Positions 1 to 64,000 of a stretch of DNA of 64,000 nucleotides are shown here, piece by piece; the stretch's first letter is position 1; each line of letters begins with the position of its first letter. The stretch comes from Luteibacter sp. 9135 (GTDB lineage: Bacteria; Pseudomonadota; Gammaproteobacteria; Xanthomonadales; Rhodanobacteraceae): positions 1,116,001-1,180,000 of the forward strand of contig NZ_JQNB01000001.1 of assembly GCF_000745005.1 (NCBI RefSeq), given 5' to 3'. Under the pieces are notes generated by a model. That model was not told the DNA's origin. It did not search any database and saw only the letters and a program-made list of their open reading frames with translations. Made by a program: the position numbers and the translations under genes.

Positions 1-152
1 ATGGGGGGGACGGGGCGCAGGTCTTTCAGTGTGCTCGCGGATGGCGCGTGCTTGGTCATGGCCGGTGCCTTCTGTGCCATCGCCAGCGGGACGGCGCAGG
101 CGAGCAGGGCGCCCATGGTGAGGGAAAGACGCTTGATCGTGTTGACTTGCAT
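1..152 (-). CDS. Secreted protein, N-terminal fragment (cut by window edge)
   Basis: Fifty codons are visible, read leftwards from an ATG at 152 until the window ends. The translation starts MQVNTIKRLSLTMGALLACA and continues to a VPLAMAQ end, a standard Sec signal peptide with cleavage near residue 27. The mature part begins KAPAMTKHAPSAS, a flexible linker. An AGGA ribosome site lies about 10 bases before the ATG. A perfect LacI-type operator sits 104 bases upstream, and a terminator separates it from the TonB receptor behind it, so it probably has its own promoter. Position next to a LacI regulator and a TonB receptor suggests a periplasmic or secreted carbohydrate-active protein, but the catalytic part is outside the window and no family can be named. 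Confidence 0.7.
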   Translation of the reverse strand, partial: MQVNTIKRLSLTMGALLACAVPLAMAQKAPAMTKHAPSASTLKDLRPVPP

Positions 153-255
153 GACGTGAATCCTGGCGCTTGCGAGGCACGGAACGCACGGTGGGGCCGT
201 CGTCGTCGTGGTTGCCTTCCTCGTGAGGGAGCGCAGGCGATCCTGGCTTGCGCGC

Positions 256-267
256 GTAAACGTTTAC
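256..267. promoter_or_regulatory. LacI-family operator GTAAACGTTTAC
   Basis: A perfect 12-base palindrome with the central CG typical of LacI/GalR operators. It lies about 100 bases upstream of the secreted protein gene ending at base 152. Near-identical sites precede the lacI gene (4733-4744) and zwf (63456-63467). Confidence 0.7.
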
Positions 268-310
268 GGCTACAGGGAAAATAAAGGTCCCGAAGGACCG
301 GGTCTCCCAT

Positions 311-343
311 AAAAGAAGCGCCCGCGGGGAGACTCGCGGGCGC
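311..343 (-). terminator. Intrinsic terminator after the TonB receptor
   Basis: A 9-bp perfect stem (GCGCCCGCG pairing with CGCGGGCGC, 8-base loop) is followed on the minus strand by TTCTTTT. It lies about 40 bases past the stop of the receptor gene that ends at 385. Confidence 0.8.
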
Positions 344-384
344 CAAAGTATGGCGCATCCGGCGAACCGGACGCGCCGGGTGGA

Positions 385-3300
385 TCAGAACTTCAGGCCG
401 ACGGTGAAGCGGGCGGTACGTGGCACGAAGACGATGTTGCCCTTCTTGTTGTAGGCCACCGGCTGGCTGTTGAGCTCGCCGTTCGAACCCCAGTTCGTGT
501 TGTAGTCGGCGAAGTTCTGCCAGTTGAACAGGTTCAGGATGTCGAAGCGGGCATAGATCTTCGTGCCTTCGCCGAGGATGAAATCCTTGGTGAGCTGCAG
601 GTCGACGTCGCGGTAGCCCCAGATGTTGCCGCCGACGAGGAACTTCGAACCGCTCGGCGTCGCCGAAACCGGTACGCAGGTCGATCCATCGGCGAACGTG
701 GCGCCGTAGCAGGCCACGTCGTTCTTCGGCAGCGGTGTGGCCAGCGTCAGCTTGATCGATCCACTGATGCCCCACGGCAGATCCAGGGCGCCCGTGGCCA
801 CGAAGCGATGCTTCGACACGGCGTTGGACGTGATGAACGGATAGTCGTTGAGCGACGGATAATCGAACGAGTAATGCTCGTTGATATCGCGGTTCTGCTT
901 GGCGTGCGAGAAGGTGTAGGCGAAGCTGGTGCTCCAGCCGGACTCCTTCGTGTACGGCTTCTGGGCCGACAGCAGGACCTGGGTGGTACGCGTGGCGATA
1001 CCGTTGTCGCCGAGGATCAGGCCACCCACGTTCGGGATGGGCTGGTCGCCCGCGCTGGCGCCGCCCGGCACGGCGAAGTAGCTGCCGTTCGGCAGGCGGT
1101 TACCGAGGGTGAACGCGAAACCGTCGCGGCTGAGCACGCGCGTCACCGTGGCATCGGTCTGCCAGTCGCCGATCGTGTTCGACATGCCCAGGCTGAACTG
1201 GTCGCTGTAAGGCGCCTTCAGCTTGTTGTTGAGCATGTCGACTTCCTGGCCGGAGTTGCCACCGACGAGATAGTTCTGCAATACGCCCTGACCGCCCAGG
1301 AAGGCCGGGTTGAAGGGGACGCAGGTCGACGAGGTCGTATCGCACGGATGGCCCGGCACGTTGAAGCGCAGCGTGGTCTGCGGCAAGGCCTGCTTGGTCA
1401 CTTCCGTCTGCAGATAGTCGAAGAGGTTACGGTCGTACGCGCGACCGGCGCCGCCGTGGAACACGTGGGCCTCGTCGCCGAACAGGTCGTACGAGAAGCC
1501 GAGGCGCGGCTGCCAGGCGCCGCGGAAGTTCTTCCGGTTGTGACCATTGCTGGTGTAGTCGGCGATGTTCACGCCGCCCGCGGCGAGTGCGTCGCCATAG
1601 GTCTCACCCGGCGCGGCGCCCGCATACGGGTTCTGCGCATTGATCGCATCGAGCACGCGCTGCGACGTGACGAAGTTGGTGTACGAGGGGTTGGCCTCGT
1701 AGTCCCAGCGCACGCCGAGGTTCAGCGTGAGCTTATCGTTGACGGACCAGTCGTCCTGGGCAAACACGCCGTACTGGCGAGCCGTCGTCTTCGCCACGCC
1801 ATCCTGGCCCGGGAGCGCGGATGCGTAGAACACCTGCCACGGCTCCGCCGAGGTGCCCTGGCCCGGGCGCACGTCGTAGAAGAACTGCGGGTTCTGCGCG
1901 GCCACGTCCGATGCCTTCAGTTCGACCGACTTGAACTTGTAGCCGAACTTGACGACGTGGTCGCCCTGCCACTCCAGATTGTTGAACGTGAAGGTATCCG
2001 AGATGCTCGGACCCTCCTGGCTCTTGTTCTGCGTCGCGCGGGGATCGGCGGCGCCGGTCGTGATGATCGTCGGGTTCTGGTTGTTCGCGATGTCCTGCGG
2101 ATACGAATACGTGTAGCCGTTGCCGATCTGCAGCGGGTTGGCGGCGACGTATGCGTTCTCGTAGGCGAGGATCAGCTCGTTGTACCAGCTGTCACCGCTG
2201 TGGGCCCACTTGAAGGTGCCACGCGTGTCGTGGTTCTCGCCTTGCGTACCGGCGGACGCGGCCGTGCCGGTACCGGTGCCGCCGAGCTGCGTCTCGCGGC
2301 GCACCTGCGTGCTCACCTCGATACGATCGCGGTCGGTCAGTTCCCAGTCGATCTTGCCGAAGTACAGCTTCTCGTCGAACGTGAGGTTCGAGGAGCCAAG
2401 CTGCGACTGGACGTTCTCCGGCAGGTCGTTCTCGATGTTCGCGACGCCGACCGCATTGGGCGTGACGGAGATCGGCGTGTTGAATTTCTTCTGCTCGTAG
2501 GCGATGAAGAAATGCATCTTGTCCTTGATGATCGGACCGCCGAGAGCGAAACCGTATTCCTTGGATTCCGAATCGACCTTGCCGTTGGTCTTCTCGATAG
2601 GCGTGCGGTTACGGAACGCGTCGTTCGTGTAGGTGCCGAACACCTCACCGTGGAACTCGTTCGTACCCGATTTCGTCTCGGCGGTGATCGCCGCGGACGA
2701 GACCTGGTCGTACTCGGCCTTGTAGTTGTTGGTGATGACCTTGTATTCGCCGATGGCCAGCTGCGGGAAGGGGTTGCCCTGGCTGCCGTTCTGGCCCGAG
2801 ACACCACCTTCCTTCACGTAGCTCTTCTGGCTCACGCCGTCGATGTAGACGTTGGTCGAGCTGGTGTTCATCGCGCCGCCGCGCAGCGACGTGTTGCCCT
2901 TGGCATCCACGTTGAAGACCATACCCGGCACGGTGTCGGCGAACTCGAGGAAGTTACGCGAGACCTGCGGAATGGTGGCGATCTGGTGCAGCGAGATCGT
3001 CTGTCCCACTTCGGGCGTCTTCACTTCCTGCACCGTCGTCGCGGAAACCGACACGCCTTCCATGCTGGTGGCGTTGGCGGCGGTCGCCGTCGCGCCCTGC
3101 GCAGGCGCGGCAAGGTTGACCGTCGCCGTCGAGGCCACGGTCAGGGTGATGTTCTGTTCGGTGCCCGGACCGGCATCCACCTTGTACGAGGCGGGCGGCA
3201 GGCCGTTGATGACATACGAGCCGTCCTGGCCGGCCGTGGCGTGGCGGGTCAAGCCGGTCTGCGGGTTGAACACCGTGACATTGGCGCCCGGCGTGGCTTT

Positions 3301-3420
3301 ACCGCGCAACGTGGCGTTGGCGCTCTGCGCCATGACCATGCCCGGTGCGATCGCCGTGGCGACGGCGGCGGCAATCACGCTGACCAGCAGCTTCTTCTTT
3401 AGATGCATCGACGCTTTCAT
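385..3420 (-). CDS. TonB-dependent receptor, Oar-like, with carboxypeptidase-regulatory domain
   Basis: A 1011-residue outer-membrane receptor. Residues 1-32 are a signal peptide ending VMAQS. Residues about 36-95 form a carboxypeptidase-regulatory-like beta-sandwich (RGKATPGANVTVFNPQTG, DGSYVINGLPPASYKV), as in Oar-type receptors. A TonB plug (residues about 115-260, with SLRGGAMNTSSTNVYIDG) and a large beta barrel ending in phenylalanine (FTVGLKF) follow. The start at 3420 is chosen over further upstream codons because it carries the signal peptide and a strong GGGAGAGGGG ribosome site. Such proteins bind large ligands and import them using TonB energy. The adjacent LacI regulator suggests a saccharide or saccharide-derived ligand, which is inference. 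It has its own terminator. Confidence 0.9.
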   Translation of the reverse strand: MKASMHLKKKLLVSVIAAAVATAIAPGMVMAQSANATLRGKATPGANVTVFNPQTGLTRHATAGQDGSYVINGLPPASYKVDAGPGTEQNITLTVASTATVNLAAPAQGATATAANATSMEGVSVSATTVQEVKTPEVGQTISLHQIATIPQVSRNFLEFADTVPGMVFNVDAKGNTSLRGGAMNTSSTNVYIDGVSQKSYVKEGGVSGQNGSQGNPFPQLAIGEYKVITNNYKAEYDQVSSAAITAETKSGTNEFHGEVFGTYTNDAFRNRTPIEKTNGKVDSESKEYGFALGGPIIKDKMHFFIAYEQKKFNTPISVTPNAVGVANIENDLPENVQSQLGSSNLTFDEKLYFGKIDWELTDRDRIEVSTQVRRETQLGGTGTGTAASAGTQGENHDTRGTFKWAHSGDSWYNELILAYENAYVAANPLQIGNGYTYSYPQDIANNQNPTIITTGAADPRATQNKSQEGPSISDTFTFNNLEWQGDHVVKFGYKFKSVELKASDVAAQNPQFFYDVRPGQGTSAEPWQVFYASALPGQDGVAKTTARQYGVFAQDDWSVNDKLTLNLGVRWDYEANPSYTNFVTSQRVLDAINAQNPYAGAAPGETYGDALAAGGVNIADYTSNGHNRKNFRGAWQPRLGFSYDLFGDEAHVFHGGAGRAYDRNLFDYLQTEVTKQALPQTTLRFNVPGHPCDTTSSTCVPFNPAFLGGQGVLQNYLVGGNSGQEVDMLNNKLKAPYSDQFSLGMSNTIGDWQTDATVTRVLSRDGFAFTLGNRLPNGSYFAVPGGASAGDQPIPNVGGLILGDNGIATRTTQVLLSAQKPYTKESGWSTSFAYTFSHAKQNRDINEHYSFDYPSLNDYPFITSNAVSKHRFVATGALDLPWGISGSIKLTLATPLPKNDVACYGATFADGSTCVPVSATPSGSKFLVGGNIWGYRDVDLQLTKDFILGEGTKIYARFDILNLFNWQNFADYNTNWGSNGELNSQPVAYNKKGNIVFVPRTARFTVGLKF

Positions 3421-3662
3421 TTGTTTTCCCCTCTCCCAAATCTTCTTGTGTGTGTTGTCCGGCCCAGCCGGGCGCCCTTCACGGTGGTCGACGTTGATGT
3501 CGTGACGCGGTGGGCGTGCCACTTTTCTTCGTTGAGAGCGTTCTGCCCCCGTGTAAGGCGCCGGTGCCGCAAGGCGGACCGGCAATCGTGCTGTGAGTCC
3601 TGCTGTGTCGCCGTCCTGATACATCCAGCCACGACCCGGCAAGCCGTGTAGCGATGGGCCGG

Positions 3663-4682
3663 TCAGGCCCTTCGTCTTAGCGTGTCGTTACCGCCGCAGG
3701 AGGCACGGACGACCAGTTCGGTACCGACGACACGCGGCTCGGGCGTGGCATCGTCGGGTGCTTCGATCATGCCGGCGAGGCGTGCCAGCGCCGCTTCGCC
3801 CAACTCGGCGATGCGGATGCGCACGGTGGTCAGCGGCGGTGAGACGTAACGCGCCATGGGGATATCGTCGAAGCCGGCCACGGCGATGTCCTCGGGCGTG
3901 CGCACCCGCGCTTCGGCCAGGGCGGACAGGCAGCCGATGGCCATCATGTCGTTGGCGGCGAAGATCGCATCCGGGCGCGGCACCATGGCCAGCGCCTGCT
4001 TGCCGGCGCGGTAGCCGGATTCCTCGGTGAAGTCGCCCGGCAGGATGGCGGCCCGGTCGCCCAGGCCTGCCGCAGCCAGCGCGGTGCGGTAACCACGGCA
4101 GCGCTCCTGCACGTCGTGGTTCACCTCCGGGCCGGCGATGAACACGATGCGCTTCCGGCCCAGGCCGAGCAGGTGCTCGACCATCGCCTTCGCGCCGCCG
4201 AAGTCGTCCACGTCCAGCGAGGCCTGCCGCTGGGAGCGGACATGGCTGTTGATGAGAACGGTGGGGACCACGACGGGCAGGTTTTCTTCCAGGAACGCCT
4301 CGTCCGCATGCGGCGACATCACCAGCAGGCCGTCCACGCGGCCCTGCATGGAGCGCAGGGCGATGGCCGCCTCGGTGGCGTCGCCGTGGGAACTGGACAC
4401 CAGCAGGTAGAGGCCACGGGCGCGCGCGGCCAGGTCGATGCCACGGATCAGTTCGGACCAGAACGCGCCGTGCAGGTCGGGCAGCAGGGCACCGATGGTC
4501 TGCGTGCGCCGGGTGATCAGGCTGCGGGCACCGCTATGCGGGACATAGCGCAGGCGAGCAGCCACGTCACGGATACGTTTTTGCGTTTCCGCCGTGACGC
4601 CACTGTGTCCATTGAGCGCGCGCGAAACCGATGCCACCGATACGTTGGCCATCCTCGCGACGTCTTTGATCGTCACACTCAC
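3663..4682 (-). CDS. LacI-family transcriptional regulator
   Basis: A 339-residue LacI/GalR repressor of normal length. The N-terminal helix-turn-helix (residues 3-24, VTIKDVARMANVSVASVSRA) contains the minor-groove hinge region after it. The rest is a periplasmic-binding-protein-like effector domain, with IGALLPDLHGAFWSELIRGI at about residue 67 and the family motif DIAVAGFDDIPMARYVSPPLTT near residue 273. Two operator-like sites lie just upstream of its start, suggesting autoregulation. It probably also controls the neighbouring secreted protein and perhaps the TonB receptor. The effector is unknown; sugar or sugar phosphate is usual for the family. Confidence 0.9.
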   Translation of the reverse strand: MSVTIKDVARMANVSVASVSRALNGHSGVTAETQKRIRDVAARLRYVPHSGARSLITRRTQTIGALLPDLHGAFWSELIRGIDLAARARGLYLLVSSSHGDATEAAIALRSMQGRVDGLLVMSPHADEAFLEENLPVVVPTVLINSHVRSQRQASLDVDDFGGAKAMVEHLLGLGRKRIVFIAGPEVNHDVQERCRGYRTALAAAGLGDRAAILPGDFTEESGYRAGKQALAMVPRPDAIFAANDMMAIGCLSALAEARVRTPEDIAVAGFDDIPMARYVSPPLTTVRIRIAELGEAALARLAGMIEAPDDATPEPRVVGTELVVRASCGGNDTLRRRA

Positions 4683-4732
4683 GTCGTTCCTACCCTCTAC
4701 CCCTGCCCCTTGAGGGGCTGACGGCGCGGAAC

Positions 4733-4744
4733 GTAAACGTTTTC
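4733..4744. promoter_or_regulatory. LacI-type operator upstream of lacI gene
   Basis: GTAAACGTTTTC, one base from the perfect palindrome at 256-267. It lies 51 bases before the regulator start, consistent with autorepression. Confidence 0.55.
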
Positions 4745-4793
4745 ATAGCACCTTGTAAAGCCTGAGAAATCAACTGCTTGCTGCGGTGCGACA

Positions 4794-4805
4794 GGAAACG
4801 ATTAC
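4794..4805. promoter_or_regulatory. Second, weaker LacI-type site
   Basis: GGAAACGATTAC keeps the AAACG/TTAC core but is a degenerate palindrome. It is 61 bases centre-to-centre from the first site, so looping between the two is possible. Confidence 0.35.
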
Positions 4806-4950
4806 GTTAGCAATACCACTATGTGAAGGTGGTCAGAAAATCCCGTCAAGACAAGCGCTTGACTGGTACGCAAGGCATTGCGGCGTTGCAACATGGGGAT
4901 GCCGGCCGAGCACGGCGATTGTTAATAACTGTCGAGTTTAGTAACGCGCG

Positions 4951-6510
4951 TTACGTCGACGCCCACACGCTGCAAGGATCACCCTTTACCGCGCGCTGAC
5001 GGGTCGCCAGAGCGAGCCAGGCGAAGCCCACGCCCATGGCGATAGAGACGATGTCCAGGCCGAGCACGGCATAGCGTCCCTCGGCCAGTGTGCGCAGCAG
5101 CCGCTCCCCGTGGAGCACCATGTCCAGTGCGCCCACCGCGATGCTGACGGCTGCGGTAGCCGCCAGCAACTCGACCGCCGCCCTGGCGGGCCGGCGCCAG
5201 AACGTCCACAGGAGCGCCAGCGCGAACGTCCCGAAGCACACGGGCTGGACGATGTCCGTGCCCTCGGCGCCCGCCGCGGACCCGAGCAGGTTGCCGAGGA
5301 AGGTGCAGGAAATCGCGAAGCACGCGCCGATGCACACCCCGACCGTGGCGGTCGCCATGGCGCGCACCTTCAACGGCTGGTCGGCCTGGCGCCGCTTGCG
5401 GCGGGTCTCGATGTACAGCAGGTTGCCGGAATAGAAGAGGAAGGCACCGGCCAGTCCGAGCAGGAAATACAGCCAGCGCAGCGACAGTGAACCGAACGTG
5501 CCGAAGTGCAGGCCGAAGATGGCGGCATAGGTCGCGTGATTGGCATCGCGTGCGCCGCTGACCTGGACCTTCAGCACCCTTCCGTCCACAGCATCCAACG
5601 ACACCATGCCGTACTCGCCCAGCGTTTTTGTGGACGTGCCACGCACCTCGGCGGCCGCACCCGCGTGCCCGTAATGCACGTAGCGCATGTAGTCGGGCTC
5701 GAAATCCGCGGCGCCGGCCGCCAGGGCCGCCTGGCGGGCGCGCGCGCCGAGTTCGGCAGGGGTCAGCATGACGGCGCTGCCACCGCCGTCCCGGGTCTCG
5801 GGCAGCGCGCTGGTCATGCGCTCGAATGCGCCCATCAGCTTGCCGTCGAAGGCCACGGTGTTGAAGGCCACCAGCATCACCAGGGTGAGGCACAAAAGCG
5901 CCCCGGTGATGGCGAAGATGATGTGGAAGGGCAGGCTGAGGATGCCGATGACGTTGTGTGCGTCCTGCCAGAGCCGCTTCAGGTTGTGCCCGGGGCGCAA
6001 GGCGAACAGCTCGCGAACCAGGTTGGGCAGGTGGATCAGCACGCCCGTGAGCAGGGCCAGGCCGTAGATGACGCTGACCACGCCCATCAGGTAGATGCCG
6101 ATCTTCGGGATACCCAGGTCGTAATGCAGCTCGTAGATGAAGTCGGCCAGGCCGTGCTCGTGGTCTTCGGCGTCGCGCGCGACGCTGTCGTCCAGCGATT
6201 GCGTATGCCAGCTGCCGTCCTTCTCCATCCAGTAAGCGGCCACCTCGTGCGACGGATGGTCCGCTGGATAGGTGACGCCGATGCTTGCGCGTGCCGCCGG
6301 GTGTTTCGCGACGATGTCGTCCAGCATGCGGTGGGCCCGGTCCATGGTGTCCGCGCGGGCCATCTCGGCACGGGGCATGGCCCAGGTGTCGATCTCGTCG
6401 TGGAACATGGTCAGCGCGCCCGCGTAGAACGCGATGAACAGTGCGAAGCCCGCCAGCAGGCCAGTCCAGGTGTGCACGAGGGTAAAGGTGCGGAGCGTGT
6501 TGGCTTTCAT
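4951..6510 (-). CDS. PepSY-associated TM protein, probable siderophore-iron reductase (FpvG/PiuB type)
   Basis: A 519-residue inner-membrane protein. It starts MKANTLRTFTLVHTWTGLLAGF, the characteristic first helix of PepSY-associated TM proteins with a membrane histidine (H13). A periplasmic loop (about 45-145) is followed by helices near 150, 205, 360, 405, 435 and 485. Family members reduce or help release iron from siderophores at the inner membrane. The start at 6510 gives the conserved N-terminal helix. It is the last gene of an operon with DUF3649 and DUF3325 genes, only 4 bases after the preceding stop, and the operon is headed by a Fur box. The arrangement resembles Pseudomonas fpvGHJK-type clusters. 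Confidence 0.85.
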   Translation of the reverse strand: MKANTLRTFTLVHTWTGLLAGFALFIAFYAGALTMFHDEIDTWAMPRAEMARADTMDRAHRMLDDIVAKHPAARASIGVTYPADHPSHEVAAYWMEKDGSWHTQSLDDSVARDAEDHEHGLADFIYELHYDLGIPKIGIYLMGVVSVIYGLALLTGVLIHLPNLVRELFALRPGHNLKRLWQDAHNVIGILSLPFHIIFAITGALLCLTLVMLVAFNTVAFDGKLMGAFERMTSALPETRDGGGSAVMLTPAELGARARQAALAAGAADFEPDYMRYVHYGHAGAAAEVRGTSTKTLGEYGMVSLDAVDGRVLKVQVSGARDANHATYAAIFGLHFGTFGSLSLRWLYFLLGLAGAFLFYSGNLLYIETRRKRRQADQPLKVRAMATATVGVCIGACFAISCTFLGNLLGSAAGAEGTDIVQPVCFGTFALALLWTFWRRPARAAVELLAATAAVSIAVGALDMVLHGERLLRTLAEGRYAVLGLDIVSIAMGVGFAWLALATRQRAVKGDPCSVWAST

Positions 6511-6514
6511 CGTC

Positions 6515-6778
6515 TCAGAGCCCCGGCAACGTGTGCTTGGCCGCCCACAGCGCGCCGAAGGCGACAAGGTTGGCGATCGCCAGCCAGCCCCAGGCATGTC
6601 GGCCGCTGCGGAACAGATAGGTGGCGGCCATGATCCCGATCCACAGCGGGAAGAAAGCCATCATCACGGGCAGCGTCACCGCTTCGCTGGAGCCAGGCCA
6701 TACCCAGATGACCAGGGCGATGACTGCCATCGACAGTGTCAGGCCCAGCAGGATGCCGGCGAATGTCTTGGCGAGCAT
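6515..6778 (-). CDS. DUF3649 small membrane protein, iron-uptake associated
   Basis: An 87-residue protein with three predicted membrane helices (about 5-30, 35-55, 66-82). The pattern LAKTFAGILLGLTL, then SSEAVTLPVMMAFFPLW, then a tryptophan-rich third helix matches DUF3649 proteins found beside PepSY TM proteins. Its ATG overlaps the stop of the gene before it (TGATG), implying translational coupling. The biochemical role is not established. Co-transcription with the reductase-like gene under a Fur box points to siderophore-iron handling. Confidence 0.75.
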   Translation of the reverse strand: MLAKTFAGILLGLTLSMAVIALVIWVWPGSSEAVTLPVMMAFFPLWIGIMAATYLFRSGRHAWGWLAIANLVAFGALWAAKHTLPGL

Positions 6779-7047
6779 CAGCGCGGCTTCCGGGGAGCGG
6801 CCGGGCGCAGCATCCAGGTGATGTACGGCCACGCCACCGCGCCAAGCATGAGCGCGGTCAAGGCGGAGAAGACGCCCGGCAACGAGGTCTCCGAGCCGAT
6901 CCAGGCCATGAGCGCCAGGGCGGCGAATGCCCATCCGGCCACGCGGGCGGCCCGGCCGAGGGGACGGGTCAGCAGGCGCTGGTTGCGCGAGCACAGATAG
7001 GCGAAGGCCATGGCGAGCAGCGCCGCCAGGCAACCGAGGAGATTCAT
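6778..7047 (-). CDS. DUF3325 small membrane protein, iron-uptake associated
   Basis: First gene of the iron operon, 89 residues, with three hydrophobic helices. MNLLGCLAALLAMAFAYLCS, then GRAARVAGWAFAALALMAWI, is the usual DUF3325 pattern. The ATG at 7047 is preferred; a TTG at 7065 would add six residues and place the start almost on the Fur box. The function is unknown, but the gene occurs with DUF3649 and PepSY TM genes in many proteobacterial siderophore loci. Confidence 0.7.
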   Translation of the reverse strand: MNLLGCLAALLAMAFAYLCSRNQRLLTRPLGRAARVAGWAFAALALMAWIGSETSLPGVFSALTALMLGAVAWPYITWMLRPAAPRKPR

Positions 7048-7072
7048 GAAGCGGACACCGGGCAAGTTACTG

Positions 7073-7091
7073 ATTGATAATTATTATCATT
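7073..7091. promoter_or_regulatory. Fur box
   Basis: ATTGATAATTATTATCATT closely matches the 19-base Fur consensus of GATAAT-type repeats. It lies 26-44 bases upstream of the first gene of the iron operon, where a bound Fur would block transcription. Local base composition is strongly AT against a GC-rich background. Confidence 0.85.
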
Positions 7092-7416
7092 TGGGAGTGA
7101 GCGGTCAACGCGACTGGCGATTACCGCGCCGTCCCGTACGGGGCGATCAATCCGCCGGGCGCCTGCCCGTAGGAAACATCTCAAAGCGGTGTCGACGGGC
7201 GCGACCTCGCCCGTCCACCGATGCCGACCCACTGGTCACGTTTCGACCACTGCTCAAGTTTTAACCAAACCGTCCGCTAACTGAACATGGGTGTTTGGTG
7301 AAACTAGCGTTAACCCAACCCGTTAAATTAGAATTAACACCCTACCGATCATCGCCCTGGCCCATGTGCTTACGCGATGCGACAGGAAAAGCCGATAAAC
7401 GATTGATGTAGATATC
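7092..7416. other. Gene-free intergenic stretch
   Basis: About 325 bases between the divergent iron operon and the SPFH gene. No coding region was found. The half nearer the SPFH gene (about 7255-7340) is unusually AT-rich with repeated GTTAA/TTAAC words and probably holds its promoter. No clear -35/-10 pair or terminator could be assigned. Confidence 0.5.
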
Positions 7417-7851
7417 ATGTTGACCACGACCCTCATCGCCACGACCCTGATTGCCTTCGCTTTCGCAGCGGCTTCGGTCAGGCGTATTCCCGAGGGTCAG
7501 GTCTACAGCGTGCGTCGCCTGGGCCGCTCGCCCTCGCTGCTCACCGCCGGTACGCATGTGGTCCTGCCGATGATCGATCGCGTCTCGCATAAGATCGACC
7601 TCGGCGGCCAGGTGCTGCGTTTCGAGGGCGGCACGGTCTATTGGCAGGTCCTGGAGCCGGAAGCCGCCGACGAAGTGATCGACGATGCCCCTGAGCTGAT
7701 CCGCAGCAATGTGGTGGCCGCGCTGCGTGATTCCTCCACGGCGCACCAGGTCGACCGCCGGGCCTTCGGCACCCAACTCAAGCATGCCGTCAACGGCTCG
7801 CTGCGCTCGCGCGGCATGTTGGTGACCCGCGTGGAACTCGACGCCGCCTGA
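7417..7851 (+). CDS. Short SPFH (stomatin/prohibitin-like) membrane protein
   Basis: A 144-residue protein with an N-terminal membrane helix (residues 1-20), then IPEGQVYSVRRLGRSPSLLTAGTHV and VLPMIDRVSHKIDLG. These match the start of SPFH domains (stomatin, HflK/C, prohibitin). A later segment, VYWQVLEPEAAD with NVVAALRDSS, matches the family's Y-x-V and ALR elements. The middle of the domain is shortened and the C-terminal coiled coil is absent; family members usually exceed 250 residues. It could be a reduced scaffold protein or a degenerate paralogue. It stands alone, 7 bases from the convergent nuclease gene. Ribosome site is weak. Confidence 0.65.
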   Translation: MLTTTLIATTLIAFAFAAASVRRIPEGQVYSVRRLGRSPSLLTAGTHVVLPMIDRVSHKIDLGGQVLRFEGGTVYWQVLEPEAADEVIDDAPELIRSNVVAALRDSSTAHQVDRRAFGTQLKHAVNGSLRSRGMLVTRVELDAA

Positions 7852-7858
7852 TCCACGA

Positions 7859-9061
7859 TCAGGGCCGGTTGGTCCGCAGGATGACCTTCATCGCCTCGGG
7901 CGACACCTCCCCGCGCGATGCATGCACGGCATCCGCCGGCTCGGCCGGCGAGGCCTCGCCGTCATCGGTGCCACCCTCGCGCCCTGCCCGTCGCTGTTTC
8001 CACGCGGCGAACTCCGCGTCGCTCATGTTGCCGGACCGGTAAATCACAGGATATCTCGTGGCAGCGTCCGTGGCGATGTTCGCCGTTTTGCCGTCGGCCA
8101 CCGCGGATGCGATAGCCGTAGATGCGCGGTCGGACGTGGGGCCCTGAGCGGCCGGCGCTTGCGTCGCACGTGGGGCGACGGGTCGATGCCTGGCGGCGAT
8201 GGCGTCGTGGTTGCGGCGCCTCCCGCCCGCGTCGTGCCTCGGCCCGACCGCGTCATCGGATGCCGGTCCCCCCTGCCCTGGTGCCGCCGGCACTGCGGAC
8301 GGCCCCGGTGCGGTCGATGCGGATGACATACCGGCGGCCCCGGATCCATCGGTACCCTGGTCGCGCCAGCGGATTCCCAGGAAACCCAGTGCCGCCACGC
8401 CCGTCAGTAGACATCCGACGGCGGCCAATCGCGGCAGTCCCGGACTCGTTTTGCGCGTGGCCACCGGCAGACGTGTGCGCTGCCCAACGGTGACACGCTG
8501 CGGGCCCCCGGGCGCGGGCGTACGCGGGCCGCGGGCTGGCACGCCGCCCGACGGGGCCATCTGCGCGAGCTCGCCTGGCAGCGCTATGGGAGCGGTTGCG
8601 GCAGGAGCGATCAAGGCAGAAGCGGGCTCGGCAGGCACCGCGCCGAGCATGCGGCGAAGTGATGCTCCGTCGATCAGGCTCAACTCGGGAAACCGGGACG
8701 CTTTTCGGACCGCCTCCGGGGTGAACTCACCGCTGGTAACGAAGACGGCGCCATCGGCCGGGTCGTCCGAATCGCCCTTGATCAAGGCGGCCAGCTGCAT
8801 GACCGGGTTGTAGGGCACCTGGTAAGCCTTCGCATGCTTGCACTGGACCAGGAGTCGCCTGCCGTTGCGCCGGACCACCAGATCCACCCCGCCATCGGTG
8901 TGGCCGCGTGCCGCGGTACCCCGATGGTCGACCGTGTAGCCCTGGGCGGCATACCACGCGGCAACGAGATGCTCGAACTGCTCCCAGGAAAGTCGTGAGA
9001 CGGCATCGTCGTAGACGACGGACACACGCTTGCCGCCCCATGGTTTCCCTGTGCGCTTCAT
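7859..9061 (-). CDS. Mrr-type restriction endonuclease-like protein with membrane anchor
   Basis: A 400-residue protein. Residues about 22-140 form an Mrr_cat fold: LSWEQFEHLVAAWYAAQGY, then GGVDLVVRRNGRRLLVQCKH. The probable PD-(D/E)xK residues are D60 and Q73-C-K75, with VFVTSGEFTPEA at about 107. A single membrane helix follows (about 211-230), then an Ala/Pro/Gly-rich tail of roughly 170 residues. The start at 9061 has an AGGGAG site 8 bases before it. Mrr proteins cleave modified DNA, whereas membrane-tethered relatives are poorly understood. There is no partner methylase, so a restriction-modification pair is unlikely. Confidence 0.75.
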   Translation of the reverse strand: MKRTGKPWGGKRVSVVYDDAVSRLSWEQFEHLVAAWYAAQGYTVDHRGTAARGHTDGGVDLVVRRNGRRLLVQCKHAKAYQVPYNPVMQLAALIKGDSDDPADGAVFVTSGEFTPEAVRKASRFPELSLIDGASLRRMLGAVPAEPASALIAPAATAPIALPGELAQMAPSGGVPARGPRTPAPGGPQRVTVGQRTRLPVATRKTSPGLPRLAAVGCLLTGVAALGFLGIRWRDQGTDGSGAAGMSSASTAPGPSAVPAAPGQGGPASDDAVGPRHDAGGRRRNHDAIAARHRPVAPRATQAPAAQGPTSDRASTAIASAVADGKTANIATDAATRYPVIYRSGNMSDAEFAAWKQRRAGREGGTDDGEASPAEPADAVHASRGEVSPEAMKVILRTNRP

Positions 9062-9176
9062 CGTCGCTCCCTGTCGTATGGAGGGGGATGATAAGCCGGA
9101 CGGCGCTGCCTTGAGAACGCTGGCGGGCAAGCGCCATGCCTTCCATACTTGCGGTTTCCCGACGTCCCGGTGCCGC

Positions 9177-9806
9177 ATGACCACCCGCGAAGCCCTGCAA
9201 TCCCGACTCGAACGCGGCATCGCCGCCCTGGGCATTGCGCTGCCCGACGACGCGGTCGGCCGCCTGCTGGACTATCGGGAACTGCTCGAACGCTGGAACA
9301 CGGCCTATAACCTCACCGCCGTGCGCGACGCGGACGAGATGGTGACGCGGCATCTGCTCGACTCGCTGGCCGTGGTCCCCTTCGTCCAGGGTCGCACGCT
9401 GGCCGATCTGGGCACCGGGCCGGGGCTGCCAGGCATTCCGCTGGCCATCGCCGAGCCGGCGCGCGAGGTGCTGATGGTGGACTCCAACGGCAAGAAGGTC
9501 CGCTTCCTCCGCGAAGCGATCCGCTCGCTGAAGCTCGGCAACGGTCGTGCCCTGCAGAGCCGTGTCGAGGAGGTGGAAGGGAGCTTCGAATGCATCACGG
9601 CACGCGCCTTCGCCAGCCTGGCCGACATGCTCGGCTGGGGCGGCCACCTGCTGGCGCCCGGCGGCGTATGGCTGGCGATGAAGGGCAAGCACCCGGGGGA
9701 CGAACTGGCCGGCGTGCCGGCCGGATTCACGGTGGAAGCCATCCATGCCTTGAGCGTGCCCGATGTCGAGGGCGAGCGGCATCTGGTCGTTATACGACGC
9801 GGCTGA
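9177..9806 (+). CDS. rsmG: 16S rRNA (guanine-527-N7)-methyltransferase RsmG
   Basis: A 209-residue protein of normal RsmG (GidB) length. The SAM-binding loop LADLGTGPGLPGIPLA is at residues 75-90, with VDSNGKKVRFLREA after it and TARAFASLADML further on. It methylates N7 of G527 in 16S rRNA using SAM; loss gives low-level streptomycin resistance in other bacteria. ATG at 9177 begins TTREALQSRLERG. It is followed 72 bases later by parA, the classical gidB-parA-parB order, though gidA (mnmG) is not next to it. Confidence 0.95.
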   Translation: MTTREALQSRLERGIAALGIALPDDAVGRLLDYRELLERWNTAYNLTAVRDADEMVTRHLLDSLAVVPFVQGRTLADLGTGPGLPGIPLAIAEPAREVLMVDSNGKKVRFLREAIRSLKLGNGRALQSRVEEVEGSFECITARAFASLADMLGWGGHLLAPGGVWLAMKGKHPGDELAGVPAGFTVEAIHALSVPDVEGERHLVVIRRG

Positions 9807-9878
9807 CGTCACCTAGGGCGAACCGCCCGTCGATGCTACGCTAACGCCCTTTCCGCGCACGGCAGCAAACGACAGCCC

Positions 9879-10721
9879 ATGGCCCGCATTATCGCAGTCG
9901 CCAACCAGAAGGGCGGCGTTGGCAAGACCACCACTTCCGTCAATCTCGCCGCGGCCCTGGCCGCCGCGAAGCGCAAGGTGCTGCTCGTCGACCTGGACCC
10001 GCAGGGCAACGCGACCATGGCTTCGGGCGTGGACAAGTACAACACCAAGCCCAACGGCTGCGAAGTGTTGCTCGACGAGGCGCCCATCGCCGACGTGCTG
10101 GTCCGTACCGAGGCGGCGTTCGACCTGTTGCCGGGCAATGGCGACCTCACCGCCGCCGAGCTGAAGCTGATGGACGGCATGGCGCGCGAGCACCGCCTGA
10201 AGGATCAGCTGGCCAAGGTGGCCGACCGCTACGACAGCATCATCATCGACTGCCCGCCGTCCCTGCACCTCCTCACGCTCAACGCGTTGACGGCCGCCGA
10301 TGGCGTGCTGATCCCGGTGCAGTGCGAATATTTCGCGCTGGAAGGGCTGTCGAGCCTGCTCGATACCATCTCTGCGGTACGCCAGCGCCTCAACCCTCAA
10401 CTGGAGGTCGAAGGCCTGCTGCGCACCATGTACGACGTGCGCAACAACCTCGGCAACGAGGTCTCGGCACAGCTCACCCAGCATTTCGGCGACCAGGTGC
10501 TGCGCTCGATCATCCCGCGCAACGTGCGCCTGGCCGAGGCGCCCAGCCACGGCCAGCCGATCCACCTGTACGATCGCGGCTCGCGTGGCGCCATCGCGTA
10601 TATCGGCCTGGCCGGCGAGATCATCCGCCGCGACCGGGCCCGCGCCGCTGCCGCGAGTGGCGACACGGCCGTGGAGCCGGGCGACGAAGCGGCGCCCGAT
10701 GCCGCCACGACCACTTCTTGA
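9879..10721 (+). CDS. parA: Chromosome-partitioning ATPase ParA (Soj)
   Basis: A 280-residue protein with a deviant Walker A motif at residues 10-19 ([10 protein letters not shown]), a Walker A' element ([12 protein letters not shown]) at about 34-45 and [10 protein letters not shown] near 125. ParA binds DNA nonspecifically as an ATP dimer and moves ParB-parS complexes to segregate origins. It has no N-terminal extension, as expected of the chromosomal type. parB follows after 9 bases. Confidence 0.95.
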
Positions 10722-10730
10722 GGACGACCC

Positions 10731-11606
10731 ATGGCAGCATCTAAGAAACGAGGTCTGGGCCGTGGCCTGGATGCCCTGCTCGGTGGCGGTGGCGGTCCGG
10801 ACGCCGCGCCCTCCGTGATCGAGCAGGAAGGCGAGCTGCGCCTTCTGCCCATCCAGCAGATCCAGGCCGGCAAGTACCAGCCGCGCAGGCACTGGAACGA
10901 TGAAGCCCTGGACGAACTGGCCGCCTCGATCAAGGCCCAGGGCCTGATCCAGCCGGTGGTCGTCCGCGCCATCGGCAAGAACAGCTATGAGTTGATCGCG
11001 GGTGAGCGGCGCTGGCGCGCGGCCCAGCGCGCCTCCATGAGCGAGATTCCCGCGCTGGTCAAGGACGTGCCCGAGCAGTCCGTGCTGGCCATGGCGCTGA
11101 TCGAGAACATCCAGCGCCAGGAACTGACCCCGCTGGAGGAAGCCCAGGCGCTGCAGCGGCTGATCGACGAATTCGACCTCACCCACCAGCAGGCCGCCGA
11201 TGCCGTGGGCCGCTCGCGCGCCGCCGTGTCCAACCTGCTGCGTCTGACCGAGCTTCCCGAATCGATCAAGCAGCTGCTGGACGAGGGCAAGCTGGAAATG
11301 GGCCATGCCCGTGCTTTGCTCACCCTGCCGGCCACCGTCGCCGAACCGCTGGCGCTGGAAGCCGCCCGTCGCGGGTGGACCGTGCGCGAGCTGGAGGAAG
11401 CCGCACGCCGGGCCCAGCTGGCGCCCAAGGGCAAGGCCAAGGCGGGCGGCGCGGCTGATCCGAACATCGCCAACCTGGAGCGTGAGCTGGCCGAGCGCTT
11501 CGCCACGCGGGTGGAACTGGCTCACGGGCGCGGTGGCAAGGGCAAGCTGGTGATCCACTACCACAGCCTGGACGAGCTGGACGGCATCCTGAGCAAGGTC
11601 CGCTGA
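10731..11606 (+). CDS. parB: Chromosome-partitioning protein ParB (Spo0J)
   Basis: A 291-residue protein beginning KKRGLGRGLDALLGG, the ParA-stimulating N-terminal box. The CTP-binding ParB/sulfiredoxin domain is at about 38-125 (GKYQPRRHWNDEALDELAAS; ELIAGERRWRAAQ with the GERR motif). The helix-turn-helix is at about 145-175 (LTHQQAADAVGRSRAAVSNL), then a C-terminal dimerisation region. ParB binds parS sites and spreads along DNA. No canonical TGTTTCACGTGAAACA parS site was seen in the window. Confidence 0.95.
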   Translation: MAASKKRGLGRGLDALLGGGGGPDAAPSVIEQEGELRLLPIQQIQAGKYQPRRHWNDEALDELAASIKAQGLIQPVVVRAIGKNSYELIAGERRWRAAQRASMSEIPALVKDVPEQSVLAMALIENIQRQELTPLEEAQALQRLIDEFDLTHQQAADAVGRSRAAVSNLLRLTELPESIKQLLDEGKLEMGHARALLTLPATVAEPLALEAARRGWTVRELEEAARRAQLAPKGKAKAGGAADPNIANLERELAERFATRVELAHGRGGKGKLVIHYHSLDELDGILSKVR

Positions 11607-11630
11607 GCGGACTGCTGAAAGGAAGTACGC

Positions 11631-12164
11631 ATGCCGCCGGTCCATAAGGACGTGAACCCGAAGCAGCGCCAGTACGAAGCCATGGTGCGCGCCCTGTCGG
11701 CCGACCTTTACCGGTTCGCCTTCTGGCTGTCGCGCTCTGAAACCGTCGCCCAGGATCTGGTCCAGGAGACCTTCCTGCGCGCGTGGAAAAACCTCGACGC
11801 CTTGCGCGATGCCGAGTCCGCCAAGCCGTGGCTGATCACCATCCTGCGCCGCGAGCATGCCCGGCTTTACGAGCGCAAACGTTTCGACACGGTGGAGCTC
11901 GACGACAGCGTCGCCGAGGACGCCGCCTTCGCCAGCCCCGAACGCAGTGGCGATGCCGCCCAGGTCCGCGACGCCATGCTGAAACTGCCCGAGAAATACC
12001 GTGAACCCCTGGCCATGCAGGTGCTGGGCGGCATGAGCTGCGAGGAAATCGCCGAGGCGACCCACCAGCAGCCTGGTGCTGTTATGACCCAGCTGTTCCG
12101 CGCGCGCCAGCGGCTCAAGGCGATGCTGGGTGGACGCGCCGCCGCCGACGGAGGCCGCGCATGA
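11631..12164 (+). CDS. ECF-type RNA polymerase sigma factor
   Basis: A 177-residue sigma factor. Region 2 is at about 20-85 (LYRFAFWLSRSETVAQDLVQ; ETFLRAWKNLDAL). Region 4 is at about 115-165 (LPEKYREPLAMQVLGGMSCE; EIAEATHQQPGAVMTQLFRA). Its stop overlaps the start of the downstream anti-sigma gene by ATGA, a standard coupled pair. It follows parB by 24 bases, so read-through is possible. The signal it answers is unknown. Confidence 0.9.
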   Translation: MPPVHKDVNPKQRQYEAMVRALSADLYRFAFWLSRSETVAQDLVQETFLRAWKNLDALRDAESAKPWLITILRREHARLYERKRFDTVELDDSVAEDAAFASPERSGDAAQVRDAMLKLPEKYREPLAMQVLGGMSCEEIAEATHQQPGAVMTQLFRARQRLKAMLGGRAAADGGRA

Positions 12165-12898
12165 ACTGCCTCGAGTTCCGCCGCCGGATCACCGCCGAGC
12201 CGCGCTCGCGCGATGCCGCCCTGCTGGCGCACAGGGATGCCTGCCAGGAGGGCTGCGCGCCGTTCTGGCAGCGCGCGCAGCGCTTCGAGGACGACATGGA
12301 AACCGCGTTGTCCGCGATCTCCGTGCCCGACGGCCTGGCCGACCGCATCCTGCTCGCCCAGGCCACGCAGGAGCGGCGCCGTCAGGTGGGCCATCGCCGT
12401 GCCTGGATGGCCATGGCCGCCTCCGTGCTGATCGCCTTCGGTGGCGTGGGCCTGCTATGGCGGTATACGGATGCCCACTCGTTGCCCGCCCTGGCGGTCG
12501 CGCACATGCCGGGTGAGATGGATGCGCTGGCGATGACCCGGCCGATCACCGATGCCCAGGTCGAAGCCGGCTTCGTGGGGCGCGCCACGCGGCTCAGGGG
12601 GCCGGCACCCGCCGGCGTCACCTACGTGCACGACTGCACGGTGGGCCCGTATCCGGCCGTGCACCTGGTCACCCGGATGAACGACGAGCCCGTCGTCGCC
12701 CTCTATATGCCCGCGATGAAGACGGGTTCCCCGGAGGAGTTCCATCGCGACGGCTGGGACGGTCGGCAGATCGCCCTGGCCGGCGGCACGCTGATCGTGA
12801 TGGCGCAGGGCGCCAGCCGCGGCACCATGGACGCGGTGGCACGCGGCTGGCAGCAAGCTATCGAGGGGCCGGTCGCCCCGGTCGTCGGACAGATCTGA
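12161..12898 (+). CDS. Membrane anti-sigma factor, DUF3379-like
   Basis: A 245-residue protein. The N-terminal cytoplasmic part has an H24-x3-C28-x3-C32 pattern, a variant of the zinc-binding anti-sigma motif. One membrane helix lies at about 80-101 (RAWMAMAASVLIAFGGVGLL), followed by a periplasmic domain of about 140 residues. It most likely holds the upstream sigma factor at the membrane until a periplasmic signal arrives. The assignment rests on position, overlap, topology and a general resemblance to DUF3379. Confidence 0.75.
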   Translation: MNCLEFRRRITAEPRSRDAALLAHRDACQEGCAPFWQRAQRFEDDMETALSAISVPDGLADRILLAQATQERRRQVGHRRAWMAMAASVLIAFGGVGLLWRYTDAHSLPALAVAHMPGEMDALAMTRPITDAQVEAGFVGRATRLRGPAPAGVTYVHDCTVGPYPAVHLVTRMNDEPVVALYMPAMKTGSPEEFHRDGWDGRQIALAGGTLIVMAQGASRGTMDAVARGWQQAIEGPVAPVVGQI

Positions 12899-12979
12899 AC
12901 GAACGGCCGCCCTCGCGGCCCCATGCGGCGCCCGTTGCGCGATAATGCCGGCCCGAATCCACCAGCCCACGGAAACGCG

Positions 12980-13696
12980 ATGACCGACCTCGCCGTGGTC
13001 GTGCCCGTCTTCAACGAGCGCGACAACATCCCGCCCCTCCTCGCCGAGATCGCTTCGGCGCTGCGCGGCCGGGTCGACTTCGAGATCATCTACGTCGACG
13101 ACGACAGCACCGACGACAGCGTCGCCGTGCTCACCGCCGCGCGTGCGCAGTACCCGGAGCTGCGGATCATCCGCCACCTGACCCGCAGCGGTCAGAGCAC
13201 CGCGGTATGGAACGGCGTCCGTGCCGCGCGCGCACCTTGGGTCGCCACGCTGGACGGCGACGGCCAGAACGATCCGGCCGATATCCCCAAGCTGCTGGAC
13301 GCGCGCGCGGGCGCCGGCCCGGAACTCAAACTGTTCGCCGGCTGGCGCGTCACCCGCCGCGACAGCTTCAACAAGCGCATCTCGTCGAAGGTGGCCAACG
13401 CGGTGCGCTCGCGCATGCTCCAGGACAGCACGCCCGATACCGGCTGCGGCCTGAAGCTGTTCGAACGCGAGACCTTCATGCGCCTGCCCTACTTCGACCA
13501 CATGCACCGCTACCTGCCGGCGCTGGTCAAGCGTGCCGGCTTCGCCAGCCAGAGCGTGCCCGTGGGCCACCGCCCGCGCACCGCCGGCACCTCGAAGTAC
13601 GGCATGCTGGACCGCCTCTGGGTCGGCCTGGCCGACCTCCGCGGCGTGGCCTGGCTCATGCGCCGCGCCAAAGTCACCCGCACACAAGAGGTGTAG
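12980..13696 (+). CDS. Family 2 glycosyltransferase (dolichol-phosphate-mannose-synthase-like)
   Basis: A 238-residue GT-A enzyme. It begins MTDLAVVVPVFNERDNIPPL, then EIIYVDDDSTDDSVAVLTAA with the nucleotide-sugar-binding aspartates, then ATLDGDGQNDPADIPKL (DxD-type motif) and DTGCGLKLFERETF. These are signatures of polyprenyl-phosphate sugar transferases. There is no membrane domain, so it is probably a soluble or peripheral enzyme charging a lipid carrier. ATG 12980 is used since upstream residues are not conserved. The stop codon TAG is the TAG of a REP element (GTAGGAGC) that begins at 13693. Confidence 0.85.
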   Translation: MTDLAVVVPVFNERDNIPPLLAEIASALRGRVDFEIIYVDDDSTDDSVAVLTAARAQYPELRIIRHLTRSGQSTAVWNGVRAARAPWVATLDGDGQNDPADIPKLLDARAGAGPELKLFAGWRVTRRDSFNKRISSKVANAVRSRMLQDSTPDTGCGLKLFERETFMRLPYFDHMHRYLPALVKRAGFASQSVPVGHRPRTAGTSKYGMLDRLWVGLADLRGVAWLMRRAKVTRTQEV

Positions 13697-13984
13697 GAGC
13701 GCACGTTGTGCGCGATGCCTCTGCCTATGCATCGACGAAAGAAGCCATGCGCCCCCAAAGGCAAAGGCGTTTCCGTGACCCCAACGAAGCGCCCTCCTTC
13801 ACGGCAACGCTGCAGACGCAGCCGAACGTAAAAAAAGAACGTGGTCGTGTGTGTAAGAGAAACGGCGGTTTCGAGGGTGGAAAAAGAGCCGAGGATGGGG
13901 GGGCGGAAACGCCTTTGCTTTGGGGGCGCTTGGCTTCCCTCGCCTTACCTGCGTAGACGGATCGCGCACATCGTGCGCTCCTAC
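13693..13984. repeat. REP-bounded inverted-repeat element, copy A
   Basis: Two 23-base REP palindromes in opposite orientation bound this stretch: 13693-13715 (GTAGGAGCGCACGTTGTGCG then CGA) and 13962-13984 (reverse orientation, ending GCTCCTAC). Between them are inner inverted segments: a GGCAAAGGCGTTTCCG block near 13761-13776 and its counterpart GGAAACGCCTTTGC near 13904-13917. No gene is credible inside. A homologous arrangement occurs at 54498-54724. Confidence 0.8.
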
Positions 13985-13996
13985 AGGCACCGGTAC

Positions 13997-14977
13997 CTAC
14001 GCAGAGGGATCGCGCACAGCGTGCAGGTTTTTTTGGATCTGGCGGGGTTGCCAGGTGTCCAGCATCTGTTGGGTGCGTAGGCGGCCCAGTTCGATCAGTT
14101 CGCGGGCGCGGTAGAACTCGTACACCGTGGAGACGTTGCGCGGTATCTCGATCAGCAGGTCGGGCGGATAAGCGGCCAGCCGCAGGCGCGACAGGTTGGC
14201 CTGCATCAGGTCCATCGACTGGGTCATCAGGTCGAAGGCACCGGGGTCCTTGAGCTTGGGCTTGCCTTCGCCGACCGGCATTCCACGGCGACCGAACAGT
14301 CGGCCCAGCCGCGCGCTGTAACCGTCGTCGGCCCCGGCCGTCACGTTCTTCTCCGGCGGCTGCTGCATCTCGGCCGCGCCGTCCACGCTCACCGCGATGA
14401 CGTAATCGACGTCCTCACGCATCAGCGGCAGCACCGGCAGCGGGTTGAGCAGCGCGCCGTCCACCAGGCGCCGGCCTTCGTGGGTATAGGGACGGAACAG
14501 GGTGGGGATGGCGATAGAGGCACGGATCGCGTCGAACAGTGGCCCCCGGGTCAGCCAGACCTCGCGCTCACGGTCGATGTCCGTGGCCACGGCCGTATAG
14601 GCGATCGGCAGTTCCTCGATGTTGACCTCGCCGATCAGTTCGCGCAGCGCGGCCATGATCCGGTCGCCCTTGATGAAACCACCGCCGGAAAAGCTCCAGT
14701 CGACCAGGCGCAGCACGTCGAAACGCGCCAGGGTGGAGACCCAGTCGCGGTAGATATCCAGCTTGCCCATGCCGTAGATGCCGCCGATCAGCGCGCCCAT
14801 CGACGTGCCGGCGATGGCGACGATCTCGAAACCCCGTTGCTCAAGGACCTCGATGGCGCCGATGTGGGCGAGTCCCTTGGCCGCCCCCGCCCCCAGGGCC
14901 AGGGCGACGCGCGGCTTGCGCGGTTCAGCGAGCGTGGCGGGCAGTGCGCCGGTCTCGGCAATATCGAAATCGCTCAT
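13997..14977 (-). CDS. Patatin-like phospholipase (RssA-type)
   Basis: A 326-residue protein. The oxyanion loop ALALGAGAAKGLAHIG is at about 25-40, nucleophile Ser59 in GTSMG (57-61), and the catalytic Asp173 in the DGA motif LVDGALLNPLP. Patatin enzymes hydrolyse acyl esters of phospholipids through a Ser-Asp dyad. There is no signal peptide, so it is probably cytoplasmic or peripheral. The last residues, HAVRDPSA, are encoded by an eroded REP palindrome (14010-14025), so the C terminus is probably a recent extension. The next gene upstream on the strand ends 13 bases away, which suggests an operon with the WYL regulator. Confidence 0.85.
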   Translation of the reverse strand: MSDFDIAETGALPATLAEPRKPRVALALGAGAAKGLAHIGAIEVLEQRGFEIVAIAGTSMGALIGGIYGMGKLDIYRDWVSTLARFDVLRLVDWSFSGGGFIKGDRIMAALRELIGEVNIEELPIAYTAVATDIDREREVWLTRGPLFDAIRASIAIPTLFRPYTHEGRRLVDGALLNPLPVLPLMREDVDYVIAVSVDGAAEMQQPPEKNVTAGADDGYSARLGRLFGRRGMPVGEGKPKLKDPGAFDLMTQSMDLMQANLSRLRLAAYPPDLLIEIPRNVSTVYEFYRARELIELGRLRTQQMLDTWQPRQIQKNLHAVRDPSA

Positions 14978-14990
14978 GGACCGCGCGCGC

Positions 14991-15983
14991 TCAGTGGGAG
15001 TGGTTCGAACCGTTCTGGTAACCGGACAGCGCCAGTTGCAGCAGGATCTTCATTTCCTCGCGCAGTGGCAGCGGCGCGACGATTTCAGCGTCGGGGCCGT
15101 ACTTCAGCACGTCCATCAGCAACTCGCGCGAGTTGGAGTAAGGCACCTTGAGCTCGTAGCGGCCATCGCCCAGCCACTCGCCCTTCTGCTGGGAGTGCCA
15201 GTGTTCGTCGGCCACCCAGCGCGCGGCGTGCGAGGAGAAACGGATGGTAGCCCAGGCCTTGGGCTTGCCGGCGAAGATGCCGTAGCTGGAGGCGAGCAGG
15301 TCGTTGAGCTCGGCGTCTTCCACATCCCTGGCCGGGGCATCCAGCGCCTGCGGCTCGGCGATGCGATCCACGGCGAAGCTGCGCAGGGCCTCGCGGTCGT
15401 GGTCCCACACGTCCAGGTACCAGTTGTCGCGGTAATGGGTGAGGCGCTGAGGCGAGACGGTCCGCTTGGTGTCGGAATTGGTGGTGCGCGCGCGGTAGCG
15501 GAAGCTGACCTGGCGCCGCTCCAGCGTGGCGCCGGCGACGATCCGGAACACCTGCTGGTCCATCGTGCGCGCGCCCCAGGAGATCACCCGGATGCGATCC
15601 ACCGGCAGTGCCTTGCCGCTGCCGTGGTCGGACAGCAGGCGCTCGATGCGGGCCTTGAACGGGGCGAGCGCACCGGCGAGTACGCCCGGATCGGAACGGC
15701 CGATCAACTCGTTCAACGCCATCAGCGCCGCCAGCTCGTCGCTGGTCAGCCACAGGCCGGGTAGTTCGAAGGAATCGCCTTCGTCCGCCTCGTAACGGAA
15801 GGAGGCCTGGTCGCCGGCGACGCTTTGCACCGGGGCACCCAGGGCATCGCGCAGGAAGGCCACATCTCGATAGAGCGTGGCGCGCGAGCACTCCAGTTCG
15901 TCCATCAACCGGGACAGGGGCACCGGGTAATGCGCGGACTTCAGCAGGCGGTGCAGGGTAAGAATGCGCTCGTAGCGGTCCAT
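14991..15983 (-). CDS. WYL-domain transcriptional regulator (DeoR-like HTH)
   Basis: A 330-residue protein. The N-terminal winged helix (about 1-60) is MDRYERILTLHRLLKS followed by SRLMDELECSRATLYRDVAF. A WYL domain (about 140-230) contains FRYRARTTNSDTKRTVSPQR and NWYLDVWDHDREALRSFAVD. A WCX-type C-terminal extension completes it. WYL proteins sense ligands, in some cases nucleic acids or nucleotides, and often control DNA-damage or defence genes. No such genes lie beside it. ATG 15983 gives the conserved MDRYERI start. A His-rich tail, NGSNHSH, ends the protein. Confidence 0.85.
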   Translation of the reverse strand: MDRYERILTLHRLLKSAHYPVPLSRLMDELECSRATLYRDVAFLRDALGAPVQSVAGDQASFRYEADEGDSFELPGLWLTSDELAALMALNELIGRSDPGVLAGALAPFKARIERLLSDHGSGKALPVDRIRVISWGARTMDQQVFRIVAGATLERRQVSFRYRARTTNSDTKRTVSPQRLTHYRDNWYLDVWDHDREALRSFAVDRIAEPQALDAPARDVEDAELNDLLASSYGIFAGKPKAWATIRFSSHAARWVADEHWHSQQKGEWLGDGRYELKVPYSNSRELLMDVLKYGPDAEIVAPLPLREEMKILLQLALSGYQNGSNHSH

Positions 15984-16177
15984 GGGTGTCGCCGGCAGGA
16001 GGAGCGTGGGGAAGTGTGTCCGCGCAGGCGTGACGCCTGTATCTACGCGGGCCAAGCATGGCGGCGCCCGGCGCCGTCCGCAAGGGAGTCTCGCCCACCG
16101 CGCGACCGTGGGTTTGCGCCCGGGACGATAAGGCGCAAAAATGTGCCTTTGCGATTCGCCGAAGGCCTTTTTCGACC

Positions 16178-17104
16178 ATGGCGGAACCCAACGACGCCGC
16201 CGTCGCGCTGGACCCTCTGGGCCGGCATGACGAAACCACGCCCGCGCGCAGCCTGTTCTCCACCCCCGTGGTGGTGATCCAGGCCTGCACGGCGGCGGGC
16301 TATGGCCTGTGGATGGTGCTCGGCACCGCCCTGGCGCTGGGTCTGTACCCCGACGGCCGCGGCGAGGTCCTGGTGCCGCTGTCGATCGGCCTGGTGCTGG
16401 TCAGCCTGGGCCTGGTGTCCACCTGCCTGCGCCTGCCCTTCGCCCCCGAGTGGCACGGCTGGAATCCGGTGAAGCGGATGATGCCCACGCCCGAGGGCAT
16501 GGTGGCGATGGCCAACTACCTGCCCATGCTGGCGCTGGCCGGCCTGGCCCGGGGCGGCAACGACTTCTGGGCCACCCGCCTCGCTGGTGCGGCCCTCATG
16601 CTCTGCAGCCTGGCCACCCTGGTCTACACGGCCCGCGGTGTGTCGCGTCACCTGCCGCCGTCTGTGGCCTCGGTGGCCAACGCACTGCCGCTGGGTCGTA
16701 CCGTCTCCGCCCTGTTCGCCGGCGGGCTTTGGTTCTGGTTGTGCGTGGCCCTGCAGACCGAGATGCCGATCAATCCGCTCAACCCCTGGCGACTCGCCCT
16801 GCTTGCCGTGGCGCTGGCGCTGGGTGTCGTAGAGGGCATGCGCTGGCGCGCGCTGCGGCAACTGGCGGAGGAGCGCGGTGCCGTGCACCGCCTTGAAACC
16901 GGGCGCACCGCGGTCTCCCTGCTGGCCTGGCGCTTCGCCGTGGCGGCGCTGTCCGTGGGGTTGCCGTGCGTGTTGCTGGTATCGCACCCGGCCGGACACC
17001 TGTTGCCCGTCGCGGCGGGTCTGGCCGCGTTAAGCTGCGTTATCGGTCAATGTCTCGAACAGCGGCTGTACGGTCGGGCCTATGTTTACTGGGTGAACGA
17101 CTGA
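16178..17104 (+). CDS. Multi-pass membrane protein, possibly divergent DmsC-like anchor
   Basis: A 308-residue protein with about eight predicted membrane helices and short loops. The order of helices, the GWNPVKRMMPTPEGMVAMAN loop and the C-terminal EQRLYGRAYVYWV faintly recall DmsC-type quinol-linked anchor subunits. No molybdoenzyme or iron-sulphur partner gene is nearby, so this is only a suggestion. ATG 16178 is chosen because the preceding residues are polar and unlike a membrane protein start. It is transcribed divergently from the WYL regulator. Confidence 0.6.
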   Translation: MAEPNDAAVALDPLGRHDETTPARSLFSTPVVVIQACTAAGYGLWMVLGTALALGLYPDGRGEVLVPLSIGLVLVSLGLVSTCLRLPFAPEWHGWNPVKRMMPTPEGMVAMANYLPMLALAGLARGGNDFWATRLAGAALMLCSLATLVYTARGVSRHLPPSVASVANALPLGRTVSALFAGGLWFWLCVALQTEMPINPLNPWRLALLAVALALGVVEGMRWRALRQLAEERGAVHRLETGRTAVSLLAWRFAVAALSVGLPCVLLVSHPAGHLLPVAAGLAALSCVIGQCLEQRLYGRAYVYWVND

Positions 17105-17189
17105 CCTCGCAGCGAGGCGCGTTCCACCCGGCCTGGCCATCCAGACGGCCGCGGTTCCTTCGGTTTTCCATTCCATCTACGGGTCGACG

Positions 17190-18068
17190 ATGAAACAACT
17201 CCTTCTCGCCACGCTCGTCCTTGCCGCGCTGCCGCTCGCCGCGTCGGCCCAGGACGCCACTGCCAACCCCACCTCGACGCCGGACCAGAATGCCGACGCC
17301 TCGAAGAACGGCGGCTGGACCGGCTCCGGCGAATTCGGCTTCGCGTCCTCGCGCGGCAACTCGCGGTCGGAAAACGCCAATGCCAAGCTCGGTTTCAACC
17401 AGGAAAACGAGCTGTGGAAGAACAACTTCTACCTCAACGGCCTGCGCTCCAAGGGTGAGGTCACGGTGGACGACCAGCAGGGCAACCCCATCGACAAATT
17501 CAGCACCACCGCCAACCGCTACGACACCGGCGCCTCGGTGGGCTACAAGTTCGACCCGCGCAGCTACGTGGTCACGGCCGCCCGCTACGAGCACGACGAT
17601 TTCGGCGCCAACCTGTGGCAGGGCATCATCTCGGTGGGCTACGGCTACATCGCCCTGAAGAACGAGCGTGCGGAGCTCTCCTTCGAAATCGGTCCCGGTT
17701 TCAAGCGCTACCAGCCCGCGAAGACCACCCGGCAGGCCACCAACCCCGACGGCACGCCGGCTTTCGAGCCCGGCGGCGTCGTGCCCCTGGAAGAAACCTA
17801 CAAGCCCGATGCCGAAAGCGAAGTGGTCGGCCGCAGCCTGATCAACGCCAAGTACCGCATTACCGACAACACGGCGGTGGAAGACACGCTGCTGGTGGAA
17901 GCGGGCTCGAAGAACCAGTACTACCAGAACGACATCGGCCTCTCGGTCAGCATGACCAAGAAGCTGGCGCTGAAGATCGGTTACCAGATCCGCTACAACA
18001 GCGACACGCTGCCCGGCACGGTCAGCACCGACAAGCTGACCACGACCAACCTCGTCTACAACTTCTGA
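17190..18068 (+). CDS. DUF481 outer-membrane beta-barrel protein (YdiY-like)
   Basis: A 292-residue protein with a clear signal peptide (MKQLLLATLVLAALPLAASA, cleavage near residue 20) and a barrel rich in alternating strands. It has WTGSGEFGFASSRGNSRSEN near residue 43 and ends NLVYNF with a terminal phenylalanine as a BAM signal. DUF481/YdiY proteins are monomeric barrels of unknown role, often raised under acid or salt stress in other bacteria. Convergent with hemC across a REP hairpin 8 bases downstream. Confidence 0.8.
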   Translation: MKQLLLATLVLAALPLAASAQDATANPTSTPDQNADASKNGGWTGSGEFGFASSRGNSRSENANAKLGFNQENELWKNNFYLNGLRSKGEVTVDDQQGNPIDKFSTTANRYDTGASVGYKFDPRSYVVTAARYEHDDFGANLWQGIISVGYGYIALKNERAELSFEIGPGFKRYQPAKTTRQATNPDGTPAFEPGGVVPLEETYKPDAESEVVGRSLINAKYRITDNTAVEDTLLVEAGSKNQYYQNDIGLSVSMTKKLALKIGYQIRYNSDTLPGTVSTDKLTTTNLVYNF

Positions 18069-18075
18069 CGGCGCC

Positions 18076-18100
18076 GGAGCGCGGCCTGCCGCGCTCCTAC
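18076..18100. repeat. REP-type palindrome between DUF481 gene and hemC
   Basis: On the minus strand it reads GTAGGAGCGCGGCAGGCCGC and then GCTCC: GTAG head, 9-bp stem (GGAGCGCGG/CCGCGCTCC), 4-base loop. The TAG of its head is the hemC stop codon. It sits at a convergent gene junction and may act as a transcription barrier for both strands. Confidence 0.7.
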
Positions 18101-19017
18101 CGCTGCGGCTGAAGCAGGGCGGCAGCGCCCTGGTCGAGCAGCATGGCGGCCACCTGGTGACCCAGGGTCACGGGATCGTCGGTGGTGCTGTCGGCCTGGG
18201 CGTGCAGCAGTTCGCCGGTCAACGCGTCGCCCACCATCCCATGCAGGGTCAGGCCGTACTCGGCCACGACGCACCACGCGCCGATGGCGACGGCACAGCT
18301 GCCACCCAGGCGTTCGTTCATGGCGCGCTCGGCGTTCACCGCCAGCAAGGTGTCGGGGTCGGTCAGGGCGCCCAGCAGTCCGGCCACCCGTGCATCGCCC
18401 AGGCGCGATTCCACGGCGATGGCGCCCTGCCCGGGTGCGGGCAGCCAGTCGGGGCTGGCCAGCCGCGTGGTGATGCGATGGGCCATACCCAGGCGCTCCA
18501 CGCCCGCGCAGGCCAGGATGATCGCGTCGTAGTGGCCTTCGTCCAGTTTCGCCAGCCGCGTGTTGACGTTGCCGCGAAGGTCGAGCAGTTGCAGGTCGCC
18601 CCGTACCGCGCGCAGCTGGGCCTGCCGGCGCAGCGACGAGGTGCCCACGCGCGCGCCGTTGGGCAGGTCGGCCAGCGTCGCGTAGTGGTTGCTGATGAAG
18701 GCGTCGGCCGCATCCGCGCGCGGCAGGATGGCCGACAACTCGAAACCCGGCTCCAGCGCAGCCGGCACGTCCTTGAGCGAATGCACCGCGATGTCCGCGC
18801 GGCCGTCCTGCATCGCCACTTCCAGCTCCTTGAGGAACAGGCCCTTGCCGCCGATGGTGGCCAGCGAGCGGTCGAGGATCTCGTCGCCGCGCGTGGACAG
18901 CGGCACCAGCTCCACCACGAGTCCCGGGTGCGCCTGACGCAGGAGGCCGGCCACGTGTTCGGCCTGCCACAGGGCCAGAGCGCTCTTGCGCGTGGCGATA
19001 CGAAGCGGTGGGGTCAT
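18097..19017 (-). CDS. hemC: Hydroxymethylbilane synthase (porphobilinogen deaminase)
   Basis: A 306-residue enzyme of normal length. It joins four porphobilinogen units into hydroxymethylbilane for haem, sirohaem and cobalamin synthesis. Visible motifs: [17 protein letters not shown] at the start, STRGD (41-45), VHSLKDVP (79-85), [11 protein letters not shown] (125-135), and C241 in [12 protein letters not shown], which carries the dipyrromethane cofactor. ATG 19017 follows a TGGGGTC leader. It lies downstream of the AlgR-like gene on the same strand, as in other gammaproteobacteria. Its stop codon is part of a REP head. Confidence 0.95.
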
Positions 19018-19103
19018 GGGGTCCTGGCGGCGGCTCGGGCGAAACGGTGATTGTCCCGCAAACCGCCGTCGCGTGCAGCGCGACGGGGTGTCACGCCGGA
19101 TGC

Positions 19104-19820
19104 TCAGCCGTCGTCGGCTCGCAGCAACTGGCGCACGGCGGGCAGGTTGCGCCGGCTGACTTCCGGGGTCACCTCCGTGCCCGCCAGACGCGCCAGCACG
19201 CGCCCGTCGGCCAGCGACTTCAGGCCCAGCAGGCGCGTGCGCGGCACCAGGCAGTTGCGATGCAGGCGGACCAGGCGGTCGGGGTGCGCGATCTCCAGCT
19301 GGCGCAGCGACTCGTCGATCAGCCACATGCCCGTCGCGTGGTGCACCTCGACGTATTTGTCGTCGGCAAGCAGGTACAGCACATCGCCCAGTGCTACCCG
19401 TACTTCATCGTTGCCGCTGCGTGCGCGTAGCCAGGCCCCGCGCGTGGGTGGCGATGCCTGGGGGCGGCGCGCGGCGGCGCGGTCCAGCGCGTCGCCCAGT
19501 CGCTCGGCGCGCACCGGCTTGAGCAGGTAGTCGGTGGCGCCGAGATCGAAGGCGCTCACGGCGTGCTGTTCGTAGGCGGTACAGAAGATCACCTGAGGCC
19601 GGTTGGCCATGGCCGCCAGCTGCCGGGCCACGGCCGTGCCGGACAGGCCGGGCATCTCCACGTCCAGCAGCACCACGTCGGGCCGCAGCGCCAGGCAGGC
19701 GTCGAGCGTGGCATCGCCGTCGGCGGACTCGCCGACGATCTCGACCTCGCCACGCGCCGCCAGCAACACCCTCAGGCGCGCACGGGCCAGCGGCTCGTCA
19801 TCGGCGATCAGGACGCGCAT
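19104..19820 (-). CDS. LytTR response regulator (AlgR-like)
   Basis: A 238-residue response regulator. The receiver domain (1-120) has acidic DDE at 7-9, phospho-acceptor D53 (LLDVEMPG) and conserved K102 (YLLKPV). A LytTR DNA-binding domain follows (about 130-235; [20 protein letters not shown]). AlgR in Pseudomonas controls alginate, motility and virulence, and is encoded with AlgZ and hemC. Here hemC is next in line but the kinase gene (22171-23253) is about 2.35 kb upstream, separated by two opposite-strand secreted-protein genes. Confidence 0.85.
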
Positions 19821-19898
19821 GCACCGGGCTCCGGGTGGAAAGCGTCGATGCTATCAGCGTCGCCGGCGACGCACGTGATCGGCAGGCAGGTGCGGGAG

Positions 19899-19914
19899 TG
19901 AGACGCGGGTCACG
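19899..19914. promoter_or_regulatory. CRP/Clp-like binding site
   Basis: TGAGA-N6-TCACG resembles the CRP/Clp consensus TGTGA-N6-TCACA. It lies 73 bases before the ATG of the first secreted paralogue; a better match sits 79 bases before the third (24041-24056). Confidence 0.45.
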
Positions 19915-19986
19915 GTGTGGGCAGGCCCGGCCCGCGTTGTTCTCCTGGAGAGGGGACACATCACGCTACCTATCCGAGGATTCACC

Positions 19987-21051
19987 ATGATATCGAGCAA
20001 GCGTAGTCCTTCCACGCGATCGGCCTGTCGTGCCGTATCGCTGGCCGTCGTCGGCGTGCTTGCTGTCGCCGCGGCGACAGTGCAAGCGCAAGCGGGCACG
20101 CCTTCCATCCCGGCGCAGGCCCAGGCCCAGGCGTCCGCCCGCTGGCACGACACGCTTACCGTCCAGGGTCCTCCTGACGCGGGCTGCTACAGCGCGTCGT
20201 TCCCCAGCGCCATATGGACGCCTGAACGGTGCGCGCCGCCACCGAAGCACGTGTCGCCGCCCGTCCATAAGGTCGTGGACTCCCGTACGGGCCGGGTCAT
20301 CCTGCAAGCCGTCGCACCCACCACCGGCAACGGCAACGATTATGCCGCGCAGACGAACGGTCTTACCCGCAGCGCCGTGGGTAGCTTCCCCTCGGTGACG
20401 GGCGTGAGCGGCGGCGGCACGCAGCCCTACACGCTGCAGATCAACACGACAACGGGCAGCAATCCGGCAGCGTGTCCCCAGTACGGCTATTCATCGTGCA
20501 GTACCTGGCAGCAGTTCCTCTACGACACCGGCGATGGCGAAGGCGCTTCGGTCTATATCCAGGACTGGCTGTACGTAGGCAGTGCCTCTGAGTACGCCAG
20601 CAAGGGTTGCCCGGCGGACTGGACGCCCTACACGGACGACCAGGCCTGCTATCGCAACAGCGATGCGATAGCCGTCGGCTACATCCCGCTCGCCAGCCTC
20701 GGCAGCATGCGCCTCAGCGGTGTCGCCAACCAGAACGGCAGGGATGTCGTCACGCTGACCGTGAACGGGAAGGCATTCACGGCCTCGCAGCCGGCGACCA
20801 CGCTCGACATCGCCAGGATATGGAAACAGTCGGAGTTCAACGTCTTCGGTTACGGCGGGGACAAACCGCTGGTGACGTTCAATCCGGGCTCCACGGTGAA
20901 CGTGCGCCTGAACGTCGTCGACGGTAGCACCAACGCACCGAGCTGCCTGCAGAACGCCGGTACGACCTTCGAGCAGAACAACCTCACGCTGGGTAGCTGC
21001 ACGGCTTCGGGCGGCGCGTCTCCGGGCATCCAGTTCAGCGAGTCCAACTAA
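19987..21051 (+). CDS. Secreted Cys-rich protein, paralogue 1 (ESN-terminal family)
   Basis: A 354-residue protein with a long Sec signal (residues 1-36, ending VQAQA). I do not recognise a named family. The mature chain has a fixed pattern shared with two paralogues in the window: WHDTL, GCYxASFPS, W-x-CAPPPK, GNGNDYAAQT, SAVGSFPSVTGV, WQQFxYDT, IQDW, GCPxxW, ACYRNS, an IARIWKQSEFNVFGYGG block, NAGTTFEQNNLTLGSCTASG and a C-terminal FSESN. Nine or so cysteines are conserved, suggesting disulphides in an exported beta-rich domain. It lies between the AlgR-like and kinase genes on the opposite strand, with a CRP/Clp-like site upstream. A role in extracellular degradation or adhesion is only a guess. 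Confidence 0.8.
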   Translation: MISSKRSPSTRSACRAVSLAVVGVLAVAAATVQAQAGTPSIPAQAQAQASARWHDTLTVQGPPDAGCYSASFPSAIWTPERCAPPPKHVSPPVHKVVDSRTGRVILQAVAPTTGNGNDYAAQTNGLTRSAVGSFPSVTGVSGGGTQPYTLQINTTTGSNPAACPQYGYSSCSTWQQFLYDTGDGEGASVYIQDWLYVGSASEYASKGCPADWTPYTDDQACYRNSDAIAVGYIPLASLGSMRLSGVANQNGRDVVTLTVNGKAFTASQPATTLDIARIWKQSEFNVFGYGGDKPLVTFNPGSTVNVRLNVVDGSTNAPSCLQNAGTTFEQNNLTLGSCTASGGASPGIQFSESN

Positions 21052-21125
21052 CGACAGGGTCAGTCACCGTTCCTGCCTGCGCAGGGCCGGTGCCATCACG
21101 CCATACCACTTCCTGAGGAACCACC

Positions 21126-22187
21126 ATGATCTCGAGCAAGAACCACCACGCTGCGCCGACCGTTCGTCGGGCCCTGTTGATCGCCATCGTCAGCGGCTCC
21201 CCCTTCGCCGCCATGGCGCAGGCGCCCGTCGATACCGTGGCCGTCGAAGCCCGGGCACAGGCCATGACGCACTGGCATGACACGCTGATCGCCCAAGGCC
21301 CGCCGAGTACCGGCTGCTATCGCGCCTCGTTTCCCAGCTATGCATGGACCGCCGAAGCGTGCGCTCCGCCGCCGAAGCGTATGTTTCCGTCGGGTCACAG
21401 GGCGACACGCGACACGCGGGCCGGGCAGGTGACGCAGGCGGCCGTCCAACCGCTGGACGCAGGCAACGGCGTCGACTATGCCGCACAGACCACAGGCCTG
21501 ACGCGCAGCGCCGTGGGCAGTTTCCCGACGGTGAGCGGTGTCGACAGCGGCGGCTCGCAGACCTACACCTTGCAGATGAACACCACCTCCGCAAGCAATC
21601 CGGGTGCATGCACGCAATACGGCTTTTCCACCTGCGAGACCTGGCAGCAGTTCATCTACGACACCAACGACGGCAGCGCCACCGGCATCGGCATCTACAT
21701 GCAGGACTGGTTCTACGTCGGCAGCGCATCGGAGTACAAGAGCAAGGGGTGCCCGGATGGCTGGGGTGCCTATGCGGAACAGCAAGCGTGCTATCGCAAC
21801 AGCAAGGAAGTGGCGCTGGCCTACGTGCCCCTTTCCAGCCTCGGCAGCGTACGCCTGGCCGGCGCCGCCAACCAGAACGGCAAGGACGTGGTGACGTTCA
21901 CCGTCAACGGCACCGTGCATGCCGTGTCCCAGCCCGCCAGCACGCTCAACATCGGCAAGATCTGGAAAGAGACGGAGTTCAACGTCATCGGGGGAACGCC
22001 TCCCGCCGTGTCGTTCAACTCGGGATCCCACGTGAACGTGCGCCTTGACGTGGTCGACGGCACCACCAACGCGCCGGCCTGCCTGGCCAACGCCGGCACG
22101 ACGGCGGAAACGAACAACCTCAACCTCGGTCCGTGCACCGCCGCCGGCGGCACGTCACCGAATATCCAGTTCAGCGAGTCCAACTAG
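21126..22187 (+). CDS. Secreted Cys-rich protein, paralogue 2 (ESN-terminal family)
   Basis: A 353-residue tandem paralogue of the preceding gene, 74 bases downstream and probably co-transcribed. Signal peptide at 1-32 (ending AAMAQA). It keeps the same framework: WHDTLIAQGPPSTGCYRASF, ETWQQFIYDTNDG, IYMQDWFYVGSASEYKSKGC, NVIGGTPPAVSF and a FSESN end. The start is supported by TGAGGAACCACC just before the ATG. Its last 17 bases overlap, on the opposite strand, the end of the histidine kinase gene, so the two C termini share DNA. Function unknown. Confidence 0.8.
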   Translation: MISSKNHHAAPTVRRALLIAIVSGSPFAAMAQAPVDTVAVEARAQAMTHWHDTLIAQGPPSTGCYRASFPSYAWTAEACAPPPKRMFPSGHRATRDTRAGQVTQAAVQPLDAGNGVDYAAQTTGLTRSAVGSFPTVSGVDSGGSQTYTLQMNTTSASNPGACTQYGFSTCETWQQFIYDTNDGSATGIGIYMQDWFYVGSASEYKSKGCPDGWGAYAEQQACYRNSKEVALAYVPLSSLGSVRLAGAANQNGKDVVTFTVNGTVHAVSQPASTLNIGKIWKETEFNVIGGTPPAVSFNSGSHVNVRLDVVDGTTNAPACLANAGTTAETNNLNLGPCTAAGGTSPNIQFSESN

Positions 22188-23253
22188 CGCGGCGGGGAAG
22201 CAACCGCTGACCGGGCTCCGGGAGGAACACCGTGACGACGAACCTGTCGTCATGGCGTTCCGTGCGTACGCTGGCGCGTTGTCCGAAATGGTGGGCCACC
22301 CGCTCGCGGACATTGCGCAACCCGTGCCCCGTGCCGGGGTTGGCGGACGACCCGGGCAACGTGTTTTCGATGACGATTTCCACCCCGCCGGGCACGCGAT
22401 GCCCGGCGAGGCGAATGCGCCCGCCATGGCGGCTGGGCTGGATACCGTGGCGGACCGCATTTTCCACCAGCGGTTGCAGCAACAGGCGTGGCAGCGGCAG
22501 GTCGACCGGGACATCGATGGCGCGTTCGACGTGCAGGCGGTCGCCCAGGCGCAGCGCTTCGATATCCAGGTAGCGATCCACCAGCATCCACTCCTCGCCC
22601 AGCGTACCGAGGGACTCGTGATCGGTGCCCAGCGCCGCGCGGAACAGTTCGGCCAGGTTTTCCACCGTGCGCTCGGCGGCGTCCGGATCGACCCGGATCA
22701 GGGCGGCCACCGCGTTCATGCTGTTGAACAGGAAATGGGGCCGGATGCGCGCCTGCAAGGCGGCGACCTGCGCCTGCGCGGCGGCGGCCACGCGCACCTG
22801 CCACTGCGCCACCACGTAGAAATAGCGAAGCAGCCCCGCCCCGAGCAGGCCGGTGGCGATGCTGGCATCACGGACGAAGCGCACGCGGGAGACCGGGGTC
22901 ATGCCGGTGTGGATGCTGTGGTCCACCCAGCCGATCACCGCGGCGCTCACGCCGACGAGCAGCACCAGCAGCAGCCACACGGCGGCATACGGCAGCAGGC
23001 CGGGCAGCCGTTGCATCCAGGGGGTCAGCTTGCACAGGGCCACGGTCAGCAGCACCGCCAGCCAGCTGGTGAAGAGCACCGCCGTGCCGTAGTCGCCGAG
23101 GTCGCCCCGGCTGCCGGGCGCCAGCCACATCAGCGTGACGGTGAGCGCACCGACCACCAGCAACGCGAACAGCACCGGCAGGCTGCAGAAATCGGGCAGC
23201 GGCGCCGATGGCGGGCGCGGAACCGGGGCGGTGTCGTCGGAAGCGGCGGACAT
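22171..23253 (-). CDS. Membrane sensor histidine kinase (AlgZ/LytS-like, His_kinase family)
   Basis: A 360-residue kinase. Membrane helices lie at about 25-45, 58-76, 88-110 and 130-148. The phospho-acceptor H173 sits in IRPHFLFNSMNAVAAL and the N-box is LLQPLVENAVRHG near residue 280, with GHGLRNVRERV as the G-box. Kinases of this class pair with LytTR regulators such as the one at 19104-19820. The start at 23253 (MSAASDD) avoids a non-conserved extension. Its last residues, RRASWTR, are read antisense to the end of paralogue 2, so the kinase tail may have been changed when that gene arrived. Confidence 0.85.
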   Translation of the reverse strand: MSAASDDTAPVPRPPSAPLPDFCSLPVLFALLVVGALTVTLMWLAPGSRGDLGDYGTAVLFTSWLAVLLTVALCKLTPWMQRLPGLLPYAAVWLLLVLLVGVSAAVIGWVDHSIHTGMTPVSRVRFVRDASIATGLLGAGLLRYFYVVAQWQVRVAAAAQAQVAALQARIRPHFLFNSMNAVAALIRVDPDAAERTVENLAELFRAALGTDHESLGTLGEEWMLVDRYLDIEALRLGDRLHVERAIDVPVDLPLPRLLLQPLVENAVRHGIQPSRHGGRIRLAGHRVPGGVEIVIENTLPGSSANPGTGHGLRNVRERVAHHFGQRASVRTERHDDRFVVTVFLPEPGQRLLPRRASWTR

Positions 23254-23293
23254 GCCGGGAGTATGCCGGAAGGTCCGCCGCTCTCGCGTGGCT

Positions 23294-23959
23294 TCAGCGG
23301 GCGACGAAGCGCTGCCCCAGCCAGGCACGAATGTCCGCGATCTCCGGCAGGCTGACCTGGTGGGCCATGGGGTAGCTGTGCCACTCCACGTGGTGGCCCA
23401 GTGCTTCGAGCGCCTGTCGCGAGTGTTCGGCCAGTGCCATCGGCACGACGGAGTCGGCGCTACCGTGGCCCCAGAAAAGGGGCGTGGAGCGGTTCGCGTC
23501 GCTGCGTTCCGCTTCCAGCGTATCCGCCAGGGGCAGGTAGGCCGACAGAACGAGCAGGCCGGCCAGCGCCTCTCCGTGGCGCAGGCCGGCGCAGAGGGTC
23601 ATGGCGCCGCCCTGCGAGAAACCGGCAAGGATGATGTGGTCGGCCGGCACCCCGCGCTCGACCTCACGTGCGATCAGCGCATCCACCTCGTGGATCGACG
23701 CATGGATGCCCTCGGCATCCTGTTTATCCGCGATGGACACGCCCTTGATGTCGTACCACGCCCGCATCGGCACGCCGTTGTTCACCGTGACCGGGCGCAC
23801 CGGGGCGTGCGGGAAGACGAAGCGGATGGGGGGCCAGGACGGATCGACCAGCTCGGGCACGATGGGCGCGAAGTCGTTGCCATCGGCGCCGAGCCCGTGC
23901 AGCCAGAGGACCGTCCAGGTGGGCGACGGGCCGGTTTCCTTCTCGACAGTGGGGAGCAT
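23294..23959 (-). CDS. Carboxylesterase / phospholipase (EstB-type alpha/beta hydrolase)
   Basis: A 221-residue soluble hydrolase of the carboxylesterase II family. Catalytic triad: Ser115 in GFSQGG, Asp169 in GHGSADSVVP and His200 in PMAHQV. The oxyanion region LHGLGADGNDF is at 20-30. Such enzymes hydrolyse short-chain esters and lysophospholipids. ATG 23959 is typical of the family length. It is 41 bases upstream of the kinase gene on the same strand; the esterase, kinase, regulator and hemC order is otherwise conserved in related bacteria, which is family knowledge. Confidence 0.9.
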   Translation of the reverse strand: MLPTVEKETGPSPTWTVLWLHGLGADGNDFAPIVPELVDPSWPPIRFVFPHAPVRPVTVNNGVPMRAWYDIKGVSIADKQDAEGIHASIHEVDALIAREVERGVPADHIILAGFSQGGAMTLCAGLRHGEALAGLLVLSAYLPLADTLEAERSDANRSTPLFWGHGSADSVVPMALAEHSRQALEALGHHVEWHSYPMAHQVSLPEIADIRAWLGQRFVAR

Positions 23960-24040
23960 GGCGTGTTTCCGGATTCGAAGGCCCCCGATGCTACCAGTCG
24001 CCTCCGGGGCAGGACATGCGCTGCCTGGCACGCACGAAAG

Positions 24041-24056
24041 TGTGACGCAGTTCACG
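24041..24056. promoter_or_regulatory. CRP/Clp-like binding site
   Basis: TGTGACGCAGTTCACG fits TGTGA-N6-TCACA with a single mismatch. It lies 79 bases before the ATG of paralogue 3. In Xanthomonas the CRP homologue Clp activates extracellular-enzyme genes, so a similar role here is plausible. Confidence 0.6.
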
Positions 24057-24134
24057 GGGTGGACGCCTCCGGCTCCCGTTTCAGGAGAAGGGGAAAGACC
24101 AGGGCAACCTTTTATTCGCTAGTGAGGACTCATC

Positions 24135-25217
24135 ATGCTTTCGAGCAATCGCTTCTGTGCGACGCCGTTCATCCGCCGTGCGCTGCTGGCCGCCATCGTT
24201 GCCGGCCTTCCCGGCGCTGCCGCGTTCGCGCAGCCGGCTACCGACCAAATGGCCGCACAGGCCCATGCCCAGGCCGTCGCCGGCTGGCACGACAACCTCA
24301 CCGCGCAGGGCGCGCCCAGCACCGGCTGCTACCGCGCCTCGTTCCCCAGCAACACGTGGACGGCCGAACAGTGCGCGCCGCCGCCGAAGCTCATGTCGGC
24401 CGCCATCCTGACCGCTGCCACGAAGGCGGCCGTCGCGGCGCACAAGGGTCGTGTCACCCCGCAGGCCGCGACGAGCGGCACCCTCACCACCGGCAACGGC
24501 AACGACTACGCCGCGAAGACCAGCGGCTTCACGAAAACCGCGGTGGGTACGTTCCCGACGGTGACCGGCGTCAACAGCGGCGGCTCGCAGAACTATTCGT
24601 TGCAGATCAACACCGACATCGGCAGCAACCCGACCACCTGCAGCCAGTTCGGCTACAGCAGCTGCCAGACCTGGGAGCAGTTCATCTATGCCACCGACGA
24701 TGGCAACGGCCCCGTCGCGTTCATCCAGAACTGGTTCTTCGCCGGTAGCGATTCCGAATACAACAGCCAGGGTTGCCCGTCGGGCTGGAACGCCTACCCG
24801 GACCAGGACGCCTGCTACAGGAACAGCAACGCCGTGTCGGTGAGCTACGTGCCGCTTGCCAACCTCGCCAGCATCCGGCTGACCGGTGCGGCCAACCAGA
24901 GCGGCAAGGACAGCGTGACCTTCACCATCAACGGCACGGCCCACACGGTGTCCGAATCGGCCACCACGCTTAACATCGGCAAGATCTGGAAGCAGTCCGA
25001 GTTCAACATCTTCGGCAACGATTCGTCGCAGCCCCTGGTGTCGTTCAACCGTGGCTCGAAGTTGAACGTGCGTGTCGGCGTGACGGACGGTAGCACCAGC
25101 GCGCCCACCTGCCTGTCGGGTGCCGGTACGACGTTCGAGCAGAACAACCTGGCACTCGGTTCCTGCACGGCCTCCGGCGGCTCGTCGCCGGCGATCCAGT
25201 TCAGCGAATCCAACTAA
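24135..25217 (+). CDS. Secreted Cys-rich protein, paralogue 3 (ESN-terminal family)
   Basis: A 360-residue protein, the longest of three paralogues. Signal peptide at 1-34 (ending AAAFAQP). Conserved blocks match the other two: AGWHDNLTAQGAPSTGCYRA, GNGNDYAAKTSGF, QTWEQFIYATDDGNGPVAFI, QGCPSGWNAY, GNDSSQPLVSFNRGSKLNVR and FSESN. It has an insertion after CAPPPKLMSAA (about 13 residues) relative to the others. It lies alone between the esterase and a TonB receptor, behind a CRP/Clp-like site and before a strong hairpin. The function is not known. Confidence 0.8.
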   Translation: MLSSNRFCATPFIRRALLAAIVAGLPGAAAFAQPATDQMAAQAHAQAVAGWHDNLTAQGAPSTGCYRASFPSNTWTAEQCAPPPKLMSAAILTAATKAAVAAHKGRVTPQAATSGTLTTGNGNDYAAKTSGFTKTAVGTFPTVTGVNSGGSQNYSLQINTDIGSNPTTCSQFGYSSCQTWEQFIYATDDGNGPVAFIQNWFFAGSDSEYNSQGCPSGWNAYPDQDACYRNSNAVSVSYVPLANLASIRLTGAANQSGKDSVTFTINGTAHTVSESATTLNIGKIWKQSEFNIFGNDSSQPLVSFNRGSKLNVRVGVTDGSTSAPTCLSGAGTTFEQNNLALGSCTASGGSSPAIQFSESN

Positions 25218-25232
25218 AGCCGCATGCGTAAA

Positions 25233-25278
25233 CAGCGCGGGTCGCGCCGAGGTTGACAGCCTCGCGCGACCCGCGCTG
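25233..25278. terminator. Long hairpin after paralogue 3
   Basis: A 19-bp stem with one bulged C (arms start CAGCGCGGGTCGCG and end CGCGACCCGCGCTG; 7-base loop) lies 15 bases after the stop of paralogue 3 and about 30 before the receptor start. It lacks a T-tract, so it is either a barrier or mRNA-stability element or a non-canonical terminator. Confidence 0.5.
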
Positions 25279-25310
25279 AATACGGGGTCCACGGAGGGGA
25301 TGCCACACGC

Positions 25311-28184
25311 ATGCCGTTGCGACCCAGGGGACGTCCGTTTTGCCGCATGGCCCTGGTCGTGACCATGGCGGCTGCCCCGTGTTCCGCGGTTGCCGGGGAA
25401 TCGTCCCCGCCGCGCGCTTTCCATATCGCCGCGGGCAAACTGGACGATGTGCTACAGGCGTTCACGCGCGACAGCGGCATCGAGTTGCTGTATCCCGCCG
25501 ACACGGTGCATACCCTGGACAGCCCGGGCGTCACCGCCGTCACCACCGATCGCGACGCCTTGGATCGCCTGCTCCGCGGTACCGGCCTGGCCGTGGTGCC
25601 CGCGGGCGAACGGGCCTTCGTCCTGCGCGCCAGTCCGCTCGGTATCCATCCGCTACCCGCGCCGCTGCGGCCCACTAAGGCGCCCGTCACCGTTCCGCTG
25701 GAACCGGTGGAGGTCACCGGCACCCATATCCGTCGCACCGAGATGGAAACGGCGTCGCCCGTCACCGTGATCAGCCGCGAGCAGATCGATCGCGGCGGCT
25801 ACGAAACCCTCTACGACCTGCTTCGCGCGCAGCCCGGTCTGCGCGTGGTGAACGCGGGCGTGGGCGTGTCCAACGTCGCGCTGTTCCAGAACAACGGACT
25901 GGCCGGCGCCACCGGCGCGTCGTCCGTGGACCTGCGTGGCCTGGGCTCGTACGCCACGCTGGTGCTGGTGGACGGGCACCGGCTGGCAGGTTACGGACTG
26001 GCGCAGGACGATCTGGGTACGGTCACCGACCTCAACGGCATACCGCTGGCCATGGTGGATCACGTGGACATCCTGCGCGACGGCGCCTCGGCCATCTACG
26101 GCTCCGACGCCATGGCCGGCGTCATCAACATCGTGCTGCGCAAGAAGCTGGACGGCGTGCGCGCCTCGCTGGCCACGGGTCTTTCCACGCGCGGTGACGC
26201 CTTGCAGCGTCGCGTCTCGGCCAGCCTGGGCGGCCGCCTCGGCGAGCATGGCAACCTCCTGCTGATGGTGGACAGCCTCGACCGGGCACCCACGCTGGGT
26301 CGCGACCGTGCATGGAGCCGCCCGGCGCAGGCGGCGACGGCGTCGAACGGCCCCGAGGCGGCCGACGACTTCTACCTGCAGGGAGCGCAGCTGCGCTCGC
26401 AGGCGGCCGACTGCACGGGACCCATCCCGACGGGCGATAGCCGCTGCGTCGATGCATCGTCCGCGCAGACCACGGTGCAGACCGGCATGCGTAGCCACGC
26501 GATGTACCTGCATGCGGACCGGACGATCGGTGAGGTGCAGGCCTATGCGGATCTTCGCTGGACGTCGCAGAAGCAGCGCCAGCAGACCGCGCCGCTGAAG
26601 TACAACGTGGTGCTTCCCGCCGGCACATCGGACAATCCGGATGACGCCTCGCGCATTTTCTATGGCTATCGCTTCGACGACGTGGGGCCCGTGCGCGATG
26701 TCACCACGTCGGACACGTACGTGTTCACCACTGGCTTGCGTGGGCCATGGGGTGACGGCGACTGGCATGTCGATGTGGACGGGCAACGTGGTAGTTATGA
26801 CGATTATCTGGGCGGATTATTGCCATCCGACAGCCTCACCCGTGCGCTGGACGACGGCAGCTACCAGCTGAAGCGACGCAACGCCCCGTCGCTGCTCACC
26901 ACCCTGTCACCCACGGCGAACCGCCATGCAAGCAGCGCGCGCGATGCCCTGCATTTCCAGACGACCCACCCGCTGGCGACTCTGGCGGGCGGCCCGCTCG
27001 TGGTCACGGCCGGCGCGGAAGTCGCCAGCGATCGCCTCGACGACCGACCGGATGCGCTGCTGACCTCCGGCCGGGTGTTCCAGTTCGTGAGTCCGAGCGA
27101 TCGCTCCGCCAGCCGCTGGACCACATCGGCTTATGCGGAAGCCAATGCACCGCTGACGTCGCGGCTGGAAGCCGGCCTGGCCTGGCGGGTCGACCGGTCC
27201 GAGGGCTACGGCAACGCGTTTTCGCCCAAGGCGACGCTACGCTGGAACGTGACCGGGACACTCACGGCGCGCGCGACATGGGCACGCGGCTACCGTGCGC
27301 CCGCCACCCTCGACCTCAGCCGTGCGTCGCCCAGCTACCCGAACGGGTTCCTGCTGGATGTGCCGGACAGCCTGCTGCCATGCCGGGTGCTGGCGGTGCC
27401 CACCACCGACGCCAACACCTGCTACCTGACGATGTCCACGGTACGTAACCGGGACCTGCGGCCGGAAACCTCCCACAGCCACACGCTCGGCCTGGTATGG
27501 GCCCCGTCGCCGGCGGCCAGCCTCGCGCTGGACTATTTCGCACTTCGCCGCGACCACGAGATCGACAGCCTGCCGTTGTCGTACGCCCTCACCCATCCGG
27601 AGGCGTACCCGCAAGCCTTCGGACGTGATGCGTCCGGTGAACTGACCGGGCTACGGCAACAATGGGTGAACCTGGGTCACACCAGCGCCCGCACCCTCGA
27701 TGTGGACGGCGAGTTCCGACTGGTCGACCGACCGGCCTGGGGCGTGGACCTGAAAGTCACGGGCAGCTACCTGTGGCAGCTGGACCGGCAGACCTTCGAT
27801 GGCACGCCCGTCGCCCAGGGTGCCGGCTACGCCTCGCAACCGCGCTGGACCGGCCTGGCCGAGGTCGTGCTGCACACGGGCGACTGGACCGTGTCCGCCA
27901 ACGCGCGTTACACGGGCCGCTATCGCAATGCGCAGTCGTCGATCGACCCGCTGGGCTGCGAAACGGACGGCGGCACCGCCGTGCACTGTTCCACGCCGGA
28001 CTTCATCCTCGTGGATGCGGGCCTTGCCTATCGCGGTGTGCCGCGCTGGACCTTCGCGCTCAACCTGCACAACGTGTTCGACCACGCCCCCGTCTACTAC
28101 GGCTCCCCCGGTATCGCCTATAACCCGCTGTTCGACGATGTCATCGGCCGGGCCTGGTTGGGCACGGTATCGTTCCGGCTGTGA
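25311..28184 (+). CDS. TonB-dependent receptor with N-terminal STN signalling domain
   Basis: A 957-residue outer-membrane receptor. After a signal peptide (about 1-29) comes an STN (secretin/TonB N-terminal) domain at about 36-106 (FHIAAGKLDDVLQAFTRDSG). The plug follows (about 128-280; PVTVISREQIDRGGYETLYD; SAIYGSDAMAGVINIVLRKK), then a barrel with terminal SFRL. STN domains relay ligand occupancy to a FecR-type anti-sigma factor. A FecR/FecI pair is encoded just downstream on the opposite strand, so it is the likely transducer. GGAGGGG lies 10 bases before the ATG. Ligand unknown; ferric chelates are common for this class. Confidence 0.9.
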   Translation: MPLRPRGRPFCRMALVVTMAAAPCSAVAGESSPPRAFHIAAGKLDDVLQAFTRDSGIELLYPADTVHTLDSPGVTAVTTDRDALDRLLRGTGLAVVPAGERAFVLRASPLGIHPLPAPLRPTKAPVTVPLEPVEVTGTHIRRTEMETASPVTVISREQIDRGGYETLYDLLRAQPGLRVVNAGVGVSNVALFQNNGLAGATGASSVDLRGLGSYATLVLVDGHRLAGYGLAQDDLGTVTDLNGIPLAMVDHVDILRDGASAIYGSDAMAGVINIVLRKKLDGVRASLATGLSTRGDALQRRVSASLGGRLGEHGNLLLMVDSLDRAPTLGRDRAWSRPAQAATASNGPEAADDFYLQGAQLRSQAADCTGPIPTGDSRCVDASSAQTTVQTGMRSHAMYLHADRTIGEVQAYADLRWTSQKQRQQTAPLKYNVVLPAGTSDNPDDASRIFYGYRFDDVGPVRDVTTSDTYVFTTGLRGPWGDGDWHVDVDGQRGSYDDYLGGLLPSDSLTRALDDGSYQLKRRNAPSLLTTLSPTANRHASSARDALHFQTTHPLATLAGGPLVVTAGAEVASDRLDDRPDALLTSGRVFQFVSPSDRSASRWTTSAYAEANAPLTSRLEAGLAWRVDRSEGYGNAFSPKATLRWNVTGTLTARATWARGYRAPATLDLSRASPSYPNGFLLDVPDSLLPCRVLAVPTTDANTCYLTMSTVRNRDLRPETSHSHTLGLVWAPSPAASLALDYFALRRDHEIDSLPLSYALTHPEAYPQAFGRDASGELTGLRQQWVNLGHTSARTLDVDGEFRLVDRPAWGVDLKVTGSYLWQLDRQTFDGTPVAQGAGYASQPRWTGLAEVVLHTGDWTVSANARYTGRYRNAQSSIDPLGCETDGGTAVHCSTPDFILVDAGLAYRGVPRWTFALNLHNVFDHAPVYYGSPGIAYNPLFDDVIGRAWLGTVSFRL

Positions 28185-28202
28185 CCGCCGACCGGGCGCC
28201 GC

Positions 28203-29189
28203 TCAGCGCAGCACCGCGGGGGCGCCATCGTGCAGCACCACCGTGCCGTCGCCGAGTCGCTCGGGCCGCAACTGCCAGCCCGTCACCAGCGCACTGACCA
28301 GGGCATCCTGGTCGCCGGCGTGAAAACTGCCGCTGACGCGCAGGTCGCCCATGCCGGCGTTGGCAAGGGTGATCCGGCGCGACGCGTAACGGTTCATCGT
28401 GGCCAGCAGGTCGGCCAGTCGCTCGCCGCGAAAGACCAGCCGGCCGTTGGTCCAGCCTTCGGCCTCGGCGGTATCCAGGGGCAGCGTCTCGTCCAGGTGG
28501 CCGTCCGCCGCCACGCGCACGGATTGGCTGTGGGTGAGCGTGCGCGTGGCCGGCAGCCGCGCATCGGACACCATCACCTGACCCTCCAGCAGCGCGACAC
28601 GCGTGCCGGCATCGCTCCGGTCCACCTGGAACGTGGTCCCGATGTCGTGCACGCGCACGTCGCCCGCGCGCACCTCGAAGGGCGCCTCGGCCTTCCCGAC
28701 CTGGAACTGGGCGCGCCCCCGCTCGAGCAGCACCTGGCGCAACCCCCCGTCGAACCGGATGGCAGCTTGCGTGCCGGCATCCATCACCATGCGTGTGCCG
28801 TCGGGCAGCGTCACCGTGGCGATGTGGGTCTGCGTGGCGTAATCGGCGGTGACCATCGGCATGCGCAGGTACCACCACACGGCGGGCAGCGCCACCAGCA
28901 ACGCGGCGGCCACCGCCGCGCTGCCGAACCACCAGCGCCGCGCCGTCCGCCGCCGTGCCGTATCGCGCAGGGCCCTGCGCGAAGCCGCGCGCAGCATATC
29001 GTTGTCGCGCAGGCGACGCGCCATGTCATGCAGCTGGCGCGCGGCACGGTAGGCCGGCCGGTGGGCCGGGTCGCGCGCGCACCAGGCGTCGAACGCCGCG
29101 GCTTCCGCCGGACCCGCGTGCGGCGCGTCCAGCCGGGCTACCCAGCCTTCGGCCGTGTCGGGAATATCCGCTGTATGTGAGGGTGTCAT
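28203..29189 (-). CDS. FecR-type anti-sigma factor
   Basis: A 328-residue protein. The N-terminal DUF4880-like cytoplasmic part (about 10-60) has EGWVARLDAPHAGPAEAAAF and FDAWCARDPAHRPAYRAA. One membrane helix lies at about 87-106. The periplasmic FecR domain (about 115-210) contains VTLPDGTRMVMDAGTQAAIR and VHDIGTTFQVDRSDAGTRVA. The C-terminal STN-like region interacts with receptor STN domains in the family. Its ATG overlaps the sigma gene stop (ATGA). It is convergent with the receptor gene, 18 bases apart. Confidence 0.9.
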   Translation of the reverse strand: MTPSHTADIPDTAEGWVARLDAPHAGPAEAAAFDAWCARDPAHRPAYRAARQLHDMARRLRDNDMLRAASRRALRDTARRRTARRWWFGSAAVAAALLVALPAVWWYLRMPMVTADYATQTHIATVTLPDGTRMVMDAGTQAAIRFDGGLRQVLLERGRAQFQVGKAEAPFEVRAGDVRVHDIGTTFQVDRSDAGTRVALLEGQVMVSDARLPATRTLTHSQSVRVAADGHLDETLPLDTAEAEGWTNGRLVFRGERLADLLATMNRYASRRITLANAGMGDLRVSGSFHAGDQDALVSALVTGWQLRPERLGDGTVVLHDGAPAVLR

Positions 29190-29704
29190 GCTTGCGAAAC
29201 CACGGATGAGAGGTGATGCCCGACTTGCTTACGAAGAAGGACCAGGGCCTTGCCGATGTGCTTTTCGACGGCCTTGACGGAGATGCCGCAATGCACCGCC
29301 ACTTCCGTATAACTCATGCCTTCGATGCGGTTGAGCAGGTAGATGTCGCGACAGCGGGATGGCAGGCACATCAGGGCGCGCTGCACTTCCTCCAGCGCAC
29401 GCAGCGTATCCAGGGCCTGACCCGGATCGGGCCCCGGGGCCGCGATGGCCTCGGCATAGATATCCACATCTACATGGTGAGACGCACGGTGCGACTGCGC
29501 CCGCCGCCCGCGATCGGTGATGACGTTCACGGCGATGCGATACAGCAGCGCCGGCCACGACTCCGGCGGTTCATCCCGGTAGCGGATCAGGCGCACGAAA
29601 CTCTCCTGCGCCACTTCCTGGGCTTCGTCCTCGGTGGCGACACGATGGCGCAGGAAGCCCGCCAGCGGCGCACGCTGTTCGCGTACGAACTGGTCGAAGG
29701 CCAT
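29186..29704 (-). CDS. FecI-type ECF sigma factor
   Basis: A 172-residue sigma factor. Region 2 (about 5-70) includes RHRVATEDEAQEVAQESFVR and LIRYRDEPPESWPALLYRIA. Region 4 (about 105-160) includes LPSRCRDIYLLNRIEGMSYT and EVAVHCGISVKAVEKHIGKA. It probably drives transcription of the STN receptor when FecR is released. ATG 29704 is chosen; an upstream GTG at 29740 would add 12 residues. No promoter for this gene is evident within 29741-29894. Confidence 0.85.
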   Translation of the reverse strand: MAFDQFVREQRAPLAGFLRHRVATEDEAQEVAQESFVRLIRYRDEPPESWPALLYRIAVNVITDRGRRAQSHRASHHVDVDIYAEAIAAPGPDPGQALDTLRALEEVQRALMCLPSRCRDIYLLNRIEGMSYTEVAVHCGISVKAVEKHIGKALVLLRKQVGHHLSSVVSQA

Positions 29705-29894
29705 CCCGGCCTGGCGTTCCTCAGCGGTCACCCGCACCACCTGTCAGCAGGACGCCCTGCCCGGGACCACGCACAGCTTATGCATCGACGCGCTCGCACC
29801 TCACCCGACATCAAGTCATCGGAAGCTATAACGCAGCCGGCACGCCGCCCCCCTACCTCGCGGCGGGGCCGGCGGCTTTCGGGCCGGCCCGGGC

Positions 29895-32009
29895 TTATTC
29901 GCCCAGGCCCAGCTCGGTGGCGAAGAACGTCAGCTGCAGCGCGGCGTTGCCGACACGCTGGCTGAAGGGCGCGCCGATGCCGTGGCCTGCGTTCATCCGG
30001 GTCAGCAGCAACACCGGCTGGCCCGAGGTGGTGGCGTCCTGCAACGCGGCGGCGAACTTGCGCGATTGCCACGGTGCCACGCGCGGGTCGTTGGCGCCGG
30101 TAGCCAGCAGCACGGCCGGATACTTCGTGCCCGGCTTGACGTTGTGCAGCGGTGAATAGGCCAGCATGGCGCGGGCGACGACCGGGTCGGTGGTGCTGCC
30201 GTACTCGCTGACGTTGTAGGGGCCGTTGGCGAAGGCGGTCATATGGCGTGGCACATCGTAGATACCCACGGCGCCGACCACGGCACGGTACTGCTCCGGG
30301 TGCTGCGTGAGCGCTGCGCCCATCAGCAGGCCACCGTTGCTACCGCCCAGGATGCCCAGGTGAGCGCGATCGGTCCACTTCGTATCCAGCAGCGCCTGCG
30401 ACGCCGCGAAGAAATCGTCGAACACGTTCTGCTTGTTCTGCTTCTGGCCCTGGGCGTGCCAGGCCTCGCCGAACTCGTTGCCACCGCGGATGTTCGCATA
30501 GGCCAGCACGCCGCCGCGCTCCAGCCAGGCGAGGTTGGCGCCGACGAAAACCGGCGTGACCGGCAGCCCGAAGCCGCCGTAGCTGTAGAGGATGGTCGGA
30601 CGCTTGCCATTGGGCGTGGTGCCCTCCATGGCGATGACGGTCACGGGAATCTTCGTGCCATCTTTCGACACGCCGTCGATGCGTGACACTTTCACCTTCG
30701 AGTAGTCGGCCGCTGCCTTCACCTCGAAGACGGTCTTCAGGGCGCCGCTGGCGCCGTCGTACTCCACCCAGTGCGTGGGCGTGGTCCAGCCGGCATAACT
30801 GAGCAGGGCCTTGTTCTGGCCGGCCTCGGAGGCCACGCCGCCGATGGTGATGCCATTGGGCGGCAGGGGCACGCGGCGCACGAAACCGGCCTTGCCGTCG
30901 TACTGGTCGGCCCACCAGTCCGGACCGGCGCTGCGGACCACGAGGAAGCCGTTGCCCAGCGCGGAGACGTGCTGGATGGCGCCCTCGCCCTGGGCGAGCA
31001 GGTCGGTGGCCTTGCCGTCCGCGCCAATGGCGACCAGCTTGCCGCGCGGCGCGCCGGCAAAGCTGGCGACGACCAGACGATCGCCTACCCAGGCGGCCGA
31101 GCGTGCGTCGGCCTCGCGACCCAGCACGCGCTGGAACGTGCCGGTACCCCGGCGCAGGTAGACCTCGGCGGGGCCGCCGTCGCCTTCGTTGGCGAGCAGC
31201 GCGGTCGAGGCGCCGCCCTTGCCTTCCAGCAGGATGTATTCGGCCACGTGCGAATAGCCCTTGCCGAACACCAGGTGGTCGGCCGTGGCGGGCTGGCCGA
31301 GCGTATGGTGGGCCAGCACGGCGTCGAACTCGCGCAACGGCTGACCCTTGGCCGGTGCCTCGAAGCGCGCATAGGTGACGCCCTTTTCGTCGGCGTCCCA
31401 GGCCAGCGCCTGCGGGGTGGTACCGCCGCCGGCCAGCGGCATGAGGTCGGGCAGCGCCTTGCCGGTCGCGGTGTCCAGCACGTGGATGGTGGTCAGCTCG
31501 CTACCGCCCTCGGCCGTGCCGTAGGCCAGGTAGCGGCCGCTCGGCGAGGGCCAGTACTCGGTGATGGCGGTGTTGCCATCGCCCTGGTTGGGATCGACCA
31601 GCGTGCGGGTCGGGCCATCCGGCCAGGCCTTGGCCACCAGCAGCGGCTGCGCCTGCGGCGGCGTGTTCTCGAAATAGAACAGCGTGCCGCCAGCCAGGGT
31701 CGGCGAACTGCGCGTGGTGGACGTGATGGCCAGTTCGCGCACCCGTGCGCTGAGGGCCTTGGCCAGCGGCATCGCGCCGATGGTGGCTTCGGTGTAGGCG
31801 TTCTGCGCGTCGATCCACTGCTTCACGTCCGGCGCATCGGGGTTTTCCAGCCAGCGGTACGGATCGTTGACCGGCTGACCCGCCAGGGTCTCCGAGACCA
31901 TGTGCTTCGGTGTGGCCGGCGGCGGGTTGGCGGTCGCCGGGGTGGCCGCGTGGGCGCCACAGGCGACGAAGAGGCTGACGGCAAGCAGTCGGGGAACGAA
32001 GGCGCGCAT
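29895..32009 (-). CDS. Prolyl oligopeptidase (S9A family), exported
   Basis: A 704-residue serine peptidase. Signal peptide at 1-22 (ending CGAHA). A beta-propeller (about 75-420) gates the active site. The alpha/beta hydrolase domain has Ser557 in GGSNGG, Asp641 in GANDPRVAP and His676 in NAGHG. It cleaves peptides after proline. ATG 32009 (MRAFVPRLLAVS) gives the signal peptide and has GGAGTAGAGAG before it. It is divergent from kdp, with a REP pair in the intergenic region. Confidence 0.95.
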   Translation of the reverse strand: MRAFVPRLLAVSLFVACGAHAATPATANPPPATPKHMVSETLAGQPVNDPYRWLENPDAPDVKQWIDAQNAYTEATIGAMPLAKALSARVRELAITSTTRSSPTLAGGTLFYFENTPPQAQPLLVAKAWPDGPTRTLVDPNQGDGNTAITEYWPSPSGRYLAYGTAEGGSELTTIHVLDTATGKALPDLMPLAGGGTTPQALAWDADEKGVTYARFEAPAKGQPLREFDAVLAHHTLGQPATADHLVFGKGYSHVAEYILLEGKGGASTALLANEGDGGPAEVYLRRGTGTFQRVLGREADARSAAWVGDRLVVASFAGAPRGKLVAIGADGKATDLLAQGEGAIQHVSALGNGFLVVRSAGPDWWADQYDGKAGFVRRVPLPPNGITIGGVASEAGQNKALLSYAGWTTPTHWVEYDGASGALKTVFEVKAAADYSKVKVSRIDGVSKDGTKIPVTVIAMEGTTPNGKRPTILYSYGGFGLPVTPVFVGANLAWLERGGVLAYANIRGGNEFGEAWHAQGQKQNKQNVFDDFFAASQALLDTKWTDRAHLGILGGSNGGLLMGAALTQHPEQYRAVVGAVGIYDVPRHMTAFANGPYNVSEYGSTTDPVVARAMLAYSPLHNVKPGTKYPAVLLATGANDPRVAPWQSRKFAAALQDATTSGQPVLLLTRMNAGHGIGAPFSQRVGNAALQLTFFATELGLGE

Positions 32010-32089
32010 GGACTCTCTACTCCGGAACGGAAGGGGAATGCGAACGGCACACGATGCGTGAAACGAAAACGCTGCGTCAATCATGCCGT

Positions 32090-32195
32090 GTAGGAGCGCG
32101 CGGTGCGCGCGACATGTTTTCGCGAAACCTCGGGGCTGGCGCGCCAGCTCCGGGGCATGGCCTCAAAACATGTCGCGCGCATCGCGCGCTCCTAC
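32090..32195. repeat. REP pair forming a 31-base inverted repeat
   Basis: Left arm 32090-32120 (starting GTAGGAGCGCGCGGTGCG) and right arm 32165-32195 are inverted repeats with 30 of 31 bases matching, spaced by 44 bases. The spacer holds a perfect CTGGCGCGCCAG palindrome. It is the most symmetric member of the GTAGGAGC family here and could form a large cruciform. It lies in the prolyl oligopeptidase/kdp divergent region. Confidence 0.85.
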
Positions 32196-32293
32196 ATGCG
32201 GCCGGACCGCATGCGGGGGCCGACCGCACGGGACCGTGGCCTCAGGGTACGCCACGCGCCAGATTTTACGAAGACGTTACGCGCCCATGCCGG

Positions 32294-32316
32294 CGCGATA
32301 CACCGTAAATATCGCG
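32294..32316. promoter_or_regulatory. Candidate kdp operator, inverted repeat CGCGATA-N9-TATCGCG
   Basis: A perfect 7+7 inverted repeat 44 bases before the first small open reading frame of the kdp operon. It lies in the AT-richer leader where KdpE binding would be expected. It does not match the E. coli KdpE box, so this is positional evidence only. Confidence 0.35.
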
Positions 32317-32359
32317 TAAGACGAACAATGCGCTCCGTCCTCTCCGCCGGAACGCACCC

Positions 32360-32449
32360 GTGGAACTTCTGTACGTCCTTCTCGTCATCGTGCTGTGCGC
32401 GGTGACGATCGGCTTCCTCATGATCTGCGACCGGCTTGGCCGGCGCTGA
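32360..32449 (+). CDS. 29-residue membrane peptide ahead of kdpF
   Basis: GTG-started reading frame of 29 codons: a hydrophobic helix (ELLYVLLVIVLCAVTIGFLM) and then a CDRLGRR tail. Small hydrophobic peptides ending C-(D/E)-R-L occur before kdpF in other bacteria (from memory, not checked). It ends 10 bases before kdpF, so it is likely translated with the operon. It may be a regulatory or assembly peptide. The GTG start and weak ribosome site leave some doubt. Confidence 0.5.
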   Translation: MELLYVLLVIVLCAVTIGFLMICDRLGRR

Positions 32450-32459
32450 GGAATCCCCC

Positions 32460-32552
32460 ATGTCCCTCATCTACATCGTGGCCACGGCCATCGCGGTCGC
32501 CCTGACCGGCTACCTCTGCGTGGCCCTGCTCAAGCCGGAGTGGTTCGAATGA
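32460..32552 (+). CDS. kdpF: Potassium-transporting ATPase subunit KdpF
   Basis: Thirty residues, one helix: MSLIYIVATAIAVALTGYLC and then VALLKPEWFE. The LLKPE-F end is typical of KdpF. KdpF stabilises the KdpFABC complex in the inner membrane. A GAGGAATCCCC ribosome site precedes it. Its stop overlaps the kdpA start (ATGA). Confidence 0.9.
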   Translation: MSLIYIVATAIAVALTGYLCVALLKPEWFE

Positions 32553-34270
32553 CCGCCAACGGCATGCTCCAGATGGCTCTTTTCTTCGCCGTGCTGCTCG
32601 CCCTGGTCAAGCCGGTGGGCCAGTACATGGCCCTGGTCTTCTCCGACGAGCCCAACCGGGTCACCCGATTCGGCGGTGGCATCGAGCGTTTCCTGTATCG
32701 CCTGGCCGGTATCCGCGCCGACGAGGACATGCGCTGGACGCGCTACGCCATCGCCATGCTGGTGTTCAACGTGGCAGGCCTGGCCATCGTCTACCTGCTG
32801 CAGCGCACGCAGCAGTGGTTGCCGCTGAACCCGCAGCATTTCGCGGCCGTCTCGCCCGATTCGGCGATGAACACCGCCATCAGCTTCGCCAGCAACACCA
32901 ACTGGCAGGGCTATGCCGGCGAGTCGACCATGAGCTACCTCACCCAGGCGCTCGGCCTGTCGGTGCAGAACTTCCTCTCGGCGGCCACCGGCATTGCCGT
33001 GCTCATCGCCGTGGTCCGTGGCTTCAGCCGCCGCGCCGCCGCGGCCGTGGGCAACTTCTGGGTCGATGTGACCCGGGCCACCCTCTACGTGCTGCTGCCG
33101 TTCTCGCTGGTACTGGCGCTGCTGCTGGTGTCGCAGGGCGTGGTACAGAACCTGGCCACCTACGTGGATGTCACCACGCTGCAGCACGGTACGCAGACCC
33201 TGCCGATGGGGCCGGCCGCCTCGCAGATCGCCATCAAGATGCTCGGCACCAACGGCGGCGGTTTCTTCAACGCCAATTCGGCGCACCCGTTCGAGAACCC
33301 CACGCCGTTCTCCAACTTCCTGCAGATGCTGTCGATCTTCCTGATCCCCGCATCGCTCTGCTACACGTTCGGCCGCATGGTCGGCGACCGTCGCCAGGGC
33401 TGGGCCATCCTGGCCACCATGATGCTGATCTTCGTGCCGCTGGCCGTGGGCCTGGTGGCCGCGGAACAGGCCGGCAACCCGGTACTGCACGGCTTGGCCA
33501 TCGATGCGCAGGCCTCGGCCACCCAGGCCGGCGGCAACATGGAAGGCAAGGAAACCCGCTTCGGCATCGCCGGCTCCGGCCTGTTCGCGGCAATCACCAC
33601 GGCCGCGTCGTGCGGCGCGGTCAATGCGATGCACGATTCGCTCACCCCGCTGGGCGGCCTGGTGCCGATGTGGTTGATGCAGCTGGGTGAGGTGATCTTC
33701 GGCGGCGTCGGCTCCGGCCTGTACGGCATGCTGGCCTTCGCCGTGGTCGCCGTGTTCATCGCAGGGCTGATGGTCGGCCGCACGCCGGAATACCTCGGCA
33801 AGAAGATCGAGGCCTACGAGATGAAGATGGCCAGTCTGGCCGTGCTGTTGCCCTGCGCCCTGGTGGTGATCGGCACCGCGGTGGCGGTGATGTCACCCGC
33901 TGGTGTGGCCGGCGTGTCCAACCCGGGCGCGCACGGTTTTAGCGAAATGCTCTATGCGGTCAGCTCGGCGTCGAACAACAACGGCAGCGCCTTCGGCGGA
34001 CTCTCGGCCAACACGCCCTTCTGGAACGTGCTGCTCGGTATCTGCATGTTCCTGGCGCGCTTTCCGCTGGCCATCGCCATGCTGGCCATGGCCGGGTCGC
34101 TCGCCGCCAAGCGTCACGTCCCCGCATCCACCGGCACCCTGCCGACGCATACGCCGCTGTTCGTCGCGCTGCTGGCCTGCGTCGTCATCGTCGTCGGCGC
34201 GCTTACCTTCCTTCCGGCACTGGCCCTCGGGCCCATCGCCGAACAACTGATGTCCGCCACGGGCCCCTGA
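32549..34270 (+). CDS. kdpA: Potassium-transporting ATPase subunit KdpA
   Basis: A 573-residue channel-like subunit. It carries the K+ selectivity-filter segments of the superfamily of K+ transporters, for example NTNWQGYAG and MLGTNGGGFFNANSAHPFEN, and a later NNGSAFGG loop. KdpA binds and passes K+ to the KdpB pump. The ATG at 32549 overlaps the kdpF stop; the four-gene order F-A-B-(x)-C follows. Length matches the family (about 560-600). Confidence 0.97.
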   Translation: MTANGMLQMALFFAVLLALVKPVGQYMALVFSDEPNRVTRFGGGIERFLYRLAGIRADEDMRWTRYAIAMLVFNVAGLAIVYLLQRTQQWLPLNPQHFAAVSPDSAMNTAISFASNTNWQGYAGESTMSYLTQALGLSVQNFLSAATGIAVLIAVVRGFSRRAAAAVGNFWVDVTRATLYVLLPFSLVLALLLVSQGVVQNLATYVDVTTLQHGTQTLPMGPAASQIAIKMLGTNGGGFFNANSAHPFENPTPFSNFLQMLSIFLIPASLCYTFGRMVGDRRQGWAILATMMLIFVPLAVGLVAAEQAGNPVLHGLAIDAQASATQAGGNMEGKETRFGIAGSGLFAAITTAASCGAVNAMHDSLTPLGGLVPMWLMQLGEVIFGGVGSGLYGMLAFAVVAVFIAGLMVGRTPEYLGKKIEAYEMKMASLAVLLPCALVVIGTAVAVMSPAGVAGVSNPGAHGFSEMLYAVSSASNNNGSAFGGLSANTPFWNVLLGICMFLARFPLAIAMLAMAGSLAAKRHVPASTGTLPTHTPLFVALLACVVIVVGALTFLPALALGPIAEQLMSATGP

Positions 34271-34273
34271 TCC

Positions 34274-36352
34274 ATGACTACCCTAGCCCACGACAAGCCG
34301 CGCGGTTTCGACCGCGCGCTGGTGACCCGCGCCCTCGGTGACGCCTTCCGCAAGCTCTCGCCGCGCCAGCAGTTCCGCAATCCGGTGATGTTCGTCGTCT
34401 TCGTATGCAGTGTGCTGACCACCCTCTTGTGGGTGCAGGCACTGGCCGGCCACGGCGAAGCCTCCGCCACCTTCGTGTTCTGGGTGGCGCTGTGGCTGTG
34501 GTTCACCCTGTTGTTCGCCAACTTCGCCGAGGCGCTGGCCGAAGGCCGCGGCAAGGCCCAGGCCGATGCGTTGCGCGGTTCGCGCCGCGATGTCTCCGCG
34601 AAGAAGCTCGCCTCCGCCGATCGCGAGGCTGCGATCACTTTCACGCCGTCGAGCGAGCTGCGCACCGGCCACTTCGTACTGGTCGACGCCGGCGATACCG
34701 TGCCGGGCGACGGTGAAGTGGTGGTCGGCGCGGCCAGCGTGGACGAGAGCGCGATCACCGGCGAATCCGCGCCCGTGATCCGCGAATCCGGTGGCGACCG
34801 CAGCGCGGTGACCGGCGGTACCCGCGTGCTCTCCGACTGGCTGGTGGTGCGCATCACCAGCAACCCGGGCGAGAGCTTCCTCGACCGCATGATCTCGATG
34901 GTGGAAGGCGCCTCGCGGCGCAAGACGCCCAACGAGATCGCGCTGACCATCCTGCTGGCCAAGTTCACGCTGATCTTCCTGCTGGCCTGCGCCACGCTGT
35001 TGCCGTACTCGATCTACAGCGTGCAGGCGGCCGGCGTGGGCAGCCCGATCACGCTCACCGTGCTGATCGCCCTGCTCGTGTGCCTGATTCCCACCACTAT
35101 CGGCGCCCTGCTCTCGGCCATCGGCATCGCCGGCATGGACCGGATGATCCGCGCCAACGTCATCGCCACGTCCGGACGCGCGGTGGAAGCCGCGGGCGAT
35201 GTGGACGTGCTGCTGCTGGACAAGACCGGCACGATCACGCTGGGCAACCGCCAGGCCGTGGCCTTCCACCCGGCACCGGGCATCGAGGAGCGCGAACTGG
35301 CGGAAGCCGCGGAACTCGCTTCGCGTGCCGACGAAACGCCGGAAGGCCGCAGCATCGTCACCCTTGCCGCGCGTTTCGTGGCGATGTCTACCGCCCGCCC
35401 CGCCAACGATCGCGATGCGGTGTTCGTGCCCTTTACCGCGCAGACCCGCATGAGCGGCGTCGATGTGGGCACGCGCCATGTCCGCAAGGGCGCCATGGAT
35501 GCCGTGGAACGCTACCTGGATTCGCAGGACAGCCACATGCCGCCGCTGGTCCGCCGCATGGCCGAGGACGTTGCCCGTCGCGGCGCTACGCCGCTGATCG
35601 TGGTCGACGGCGCGCTCACCCTCGGCGTCGTGGAACTGAAGGACATCGTCAAGGAAGGCATCAAGGAGCGCTTCGCCGAGATGCGCCGCATGGGCATCCG
35701 CACGGTGATGGTCACCGGCGACAACCCGTTGACCGCCGCGGCCATTGCGGCCGAGGCCGGCGTGGACGACTTCCTCGCCGAGGCGACACCGGAAGCGAAG
35801 CTGAAGCTGATCCGCGATATCCAGGCCGAGAACCGTCTGGTCGCCATGTGCGGCGACGGCACCAACGACGCGCCGGCGCTGGCCCAGGCGGACGTCGCAG
35901 TGGCCATGAACAGCGGCACGCAGGCGGCCAAGGAAGCCGGCAACATGGTCGATCTGGATTCCAACCCGACCAAGCTGATCGAGGTGGTGGGCATCGGCAA
36001 GCAGATGCTGATCACCCGCGGCGCGCTGACCACCTTCTCCATCGCCAACGACATCGCGAAGTACTTCGCGATCATCCCCGCCGCGTTCGCCACCACGTAT
36101 CCGGCGCTCAACACGCTGAACGTGATGCACCTGGCCACGCCGCAGAGCGCGATCCTCTCGGCGGTGATCTTCAACGCGCTGATCATCGTCTTCCTGATTC
36201 CGCTGGCGCTCAAGGGCGTGGCCTATCGCGCGCTGGGCGCCGCCGCGCTGCTGCGCCGCAACCTGCTGGTGTACGGGCTGGGCGGCGTGGTCGTGCCCTT
36301 CATCGGCATCAAGCTGATCGACATGTTGCTGGTCCTGGTCGGACTGGCGTAA
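34274..36352 (+). CDS. kdpB: Potassium-transporting P-type ATPase subunit KdpB
   Basis: A 692-residue P-type ATPase of the Kdp class. The phosphorylated Asp316 is in DKTGT, the dephosphorylation motif TGES is at 162-165, and [20 protein letters not shown] and [10 protein letters not shown] mark the nucleotide/P domain. It hydrolyses ATP and drives K+ import with KdpA and KdpC. Three bases after kdpA. Overall length and motifs are intact. Confidence 0.97.
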
Positions 36353-36368
36353 CCCGAGGCCCACTGCC

Positions 36369-36575
36369 ATGCATTGCGTGAAGCTCACCGTACTCATCGA
36401 AGACAGCGCCGACCTGGACATGGAAGTACGCGTCGTCACCCCGGATACGCCTGCCCCGATGGCACGCGCCACCGCGGCGGCACCGGTCAGCCTCGTGCGT
36501 ACCGCTGCCGTGCCGTCGCCACCGCCGCGTCGCGACGAAGACGATTACGCCCTCGGCGGTTACGCCGGCATCTGA
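36369..36575 (+). CDS. 68-residue hypothetical protein inside the kdp operon
   Basis: ATG-started reading frame with the same high third-position G+C as neighbouring genes, so probably real. It begins MHCVKLTVLIEDSADLDMEV, then an Ala/Pro/Thr-rich middle and ends DEDDYALGGYAGI. No family recognised. It lies between kdpB and the porin gene, with 16 bases before it. A role in pump regulation is only positional inference. Confidence 0.5.
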   Translation: MHCVKLTVLIEDSADLDMEVRVVTPDTPAPMARATAAAPVSLVRTAAVPSPPPRRDEDDYALGGYAGI

Positions 36576-36636
36576 ACCAACGCCTCATCCTCCCACTATC
36601 GAAAAGGGGTCCCGAAAGGGATCGGTAAAACACGCC

Positions 36637-38055
36637 ATGCGCACCACTCGTTACGCTTTTCTCGCCGCCCTGCTCGCCCTCGCGCCCGTCACCCGGGCCA
36701 TGGCTTCCGGCAGCGACGACTGTTCCCAGGGCTTCGGCGCCCGCTTCGCCGCGGCCTACCGCGAAGATGCCCAGCCGGCCGACCCGAACGCACCTGCACC
36801 GGCCCGCCGTGGCCTGGATTCGCCGTTGGCCTCGCCGCCTTTTCCTTCCGCCGAATGGCAGCTGGGCGGCGTGGCCTACCCGATCGGCGTGCCCAACCTG
36901 AATTCGCAGTACCCGCTGGAAAAGGCCATGGCCTGCAACCGCGTGGGCCGCTGGCTGAAGGACAACCGGATCGAGGTGTACGGCTGGCTCAACGCGTCCG
37001 TCAACCTGAGCAGTTCGTCGCACACGAACTACCCGTTGTCGTACGCCGTGCGTCCGAACCGCGTGGAGTTCAACCAGGCGCTGCTGCGCATCGAGCGCCT
37101 GCCGGACACCGTGCAGACCGACCATGTGGACTGGGGCTTCCACCTGGATAACCTTTACGGTTACGACTACCACTTCACCACGATGAAAGGCGTGCTCAGC
37201 AACCAGTTGCTGAACAACCCCAAGCCCGACCAGCCGCTCAACGGCAAGATCAACGGCTACGACCCGATGCTGTTCTACGGGGATATCTACCTGCCGCATA
37301 TCGCCGAGGGCATGGTGGTACGCATCGGTCGCTGGTTGTCGCTGCCTGACATCGAGGCGCAGTTCTCGCCCAACAACTACCTGGTGACGCATTCCATCCT
37401 CTACACGGTGGACCCGTATACGCAGATGGGTGTCATGACCACGACGCGGCTCAACGCGCAGTGGACGGTGCAGGTGGGCTTGAACGGTGGCAACGACACC
37501 GCGATCTGGAACCACCAGTCGCGCCCGACGTTGCAGGCCTGCGTGCGCTGGGTTTCGGCCAGTAACGACGACATGCTCTATACCTGCGCCAACAGCGTCA
37601 ACCGTTCCGACTACAACTACAACAACGTGCAGATGTACGTCAGTACCTGGGGCCACCGCTTCAGCGACCGCGTGCACATCCTCACCGAGGCGTACTACAT
37701 GTACGGCCGGCAGATTCCGGGTTATGGCCCGGGCTTCGACAGCCAGGTGGCCGGTTCGTCGCCGCTGCCGGGCAAGGCGGCGGAGTACGGCATCGTGAAC
37801 TATCTCAACGTGGCGATCGATCCGAAGAACATGATCTCGTTCCGCAACGAGTTCTACAACGACCAGAAGGGCCAGCGCACCGGCTTCCCCACGCGCTACA
37901 CCAGCCACACGCTGGGCATGACGCACTGGGTCACGCAGGACATGGAGATCCGTCCGGAGCTGCGCTACGAGAAGTCGTACGACGTCGATGCCTATGACGG
38001 CGGCCGCAAGGACAACCAGGTGACCGCGCTCGTCGACGCGATCTGGCACTACTGA
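36637..38055 (+). CDS. Outer-membrane porin, BBP2 (OmpL-like) family, inside kdp operon
   Basis: A 472-residue protein. Signal peptide at 1-23 (ending TRAMA). The rest is rich in barrel-strand patterns with aromatic girdles: [60 protein letters not shown] and [20 protein letters not shown], with a C-terminal DAIWHY. This resembles BBP2/OmpL-like porins. It sits between kdpB and kdpC, 10 bases before kdpC, so it is co-transcribed. It may admit K+ across the outer membrane when kdp is induced; that is inference. Confidence 0.8.
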
Positions 38056-38065
38056 GGAAGCACGC

Positions 38066-38641
38066 ATGACTACCCTGCTACGCAATGCCATCGTCCTGCT
38101 CCTGCTGATGACCGCGGTTACCGGCGTGGCCTATCCCGCCGTCGTCGGTGGCCTGGCCGCGGTGCTGTTCCCGTCCCAGGCCGCGGGTAGCCTGGTGACG
38201 CGCGACAACGTGCCGGTCGGCTCCGCGCTGATCGGCCAGTCGTTCACCGCGCCGCGGTACATCTGGGGCCGCCCGTCGGCCACCACGCCCGTGCCGAACA
38301 ACGCCGCCGCGTCCACCGGTTCCAACCTCGGCCCGAGCAACCCGGCGCTGGCGGATGCGGTGAAACAGCGGATCGCCGCGCTGCGCGCCGCCGATCCGGG
38401 CAACGACGCGCCGGTGCCGGTGGACCTGGTCACGGCGTCGGCCAGCGGACTGGATCCGGAGATCAGCCCGGCCGCGGCGACGTTCCAGGCCAATCGTGTC
38501 GCGCGTGCGCGGCAGATTCCCGCGGACACCGTGCGCCGGCTGATCGCCGAAAACACCCAGGGTCGCCAGTTCGGCGTACTGGGCGAGCCACGGGTCAACG
38601 TGCTGGCGCTCAACCTGGCGCTGGATGCCGCGACGCGCTGA
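38066..38641 (+). CDS. kdpC: Potassium-transporting ATPase subunit KdpC
   Basis: A 191-residue subunit with one N-terminal membrane helix (about 8-32, [20 protein letters not shown]) and a periplasmic domain containing [33 protein letters not shown] and a C-terminal VLALNLALD. KdpC helps couple KdpA and KdpB and increases ATP affinity. It is displaced from kdpB by the porin and a small gene, an unusual order. Confidence 0.97.
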
Positions 38642-38683
38642 CCGGTTCCGCTACTCTTGCCCCACTCCTCCCGGCCACACCCC

Positions 38684-41341
38684 ATGAACGATGTGCGAGA
38701 CGCCCGCGCCGACGCGCTGCTCAACGCGGTGAACGAGGAGGACGGCCAGCGGCTGAAAATCTTCCTCGGCGCCGCGCCCGGCGTGGGCAAGACCTTCGCC
38801 ATGCTCTCGGCGGCGCGGGACCTGAAGCGCCAGGGCATCGACGTGGTGGTGGGGCTGGTGGAGACGCATGGCCGCAGCGAGACGGCGGCGCTGCTGGAGG
38901 GCATCGAGGTGCTGCCGACGCGGCCGGTGCGCTATGCCGGTCGGGAGTTCCGTGAGTTCGACCTGGAGGCCGCGCTGGCGCGCAAGCCGGCGGTGATCCT
39001 GGTCGACGAACTGGCCCACACCAATTTGCCCGGCGGTCGCCATGCACGCCGCTGGCAGGATATCGCCGAACTGCTCGATGCCGGCCTGGAGGTCTACACC
39101 GCACTCAACGTGCAGCATGTGGAAAGCCTCAACGACCAGGTGCGGCGGATCACCAACGTGGCCGTGCGCGAAACGGTACCCGACGCGTTCCTCGACCGCG
39201 CACGCGACATCGTGCTGATCGACCTGCCGCCGCGCGAACTGATCGCCCGGTTGAAGCAGGGCAAGGTGTACGTGCCGGAAACCGCCGCCGTGGCACTGGA
39301 CGCGTTCTTCTCGCCGACCAATCTGGCCGCCCTGCGCGAGCTGGCCGTGGAAACCGTGGCCTCGCACGTGGACAGCGACCTGCGCGAGCACATGCTGGCG
39401 CGCGGCGATGCGATGCCCGTGCGCCGGCGGGTCATGGCGGCCATCGACGGGCATGGGCAGAGCGAATACCTGGTGCGGATCACGCGACGCATCGCCGAGC
39501 GCCGCGGTGCGCCGTGGAGCGTACTGTTCGTCGACCGGGGCGGCATGGACGGCGCCCGCCGCGAGCGCGTGGACGCGGCGATGCGCCTGGCCCGTCGCCT
39601 GGGTGGCGAAGCGGTGATCCTGCGCGGGCATGCGGTGGCCGACGAGCTGATGGCCTGGGCCGATCGCGAAGGCGTGGGCCAGATCATCGTCGGCCGCACG
39701 CGCGAACGGCCCATCGCGCGCCGGCTGGGCTATTCGCTCACGCAGCAGCTGCTCACGCGCGGCGCGCACCTGGAACTGACCATCGTGGCCACGCCGACGC
39801 AGCGCGCGCAGTCGCGCCGGCGGCTGCGCGTGGAGGATGCGGGGTCGCGCCGCGACTACGGCTTCGCCACGGCCACCATCGCGGTGGCGATGGCGTTATC
39901 GTTCATCGCCGACCGCTTCCTCTCCGTGGCCAACCTCTCGCTGATCTTCCTAACGGCGGTGCTGATCGTGGCGGTGCGCACGCGCATGGCCGTCGCGGTC
40001 TATGCCGCGCTGCTCAGCTTCTTCGGCTACAACTTCTTCTTCGCGCCACCCCGCTACACGCTGGCCATCGCCAATGCGGACGACGTGCTGGCGGTCACCC
40101 TGTTCCTCGTCGCCGCACTGGTCTGCAGCCGCCTGGCTACCCGGCTGGCCGGGCAGGTGACCTCGCTACGTGCAGCGCAGGTGCGTGGCCGGGCACTGGT
40201 GGCGCTGGGCCAGCAGCTGGCCACCAGCGCGGATGCCGACGCCGTGCGCGTCGCAGGCGCGCAGGCGCTGGCCCGTGCGCTGGACATCGATGTCGCCATC
40301 CTGGCCCGCGATGCCTCGGGCGCGCTCGTGGTTGCCAGTGCCGCGCCGGCACCGTTTCCGCTGTCGGCCCAGGACATGGCGGCGGCGGACTGGTGCGAGA
40401 GCCATGCCGAGCCTGCGGGTCGCTATACCGACACGCTGCACGGTGCGTCGTGCTGGGTGCTGCCGCTGGGCAGCGAGCAACAGCGCGGCGGCGTGGCGGC
40501 GCTGCGTTTCCCGCCGGGCACCCGCGAGCCGGATGCCGACCGCCGGGGCCTGGCGCTGGCGATGATCCAGGATATCGGCCAGGCGCTGGACCGCGCGCGC
40601 CTGGCCAGCGAACTCGAAAGCGCGCGCGTGCAGGGCGAGACCGAGCGCCTGCGCAACGCGCTGCTGTCGTCGGTCTCGCACGACCTGCGCTCCCCGCTGG
40701 CGTCCATGATCGGTTCGGCGGGCACGCTGCTCAGCTACGAGGACCAGCTTCCGGCCAGCGAGCGCCACGAACTGTTGCAGGCCATCCTCGGCGAGGGCCA
40801 GCGGCTGGATCGCTACATCCAGAACCTGCTGGACATGACCCGCCTCGGCCACGGCACGCTCAAGCTCACGCGCGACTGGGTGGATGCGGGCGAGATCGTC
40901 GCCGCCGCGGTGTCGCGCATGCGCAAACTGTTTCCCGAGGTGCGCGTCGACGTGCACCTGCCGCGCGACACGATCCTGCTGCACGTGCATCCGGCCCTGG
41001 TCGAGCAGGCGCTGTTCAACATCCTGGAAAACGCCGGTCGCTTCACGCCGCCCGGCGAGCCGGTGCGGGTCACGGTCAGCAGCGAGGTCGGCCGCCTGCG
41101 CGTCGACGTGGCCGACCGGGGGCCGGGTATTCCGGAGGACGAGCGCGCGCGGATCTTCGACATGTTCTATTCGGTCTCGCGGGGCGATCGCGGCGGCAAG
41201 GGCACCGGGCTGGGCCTGGCGATCTGCCGCGGGATGATCGGTGCGCACGGTGGCAGCGTGGAGGCCTTGCCCCACGTCGGCGGAGGTACGACCATCCGGG
41301 TCTCGCTGCCCCTGCCGCCGCCCCCCGACGAGACCGCATGA
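38684..41341 (+). CDS. kdpD: Potassium sensor histidine kinase KdpD
   Basis: An 885-residue kinase of full KdpD length. The N-terminal KdpD domain (about 22-230) has a Walker A loop at GAAPGVGKTFAM (29-40). A universal-stress-like domain follows (about 250-370), then four helices near 390-490, a GAF region, and HisKA with H666 in SVSHDLRSPLASM. The ATPase domain (about 770-880) has N-box and GTGLGLAICRG. It senses K+ limitation and phosphorylates KdpE. ATG 38684 is used. Its stop overlaps kdpE by ATGA. Confidence 0.96.
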   Translation: MNDVRDARADALLNAVNEEDGQRLKIFLGAAPGVGKTFAMLSAARDLKRQGIDVVVGLVETHGRSETAALLEGIEVLPTRPVRYAGREFREFDLEAALARKPAVILVDELAHTNLPGGRHARRWQDIAELLDAGLEVYTALNVQHVESLNDQVRRITNVAVRETVPDAFLDRARDIVLIDLPPRELIARLKQGKVYVPETAAVALDAFFSPTNLAALRELAVETVASHVDSDLREHMLARGDAMPVRRRVMAAIDGHGQSEYLVRITRRIAERRGAPWSVLFVDRGGMDGARRERVDAAMRLARRLGGEAVILRGHAVADELMAWADREGVGQIIVGRTRERPIARRLGYSLTQQLLTRGAHLELTIVATPTQRAQSRRRLRVEDAGSRRDYGFATATIAVAMALSFIADRFLSVANLSLIFLTAVLIVAVRTRMAVAVYAALLSFFGYNFFFAPPRYTLAIANADDVLAVTLFLVAALVCSRLATRLAGQVTSLRAAQVRGRALVALGQQLATSADADAVRVAGAQALARALDIDVAILARDASGALVVASAAPAPFPLSAQDMAAADWCESHAEPAGRYTDTLHGASCWVLPLGSEQQRGGVAALRFPPGTREPDADRRGLALAMIQDIGQALDRARLASELESARVQGETERLRNALLSSVSHDLRSPLASMIGSAGTLLSYEDQLPASERHELLQAILGEGQRLDRYIQNLLDMTRLGHGTLKLTRDWVDAGEIVAAAVSRMRKLFPEVRVDVHLPRDTILLHVHPALVEQALFNILENAGRFTPPGEPVRVTVSSEVGRLRVDVADRGPGIPEDERARIFDMFYSVSRGDRGGKGTGLGLAICRGMIGAHGGSVEALPHVGGGTTIRVSLPLPPPPDETA

Positions 41342-42042
41342 CTCCGACTCCCTCGGCTCCCCGTGTCCTGGTGATCGACGACGAGGCGCAGATCCGCCGC
41401 TTCCTGGACATCGGCCTGCGCGCCGAGGGCTACCAGGTGCTGCTGGCCGCCACCGGCCAGGAGGGCCTGGGCCTGGCGGCCACGCAGTCGCCCGATGTGG
41501 TGGTGCTCGATATCGGCCTGCCCGATCTGGAAGGCCACGATGTGCTGCGCGAGATCCGCCAGTGGAGCCAGGTACCCGTGTTGATGCTGTCGGTGCGCGA
41601 CACCGAGGCCGAGAAGGTCCGCGCGCTGGATGGCGGTGCCAACGATTACGTGACCAAGCCGTTCGGCATCCAGGAACTGATGGCGCGCCTGCGCGTGCTG
41701 CTGCGCCAGGCGGCGAAGGGCGGCGAGGCCGAAGCCGCCGTGCGTTATGACGACGGCCGCCTCGCCGTGGACCTGGCCCGGCGCGAGGTGCTGCTCGACG
41801 GCACGGTCGTGGCGCTCACGCGCAAGGAATTCGCCGTGCTGTCGCTGCTGGTGCGGCATCCGGGTCGGGTGGTCAGCCAGCAGCAGATCCTGCGTGACGT
41901 GTGGGGGCCTACCCATACGCAGGACACGCATTACCTGCGCATCGTGATGGGCAAGCTGCGGCAGAAGCTGGGTGACGACCCGGCCGCGCCGCGCTGGCTG
42001 AAAACCGAACCCGGCGTGGGCTACCGTTTTCCGGCCGGCTGA
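41338..42042 (+). CDS. kdpE: Response regulator KdpE
   Basis: A 234-residue OmpR-class regulator. Receiver domain 1-125: DDE at 14-16, phospho-acceptor D58 in LDIGLPD and K in YVTKPFG. The winged-helix domain is at about 140-230 (LTRKEFAVLSLLVRHPGRVV; TEPGVGYRF). It activates the kdp operon when phosphorylated by KdpD. The start at 41338 overlaps the kdpD stop. Confidence 0.96.
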   Translation: MTPTPSAPRVLVIDDEAQIRRFLDIGLRAEGYQVLLAATGQEGLGLAATQSPDVVVLDIGLPDLEGHDVLREIRQWSQVPVLMLSVRDTEAEKVRALDGGANDYVTKPFGIQELMARLRVLLRQAAKGGEAEAAVRYDDGRLAVDLARREVLLDGTVVALTRKEFAVLSLLVRHPGRVVSQQQILRDVWGPTHTQDTHYLRIVMGKLRQKLGDDPAAPRWLKTEPGVGYRFPAG

Positions 42043-42078
42043 GCCGACCGCAGCGGACCCGCCGGGGCACCGTCGGGC

Positions 42079-42885
42079 TCAGGCGCCGGCCGCCTGCCTG
42101 GCGAGGTAACGCCCCGGGGAATCGCCGAACGCCTTGCGGAACATCGCCACGAACGCGCTCGGCGTCGCGTAGCCCAGCGCATCGGACACCACGGCCACCG
42201 GCTCGCCCGTGGCCAGCCGTTCCAGCGCGCGGGTCAGGCGCGCCTGCTGGCGCCACTGCGCCACGCTGCACTGGGTTTCCTGGCGGAAGATGCGCGTCAG
42301 CGTGCGCGTGGACATGCCGGCCCAGGCCGCCCACTCCTCGATGCTGCGGGTGTCCTCGGGGTGTTCGAACATGGCGACGGCCACGCGGCGCAGGCGGCGG
42401 TCGCTCGGCATGGGCAGGTGCAGCGACTCCACCGGCGCACGCTGCAATTCGTCCAGCAACACCGCGAACAGGCGCTCCCGCGCCGGATCGGGCGCGAAGA
42501 TCTCGACTGGCCAGGTGGCCGCGCGCTTGATGATGGAGCGGACCAGGTCGTTGACGCCTACCACGCAGGGCCGGTCCGGCAGGCCGACCGCGGCGCAGGG
42601 CGCGATGAAGACGCCCCAGGCATGGGTCGGGCCGGTCATGCTCACCGTGTGCCTCGTGCCGGGCGGCATCCAGCCGGCGCGGTGCGGCGGCAGCAGGTAC
42701 GAGCCGTGCTCCGTGCGATTGGTGACGAAGCCTTCTTCCACGTAGAAGAATTGGCCGCGTACATGGCTGTGCCAGTCGACCTCCATCAGCGGCAACGCGC
42801 CGCGTGCCTCGTAGGCGACCAGCGGCGGGCCGTCGGCTCGTTCGAGCAGGGCGTGGATCACCTCGTGGTCCCGGCTGGAATGCAT
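42079..42885 (-). CDS. AraC-family transcriptional regulator
   Basis: A 268-residue protein. N-terminal cupin-like sensing domain (about 20-135: LMEVDWHSHVRGQFFYVEEG; MPPGTRHTVSM). C-terminal double helix-turn-helix (about 165-260: EWAAWAGMSTRTLTRIFRQE; LGYATPSAFVAMFRKAFGDS with the family P-S-x-F element). It is divergent from the small gene and marR-efflux genes, so it may regulate that cluster. The effector is not known. Confidence 0.9.
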   Translation of the reverse strand: MHSSRDHEVIHALLERADGPPLVAYEARGALPLMEVDWHSHVRGQFFYVEEGFVTNRTEHGSYLLPPHRAGWMPPGTRHTVSMTGPTHAWGVFIAPCAAVGLPDRPCVVGVNDLVRSIIKRAATWPVEIFAPDPARERLFAVLLDELQRAPVESLHLPMPSDRRLRRVAVAMFEHPEDTRSIEEWAAWAGMSTRTLTRIFRQETQCSVAQWRQQARLTRALERLATGEPVAVVSDALGYATPSAFVAMFRKAFGDSPGRYLARQAAGA

Positions 42886-43028
42886 GTTGGCCGATGCTCG
42901 CTATAAATTGGCCGAGTAACGATATCAGGCCTATACCCGTCATGGCTAATATCTGCCTACTCAAGTATCCAAACGCTTGCCGCCGAAATCTGCGGCCCCA
43001 GGCGGGATACCCGACGAAGGAGACACCC

Positions 43029-43271
43029 ATGATCCGTCTCGTCACAAACGATTTCAGCGAGGCCGGTGAAGGCCAGGAAGCCGGCGAAGCCCTGGTGACC
43101 TTCGTTGCCTGCGCCCACGCCATGCTCGACCCCGGCACCCCGGAAGACCAGGTGCGGCGCCTGGAACCGAGGCTGCTGGCCCAGTTGCCTACCCTGAGGG
43201 CGCTGGGCGTCTTCGACCTTTTCGAGGTGCGCGACCCCGCCCTGGCGGCCCTTCTGGCCGATGAATCATGA
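43029..43271 (+). CDS. 80-residue hypothetical protein upstream of marR
   Basis: ATG at 43029 with a GAAGGAGA ribosome site 7-14 bases upstream. Begins MIRLVTNDFSEAGEGQEAGE, then ALVTFVACAHAMLDPGTPED and an Arg-Leu-rich helix (QVRRLEPRLLAQLPTLRALG) ending in LLADES. No family recognised. It is divergent from araC and upstream of marR, with a promoter between them. It could be a small accessory protein of the efflux locus; this is only positional. Confidence 0.55.
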   Translation: MIRLVTNDFSEAGEGQEAGEALVTFVACAHAMLDPGTPEDQVRRLEPRLLAQLPTLRALGVFDLFEVRDPALAALLADES

Positions 43272-43291
43272 GGTAAAGCCGTCACGGTAAT

Positions 43292-43308
43292 ATATGCCGA
43301 ACGCATAT
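43292..43308. promoter_or_regulatory. Candidate MarR operator, ATATGC-N5-GCATAT
   Basis: A perfect 6+6 inverted repeat just upstream of the -35 element of the marR promoter. The typical position suits autorepression. A second, weaker TTGCC...GGCAA pair brackets the promoter. Confidence 0.5.
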
Positions 43309-43313
43309 TTGCC

Positions 43314-43341
43314 TTGACAACTATATTTAGGGCAATAGAAT
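43314..43341 (+). promoter_or_regulatory. marR promoter (TTGACA-N16-TAGAAT)
   Basis: Consensus -35 TTGACA at 43314-43319, a 16-base spacer and -10 TAGAAT at 43336-43341. Transcription would start near 43348, within a base or two of the ATG at 43349, predicting a leaderless or nearly leaderless marR mRNA. Confidence 0.65.
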
Positions 43342-43348
43342 GCGTGGC

Positions 43349-43807
43349 ATGTCCACGTCTTCGTTCCCGCTCTGCGACACGCCCGACAGCCTCGGTGCCC
43401 TTATCGGCATGGTGCGCAGCGAAATCGTCCGGGCGATCGAGTCCGACCTGGCCGCACAGGGCACGGACCTGAAGTTCACGCAGTTCCACGTGCTCAAGCG
43501 CCTGGCCACCGCCGGCCCGATGACCGCCACGGAACTGGCGCGTGCCGTGGACCTGGACGGCGGCGCCATGACGCGCCAGCTGGACCAGCTGGAAACCAAG
43601 GGATACCTGCGCCGCCAGCCGCACGAGCAGGACCGCCGCGCACTGCGCATCGACCTTACCGAGGCCGGCGTGGCGCTATGGAAACACTTGCATGAAAGCA
43701 ACATCGCCACCCTGGAACGCGCCCAGAAAACGCTGACCCAGGACGAGCGCGACCAGCTGCACGACTACCTGGGGCGCGTGCTCAACGCGCTTCGCGAAAA
43801 GAACTGA
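43349..43807 (+). CDS. MarR-family transcriptional regulator
   Basis: A 152-residue winged-helix repressor, starting at MSTSSFPLCDTPDSLGALIG. The DNA-binding core is at about 40-105: MTATELARAVDLDGGAMTRQ and LDQLETKGYLRRQPHEQDRR (wing D-R-R). Its promoter overlaps the alternative ATG at 43340, so the ATG at 43349 is the more likely start, probably without a leader. It is followed by the efflux operon after 23 bases and is the probable repressor of it, responding to aromatic or xenobiotic ligands as in the family. Confidence 0.88.
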   Translation: MSTSSFPLCDTPDSLGALIGMVRSEIVRAIESDLAAQGTDLKFTQFHVLKRLATAGPMTATELARAVDLDGGAMTRQLDQLETKGYLRRQPHEQDRRALRIDLTEAGVALWKHLHESNIATLERAQKTLTQDERDQLHDYLGRVLNALREKN

Positions 43808-43830
43808 ACTTACGTCCGAGGCAAAACGCA

Positions 43831-45294
43831 ATGCGTCTGCACACTCTCGTGGCGGCCGTCGGGGCCGCGTTGATCCTCTCCGGCTGCGTCACCAGCCGTG
43901 GTCTGGATCCGCAAGGCACGCTGACCGATCCGTCCACCCTTCACGCCGGGCGCAGCCTGGCGAAGGTTCCCGTTTCCCCGGCCGGCTGGCCGGCGGCTGA
44001 CTGGTGGACCGGACTGGGCGATAGCCAGCTCACCTCGCTGATCGAGGAAGCCCTGAAGGACAACCCCGACCTGGCAACGGCCAGCGCCCGAGTGCGCCAG
44101 GCCCAGGCGCAGGCCGGTTCGGCCGATGCCACGCGCAGTCCCACGCTCAGCGTGGGCGGCGGCGTGGCCGGCGCGCACCTGCCCGGTTCGTTGCTGCCCG
44201 ATCCGCCCGGCAACCACTTCTCGTGGACCAAGTACGGCTACGGCAACTTCAACTGGGACCTGGACCTGTGGGGCGGGCGTCGCGCCGCCTTCGAGGCGGC
44301 CGTGGGCTCGCAGCGGGCCGCCGAGGTGGACATGCGCGCCGCGCGCATCGAGATCTCGACCAACGTCGCCCGCGCCTACGTGCAACTCGGCTACGGCTTC
44401 ACCCAGCTGGACGTGGCCCACGCCGAGCTGGACCGCACCCATGCGTCGCAGAAGCTGACCGTGCAGCGCGTCGCCGCGGGCGTCGACAACCAGATGCAGG
44501 TCAAGCAGGCGGACAGCGAAGTGGCGTCGGCCGAACGCGAGGTGGCGGTGGCGCAGCGCGCCATCGACAGCGCGCGCAGCTCGCTCAGCGTGCTGCTGGG
44601 CAAGGGCCCCGATCGTGGCCTGGACATCGTGCGTCCCGCCGCCTTGAGCCCGGCCGCCGTCGCCATCCCGGCCAACCTGCCGGCCGACCTGCTCGGCCAC
44701 CGTGCCGACTTGGTCGCCGCGCGCTGGCGCGTCGAAGCCGCCTCGAAGGACATCGTCTCGGCCAAGGCGCGTTTCCTGCCCAACGTGACGCTGGGCGTGC
44801 TCGCAGCGCAGCTGGCCGGCGGATCGGACAACCTGTTCGCCTCGCAGGCGCGCTTCTGGCAGGTGCTGCCCGCGTTCTCGCTGCCCATCTTCGACGGTGG
44901 CCGCCTGCGCGCCAACCTGGCCGGCAAGGATGCGGACTACGACCTGGCCGTCGCGCAATACAACACCACCCTGGTGCGTGCGCTCAACGAAGTGCAGGAC
45001 GAACTGTCCGCGCTCGACTCCCTGGCGACGCAGATCCAGGCCCAGCAGCGGGCGCAGGACGCGGCCCAGCAGGCGTACGACCTGTCGCAGCAGCGCTACA
45101 AGGCCGGCGTCGGCAGCTACCTGGAGTCGCTGGTGGTACGCCAGCAGCTGCTCGAGGCCGAGCAGCGCACGGCGTCGCTGAAAGCACAGCAGGTCGATAC
45201 CTCCGTCCAACTGATCCAGGCGCTGGGTGGCGGGTTCCGCCCCTCGGCCGACGACGCATCCGTCGCGACCGCCAGCACGCCGGCAACCCCTTAA
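43831..45294 (+). CDS. Outer-membrane efflux lipoprotein, NodT family
   Basis: A 487-residue TolC-like channel. Lipobox LSGC with Cys19 after the signal peptide. Two OEP repeats hold the long helices: SLIEEALKDNPDLATASARV, AARIEISTNVARAYVQLGYG, and PNLPADLLGHRADL-type segment PANLPADLLGHRADLVAARW. It is the outer-membrane duct of a tripartite pump with the downstream adaptor and permease. An operon with marR and emrAB-like genes is clear from 23-25 base spacing. Confidence 0.92.
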   Translation: MRLHTLVAAVGAALILSGCVTSRGLDPQGTLTDPSTLHAGRSLAKVPVSPAGWPAADWWTGLGDSQLTSLIEEALKDNPDLATASARVRQAQAQAGSADATRSPTLSVGGGVAGAHLPGSLLPDPPGNHFSWTKYGYGNFNWDLDLWGGRRAAFEAAVGSQRAAEVDMRAARIEISTNVARAYVQLGYGFTQLDVAHAELDRTHASQKLTVQRVAAGVDNQMQVKQADSEVASAEREVAVAQRAIDSARSSLSVLLGKGPDRGLDIVRPAALSPAAVAIPANLPADLLGHRADLVAARWRVEAASKDIVSAKARFLPNVTLGVLAAQLAGGSDNLFASQARFWQVLPAFSLPIFDGGRLRANLAGKDADYDLAVAQYNTTLVRALNEVQDELSALDSLATQIQAQQRAQDAAQQAYDLSQQRYKAGVGSYLESLVVRQQLLEAEQRTASLKAQQVDTSVQLIQALGGGFRPSADDASVATASTPATP

Positions 45295-45318
45295 GAAATC
45301 GTCCCGAGGCCGCTTCCG

Positions 45319-46521
45319 ATGTCACAAGAAACCACCGCCCCCGCCGGCGCGCCGCCCCCGAAGAGCCGTCGCGGGTTCTTCCTCAAACTGCTGTTGCTCG
45401 TGGTCGTCCTCGCCCTCATCGGCTGGGTGATCTGGTACTTCGTGGACGGTCGCTGGTATGAAGATACCGACGACGCCTACGTCAACGGCAACGTGGTGCA
45501 GATCACCCCGCAGATCGCCGGCACGGTCACCTCGATCGGTGCCGACGACGGCGACCTGGTCCACCAGGGCGACGTGCTGGTCAAGCTCGATCCCAGCGAC
45601 GCCGAGGTCGCCCTCGAGAGCGCACGCGCCAACCTCGCCAACACGGTGCGCCGCGTGCGTGGCCTGTACAACAACGTGACCTCGGCGCAGGCCGACGTGG
45701 CGGTACGCCAGACTGCGGTGGATCGCGCCCGGCAGGATTACAACCGCCGCCGCGACCTGGCCAAGTCGGGTGCCATCTCCGCCGAGGAACTCTCGCACGC
45801 CGCCGACACGCTGACCTCCGCGGAAAGCAGCCTGGCCTCCGCCAAGCAGTCGTACAGCAGCAACAAGGTGCTGGTCGACGACACCGTCGTGTCGTCCCAC
45901 CCGGATGTGCGTGCCGCCGCCGCCAAGCTGCGCTCTGCGTACCTCGACTTCGTCCGCGCGACCCTGGTGGCGCCGGTGGACGGTTACGTCGCCAAGCGCA
46001 GCGTGCAGGTCGGCCAGCGCGTGCAGCCGGGCGCGGCGCTGATGGCCGTGGTGCCGCTGCACGAGGTGTGGATCGACGCCAACTTCAAGGAAACCCAGCT
46101 GACCCACATGCGCATCGGCCAGCCGGTGGACGTCACGGCCGACGTGTACGGCGGCGACACCGTGTACAAGGCGAAGATCCGCAGCCTGGGCGTCGGCAGC
46201 GGCAGCGCGTTCTCCATCCTGCCGGCGCAGAACGCCACGGGTAACTGGATCAAGATCGTGCAGCGCGTACCGGTGCGCGTGGTGTTCACCGATCCCAAGC
46301 AACTGGACGACAAGCCGCTGCGCCTGGGCCTGTCGACCAAGGTCACGGTGTCGCTGCACGACCAGAACGGCGCGTTGCTGGCGAAGCAGTCGCCCACGCA
46401 GCCCGAGTTCAGCACGCCGATCTACGACAAGCAGCTGGCCGATGCCGACAAGGACATCGCGCGCGTGATCCACGAGAACACGTCCGCGGGTGAAGGCGCC
46501 GAGCAGCAGGCCCCGAAGTAA
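45319..46521 (+). CDS. emrA: EmrA-type periplasmic adaptor (HlyD family)
   Basis: A 400-residue membrane-fusion protein with one N-terminal helix (about 20-40, FFLKLLLLVVVLALIGWVIW). The biotinyl-lipoyl motif TDDAYVNGNVVQITPQIAGT is near 52-72, followed by a coiled-coil hairpin (about 100-200) and the second lipoyl half at LVAPVDGYVAKRSVQVGQRV. It links the DHA2 permease to the NodT channel. Gene order omf-emrA-emrB, with 24 and 12 base gaps. Confidence 0.92.
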   Translation: MSQETTAPAGAPPPKSRRGFFLKLLLLVVVLALIGWVIWYFVDGRWYEDTDDAYVNGNVVQITPQIAGTVTSIGADDGDLVHQGDVLVKLDPSDAEVALESARANLANTVRRVRGLYNNVTSAQADVAVRQTAVDRARQDYNRRRDLAKSGAISAEELSHAADTLTSAESSLASAKQSYSSNKVLVDDTVVSSHPDVRAAAAKLRSAYLDFVRATLVAPVDGYVAKRSVQVGQRVQPGAALMAVVPLHEVWIDANFKETQLTHMRIGQPVDVTADVYGGDTVYKAKIRSLGVGSGSAFSILPAQNATGNWIKIVQRVPVRVVFTDPKQLDDKPLRLGLSTKVTVSLHDQNGALLAKQSPTQPEFSTPIYDKQLADADKDIARVIHENTSAGEGAEQQAPK

Positions 46522-46533
46522 GGGAGAGGGCTC

Positions 46534-48060
46534 ATGAGCACCGAATTTCGACCGCCCAACCTGGCGCTGTCCACGGTCGGGCTATCGCTCGCGACCTTCA
46601 TGCAGGTGCTCGATACGACGATCGCCAACGTGTCGCTGCCTACGATTGCGGGCAACCTGGGCGTCAGCTCCAACCAGAGCACGTGGGTGATCACCTCGTT
46701 CGCGGTGAGCAACGCCATCGCGTTGCCGCTCACCGGCTTCCTCACCCGTCGCTTCGGCGAGACCAAGCTGTTCGTGTGGGCCACGCTGCTGTTCTCGCTG
46801 GCGTCGTTCCTGTGCGGTATCGCGCAGAGCATGACGATGCTGATCGTGTTCCGTGCCATCCAGGGTGCGGTGGCCGGCCCGATGTACCCGATCACGCAGA
46901 GCCTGCTGATCTCGATCTATCCACCGGCCAAACGCGGCATGGCGCTAGCCCTGCTGGCGATGGTCACCGTCGTGGCGCCCATCGCCGGCCCCATCCTGGG
47001 CGGCTGGATCACCGACAACTACACCTGGCCGTGGATCTTCTTCATCAACGTGCCCATCGGCATGTTCGCGAGCTTCGTGGTGGCCAACCAGATGAAGGGC
47101 CGGCCGGAAGTGACCGAGAAGCCGAAGGTCGACTACGTGGGCCTGATCACGCTCATCATCGGCGTGGGTGCCTTGCAGGTGGTGCTCGACAAGGGTAACG
47201 ACGAGGACTGGTTCAACTCGCCCTTCATCGTGGTGACCGCGATCGTCGCCGCCATCGGCCTGGCCGTGTTCCTGATCTGGGAACTGACCGACAAGGACCC
47301 GATCGTCAACCTGAAGCTGTTCCGTCATCGCAATTTCGCCATGGGCACCCTGTGTCTGGTGCTGGCCTACGCGGCGTTCTTCGCCATCGGCCTGCTGGTG
47401 CCGCAGTGGTTGCAACGCAACGTGGGGTATACCTCGACCTGGGCAGGCCTGGCGGCGGCGCCGCTGGGCATCATCCCGGTGATCCTGACGCCGTTCGTGG
47501 GTAAGTATGCGCACAAGTTCGACCTGCGCGTCCTGGCCTCGGGCGCGTTCCTGGTCATGGGCGCGACCTGCTTCATGCGCTCGGACTTCTACCTGCAGGT
47601 GGACTTCTACAGCGTGGCGATGGTCCAGCTGATCCAGGGCCTGGGCGTGGCGTTGTTCTTCATGCCGGTGCTGAGCATCCTGCTGTCCGACCTGCAACCC
47701 AGGGAGATCGCCGCAGGCTCAGGCCTGGCGACCTTCCTGCGTACGCTGGGCGGCAGCTTCGCCGCGTCGATCACCACGTTCCTGTGGGATCGCCGAGCCA
47801 TCGTGCACCACGAGCGCCTGGCGGAGAACTTCACCCCGTTCAACCCGAACACCACGCAGGCCATGGCCCAGATCGGTCGAGGCGATCCGCAATACGCCGC
47901 TTCGTCAGTCAACGCGATGATCACCAACCAGGCGTACCAGATCTCGTTCAACGAGGTGTTCTACCTGCTTGGCTTCGTTTTCGTGGCGCTGATCTTCGTG
48001 GTGTGGCTGGCCAAGCCACCGTTCGCGGCCAAGGCGGGGCCGGCGGCTTCGGGGCATTGA
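46534..48060 (+). CDS. emrB: EmrB-type MFS drug:H+ antiporter (DHA2 family)
   Basis: A 508-residue permease with 14 predicted helices. Signature motif C-like FMQVLDTTIANVSLPTIAGN near residue 25 and an A-like loop LTRRFGETKLF. DHA2 EmrB proteins export hydrophobic drugs in exchange for protons. With the adaptor and NodT channel it forms a pump spanning both membranes. A GGGAGAGG ribosome site precedes ATG 46534. Its stop is 5 bases from the convergent NYN gene stop. Confidence 0.93.
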   Translation: MSTEFRPPNLALSTVGLSLATFMQVLDTTIANVSLPTIAGNLGVSSNQSTWVITSFAVSNAIALPLTGFLTRRFGETKLFVWATLLFSLASFLCGIAQSMTMLIVFRAIQGAVAGPMYPITQSLLISIYPPAKRGMALALLAMVTVVAPIAGPILGGWITDNYTWPWIFFINVPIGMFASFVVANQMKGRPEVTEKPKVDYVGLITLIIGVGALQVVLDKGNDEDWFNSPFIVVTAIVAAIGLAVFLIWELTDKDPIVNLKLFRHRNFAMGTLCLVLAYAAFFAIGLLVPQWLQRNVGYTSTWAGLAAAPLGIIPVILTPFVGKYAHKFDLRVLASGAFLVMGATCFMRSDFYLQVDFYSVAMVQLIQGLGVALFFMPVLSILLSDLQPREIAAGSGLATFLRTLGGSFAASITTFLWDRRAIVHHERLAENFTPFNPNTTQAMAQIGRGDPQYAASSVNAMITNQAYQISFNEVFYLLGFVFVALIFVVWLAKPPFAAKAGPAASGH

Positions 48061-48065
48061 GAAGG

Positions 48066-48992
48066 CTAAAACCGTGCCACCTTCAACCCGAAGTCGTCAG
48101 CATATCTATCCATGTAAGCACGTAGTTCGTCCGCTTCCTCTTCCGTGCTCGTCATTTCTATGGGAACGCGGCCGCCCAAGTGCGCCTGAGCGCTATTCAG
48201 CCACTTGAGTGCGCCCCCCCTGCTTCGTCTTACACGTGTCGCTTCGATCAGGATAGGTTCTAGAAGGTCAGGCCGTGGATACCACGAGATCGGCCGATGG
48301 ACGGCCTTGTCGTTCCATCGCACCATGTTCGGCAAGTGGGCTGCGGCGAGTTCACTGTCAAGAATACTGGAGCGGGTCCAGTCGGCCAGCCTGGACAGGT
48401 CGCCGTTGGGCGATCGCTGACGGTGACGGGTGGGCACCACCAGCCCTAGCGTCGCTGCACCCTCGTTCTTGATCATCTGAAAGCACGGTGCCATGTCGGT
48501 GTCATTCGACACAATGACAACGTGCCCTACGTCACCCTTGACCACATCCCGATAAGCATGAAGGGCAAGGGACACATCCGACTGTTTCTCCTCGACCTTC
48601 CAAATATCGATCAGTGGCGAATCGGGGATATCTACACCCTCGATGACCTGACGCGCTCGAACCGGGCGCAGGTCGTAGTAACCCTTGATGACCTGTATGG
48701 CATCGCCCAGATGCCCTGCGAGCGCCTGATGGTAGGCCGTTTGGCAAGCGAGAGAATCGTTCGCCTTCGCCAGTTTCGGGAGGATCGGCGCCGTGAAGAA
48801 CTTCAGAGCGAGCGGCGCCAATCGATACGGCCGAGGAGCGCCATCATCTGAACTGAACGACGTACGGATGACGTGATCGATCAGCGCGAGTGGATTCAGC
48901 CACTTATCATGCGACCGTTTCAAGCAGCCGTAATATAGGTTGTATCCGTCGATGTAGACCCGCGTGAGCGGCCCTGACGCATCCGTGCTCAT
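48066..48992 (-). CDS. NYN-domain protein with MbcA/ParS/Xre-like C-terminal domain
   Basis: A 308-residue protein. Residues 10-215 are a NYN (PIN-like) ribonuclease domain: D15 in RVYIDGYNLYYG, E135-K136-x2-D139 in EEKQSDVSLALHAY, and D164/D166 in IVSNDTDMAPCF. These acidic residues match the metal site. Residues about 244-305 resemble the MbcA/ParS/Xre (DUF2384) toxin-binding domain: ALKWLNSAQAHLGGRVPIEM, then TEEEADELRAYMDRYAD. I infer a fused nuclease and toxin-antitoxin-like domain. Base composition is clearly lower in G+C than its neighbours, which suggests recent acquisition. The start at 48992 has GGAGATGGGAA before it. A role in RNA decay or defence is speculative. Confidence 0.75.
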   Translation of the reverse strand: MSTDASGPLTRVYIDGYNLYYGCLKRSHDKWLNPLALIDHVIRTSFSSDDGAPRPYRLAPLALKFFTAPILPKLAKANDSLACQTAYHQALAGHLGDAIQVIKGYYDLRPVRARQVIEGVDIPDSPLIDIWKVEEKQSDVSLALHAYRDVVKGDVGHVVIVSNDTDMAPCFQMIKNEGAATLGLVVPTRHRQRSPNGDLSRLADWTRSSILDSELAAAHLPNMVRWNDKAVHRPISWYPRPDLLEPILIEATRVRRSRGGALKWLNSAQAHLGGRVPIEMTSTEEEADELRAYMDRYADDFGLKVARF

Positions 48993-49011
48993 TTCCCATC
49001 TCCATATACGC

Positions 49012-49036
49012 AAAAACCGCCCGTTTTACGGGGCGG
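49012..49036 (-). terminator. Intrinsic terminator between pagL and the NYN gene
   Basis: On the minus strand: CCGCCC(C)GT-AAA-ACGGGCGG, an 8-bp stem with one bulge, followed by TTTTTG. It lies about 150 bases past pagL and only about 20 before the NYN start, in the transcript from the promoter at 49101-49128. Confidence 0.75.
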
Positions 49037-49094
49037 CCTTTGCCCCCAAAGCTTTCCGCGTTCTTGTCGCAGAGTCACTTCGGGTTAGTCGTTG
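49012..49094 (-). ncRNA. Possible small RNA or attenuated leader of the NYN gene
   Basis: A strong promoter (49101-49128) predicts a transcript starting near 49094 that runs into the terminator at 49012-49036, giving about 80 bases. No reading frame with a ribosome site lies in it. It may be a free small RNA, or a leader whose terminator decides whether the NYN gene is read. Sequence alone cannot separate the two. Confidence 0.4.
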
Positions 49095-49100
49095 GCTCCA

Positions 49101-49128
49101 ATCATAGTCACATCGACCAAGCTGTCAA
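49101..49128 (-). promoter_or_regulatory. Sigma-70-like promoter TTGACA-N16-TATGAT
   Basis: On the minus strand: -35 TTGACA (49128-49123), 16-base spacer and -10 TATGAT (49106-49101). It is one of the closest matches to the vegetative consensus in the window and lies between pagL and the NYN gene. Confidence 0.65.
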
Positions 49129-49185
49129 TGCCGCCTATGGATCGCAAGCCTCGGCTGAGAACAGACTCAAGCCTGAAGGTTGACG

Positions 49186-49719
49186 TCAGATATCGAACCC
49201 AATGCCCACCAGCCCCATCGTCTCGCCGCGGTTCGGCTCCTGGAAGCTGCCGTTGGAGATATGGCGGATCTGGAAGCTGATGTTCTTGTACTGCCAGCCA
49301 AGGGTGCTGACGAACTCGTAGCCGCTGGACAGTGCCTGCGTGCGCCCGCCCGCCGTGCCGGCGACCTGGAAGCTGAAGAAGAACGGACGGTACCAGTCAC
49401 CCTCGCTGCCGTAGTGGAGGCGCGCACCGGCAGCGCCTACCCAGACATTGTTGGTGACGCCGGGACGGGACTGCTCGTAGCGACCGATGTCGCGACCCTT
49501 CACGTAACCGATCGACACGTCGGGTGACCAGGTGAAGCGGCTGCCCCCCATCGGGCGGGCGTCGAACACCGACTCGATGAAGAAGACATTGGTGCCGTAA
49601 CTGTCCATGTAGCTGCGGCCACCCTGCAACTCGATGTGGGTTTCGGCGGCCGCGGGGATGGACACGGCGGCAAGGGAAAGCGCGGCGAGAGCGCCGAGGG
49701 CGAGGCGGGACGAACGCAT
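49186..49719 (-). CDS. pagL: Lipid A 3-O-deacylase PagL
   Basis: A 177-residue barrel. Signal peptide at 1-25 (ending IPAAA). The catalytic region FQIRHISNGSFQEPNRGETM gives His153, Ser155 and probably Glu166, matching the PagL His-Ser-Glu triad; the protein ends GIGFDI. PagL removes the 3-O acyl chain of lipid A in the outer membrane and alters immune recognition and permeability. ATG 49719 has GGACCCTCCCCCGCC before it, a weak ribosome site. It is divergent from the GGDEF/EAL gene. Confidence 0.9.
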   Translation of the reverse strand: MRSSRLALGALAALSLAAVSIPAAAETHIELQGGRSYMDSYGTNVFFIESVFDARPMGGSRFTWSPDVSIGYVKGRDIGRYEQSRPGVTNNVWVGAAGARLHYGSEGDWYRPFFFSFQVAGTAGGRTQALSSGYEFVSTLGWQYKNISFQIRHISNGSFQEPNRGETMGLVGIGFDI

Positions 49720-49908
49720 GGCGGGGGAGGGTCCTTGTGCTGGGACGTGTTTATGAACCGGATGGTTCTGTAAATAGTGTTGAGCGAGCGTGAAAAAAGG
49801 GGGAGGGCTAAATCTTTCTCGTTCAAGCGGCGTCCTTTGGTGCCGTTACAGGACGACGAGGCTTCGCGAGGGCGGGCCAGGACTACGACCCGAGGAGGCG
49901 GCAATACG

Positions 49909-52900
49909 GTGGCGACCGCGACGGCACAGGGGGCGACAAAGACCCGCGCCCATACCATCCGTCTGGCGATCTGGGCCGTTTGTGTCGTGCTTTCGCTCGG
50001 CATCGCCGCGCTGGTCGCGGGCCTGCAGATGCAGGAATACGCGCGCATGCTGGCGACCAGTCAGCGTCAGGTCGCGGCGTCGGCCAATGGTGTGGTCAGA
50101 CTGCTCGACCAGCAGGTGGATGCCAGCCTGGGCCCCCTGCTGGCACTGCGTAACGAGGTCGATCGCCCAGATATTTCGGAGTTGCGCATCCAACTTGCCG
50201 AGGTGCAGGCGCGGCACCCGGAGTTGCCCAATTTTCTGGCCCTCGACGCGCGCGGTACGGTCATCGCCTCCACGCACACGCCGGTCTACGACTGGGTCCC
50301 GATGCTGGCCGCTCCGCGGCGGATGGCCCTGGGTGCCAGCGTCCGGGTAGCCATCGGTGAGACGGAAGGGTCCGGATCGGCCTTACGCATCCTGGTGGAC
50401 TCCCGAGTGGCGGAGCCGGCCGCCTTCGGTACGGTGATCCGCGCGGAGCGCATGCGCGACGCGATGCGCCTGACCATGCTGGGCAACACGGCCGAGATGA
50501 CGATCTTCTCGCCGTCCGGCCGTGTGTTCACCAGCAACGGCGGTGGGCCGGTCAGGGCATGGACCGCGGGTAACGTGGTCCCCGGCAGCACGGGCTTTGT
50601 CGAGGACCCGGAGCGTATCGCGGCTTGGGCCGCCTCGACCGTCTACCCGTTCGTGGCTCGTTCTTCGGTCGATCGCTCGGCGGTTCTGGCGGACTGGTGG
50701 ACGCAGGCCCGGCAGACCCTGCTGGCGACGCTGGCCTTGGTGCTGCTCATCCATCTCTTCGCCACCGCGTTCGACCGGGCCTACCGGAAGCAGTCGCGGC
50801 TGTTCGATGCGTTGTCGCGCACGGCGCGGCACCTCGGCGATGTGCAGCGCACCGGCCACATCGGCTTGTGGGAAGCCGACCTGACCTCCGGCGAGATCGT
50901 CTGGTCCGGCCAGGTCCATGAGATCACCGGCTATCCGCCCGAGCGTGTGGTGGTACGTCGTGGCACGTATTACCGGCTGGTGCATCCTGACGACCAGGCT
51001 GGCATCACAGCCTGGGTGGACCGTTTCGCCACGGAAGACGGCCCGCTGGAGTTCGAGCACCGGCTGTGTCGCCTCGACGGGCGCGAAGTGCGGGTCGCCC
51101 TGCGCGCCTCGCGGATCACCGACGAGGACGGCCGGCCCGTCCTGGCCGGTACGATCGCCGAGGTCACCGTACTCCACGAAACGCGCCGCCGGCTGGAGGA
51201 TACCGATCGCGACCTCGCCGCCAGCGCCGCCGCCTATCGTCAGTTGCTGGCCCGCGTGCCGCTGCCGCTGGCCATCGTGCGGGACGACGGTATCGAGTAC
51301 GCCAACCCGCGCGCCGAAGAGCGGCTGGGCAGCAGCGGTGAGACCCTGGTTGGCCGCCGCGTGGACGGCTTCATGGACGACGACGCGCTGGCGGTGCTGC
51401 GTGCCGGGTCACCCGATGGCGCCAACCTCATCGCGTGGCTCAATCCCGACCACGGCATGCCGTTCGAGGCCGAGCTGGCCCTGTCCGATTACCGGGACAC
51501 CAAGGGCGACGGCACGCTGGTGATCATGCGTGACGTGACCGAGCAGCGCCGTTACGAAGAGCGCCTCAACCACCAGGCCACGCACGACGAACTGACCGGG
51601 TTGCCCAACCGGCGCGCCCTGCGCGAGAAACTCGACGAGCTGGTGACCGATAGCGTGCGCGAGGGCTCGGGCCTGATGGTGCTGTTCATCGACCTGGACC
51701 ACTTCAAGGTCATCAACGACGCGCTCGGCCATGCGCTGGGCGACCAGGTGCTGCGCGACGTCACCCTGCGCCTGGGCGATGCGCTGGACGGCCTGGGCCA
51801 TGTGGGCCGTTTCGGCGGCGACGAGTTCGTGGCGATGCTGCCCTTCACCAGCCATCCGGCGACGGCCATGGAAGTGCTGCCGCGTATCCAGCGCGCCATC
51901 GAGGAGCCGCTGACCGTCGGTGGCACCATGCAGCGCCTGAAGTGCAGCATGGGCGTGGCCTTCGCCATCCGCGACGGCGCCGATGCCGATACGTTGATCC
52001 GCAATGCCGACACGGCCATGTACGTCGCCAAGCGCTCGGGCCGGCACACGTGGAAGCGCTACGCGGCGGACATGCACGCCACCGCCATGGCGCGTCTCAC
52101 CGTGCTCACCCGGCTGTCCGGCGTCAACCTGGACAACGAACTGTCGCTGGCCTGGCAGACGCAGCACTCGGGTGACGATGGCCGGGTGATCGGCGTGGAA
52201 GCGCTGTTGCGCTGGCCGTCCGCACCGGCGGATCTGGCCGGCAACGACAAGCTCGTGCCCCTGCTGGAAGAAACCGGCGCCATCGTGCAGATCGGCCAGT
52301 GGGTGCTGCGCGAGGCCTGCCGCCAGCAGCGACTGGTGTTCGATCGCCTGGGCCCCGGGTGCCGCATCGCGGTGAACGTCTCCGCCCAACAGCTGGTACA
52401 CACCGACCTGGTCGCGGAGGTGCGCATGGCCCTGGCCGAGACCGGCGCCAGCGCGTCCTCGCTGGAACTGGAACTGACCGAAAGCGCATTCATGCAGGAG
52501 CCCGAGCGCGCCATCCGGACCCTGCACGAGCTGCGCGCCATGGGCGTGAGCATCTCGCTGGACGACTTCGGCACCGGCTACTCCAACCTGACCTACCTCT
52601 CGCGGTTGCCGCTGGACAAGATCAAGGTGGATCGCCACTTCACCGCCAGCCTGCTCGACGACGATGTCGACGCATCGATCTGCCGATCCATCATCTTCCT
52701 CGCCCGCAGCCTCAACCTGGAAGTGGTGGCGGAAGGCGTGGAAACCGAAAGCCAGCGGCGCTGGCTGCTGGGCGAAGGGTGCGTGGCGATGCAGGGCTAC
52801 CTGTTCGCCCGTCCGGTGTCGATCGACGCGCTGGAAGCCAGCCTGTGCGGCAACGGCGCCGTCGAGGACTGGTCGTCCGCGATGGTCGCCACGGGCTCGC

Positions 52901-52914
52901 CGGGCGGCGATTGA
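49909..52914 (+). CDS. Membrane-bound GGDEF/EAL cyclic-di-GMP enzyme with PAS domains
   Basis: A 1001-residue protein. The GTG at 49909 is preferred to an upstream GTG (49777), because AGGAGG lies 10 bases before it and the extra residues are arginine-rich. Helices near 17-38 and 267-288 flank a periplasmic sensing domain. PAS domains start near 315 and 445. GGDEF is near residue 635 (RFGGDEFVAML) and EAL near 763 (GVEALLRW). The metal/catalytic signature DDFGTGYSNL (near 884), ELTES, KVDRHF and EGVE are intact. Both domains keep key residues, so synthesis and hydrolysis of c-di-GMP are possible; the balance is unknown. Confidence 0.9.
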   Translation: MATATAQGATKTRAHTIRLAIWAVCVVLSLGIAALVAGLQMQEYARMLATSQRQVAASANGVVRLLDQQVDASLGPLLALRNEVDRPDISELRIQLAEVQARHPELPNFLALDARGTVIASTHTPVYDWVPMLAAPRRMALGASVRVAIGETEGSGSALRILVDSRVAEPAAFGTVIRAERMRDAMRLTMLGNTAEMTIFSPSGRVFTSNGGGPVRAWTAGNVVPGSTGFVEDPERIAAWAASTVYPFVARSSVDRSAVLADWWTQARQTLLATLALVLLIHLFATAFDRAYRKQSRLFDALSRTARHLGDVQRTGHIGLWEADLTSGEIVWSGQVHEITGYPPERVVVRRGTYYRLVHPDDQAGITAWVDRFATEDGPLEFEHRLCRLDGREVRVALRASRITDEDGRPVLAGTIAEVTVLHETRRRLEDTDRDLAASAAAYRQLLARVPLPLAIVRDDGIEYANPRAEERLGSSGETLVGRRVDGFMDDDALAVLRAGSPDGANLIAWLNPDHGMPFEAELALSDYRDTKGDGTLVIMRDVTEQRRYEERLNHQATHDELTGLPNRRALREKLDELVTDSVREGSGLMVLFIDLDHFKVINDALGHALGDQVLRDVTLRLGDALDGLGHVGRFGGDEFVAMLPFTSHPATAMEVLPRIQRAIEEPLTVGGTMQRLKCSMGVAFAIRDGADADTLIRNADTAMYVAKRSGRHTWKRYAADMHATAMARLTVLTRLSGVNLDNELSLAWQTQHSGDDGRVIGVEALLRWPSAPADLAGNDKLVPLLEETGAIVQIGQWVLREACRQQRLVFDRLGPGCRIAVNVSAQQLVHTDLVAEVRMALAETGASASSLELELTESAFMQEPERAIRTLHELRAMGVSISLDDFGTGYSNLTYLSRLPLDKIKVDRHFTASLLDDDVDASICRSIIFLARSLNLEVVAEGVETESQRRWLLGEGCVAMQGYLFARPVSIDALEASLCGNGAVEDWSSAMVATGSPGGD

Positions 52915-52967
52915 CGCACGGTTTGCTCCGGGTAAAACTGCGTCCTCCTTCCCCTTCGGCCGTAGCC

Positions 52968-54377
52968 ATGCCCATCCATCGGCGACGAGGCGTGACCTCG
53001 CCGCGTGGCACGCTGACCGAAGGCCCGATCGTCAGCACGCTGTTGCGTTTCTCGCTGCCCATCCTGGGCGCCAACGTGCTGCAGTCGCTCAATGCGTCGG
53101 TGAACGCGGTCTGGATCGGCCACTTCCTCGGCGAGGCCGCGTTCGCTGCGACGTCCAATGCCAACCTGATCCTGTTCTTCCTGCTGGGCGTGGTCTTCGG
53201 CGTGGGCATGGCCACCACGATCATGGTCGGCCAGACGCTGGGGGCGAACGACGTGCCCGAGGCGCGGCGCGTGGTGGGCACGGGGCTCGGTTTCTTCGTC
53301 GTGATGTCGCTGCTGGTCGCGCTGGGCGGCTTCGTCGCCACGCCGGTCATGCTCGCCGCCATGGGCACGCCGCACGACGCGCTGCCCTATGCCACGGCGT
53401 ACCTGCGCATCATCTTCGTCGCCCTGCCGGCGATGTACCTGTACACGTTCCTCATGATGACGCTGCGTGGCGCGGGCGATTCGCGCACGCCCTTCGCCTT
53501 CATGCTGTTGTCCGTGGTGCTCGACGTCGCGCTCAATCCGCTCTTCATCTTCGGCCTGGGCCCGGTACCCGCCATGGGTATCGCGGGCTCGGCGGTGGCT
53601 ACGCTGATCGCGCAAGTGGTCTCGCTGCTGGCGCTGGTCGGCTGGCTGTATCGGCGACGCCATTTCCTGTGCATCGGCCGCCATGAGCTGCACCTGTTGC
53701 TGCCCCGGCCCGTGCTGCTCAAGCAGCTGCTGCTCAAGGGCCTGCCGATGGGCGCGCAGATGATCGTCATCTCCTCGTCGGCCATCATCATGATGTCGCT
53801 GGTCAACCGGCACGGTTCGCAGACCACGGCGGCCTACGGCGCCGCCGCGCAGTTGTGGACCTATATCCAGATGCCTGCGCTGGCGATCGGCTCGGCGGTG
53901 TCGTCGATGGTGGCGCAGAACGTGGGGGCGCGGCGCTGGGATCGCGTCGCCGGCATCGGCCGCGCGGGCATCCTTACCAATTTCCTGCTCACCGGCACGC
54001 TGGTGCTGGTGATCTACCTGTTCAACCGGGCGGCGCTGGCGCTGTTCCTGGGCGAAGACAGTTCCGCCATCGGCATCGCACAGCATCTCAACCACATCGT
54101 GGTCTGGTCGTTCCTGCTGTTCGGCGTCACCTTCGTGATGTTCGGCGTGGTGCGCGCCACCGGCGCGGTGATGCTGCCGCTGGTGGTGCTGGTCATCGCG
54201 ATGTGGGTGGTGCGCTATCCGTTCGCCGCGCTCCTCGAACCGTACTGGGGAGCCGACGCCATCTGGTGGAGCTTCCCCGTGGGTTCGCTGGTGTCGCTCG
54301 GCATCACGGCGGTGTATTACCGCCGAGGTAGCTGGAAGAATGTGGGGATGTTGCCTGTGGGGGATGCGTCGGTCTGA
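52968..54377 (+). CDS. MATE-family multidrug efflux transporter
   Basis: A 469-residue protein with 12 predicted helices in two MatE repeats. Visible: GPIVSTLLRFSLPILGANVL at the start, LILFFLLGVVFGVGMATTIM, MMTLRGAGDSRTPF and, in the second half, GSAVSSMVAQNVGARRWDRV. MATE pumps extrude cationic drugs in exchange for Na+ or H+. The ATG at 52968 follows the GGDEF/EAL gene by 53 bases. Its stop is before the REP region. Confidence 0.9.
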   Translation: MPIHRRRGVTSPRGTLTEGPIVSTLLRFSLPILGANVLQSLNASVNAVWIGHFLGEAAFAATSNANLILFFLLGVVFGVGMATTIMVGQTLGANDVPEARRVVGTGLGFFVVMSLLVALGGFVATPVMLAAMGTPHDALPYATAYLRIIFVALPAMYLYTFLMMTLRGAGDSRTPFAFMLLSVVLDVALNPLFIFGLGPVPAMGIAGSAVATLIAQVVSLLALVGWLYRRRHFLCIGRHELHLLLPRPVLLKQLLLKGLPMGAQMIVISSSAIIMMSLVNRHGSQTTAAYGAAAQLWTYIQMPALAIGSAVSSMVAQNVGARRWDRVAGIGRAGILTNFLLTGTLVLVIYLFNRAALALFLGEDSSAIGIAQHLNHIVVWSFLLFGVTFVMFGVVRATGAVMLPLVVLVIAMWVVRYPFAALLEPYWGADAIWWSFPVGSLVSLGITAVYYRRGSWKNVGMLPVGDASV

Positions 54378-54397
54378 TTACGGCGATGTAGCTTGCC

Positions 54398-54449
54398 GAC
54401 GTATCGCACCGACGTATCGCGACGACATATCGCGACGACGTATCGCGCA
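54398..54449. repeat. Four tandem 13-base repeats
   Basis: Units GACGTATCGC(A/G)(A/C)C at 54398, 54411, 54424 (GACATATCGCGAC) and 54437. The last unit runs into the REP at 54441-54465. No gene fits. Confidence 0.75.
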
Positions 54450-54465
54450 CATCGTGCGCTCCTAC
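54441..54465 (-). repeat. REP element (GTAG-headed)
   Basis: On the minus strand GTAGGAGCGCACGATGTGCG then CGATA; exact core palindrome GCGCAC-GAT-GTGCGC. It lies 64 bases after the MATE stop. Confidence 0.75.
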
Positions 54466-54497
54466 ATGCGGTGCGGATGGATTTGCCGTGGTGGAGG

Positions 54498-54724
54498 GTA
54501 GGAGCGGACGATGTCCGCGAACCCTAGACGCGCATGCTGCGAATGAGGCCATGCACCAAACCATGCCGGCGTTTCCGTGCGCAAAACAAAGTGCTCTTGC
54601 GCTTTGTTCGCTTGTCCAACGTCAGAGCCGCTTCGTTGGGGGCACGGAAACGCCGACAGGACGGTTTGCATGGCTTCAGTCGCGGTAGATACCGTGACGG
54701 TTCGCGCACATCGTGCGCTCCTAC
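54498..54724. repeat. REP-bounded inverted-repeat element, copy B
   Basis: Bounded by GTAGGAGCGGACGATGTCCG (54498-54520) and the reverse REP at 54702-54724. The inner part contains GGCGTTTCCGTG (54563-54574) and its inverted partner CACGGAAACGCC (54643-54654), plus a block around 54628-54656 that matches, in reverse, part of copy A (about 13766-13794). The TAG of the right REP is the stop codon of the RND gene. Confidence 0.75.
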
Positions 54725-57700
54725 ATGCGTTGCTTGCGAAGGCGTTTCCAGCGCTTGTAGCGGCGCTTGAGCATGCGGCGATGTATCCGCGTGGCCTTGC
54801 GCTCCTTGCGGTCGTGGTTCCACAGGTAGATGGCGGGCGTGCTCAGCAGGGTCAGCATCTGCGAGACCAGCAGGCCGCCGACGATGGCGATGCCCAGGGG
54901 GCGACGCATCTCCGAGCCCACGCCGAAGCCGATGGCCAGCGGCAGTGCCGCGCCCATGGCGACCAGCGTGGTCATCGTGATCGGGCGGAAGCGCACCAGC
55001 GCGGCCTGGCGGATGGCCTCCACGGGAGACATGCCGTGCTCGCGTTCGGCGACCAGGGCGAAGTCGACCATCAGGATCGCGTTCTTCTTCACGATGCCGA
55101 TCAGCAGCAGCACGGCGATGATCGCCATCAGTGTGAGCTGGGTCTGAGTGACCAGCATCGCCAGGAAGGCGCCTGCACCGGCCGCCGGCAGCGTGGAGAT
55201 GATCGTCAGCGGATGACCCAGGCTTTCGTAGAGGATGCCCAGCACGATGTACACGGCGAGGATGGCGCCGATGAGCAGCACCATGCCGTTGGACTGCGCA
55301 TCGCGCATGCGCTGGTTGGTGCCTGTGACGTCCATGCGCACGCCCGCCGGCAGGCCGATCCGGCGTACGGCTTCTTCGGCCAGGGCATTGCCCTTGTCGG
55401 GCGTGATCTTCGGCGCGAGGTTGTACGTAATGTCGGCCGATTCGAGCTGGTTCTGGTGCGTGATCGCGCTGGGCGTCGCCACCGGCTTGATGGTGGCCAC
55501 GGCCGAGAGCGGAATCATCTTGCCGACGGTGTTTTTCACGTAGGTGTTGAGCAGCGTGTCCGGGCTCAACTCCTGCGCTGCCGCGGCGGTAAGCACCACC
55601 CAGTACTGGTTGACGTCGGAGTAGATGATCGATACCTGGCGCTGGCCGAAGGCGTTGTACAGGGCCGAATCGACCATGCCCATGCCGACGTTGAGCCGGC
55701 CGGCCGCATTGCGGTCCACGGAGAGCATCTGCTGCTTGCCGACGATGTCGAAGTCGCTGCCGACGTCGCGGAACTCCGGCATGGCCCGCATCTGCCGCAC
55801 CAGCTTCAGCGTCCAGGGTTGCAGCGGCTCGCCGCCGGTACTGACCAGCTGGAAGGAATACTGCCCGCGATTGCTGTTGCCGCCGTTGCCGCCCAGAAAC
55901 TGCATCGGGTTCATGAACACCTGGACATCGGACAGCTTGTCGTACTCCTTGCCCTTGCGATCCAGGAACTCCTTCATCGACTCGTGGCGCTGCCCGGCGC
56001 CGCTACCCTTGGGCTTGAGATCGATGAACATCGTGCCGTTGTTGCCCACCGCGGCGCCGTCGTTGCCGCTGCCCAGGATCGTGGTCACGTCCGCCACGGC
56101 GGGATCGCTCTGCATCATCTCGCCGACCCGCTTGAGCCGGCGCGACATCTCCGTCGGGGATATGTTCGCGTCCGCGGTGACCTCGGCCTGGAGCATGCCG
56201 GTGTCCTCGTCCGGCATGAAGTTGCCGCCGGCGGTCTTCACCACGGCGAAACCCAGCCCGAACGTCGCGACGAGCAGGATCAGCGGCTGCCAGCGCATCA
56301 CCCGCCGATGCCGCATGGCCCAGTCCAGGCCACGCGAGTAAAAGTGCAGGAACCCGCGATCGAAGCGCTCCAGCGCGCGTTCCATCCGACCGGGCTGGCG
56401 CCCGGGCGCATCGTGCTTGAGATAGCGGGCACACAGGGCCGGTGTCAGCGTGAGCGATACGATGGCGGAGATCAGTACCGCCGCGGCCAGCGTCACGGAG
56501 AACTCGCGCAGCAGCTTGGTGATGAGGCTGTTGCCGAACAGCAGGGGCGCGAACACGGCCACCAGCGACAGGGTGATCGACATGACGGTGAAGCCGATCT
56601 CGCGGACGCCATCCAGCGAGGCAGGCATCGGCTTGGATCCGTTCTCCATGTGCCGCACGATGTTTTCGATGACCACGATCGCATCGTCCACGACAAAGCC
56701 GATGCACAGCACCAGCGCCATCAGCGACATGGTGTTGAGCGTATAGCCGAGCGTCCACATCACCACGAAGGCGCCCGCCAGCGACAACGGCACGCTCAGC
56801 GTGGCGATGAGCGTGGGGCCGAGCCGGCGCAGGAACACCATCATCACCAGGAACACCATGACGATGCTGATCAGCAGCGCCACCTTCACCTCGTGCAGCG
56901 CCGACTGGGTGGTCTGGGTCAGATCGAAGATGGGGGTGACCTTCGCATCCGCCGGTAGCAGCGAGCGGAACCGGGGCAGCGCCGCTCGGATCGCGTCCGC
57001 GGTAGCGATGGAGTTCGCTTCCGGCCGCTTGCTCATCTGCATGGTGACCGCGCGCTCGCCCTGGAACCACGCGGCCTGGTACTGGTCCTGCTGGCCGTTG
57101 TAGACCCTGGCGATATCCGAAAGGCGCACCGGCACGTTGTCGCGCACGGCGATCAGTATCTTGCCGAAGTCCTTCGCGTCGCGCAGGCTGTCGGTGGCCG
57201 TCACCGTCATCTGGCTGTGGCCATCCGAGAGGACGCCCTGCGGCGAGGTGACGTTGGCGGCACTGAGCGCATTGGAGACGTCGTTGGCGGTCAGTCCCTT
57301 CGACGACAGTGCGCGCGTATCCAGTTCCACGCGCACCGCGTGGGGCGTGCCACCGAACACCTGCACGCGTGACACGCCTTCGATCTGCGCCACGGCCGGG
57401 CGGATGAGCGTGTCCACCACGTCGTAGAGCTTGTCCGGCGGCAGCGTCTTCGAGGTGAAGGTCACCAGCAGGACGGGGATCTGGCCGGTGTCGAACTTGA
57501 AGTACTGCGGCGGCGTCGGCATGCCGGCCGGCAGGTCGGCGGCGGCCGCGTTGATCGCGGCCTGCACGTCACGGGCGGCCGCATCGGTGGAGCGCGCCAG
57601 GGTGAAGCGCAGCCGCACGAAGCCGCTGCCCTCCGAGCTGTTCGAGTACATCTGGTCCACGCCCGGGATCTGGCCGAGGTGGCGCTCCAGCGGGGCGACG

Positions 57701-57888
57701 ATGGTCGAGGCCACGGTCTGCGCATTGGCACCGGGCATCTGGGCCTGGATGAACACGGCAGGCACTTCGATGGACGGCAGCGCCGCCACACCCAGCAGCA
57801 TGTAGGCGATGGAGCCGCACAGCACCAGCCCCGCCGCGAGCAGCGAGGTTCCGATCGGTCGGCGGATGAAAGGTGCAAAAACGTTCAC
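54721..57888 (-). CDS. RND-family multidrug efflux permease (MdtB/MdtC-like)
   Basis: A 1055-residue pump. The GTG at 57888 (NVFAPFIRRPIGTSLLAAGL) is chosen because AGGAAG lies just before it and this start is typical of MdtB/C-like proteins. It has 12 helices and two large periplasmic loops. The proton-relay motif GFVVDDAIVVIENIVRHMEN (near 405) and LFLPxxL-type segments are present. No membrane-fusion adaptor gene lies beside it, so it must use one encoded elsewhere. The C terminus is strongly basic (many K/R) and the stop codon comes from a REP head. Confidence 0.9.
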   Translation of the reverse strand: MNVFAPFIRRPIGTSLLAAGLVLCGSIAYMLLGVAALPSIEVPAVFIQAQMPGANAQTVASTIVAPLERHLGQIPGVDQMYSNSSEGSGFVRLRFTLARSTDAAARDVQAAINAAAADLPAGMPTPPQYFKFDTGQIPVLLVTFTSKTLPPDKLYDVVDTLIRPAVAQIEGVSRVQVFGGTPHAVRVELDTRALSSKGLTANDVSNALSAANVTSPQGVLSDGHSQMTVTATDSLRDAKDFGKILIAVRDNVPVRLSDIARVYNGQQDQYQAAWFQGERAVTMQMSKRPEANSIATADAIRAALPRFRSLLPADAKVTPIFDLTQTTQSALHEVKVALLISIVMVFLVMMVFLRRLGPTLIATLSVPLSLAGAFVVMWTLGYTLNTMSLMALVLCIGFVVDDAIVVIENIVRHMENGSKPMPASLDGVREIGFTVMSITLSLVAVFAPLLFGNSLITKLLREFSVTLAAAVLISAIVSLTLTPALCARYLKHDAPGRQPGRMERALERFDRGFLHFYSRGLDWAMRHRRVMRWQPLILLVATFGLGFAVVKTAGGNFMPDEDTGMLQAEVTADANISPTEMSRRLKRVGEMMQSDPAVADVTTILGSGNDGAAVGNNGTMFIDLKPKGSGAGQRHESMKEFLDRKGKEYDKLSDVQVFMNPMQFLGGNGGNSNRGQYSFQLVSTGGEPLQPWTLKLVRQMRAMPEFRDVGSDFDIVGKQQMLSVDRNAAGRLNVGMGMVDSALYNAFGQRQVSIIYSDVNQYWVVLTAAAAQELSPDTLLNTYVKNTVGKMIPLSAVATIKPVATPSAITHQNQLESADITYNLAPKITPDKGNALAEEAVRRIGLPAGVRMDVTGTNQRMRDAQSNGMVLLIGAILAVYIVLGILYESLGHPLTIISTLPAAGAGAFLAMLVTQTQLTLMAIIAVLLLIGIVKKNAILMVDFALVAEREHGMSPVEAIRQAALVRFRPITMTTLVAMGAALPLAIGFGVGSEMRRPLGIAIVGGLLVSQMLTLLSTPAIYLWNHDRKERKATRIHRRMLKRRYKRWKRLRKQRM

Positions 57889-57959
57889 GACACTTCCTGT
57901 GATCGCGGGAAGCATACCCGCGCCCACAGACTTTATGACGTTCCCACGGTTTCGTGGCG

Positions 57960-58032
57960 TGTGCCTTTAGTGGGGCCCCTGCCGGAAGGCAGGGGTACCC
58001 CGTTTGCCGGCGGGAGCCGCCGGCGGGCCGGA
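57960..58032. other. Inverted repeats between btuB and the RND gene
   Basis: Two hairpins: GGGGCCCCTGCC-GGAA-GGCAGGGGTACCCC and GCCGGCGG-GAGC-CGCCGGC, just past the btuB stop. Neither has a T-tract. They may be a termination or mRNA-end structure for btuB. Confidence 0.4.
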
Positions 58033-59940
58033 TCAGCGCAGGGGCGAGAAGCGCAGGGTCAGGTAATACGTGCGGCCCAGCTGGTTGTAGTACGCCGCCG
58101 TTTCGTAGCGTTTATCGGCAACGTTCGCGACGCGGCCCTGCACGCTCCAGGCATCGTCCAGGTGCCAGGTGGCGCGCACGTCGGCTGTCGTGTAGCCGCC
58201 GAGGCGGGTGTTGTTGAGCGCGTCGTCGTAGCTGTAGCCCGAAGCGTAGACCGAGCCGCCGAGCGTGAACGCACCCAGGTCCTTGTCCAGGTCTACCCGG
58301 CCGGTACGACGGGGGCGGCGCGGCAGCAGGTTGTGCTTCTCCGTACCGCTGTCGAGGTCCAGCGGCTGCTGCAGCGTCAGGTAGCCACGCACGTGCCAGC
58401 CATCCAGGTCGGCACCCACCTGGCCTTCGACGCCGCGCAAGCGCGCCTTGCTCACGTTGATCGGCACGAATAGGGGGTCGAAGCCGATCAGGTCGTCGAC
58501 ATGCGTCTGGTAGGCATTGACCGCCCAGGTCCAGATGCCGGGACGGCTGGACAGCCCGATCTCCGCCGTGCGTGACGTCTCCGGCTTGAGTTCCGGTGCG
58601 GGCTGCCCGGTAAACCCATACGGGTAGTACACGTCGTTGAAGGTCGGCGCATGGAAGGCGGTCCCGTACGAGGCCGTGATCTTCATGCCGTCGTCGAAGC
58701 GGTAGCCATAGGCGGCCGAGCCGGTGGTGTGGTTGCCGAACTGAGTGTTGTGGTCGTGGCGCGCGGACAGCTGGATCTCGTGCGGGCCGAACACGCCTTG
58801 GTACAGCGCGAACACACCGGTGTTGTTGCGGGTGTCCTTCAGGTAAGCCGTATCGCTGTCGAGCTTTTCCTGCTGGTAATCGACGCCGGCGGTGAGCGTC
58901 TGCCCGGCGGCCAGCGTGATGTCGTTCTGCCAGGAGGCCTGGTTGCGCTTGGAGTACAGGTAACCCGTGCGCACCTTGTCGGCGCCGGTGACGAGGTTGC
59001 CGAGGCCGTCGTAGTACTTCTTCTGTGTACCGTTGAGGTAATTGTCCGCGCGGTCCTGGTTCTGGCCCAGGCTGACCGACATGCGCCAGGCCGACATCAC
59101 GTCGAACGCCAGCTTGGCGCCGGCCACCTGCTGCGAGCGCCGGGTCAGGTTCTGGAAATCGCCGTCGTATTCGATGTCGCCCTTGCTGCGCAGCCAGCTG
59201 CCGGTGAGTTCGGTGCCGTTGTCCCAGCGGTAGCCGCCCGAGAGCGCACCGTTGTAGGTGCGGTAGGCGTCGTGGTCCGGCTCGTCGGTGAAGCAGCCCT
59301 TGAACGCGTCGGCCGCACCAACGCGGCAGGCGTTGATCCCGGCGGTGTACTGGCCGCCCAGGCTGGCGTTGTACCAGCCATGCGTGGTGCCGCCCGAGAG
59401 ACCCACCTGCCCGGCGGTGTAGCCGTGGCTGCCGCCGCCGATCGACAGGCTGGGCGTGGGCGCTTCGCCGGCCTGGCCGCGACGGGTGAAGATCTGGATG
59501 ACGCCGCCGATGGCATCCGAGCCGTACAGGCTGGAGCGCGGGCCACGGACCACCTCGATATGGTCGATCTGCTCGACCGGCAGCTGCTCGTAGGCGGGCA
59601 GGCCGGCACCCACGGTGCCCACGCGCACGCCGTCCACCAGCACCAGCGTGTGTGCCGAGTTGCTGCCACGCATGAAGAGCGAGGTCTGCTGGCCCAGGCC
59701 GCCCGTGTTGGTCATGGTCACGCCGGGCAGGCCGGCCAGCAGGTCCTGCACGTTGCGGGGCTGCAGGCGCTCGATGTCCTCGCGGCTGATGACGGTGACC
59801 GGGGCCAGCACTTCGTCCAGTGGCGTGGGCGCGCGGTTGGCGGTGACCACCACCGGGTCGAGGGTGCCGTTGGGTGCGTCGGCCGCATGGGCAGCGACGA
59901 TCGTCGACAGCAGGGCCGTCGCGAGCAGGGTTTTCTTCAT
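58033..59940 (-). CDS. btuB: Vitamin B12 TonB-dependent receptor BtuB
   Basis: A 635-residue receptor. Signal peptide at 1-20 (ending AHAAD), TonB box TLDPVVVTANR at 26-36, plug (about 50-150: VQDLLAGLPGVTMTNTGGLG; GPRSSLYGSDAIGGVIQIFT) and a 22-strand barrel. It carries cobalamin across the outer membrane. Identity as BtuB rests on the receptor size and on the cobalamin riboswitch in its leader. ATG 59940 chosen for the signal peptide. Confidence 0.93.
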   Translation of the reverse strand: MKKTLLATALLSTIVAAHAADAPNGTLDPVVVTANRAPTPLDEVLAPVTVISREDIERLQPRNVQDLLAGLPGVTMTNTGGLGQQTSLFMRGSNSAHTLVLVDGVRVGTVGAGLPAYEQLPVEQIDHIEVVRGPRSSLYGSDAIGGVIQIFTRRGQAGEAPTPSLSIGGGSHGYTAGQVGLSGGTTHGWYNASLGGQYTAGINACRVGAADAFKGCFTDEPDHDAYRTYNGALSGGYRWDNGTELTGSWLRSKGDIEYDGDFQNLTRRSQQVAGAKLAFDVMSAWRMSVSLGQNQDRADNYLNGTQKKYYDGLGNLVTGADKVRTGYLYSKRNQASWQNDITLAAGQTLTAGVDYQQEKLDSDTAYLKDTRNNTGVFALYQGVFGPHEIQLSARHDHNTQFGNHTTGSAAYGYRFDDGMKITASYGTAFHAPTFNDVYYPYGFTGQPAPELKPETSRTAEIGLSSRPGIWTWAVNAYQTHVDDLIGFDPLFVPINVSKARLRGVEGQVGADLDGWHVRGYLTLQQPLDLDSGTEKHNLLPRRPRRTGRVDLDKDLGAFTLGGSVYASGYSYDDALNNTRLGGYTTADVRATWHLDDAWSVQGRVANVADKRYETAAYYNQLGRTYYLTLRFSPLR

Positions 59941-60102
59941 GGAACGGGTTTCCTCCGCCGCTGGTGCGGCAATGCGTAGCCTCAACAGGCGCGCGGGAGG
60001 ACACAACGACGAACGGCACCACGGGCAACACCCGGATGACTGTCCGGATTCGCCCTCCGCGAATCGCCGATAACGGGACGGCGCCCGCGCTTAAAAGCGC
60101 AG

Positions 60103-60324
60103 GATTCGCCGATCGGGCCGGTCTCCGGACTCGCGCTGGCCCGAGGGCATCGCACCGGCGCCTTCCCGCTTGCGCAGTGGCTGTGGCCGGTGGATGGAGC
60201 CGTTCTGGGCGGCTCCTCACGCTTACCGTTGCGGGGGCAGTGCCGGCCTTGCCACATGTGTGGCGCACCGGCTTCCCGTTTCATCCCCGCCCGCTTCAGG
60301 CCGGCGGGGACACCCGAACAACGC
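60103..60324 (-). promoter_or_regulatory. Cobalamin riboswitch
   Basis: On the minus strand, the core elements read GGGAAGCCGGTGCG, CCCCGCAACGGTAAGC, GCCACTG-CGCAAGCGGGAAGG and the B12 box AGTCCGGAGACCGGCC (near 60116-60131). The order fits the AdoCbl/MeCbl class. It lies about 160 bases before btuB. Complementary GCGAATC/GATTCGC segments in the downstream part could form the expression platform. It should lower btuB expression when B12 is plentiful. Confidence 0.95.
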
Positions 60325-60373
60325 AATGTTAACGCCTGGCCCGCGCGGAAGCGAGCCAGTGCGGGGCGACGGA

Positions 60374-61522
60374 TCAGGCGGCGTAGACGCGCTCGCCGCC
60401 GATCCAGGTTTCGGCCACCGTGTGGTCGTCGTCCATCACCACGAAGTCGGCGCGATAGCCCGCCGCGATATGGCCGTGGGTGGCTTCCAGCCCGAGGAAG
60501 GCGGCCGGATAGGTGGAGGCCATGCGGGCCGCCTCGTCATAGGCCACGCCAACCATCTCCACCGTGTTGCGCACGGCGGTGGCCATGTCCAGCGCGGAGC
60601 CGGCCAGCGTGCCGTCGGCCGTCTGGCAGACGCCGTCGCGGACGGTGATCGTCTCGCCCTTCAGGACGAAGTTCGGATCGTCCGACCCCACGGGTGGCAT
60701 GGCGTCGGTGACCAGCATCATCTTCTGCGGCGCCTTGGCCGCGATGGCGACACGCAGCGAACTCGGGTGCACGTGGTGGCCGTCGACGATCAGGCCGCAC
60801 CAGCTGGCGGCGTCTTCCAGCGCGGCGCCGACCACGCCGGGCTCGCGGCTGGTGAACGGCGTCATGGCGTTGAACAGGTGCGTGAAGCCACGCACGCCGG
60901 TCGCCAGGGCCTGGCGGGTGGTGTCGTAGTCGGCGGCCGTGTGGCCGGCCGCCACGATCACGCCGTGGGCGACCAGCTGTTGCAGCACCGCGGCCGAGGC
61001 GCGCTCGGGCGCCAGCGTGAGCAGCGTGACGCCGCCGTGCCGCCGGGCGACCATGGCTACGTCGTCGGCGTCGGCGATACGGAACTTGGCCGGATCGTGC
61101 ACGCCCTTGCGCTCGGGCGCGATGAACGGGCCTTCGAGGTGGATGCCGAGCACGCCCGGCACGCCCTGGGCCACCGCGTCGTTCACCGCATCGATGGCCT
61201 TCGCCATCACCGCGGCATCGTCGCTGATCAGGGTGGGCAGGAAGCCGGTGGTGCCGAACTTCGCGTGCGCCTGCCCGATGCGACGGATGGTGTCGACGGT
61301 GGGCACGTCATTGAACAGCACGCCGCCGCCGCCGTTGACCTGGCAATCGATGAAACCGGGCAGCAGCGTGCGGCCACCGAGGTCGTGACGCTCGGCGGCG
61401 CGCACGCGGGGATCGGACGGCAAGGCCAGCCCGGTGATGGTGCCGCCGTCGACCAGCACGGCAAAGCCACCCTGGAAGCCGTTATCGGTCAGCACACGGC
61501 CGTTGACGAGGGCGATGGTCAT
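60374..61522 (-). CDS. nagA: N-acetylglucosamine-6-phosphate deacetylase
   Basis: A 382-residue amidohydrolase. GFIDCQVNGGGG (55-67) is the metal/N-acetyl pocket, HLEGPFI near 130, VAAGHTAADYD near 193, THLFNAMTPF near 216 and LVTDAMPP near 275 (catalytic Asp). It converts GlcNAc-6-P to GlcN-6-P and acetate. It follows nagB-II by 27 bases on the same strand and probably belongs to one operon. Confidence 0.95.
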   Translation of the reverse strand: MTIALVNGRVLTDNGFQGGFAVLVDGGTITGLALPSDPRVRAAERHDLGGRTLLPGFIDCQVNGGGGVLFNDVPTVDTIRRIGQAHAKFGTTGFLPTLISDDAAVMAKAIDAVNDAVAQGVPGVLGIHLEGPFIAPERKGVHDPAKFRIADADDVAMVARRHGGVTLLTLAPERASAAVLQQLVAHGVIVAAGHTAADYDTTRQALATGVRGFTHLFNAMTPFTSREPGVVGAALEDAASWCGLIVDGHHVHPSSLRVAIAAKAPQKMMLVTDAMPPVGSDDPNFVLKGETITVRDGVCQTADGTLAGSALDMATAVRNTVEMVGVAYDEAARMASTYPAAFLGLEATHGHIAAGYRADFVVMDDDHTVAETWIGGERVYAA

Positions 61523-61549
61523 GGCAATTCCTATACGTGGGGCGAGAGG

Positions 61550-62584
61550 TCAGACGGTCTCGGTGACCTTGTTGAGGTGCGGCGGCACGTCGGGGTTGAA
61601 ACCGCGTGCCAGCGCCAGCGCGGCCGTGGCGCGGTAGAAGCTCTGCACGGTGATCAGCGGTGCGGCGATGGGCGCGGTGGCGACCAGGGGCAGCACGCCC
61701 TCGCCCGTGGCGCCGGGTGCGGCGATCCACACATTGGCGCCGCGCTTGCGGAACTCCGCCGCGATCTCCAGCACGCCGGGCAGCGTATCGTCGTTCTGCG
61801 CGAAGAACAGCACGGGGAAATGCGGGCCGACCAGGGCCATCGGGCCGTGCTTCACCTCGGCCGCGCTGAAGGCCTCGGCGTGCAGGTTGCAGGTTTCCTT
61901 GAACTTAAGCGCGGCTTCCAGCGCGCCGGCAAAGCCGAAACCGCGGCCGACCACGAACAGGTTGTGCGCATCGACCAGGCCCTCGGTAAGTGCCGACCAG
62001 TCCGCGTCCCAGCCCTGGCGAAGCTGCGTGGGCAGGGCGGTGATGGCGTCGGCGATCTCGGCGCGGCCGCTCCAGCGGGCGGCGATGTGCAGGATCGCGA
62101 ACAGCGCGCCCAGGTAGCTCTTGGTCGCGGCGACGCTGGTTTCCGGGCCCGCGTGCAGCGGCACCACCACGTCCGCCACGTCGGCCAGCGGGGAATCCAC
62201 CACGTTGACCAGGGCGACCACATAGGCGCCGGCCTTCTTCGCGGCCTCCGCGTTGCGCACCAGGTCGGGGCTTTTGCCCGACTGCGAAACGGCGAGGTAC
62301 AGCGCGCCATCGAGGCGCTGTGCCGCGTGATAGATGGAGGTGACCGACGGCGAGGCCGATGCGGTCACCACGCCCAGTTGGGTTTCGAACACGTACTTGG
62401 CGTACATCGCCGCGTGGTCGGAACTGCCGCGGGCGCAGGTGATGACCATGCGCGGGGGCTGGGCACGAAGCCGGTCGGCAAGGGCGCCGATCACGCCTTC
62501 GTTGAGGGCGAGTTGCCGTTCGACTACCTCGGCCGTCTCGTGCGCTTCGCGGTACATCAGGGTGTCTTGCGGCTGGGTGGTCAT
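61550..62584 (-). CDS. Glucosamine-6-phosphate deaminase NagB-II (SIS domain)
   Basis: A 344-residue protein with two SIS domains (about 30-170 and 200-330): ARGSSDHAAMYAKYVFET, LAVSQSGKSPDLV, VVGRGFGFAGALEAALKFKE and EAFSAAEVKHGPMALV. It lacks the glutaminase domain of GlmS, so it is NagB-II rather than a synthase. It converts GlcN-6-P to fructose-6-P and ammonia. Context between nagA and a GntR regulator supports this. Confidence 0.88.
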   Translation of the reverse strand: MTTQPQDTLMYREAHETAEVVERQLALNEGVIGALADRLRAQPPRMVITCARGSSDHAAMYAKYVFETQLGVVTASASPSVTSIYHAAQRLDGALYLAVSQSGKSPDLVRNAEAAKKAGAYVVALVNVVDSPLADVADVVVPLHAGPETSVAATKSYLGALFAILHIAARWSGRAEIADAITALPTQLRQGWDADWSALTEGLVDAHNLFVVGRGFGFAGALEAALKFKETCNLHAEAFSAAEVKHGPMALVGPHFPVLFFAQNDDTLPGVLEIAAEFRKRGANVWIAAPGATGEGVLPLVATAPIAAPLITVQSFYRATAALALARGFNPDVPPHLNKVTETV

Positions 62585-62600
62585 AGAAGTGGTGTGCCCG

Positions 62601-63353
62601 TCAGTCGCTTTGCAGTTCGGCGACGAAGTCGTAGATGTCCCCGCGATACCAGGAACAGGTGAATTCGACGATGCGGCCGTCGTCGAGGAAACTACGCCGC
62701 TCGATGTTCAGGCCGGCGCTGCCGGCACCGAGCCGGAGCAGCCGGGTCTGGGCCGGGCCCAGCACCACCGCGCGCAGGCGTTGCAGCGCGCGCCGCGGCC
62801 GATTGCCCAGCGTGTCGAGCGCTTCGTAGAGGGAATCCTCGACCAGGCTGGGGTCGGGCAGGAGGCTGAGCGGCACGGCGCTGCGCTCGATCGCCAGGGG
62901 CTCGTCGCCGGCGTAACGCAGGCGATGCAGGCGGACCACCTGGGTGCCGGGCGAGAGGTTCATCGCCATGGCTTCCTCCGGGGTGACCTCGCCGATGGCC
63001 CGCTCGAAGAACTCCGAGCGCGGGTTGAGCCCGCGGGCGCGAAGATCCTCGGTGAAGCTGGTCATCCGCGACAACGGCTTGACAATGCGTTCGGATACGA
63101 AAGTGCCGGCGCCGTGGCGTTGGGTGAGCAGGCCATCTTCGACCAGCCCGCCGATGGCCTTGCGCACGGTGACCCGGGACAGGGTGAGGGCCCTGGCCAG
63201 GTCGCGTTCGCTGGGCAGTGCGTGGCCGACCTGCACCTCGCCGTTCTCGATCACCGTGCGGATCGCCCGGCGCAGGCGCATGTACGCCAGCGGTTGCCGG
63301 GCGGCCGGGTCGTGCTGCAGGCGCTGGTACTCGGCGACGAGGGCGGTTTCCAT
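62601..63353 (-). CDS. GntR/HutC-family regulator, NagQ-like
   Basis: A 250-residue regulator from ATG 63353; an ATG at 63395 would add 14 residues and neither has a clear ribosome site. GntR winged helix at about 25-95 (GHALPSERDLARALTLSRVT; VRKAIGGLVEDGLLTQRHGA). UTRA effector domain at about 110-245. It resembles NagQ/NagR regulators of GlcNAc use. It is divergent from zwf, with repeated TGGTAYG words between them. Confidence 0.85.
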   Translation of the reverse strand: METALVAEYQRLQHDPAARQPLAYMRLRRAIRTVIENGEVQVGHALPSERDLARALTLSRVTVRKAIGGLVEDGLLTQRHGAGTFVSERIVKPLSRMTSFTEDLRARGLNPRSEFFERAIGEVTPEEAMAMNLSPGTQVVRLHRLRYAGDEPLAIERSAVPLSLLPDPSLVEDSLYEALDTLGNRPRRALQRLRAVVLGPAQTRLLRLGAGSAGLNIERRSFLDDGRIVEFTCSWYRGDIYDFVAELQSD

Positions 63354-63414
63354 GCCGGGAAGATACCAATCCACAACCACTGCGGCAAGACTCATTCGCG
63401 CGTCTCACAAACCC

Positions 63415-63447
63415 TTTGGATTCAAACGACTGTTTGCACGATCCAAA
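63415..63447. promoter_or_regulatory. Nested inverted repeats in nagQ/zwf intergenic region
   Basis: TTTGGAT (63415-63421) pairs with ATCCAAA (63441-63447) and encloses CAAAC-GACT-GTTTG (63423-63436). It lies just upstream of nagQ and may be a regulator site. Confidence 0.35.
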
Positions 63448-63455
63448 TCGGCAAC

Positions 63456-63467
63456 GTAAACGTTTGC
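63456..63467. promoter_or_regulatory. LacI-type operator upstream of zwf
   Basis: GTAAACGTTTGC, nearly identical to the sites at 256-267 and 4733-4744. It lies 121 bases before the zwf start. Confidence 0.55.
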
Positions 63468-63510
63468 GCCGCTGGCGCGCCGATCTTCCGAGGCGAAATG
63501 TCGCGCCGAT

Positions 63511-63549
63511 TGGTACGGGGCTGGTACGTCCTGGTATGTCACTGGTACG
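63511..63549. promoter_or_regulatory. Four phased TGGTAYG repeats, probable NagQ boxes
   Basis: TGGTACG (63511), TGGTACG (63522), TGGTATG (63532) and TGGTACG (63543), spaced 11, 10 and 11 bases, one DNA turn apart. NagQ boxes in Xanthomonas are, as I recall, TGGTATT repeats separated by 4 bases, which fits. The last copy ends about 39 bases before the zwf start. Confidence 0.6.
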
Positions 63550-63587
63550 ATCCTCCGGCACCCTCCCGTTTTGCAAAGGCCACTGTC

Positions 63588-64000
63588 GTGAGCGCCCAAC
63601 TCCTCCCGATCGAACCCTTCGACCTCGTTATCTTCGGCGGCACCGGCGACCTGGCCGTGCGCAAGCTCCTGCCTGCGATGTACCAGCGTTTCGTGGATGG
63701 CCAGATCCAGCCCGGCAGCCGCATTCTCGGCGTCGCCCGTGAAGGCCTGGACGATGCCGGCTACCGCGACCTGGTGCGCGGTTCGGTCGAGCAGGGCGTC
63801 ACCCATGTCGCCCCCGCCCAGCTCGAGGCGTTCATCGCCATGGTCGGCTACCTCTCGCTGGATGCACGCAAGGAAGAAGGCTGGGACGACTTTTCTGCCC
63901 TGATGCAGGTGCAGCCCAACCACATCCGCGTGTTCTACCTGTCGACCGCGCCGGACATCTTCACCGACATCTGCCAGCGCCTCGGCGCCCTGGGCTTCAA
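63588..64000 (+). CDS. zwf: Glucose-6-phosphate 1-dehydrogenase, N-terminal part
   Basis: About 137 codons from a GTG at 63588, running off the right edge. It starts VSAQLLPIEPFDLVIFGGTG; the Rossmann motif FGGTGDLAVRKLLPAMYQR at about 15-33 is the classical G6PDH GxxGDLxxRKLLPA signature. The enzyme makes 6-phosphogluconolactone and NADPH, feeding the pentose phosphate and Entner-Doudoroff routes. Promoter region carries NagQ-like repeats and a LacI-type site. Confidence 0.92.
   Translation, partial: MSAQLLPIEPFDLVIFGGTGDLAVRKLLPAMYQRFVDGQIQPGSRILGVAREGLDDAGYRDLVRGSVEQGVTHVAPAQLEAFIAMVGYLSLDARKEEGWDDFSALMQVQPNHIRVFYLSTAPDIFTDICQRLGALGF

Follow-up and report, generated by a model that had tools for sequence, protein, structure and literature searches.

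A single open reading frame of low G+C content lies between emrB and pagL in the genome of Luteibacter sp. 9135, and it raises the question of what its product is and whether that product works alone. We addressed this question in the window, by which we mean the whole 64,000-nucleotide stretch of DNA analysed, and in related loci (given here with the prefix L).

The open reading frame joins an NYN domain to a DUF2384 domain

The open reading frame is a real gene: it specifies 308 amino acids, is preceded by a good Shine-Dalgarno sequence and has many homologues. It comprises the following features:

48066..48992, minus strand: NYN-DUF2384 fusion ORF, 308 aa (Shine-Dalgarno, homologues, Pfam, structure model)
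48282..48971, minus strand: predicted NYN/PIN-like ribonuclease domain, residues 8-237 (Pfam, PADLOC HEC-09, alignments, fold; D15, D139, D164 and D166 invariant)
48087..48278, minus strand: DUF2384 (Xre/MbcA/ParS C-terminal) domain, residues 239-302 (Pfam and antitoxin fold)
49000..49003, minus strand: Shine-Dalgarno GGAG, read in the sequence, directly after a terminator (see below)

A preliminary description of this DNA had proposed an NYN ribonuclease domain followed by a C-terminal DUF2384 domain, and our analysis bears out both assignments. The NYN profile PF01936 matched at 31.1 bits, against a curated cut-off of 24.2, and DUF2384 (Xre_MbcA_ParS_C) also matched above its Pfam curated cut-off. 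Residues D15, D139 and D164 were invariant in both the 40-row and the 87-row alignments. An AlphaFold2 model of the fusion protein, built from 87 sequences, was confident (pLDDT 95.6, pTM 0.90): its N-terminal part fits the NYN domains of MARF1 and VPA0982, the latter (2qip) being the top fold match, and residues 240-302 superpose on the toxin-binding domains of solved DUF2384 antitoxins. A sequence search with the family profile also retrieves the Xre antitoxin of P. putida (E 1.8e-4). The helix-turn-helix (HTH) of Xre-type antitoxins is absent, the N-terminus of the fusion protein being NYN by Pfam and by fold.

These features point to an NYN-family endoribonuclease, with RNase activity predicted from sequence. 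According to the passages of PMC11346440 drawn on here, the CRISPR-associated NYN RNase of B. fragilis is a Mn-dependent ssRNA endonuclease whose activity is abolished by D13A; D15, D139 and D164 match its D13, D118 and D143 in order, with equal spacing of the last two. The B. fragilis enzyme, MARF1 and VPA0982 have catalytic aspartates and fold in common with the window protein, but they belong to CRISPR or eukaryotic contexts, and the source passages on them mention no DUF2384. The NYN region also matched HEC-09 (PDLC04163), a candidate anti-phage family of PADLOC, at 1.7e-16 over residues 12-237, and the DUF2384 tail lies outside this match. HEC-09 was likewise matched by all five NYN-only proteins scanned, and phrog_7929 by all three proteins tested. 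We know of no RNA part for HEC-09.

The fusion is a known combination that arose once or nearly so

The preliminary description had found no standard family with this combination of domains, a statement that does not hold. A protein search with the fusion protein returned 771 homologues at E ≤ 0.001, and a precomputed domain column gives both domains to 96 of the best 120 of these. DUF88 is the older name of today's NYN family PF01936. Fusions of DUF2384 with LK-nuclease (DUF88) already stand in the Fig. 2 legend of Anantharaman et al. 2010 (PMC2848206), which calls DUF2384 another HTH; the relevant passages of that paper present VPA0982 (2qip) as the structural representative of DUF88 and do not mention an RNA leader. 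In a tree of 132 rows (one of 133 did not enter), 80 fusions and two NYN-only rows formed one clade (support 99/95), and the other 50 NYN-only rows fell outside it, indicating that the fusion arose once or nearly so.

A leader RNA and an intrinsic terminator precede the gene

Three further features lie upstream of the gene in the window:

49010..49043, minus strand: intrinsic terminator hairpin between leader RNA and ORF (terminator script, folding)
49044..49093, minus strand: leader RNA core, an AACGACUAACCC tail plus a P1/P2 hairpin with an ACAAGAA loop (fold, and the R1 and R2 models defined below)
49101..49128, minus strand: sigma-70-like promoter, TTGACA-16-TATGAT (11 of 12), seen in the sequence and ending 7 nt before the leader

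The locus had been described as a possible single-gene module. It does hold a lone protein gene, but a leader RNA and a terminator stand upstream of that gene, as they do in 47 of 49 loci, namely the window and 46 of 48 fusion-clade loci (among them L032, which is without the DUF2384 tail). The NYN-DUF2384 fusion was known already; what the earlier reading missed is the leader RNA with its terminator. One of the two exceptions, L085, has no upstream DNA; the other, L072, keeps a terminator remnant and has a leader copy 1.4 kb away.

The leaders of the fusion loci follow one order: a sigma-70-like -10 box, then, mostly 6-7 nt later, AACAACUAACCC, the P1/P2 hairpin, the terminator, the Shine-Dalgarno sequence and the ORF. 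The core is a structured RNA of about 50 nt, and each of the 47 sequences, when folded singly, left its tail unpaired and formed both a hairpin and a terminator. A -10 box with five or six of six matches was present in 21 of 47 loci, compared with 6% of shuffles, and the gap from the -10 box was 6-7 nt in 38 of 47. A script that searched for terminators ahead of the ORF detected one in 37 of 39 fusion loci; in 35 of these the distance from the start of the terminator to the chosen start codon is 37-63 nt, and in L047 and L068 it is 142-147 nt. We saw no fixed place for a leader peptide, ATG being present in 18 of 47 cores. In Salinivibrio socompensis two tandem leader copies precede one NYN-DUF2384 gene (L054:5262-5487), the only doubled case seen, and at L025:4542-4619 a second leader RNA lies before an NYN gene fragment, 5.3 kb upstream of the main locus.

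The leader covaries and is inherited with the gene

Fifteen of 23 pairs in the fusion leaders had changed on both sides, a number that none of 500 shuffles reached, and there were 107 covarying cells versus 39 in shuffles. When the pairing partner was slid by one base, pairing fell from 89.5% to 58-59%. RNAalifold, run without a supplied structure, recovered P1 and the terminator. RNA and protein distances were correlated over 40 rows (Mantel r 0.795, 0 of 2000 permutations); one leader alignment leaves out L040, which is identical to L039.

We built two models of the RNA. R1 was trained on the fusion leaders including the terminator, with the window among them; R2 was made from the fusion leader core only, without terminator and without window. 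In 87 sources totalling 1.45 Mb, R2 gave 54 matches, each at a leader or at an additional copy in the same locus (L023, L025, L054, L072). Across 33 fusion genomes at E ≤ 0.01 it gave 34 matches in 32 genomes. Every one falls 52-151 nt ahead of an NYN match, which is a fragment in one case, and none falls elsewhere; in these genomes, then, we found the element nowhere but beside the gene. R2 was built from leaders of these same 33 genomes, so that only the lack of orphan matches is independent. Of 89 plus-strand R1 matches of at least 31 bits, 87 were within 150 nt of an NYN match, in a set that leaves out the minus-strand mirror and weaker matches and in which 46 loci are R1 training rows. 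Below about 45 bits R1 was rejected as a genome-wide detector, since it also picks up ordinary terminators: matches at E ≤ 0.001 occurred in 75 of 369 class genomes. Ten loci with R1 matches in wider genome scans were inspected, and three lay beside NYN genes.

The fold of the window leader (z -4.55) was reached by none of 200 shuffles. Its core is a divergent subtype with an ACAAGAA loop in common with L006; the loop of L044 is ACAAGUA. R1, whose training set contained the window, scored the window leader at 48.6 bits; with R2 the window core was the best match of the 64 kb, yet at 11.7 bits and E 0.53. The window leader is therefore a divergent copy, identified by position, promoter, terminator, conserved tail and fold, with weak detection by R2.

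Searches further afield returned little. R2 found nothing in 398 phylum genomes at E ≤ 1e-4, the window's own genome included, and this result has little weight for that reason. A distant blastn search of plasmids with the window leader gave only two 29-nt matches, and an IUPAC leader pattern gave none in viral contigs. Scans of the leader at 14 places gave no Rfam match over the gathering threshold (the window, L025, L066 and also L056 permissively; L013, L018, L024, L029 and L034 at gathering; L046, L055, L056, L057, L067 and L074 at E ≤ 0.5). Sub-threshold matches were RF02631 (Hrs13) on L056 and L066 (21-22 bits, cut-off 52, E 0.001-0.002), in an alignment carried by the terminator hairpin, and P9, RNAI and AgrB on L066 at about 20 bits each. 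The RNA sRNA-Xcc1 has a plasmid habit. A text search of its paper found no mention of NYN. Among the matches listed in the open-access literature (subscription papers and preprints being outside this scope), we found no paper in which NYN proteins are linked with an RNA lying upstream or with type III systems.

NYN-only relatives carry leaders of like plan

Most of the 38 NYN-only loci have, by eye, a leader of like plan in other letters, for example ACGACUCACCCCUUGCGG...CCGCUUGGGGC plus terminator; that of L101 looks different. In 35 aligned NYN-only leaders (L082, L086, L059, L101 and L046 left out), 17 of 21 pairs covary, which 0 of 500 shuffles matched. R1 found 33 of 36 NYN-only leaders at 31 bits or more, none of them in its training set, and R2 found none at E ≤ 0.05. 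Because R2 finds none, the case for kinship of the two leader types depends on R1, a model that takes in the terminator, and on the plan they share; on this basis, common descent is likely. The DUF2384 tail would have been gained once, or nearly so, by an ancestral RNA-plus-NYN locus. In the window's genus, inspection by eye shows a promoter-like box, a hairpin and a terminator ahead of NYN-only genes; in several of these loci (L115-L121) the hairpin that precedes the terminator is different and shorter. Copy L114, from a Klebsiella plasmid, has the terminator, and its upstream part folds differently.

The gene is an insertion between emrB and pagL

Comparison with relatives delimits one further feature:

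48061..49185, no strand assigned: insertion stretch between emrB and pagL

The fusion gene is a one-gene insertion at this site. In 18 of the 21 relatives fetched, emrB and pagL are direct neighbours 46-964 bp apart (a distance that takes in the last emrB codons in four of the 18), and in the window the gap is 1.13 kb. The G+C content of the gene is 57.9% against 67.4% in the window, in agreement with the earlier observation of a low-G+C gene standing alone between efflux genes and pagL, and this lone gene is probably of foreign origin. The larger gaps in relatives hold other sequence; with this and the variation in length, the site may be a small insertion hotspot. Neither a tRNA target site in the window nor convincing direct repeats flanking the insertion were found.

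The fusion occurs in one of 23 genomes of the window's genus and in one of 197 of a family sample, the other matches in both stopping near residue 240; NYN-only relatives (L115-L121) are present in six of the other 22 genus genomes. Elsewhere the gene is mostly at unrelated sites and on plasmids. The query protein matched 405 plasmid records, 39 of them over at least 80% of its length; 203 Klebsiella and 37 Escherichia records are among the plasmid matches. A 5.7-kb Klebsiella plasmid carries an NYN-only gene with a terminator leader (L114:684-1438).

No conserved protein neighbour emerged: clustering of ORFs within five genes, with crude ORF calling, gave no cluster in more than 7 loci, and the largest (7 loci) lies at varied positions. 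A small conserved upstream protein was rejected as a partner, the short ORFs beside plasmid copies looking unrelated by eye, and so was Fic, found in 4 of 133 neighbour proteins, two of these in Marinomonas loci. (The neighbour set is 133 of 137 proteins; four from L038, whose site is shared with L033, were left out.) No separate DUF2384 gene lies beside NYN-only genes in the flanks examined; the strong DUF2384 matches came from fusions that are split or frameshifted (L009, L041) and from an additional copy in L023.

Alternative readings of the protein and of the RNA

Two alternatives concern the protein. Many relatives are named 6-hydroxy-3-succinoylpyridine 3-monooxygenase (nicB) in databases, but that the product is this metabolic enzyme (HspA/NicB) is hardly credible: only the names point there, the domains found in the window protein are NYN and DUF2384, and the relevant passages of a review state that detailed HspA kinetics were not done, that the HspA level is not raised by nicotine and that HspB does the reaction. 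The name looks like an annotation error that has spread. It is very improbable, too, that the locus is an antitoxin-RNase hybrid whose DUF2384 tail recruits or neutralises a RES-type toxin, although the tail fits the fold of RES-binding antitoxins well and the window's own genome has two RES genes elsewhere, none near the fusion gene. The type II RES-Xre, ParST and VPA0770-VPA0769 systems (6gw6, 9r35, 6d0h, 8gug) have the C-terminal DUF2384 fold in common with the window protein; unlike them, the window locus has no N-terminal HTH and no RES neighbour, and its DUF2384 is fused to a nuclease. A RES gene lay within 5 kb of the fusion in none of 33 fusion genomes and within 10 kb in two, and seven had no RES match at all at E ≤ 1e-5, in a chosen part of the fusion loci that includes drafts, whose contig ends may hide some RES genes; nor was RES among the 25 commonest families listed for the 133 neighbour proteins. 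These genomes thus do not support the RES-like partner suggested in the preliminary description, and the tail probably serves in assembly or in binding RNA or a partner rather than in RES neutralisation.

As to the RNA, we consider it most likely that it restrains the RNase. The next candidate, possible but clearly less probable, is a leader acting only in cis, as an attenuator, a riboswitch or a processing site for NYN autoregulation, with no free short RNA. It would fit a terminator between promoter and ORF in one transcript and an RNA not found away from its gene, and the AbiF leader also acts in cis by termination (PMC12373285, in the part drawn on here). Against it, the core shows no conserved pairing with the 5' arm of the terminator, the only arm compared (mean duplex energy -8.04 vs -7.38 in shuffles, 38% of which pair as strongly as the median), and the 5' tail, which is conserved and unpaired, suggests that a protein recognises it, though the tail may instead reflect the context of the start site. 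That the RNA is instead a cofactor, scaffold or guide leading the NYN RNase to a target RNA is unlikely: one-to-one linkage, co-inheritance and an excess of RNA, which the terminator would give, are all compatible with such a role, but by eye the aligned leaders contain neither a variable guide-like segment nor arrays.

Discussion

Our best reading, to which we give an even chance, is an RNA-restrained RNase in a mobile two-part locus laid out like type III toxin-antitoxin (TA) systems and AbiF. We prefer it because an NYN enzyme with the same aspartates cuts ssRNA and because the order RNA, terminator, RNase is that of type III systems and AbiF. The upstream promoter would make a short structured RNA that mostly ends at the intrinsic terminator, and occasional read-through would yield the mRNA for the NYN-family endoribonuclease. 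Expressed in excess, the RNA would bind the RNase and hold it inactive, in the manner of ToxIN and AbiF-RCd22; its loss, for example when synthesis is stopped by phage or when a plasmid is lost, would free the RNase to cut RNA.

In AbiF-RCd22 of Clostridioides difficile, the RNA is shown to bind and neutralise the toxin, and the passages of PMC12373285 on its layout describe a promoter, a structured ncRNA, a Rho-independent terminator and the toxin ORF, as in the window. That system differs in its Abi_2 toxin, its two RNA motifs and its own Rfam family, and its text has no NYN (PMC12373285). Type III systems (ToxIN, CptIN, TenpIN), as presented in the passages of PMC5086642 drawn on here, have the same order of RNA, terminator and RNase and are likewise carried on plasmids and chromosomes; they differ in having another toxin family and tandem antitoxin repeats, where NYN loci have a single unit (two in L054). 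The type III feature of an RNA before the ORF holds for 47 of 49 loci by sequence and covariation, not by transcription.

Several observations speak against an RNA-restrained RNase. There is one RNA unit per locus outside L054; a purely cis-acting attenuator would yield equal conservation; R2 detects the window core weakly (E 0.53) and, at E ≤ 0.05, none of the NYN-only leaders; and the upstream part of L114 folds differently. In addition, the part of a Pseudomonas survey drawn on here (PMC12447246) links HEC-09 presence with phage susceptibility, not resistance.

On a broader scale, we put it a little short of even that HEC-09-type NYN nucleases, whether or not they have the DUF2384 tail, form the protein side of a new class of RNA-protein TA systems unrelated to ToxN, Abi_2 and AvcD. 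This class would have its own undescribed antitoxin RNA families and would be spread, mostly in Proteobacteria, over plasmids, chromosomes and viral contigs. With the conserved RNA partner, a protein family that is large, common and badly named acquires a testable mechanism; a doubtful annotation (nicotine monooxygenase) would also be corrected. Should the RNA prove to be an antitoxin, RNA-controlled toxins would include the PIN/NYN fold beside the nucleases ToxN and Abi_2. A solitary 'antitoxin domain' would then belong to a toxin, and what is predicted as a one-gene defence would possess an RNA half that has gone unseen and that clones and screens must include.
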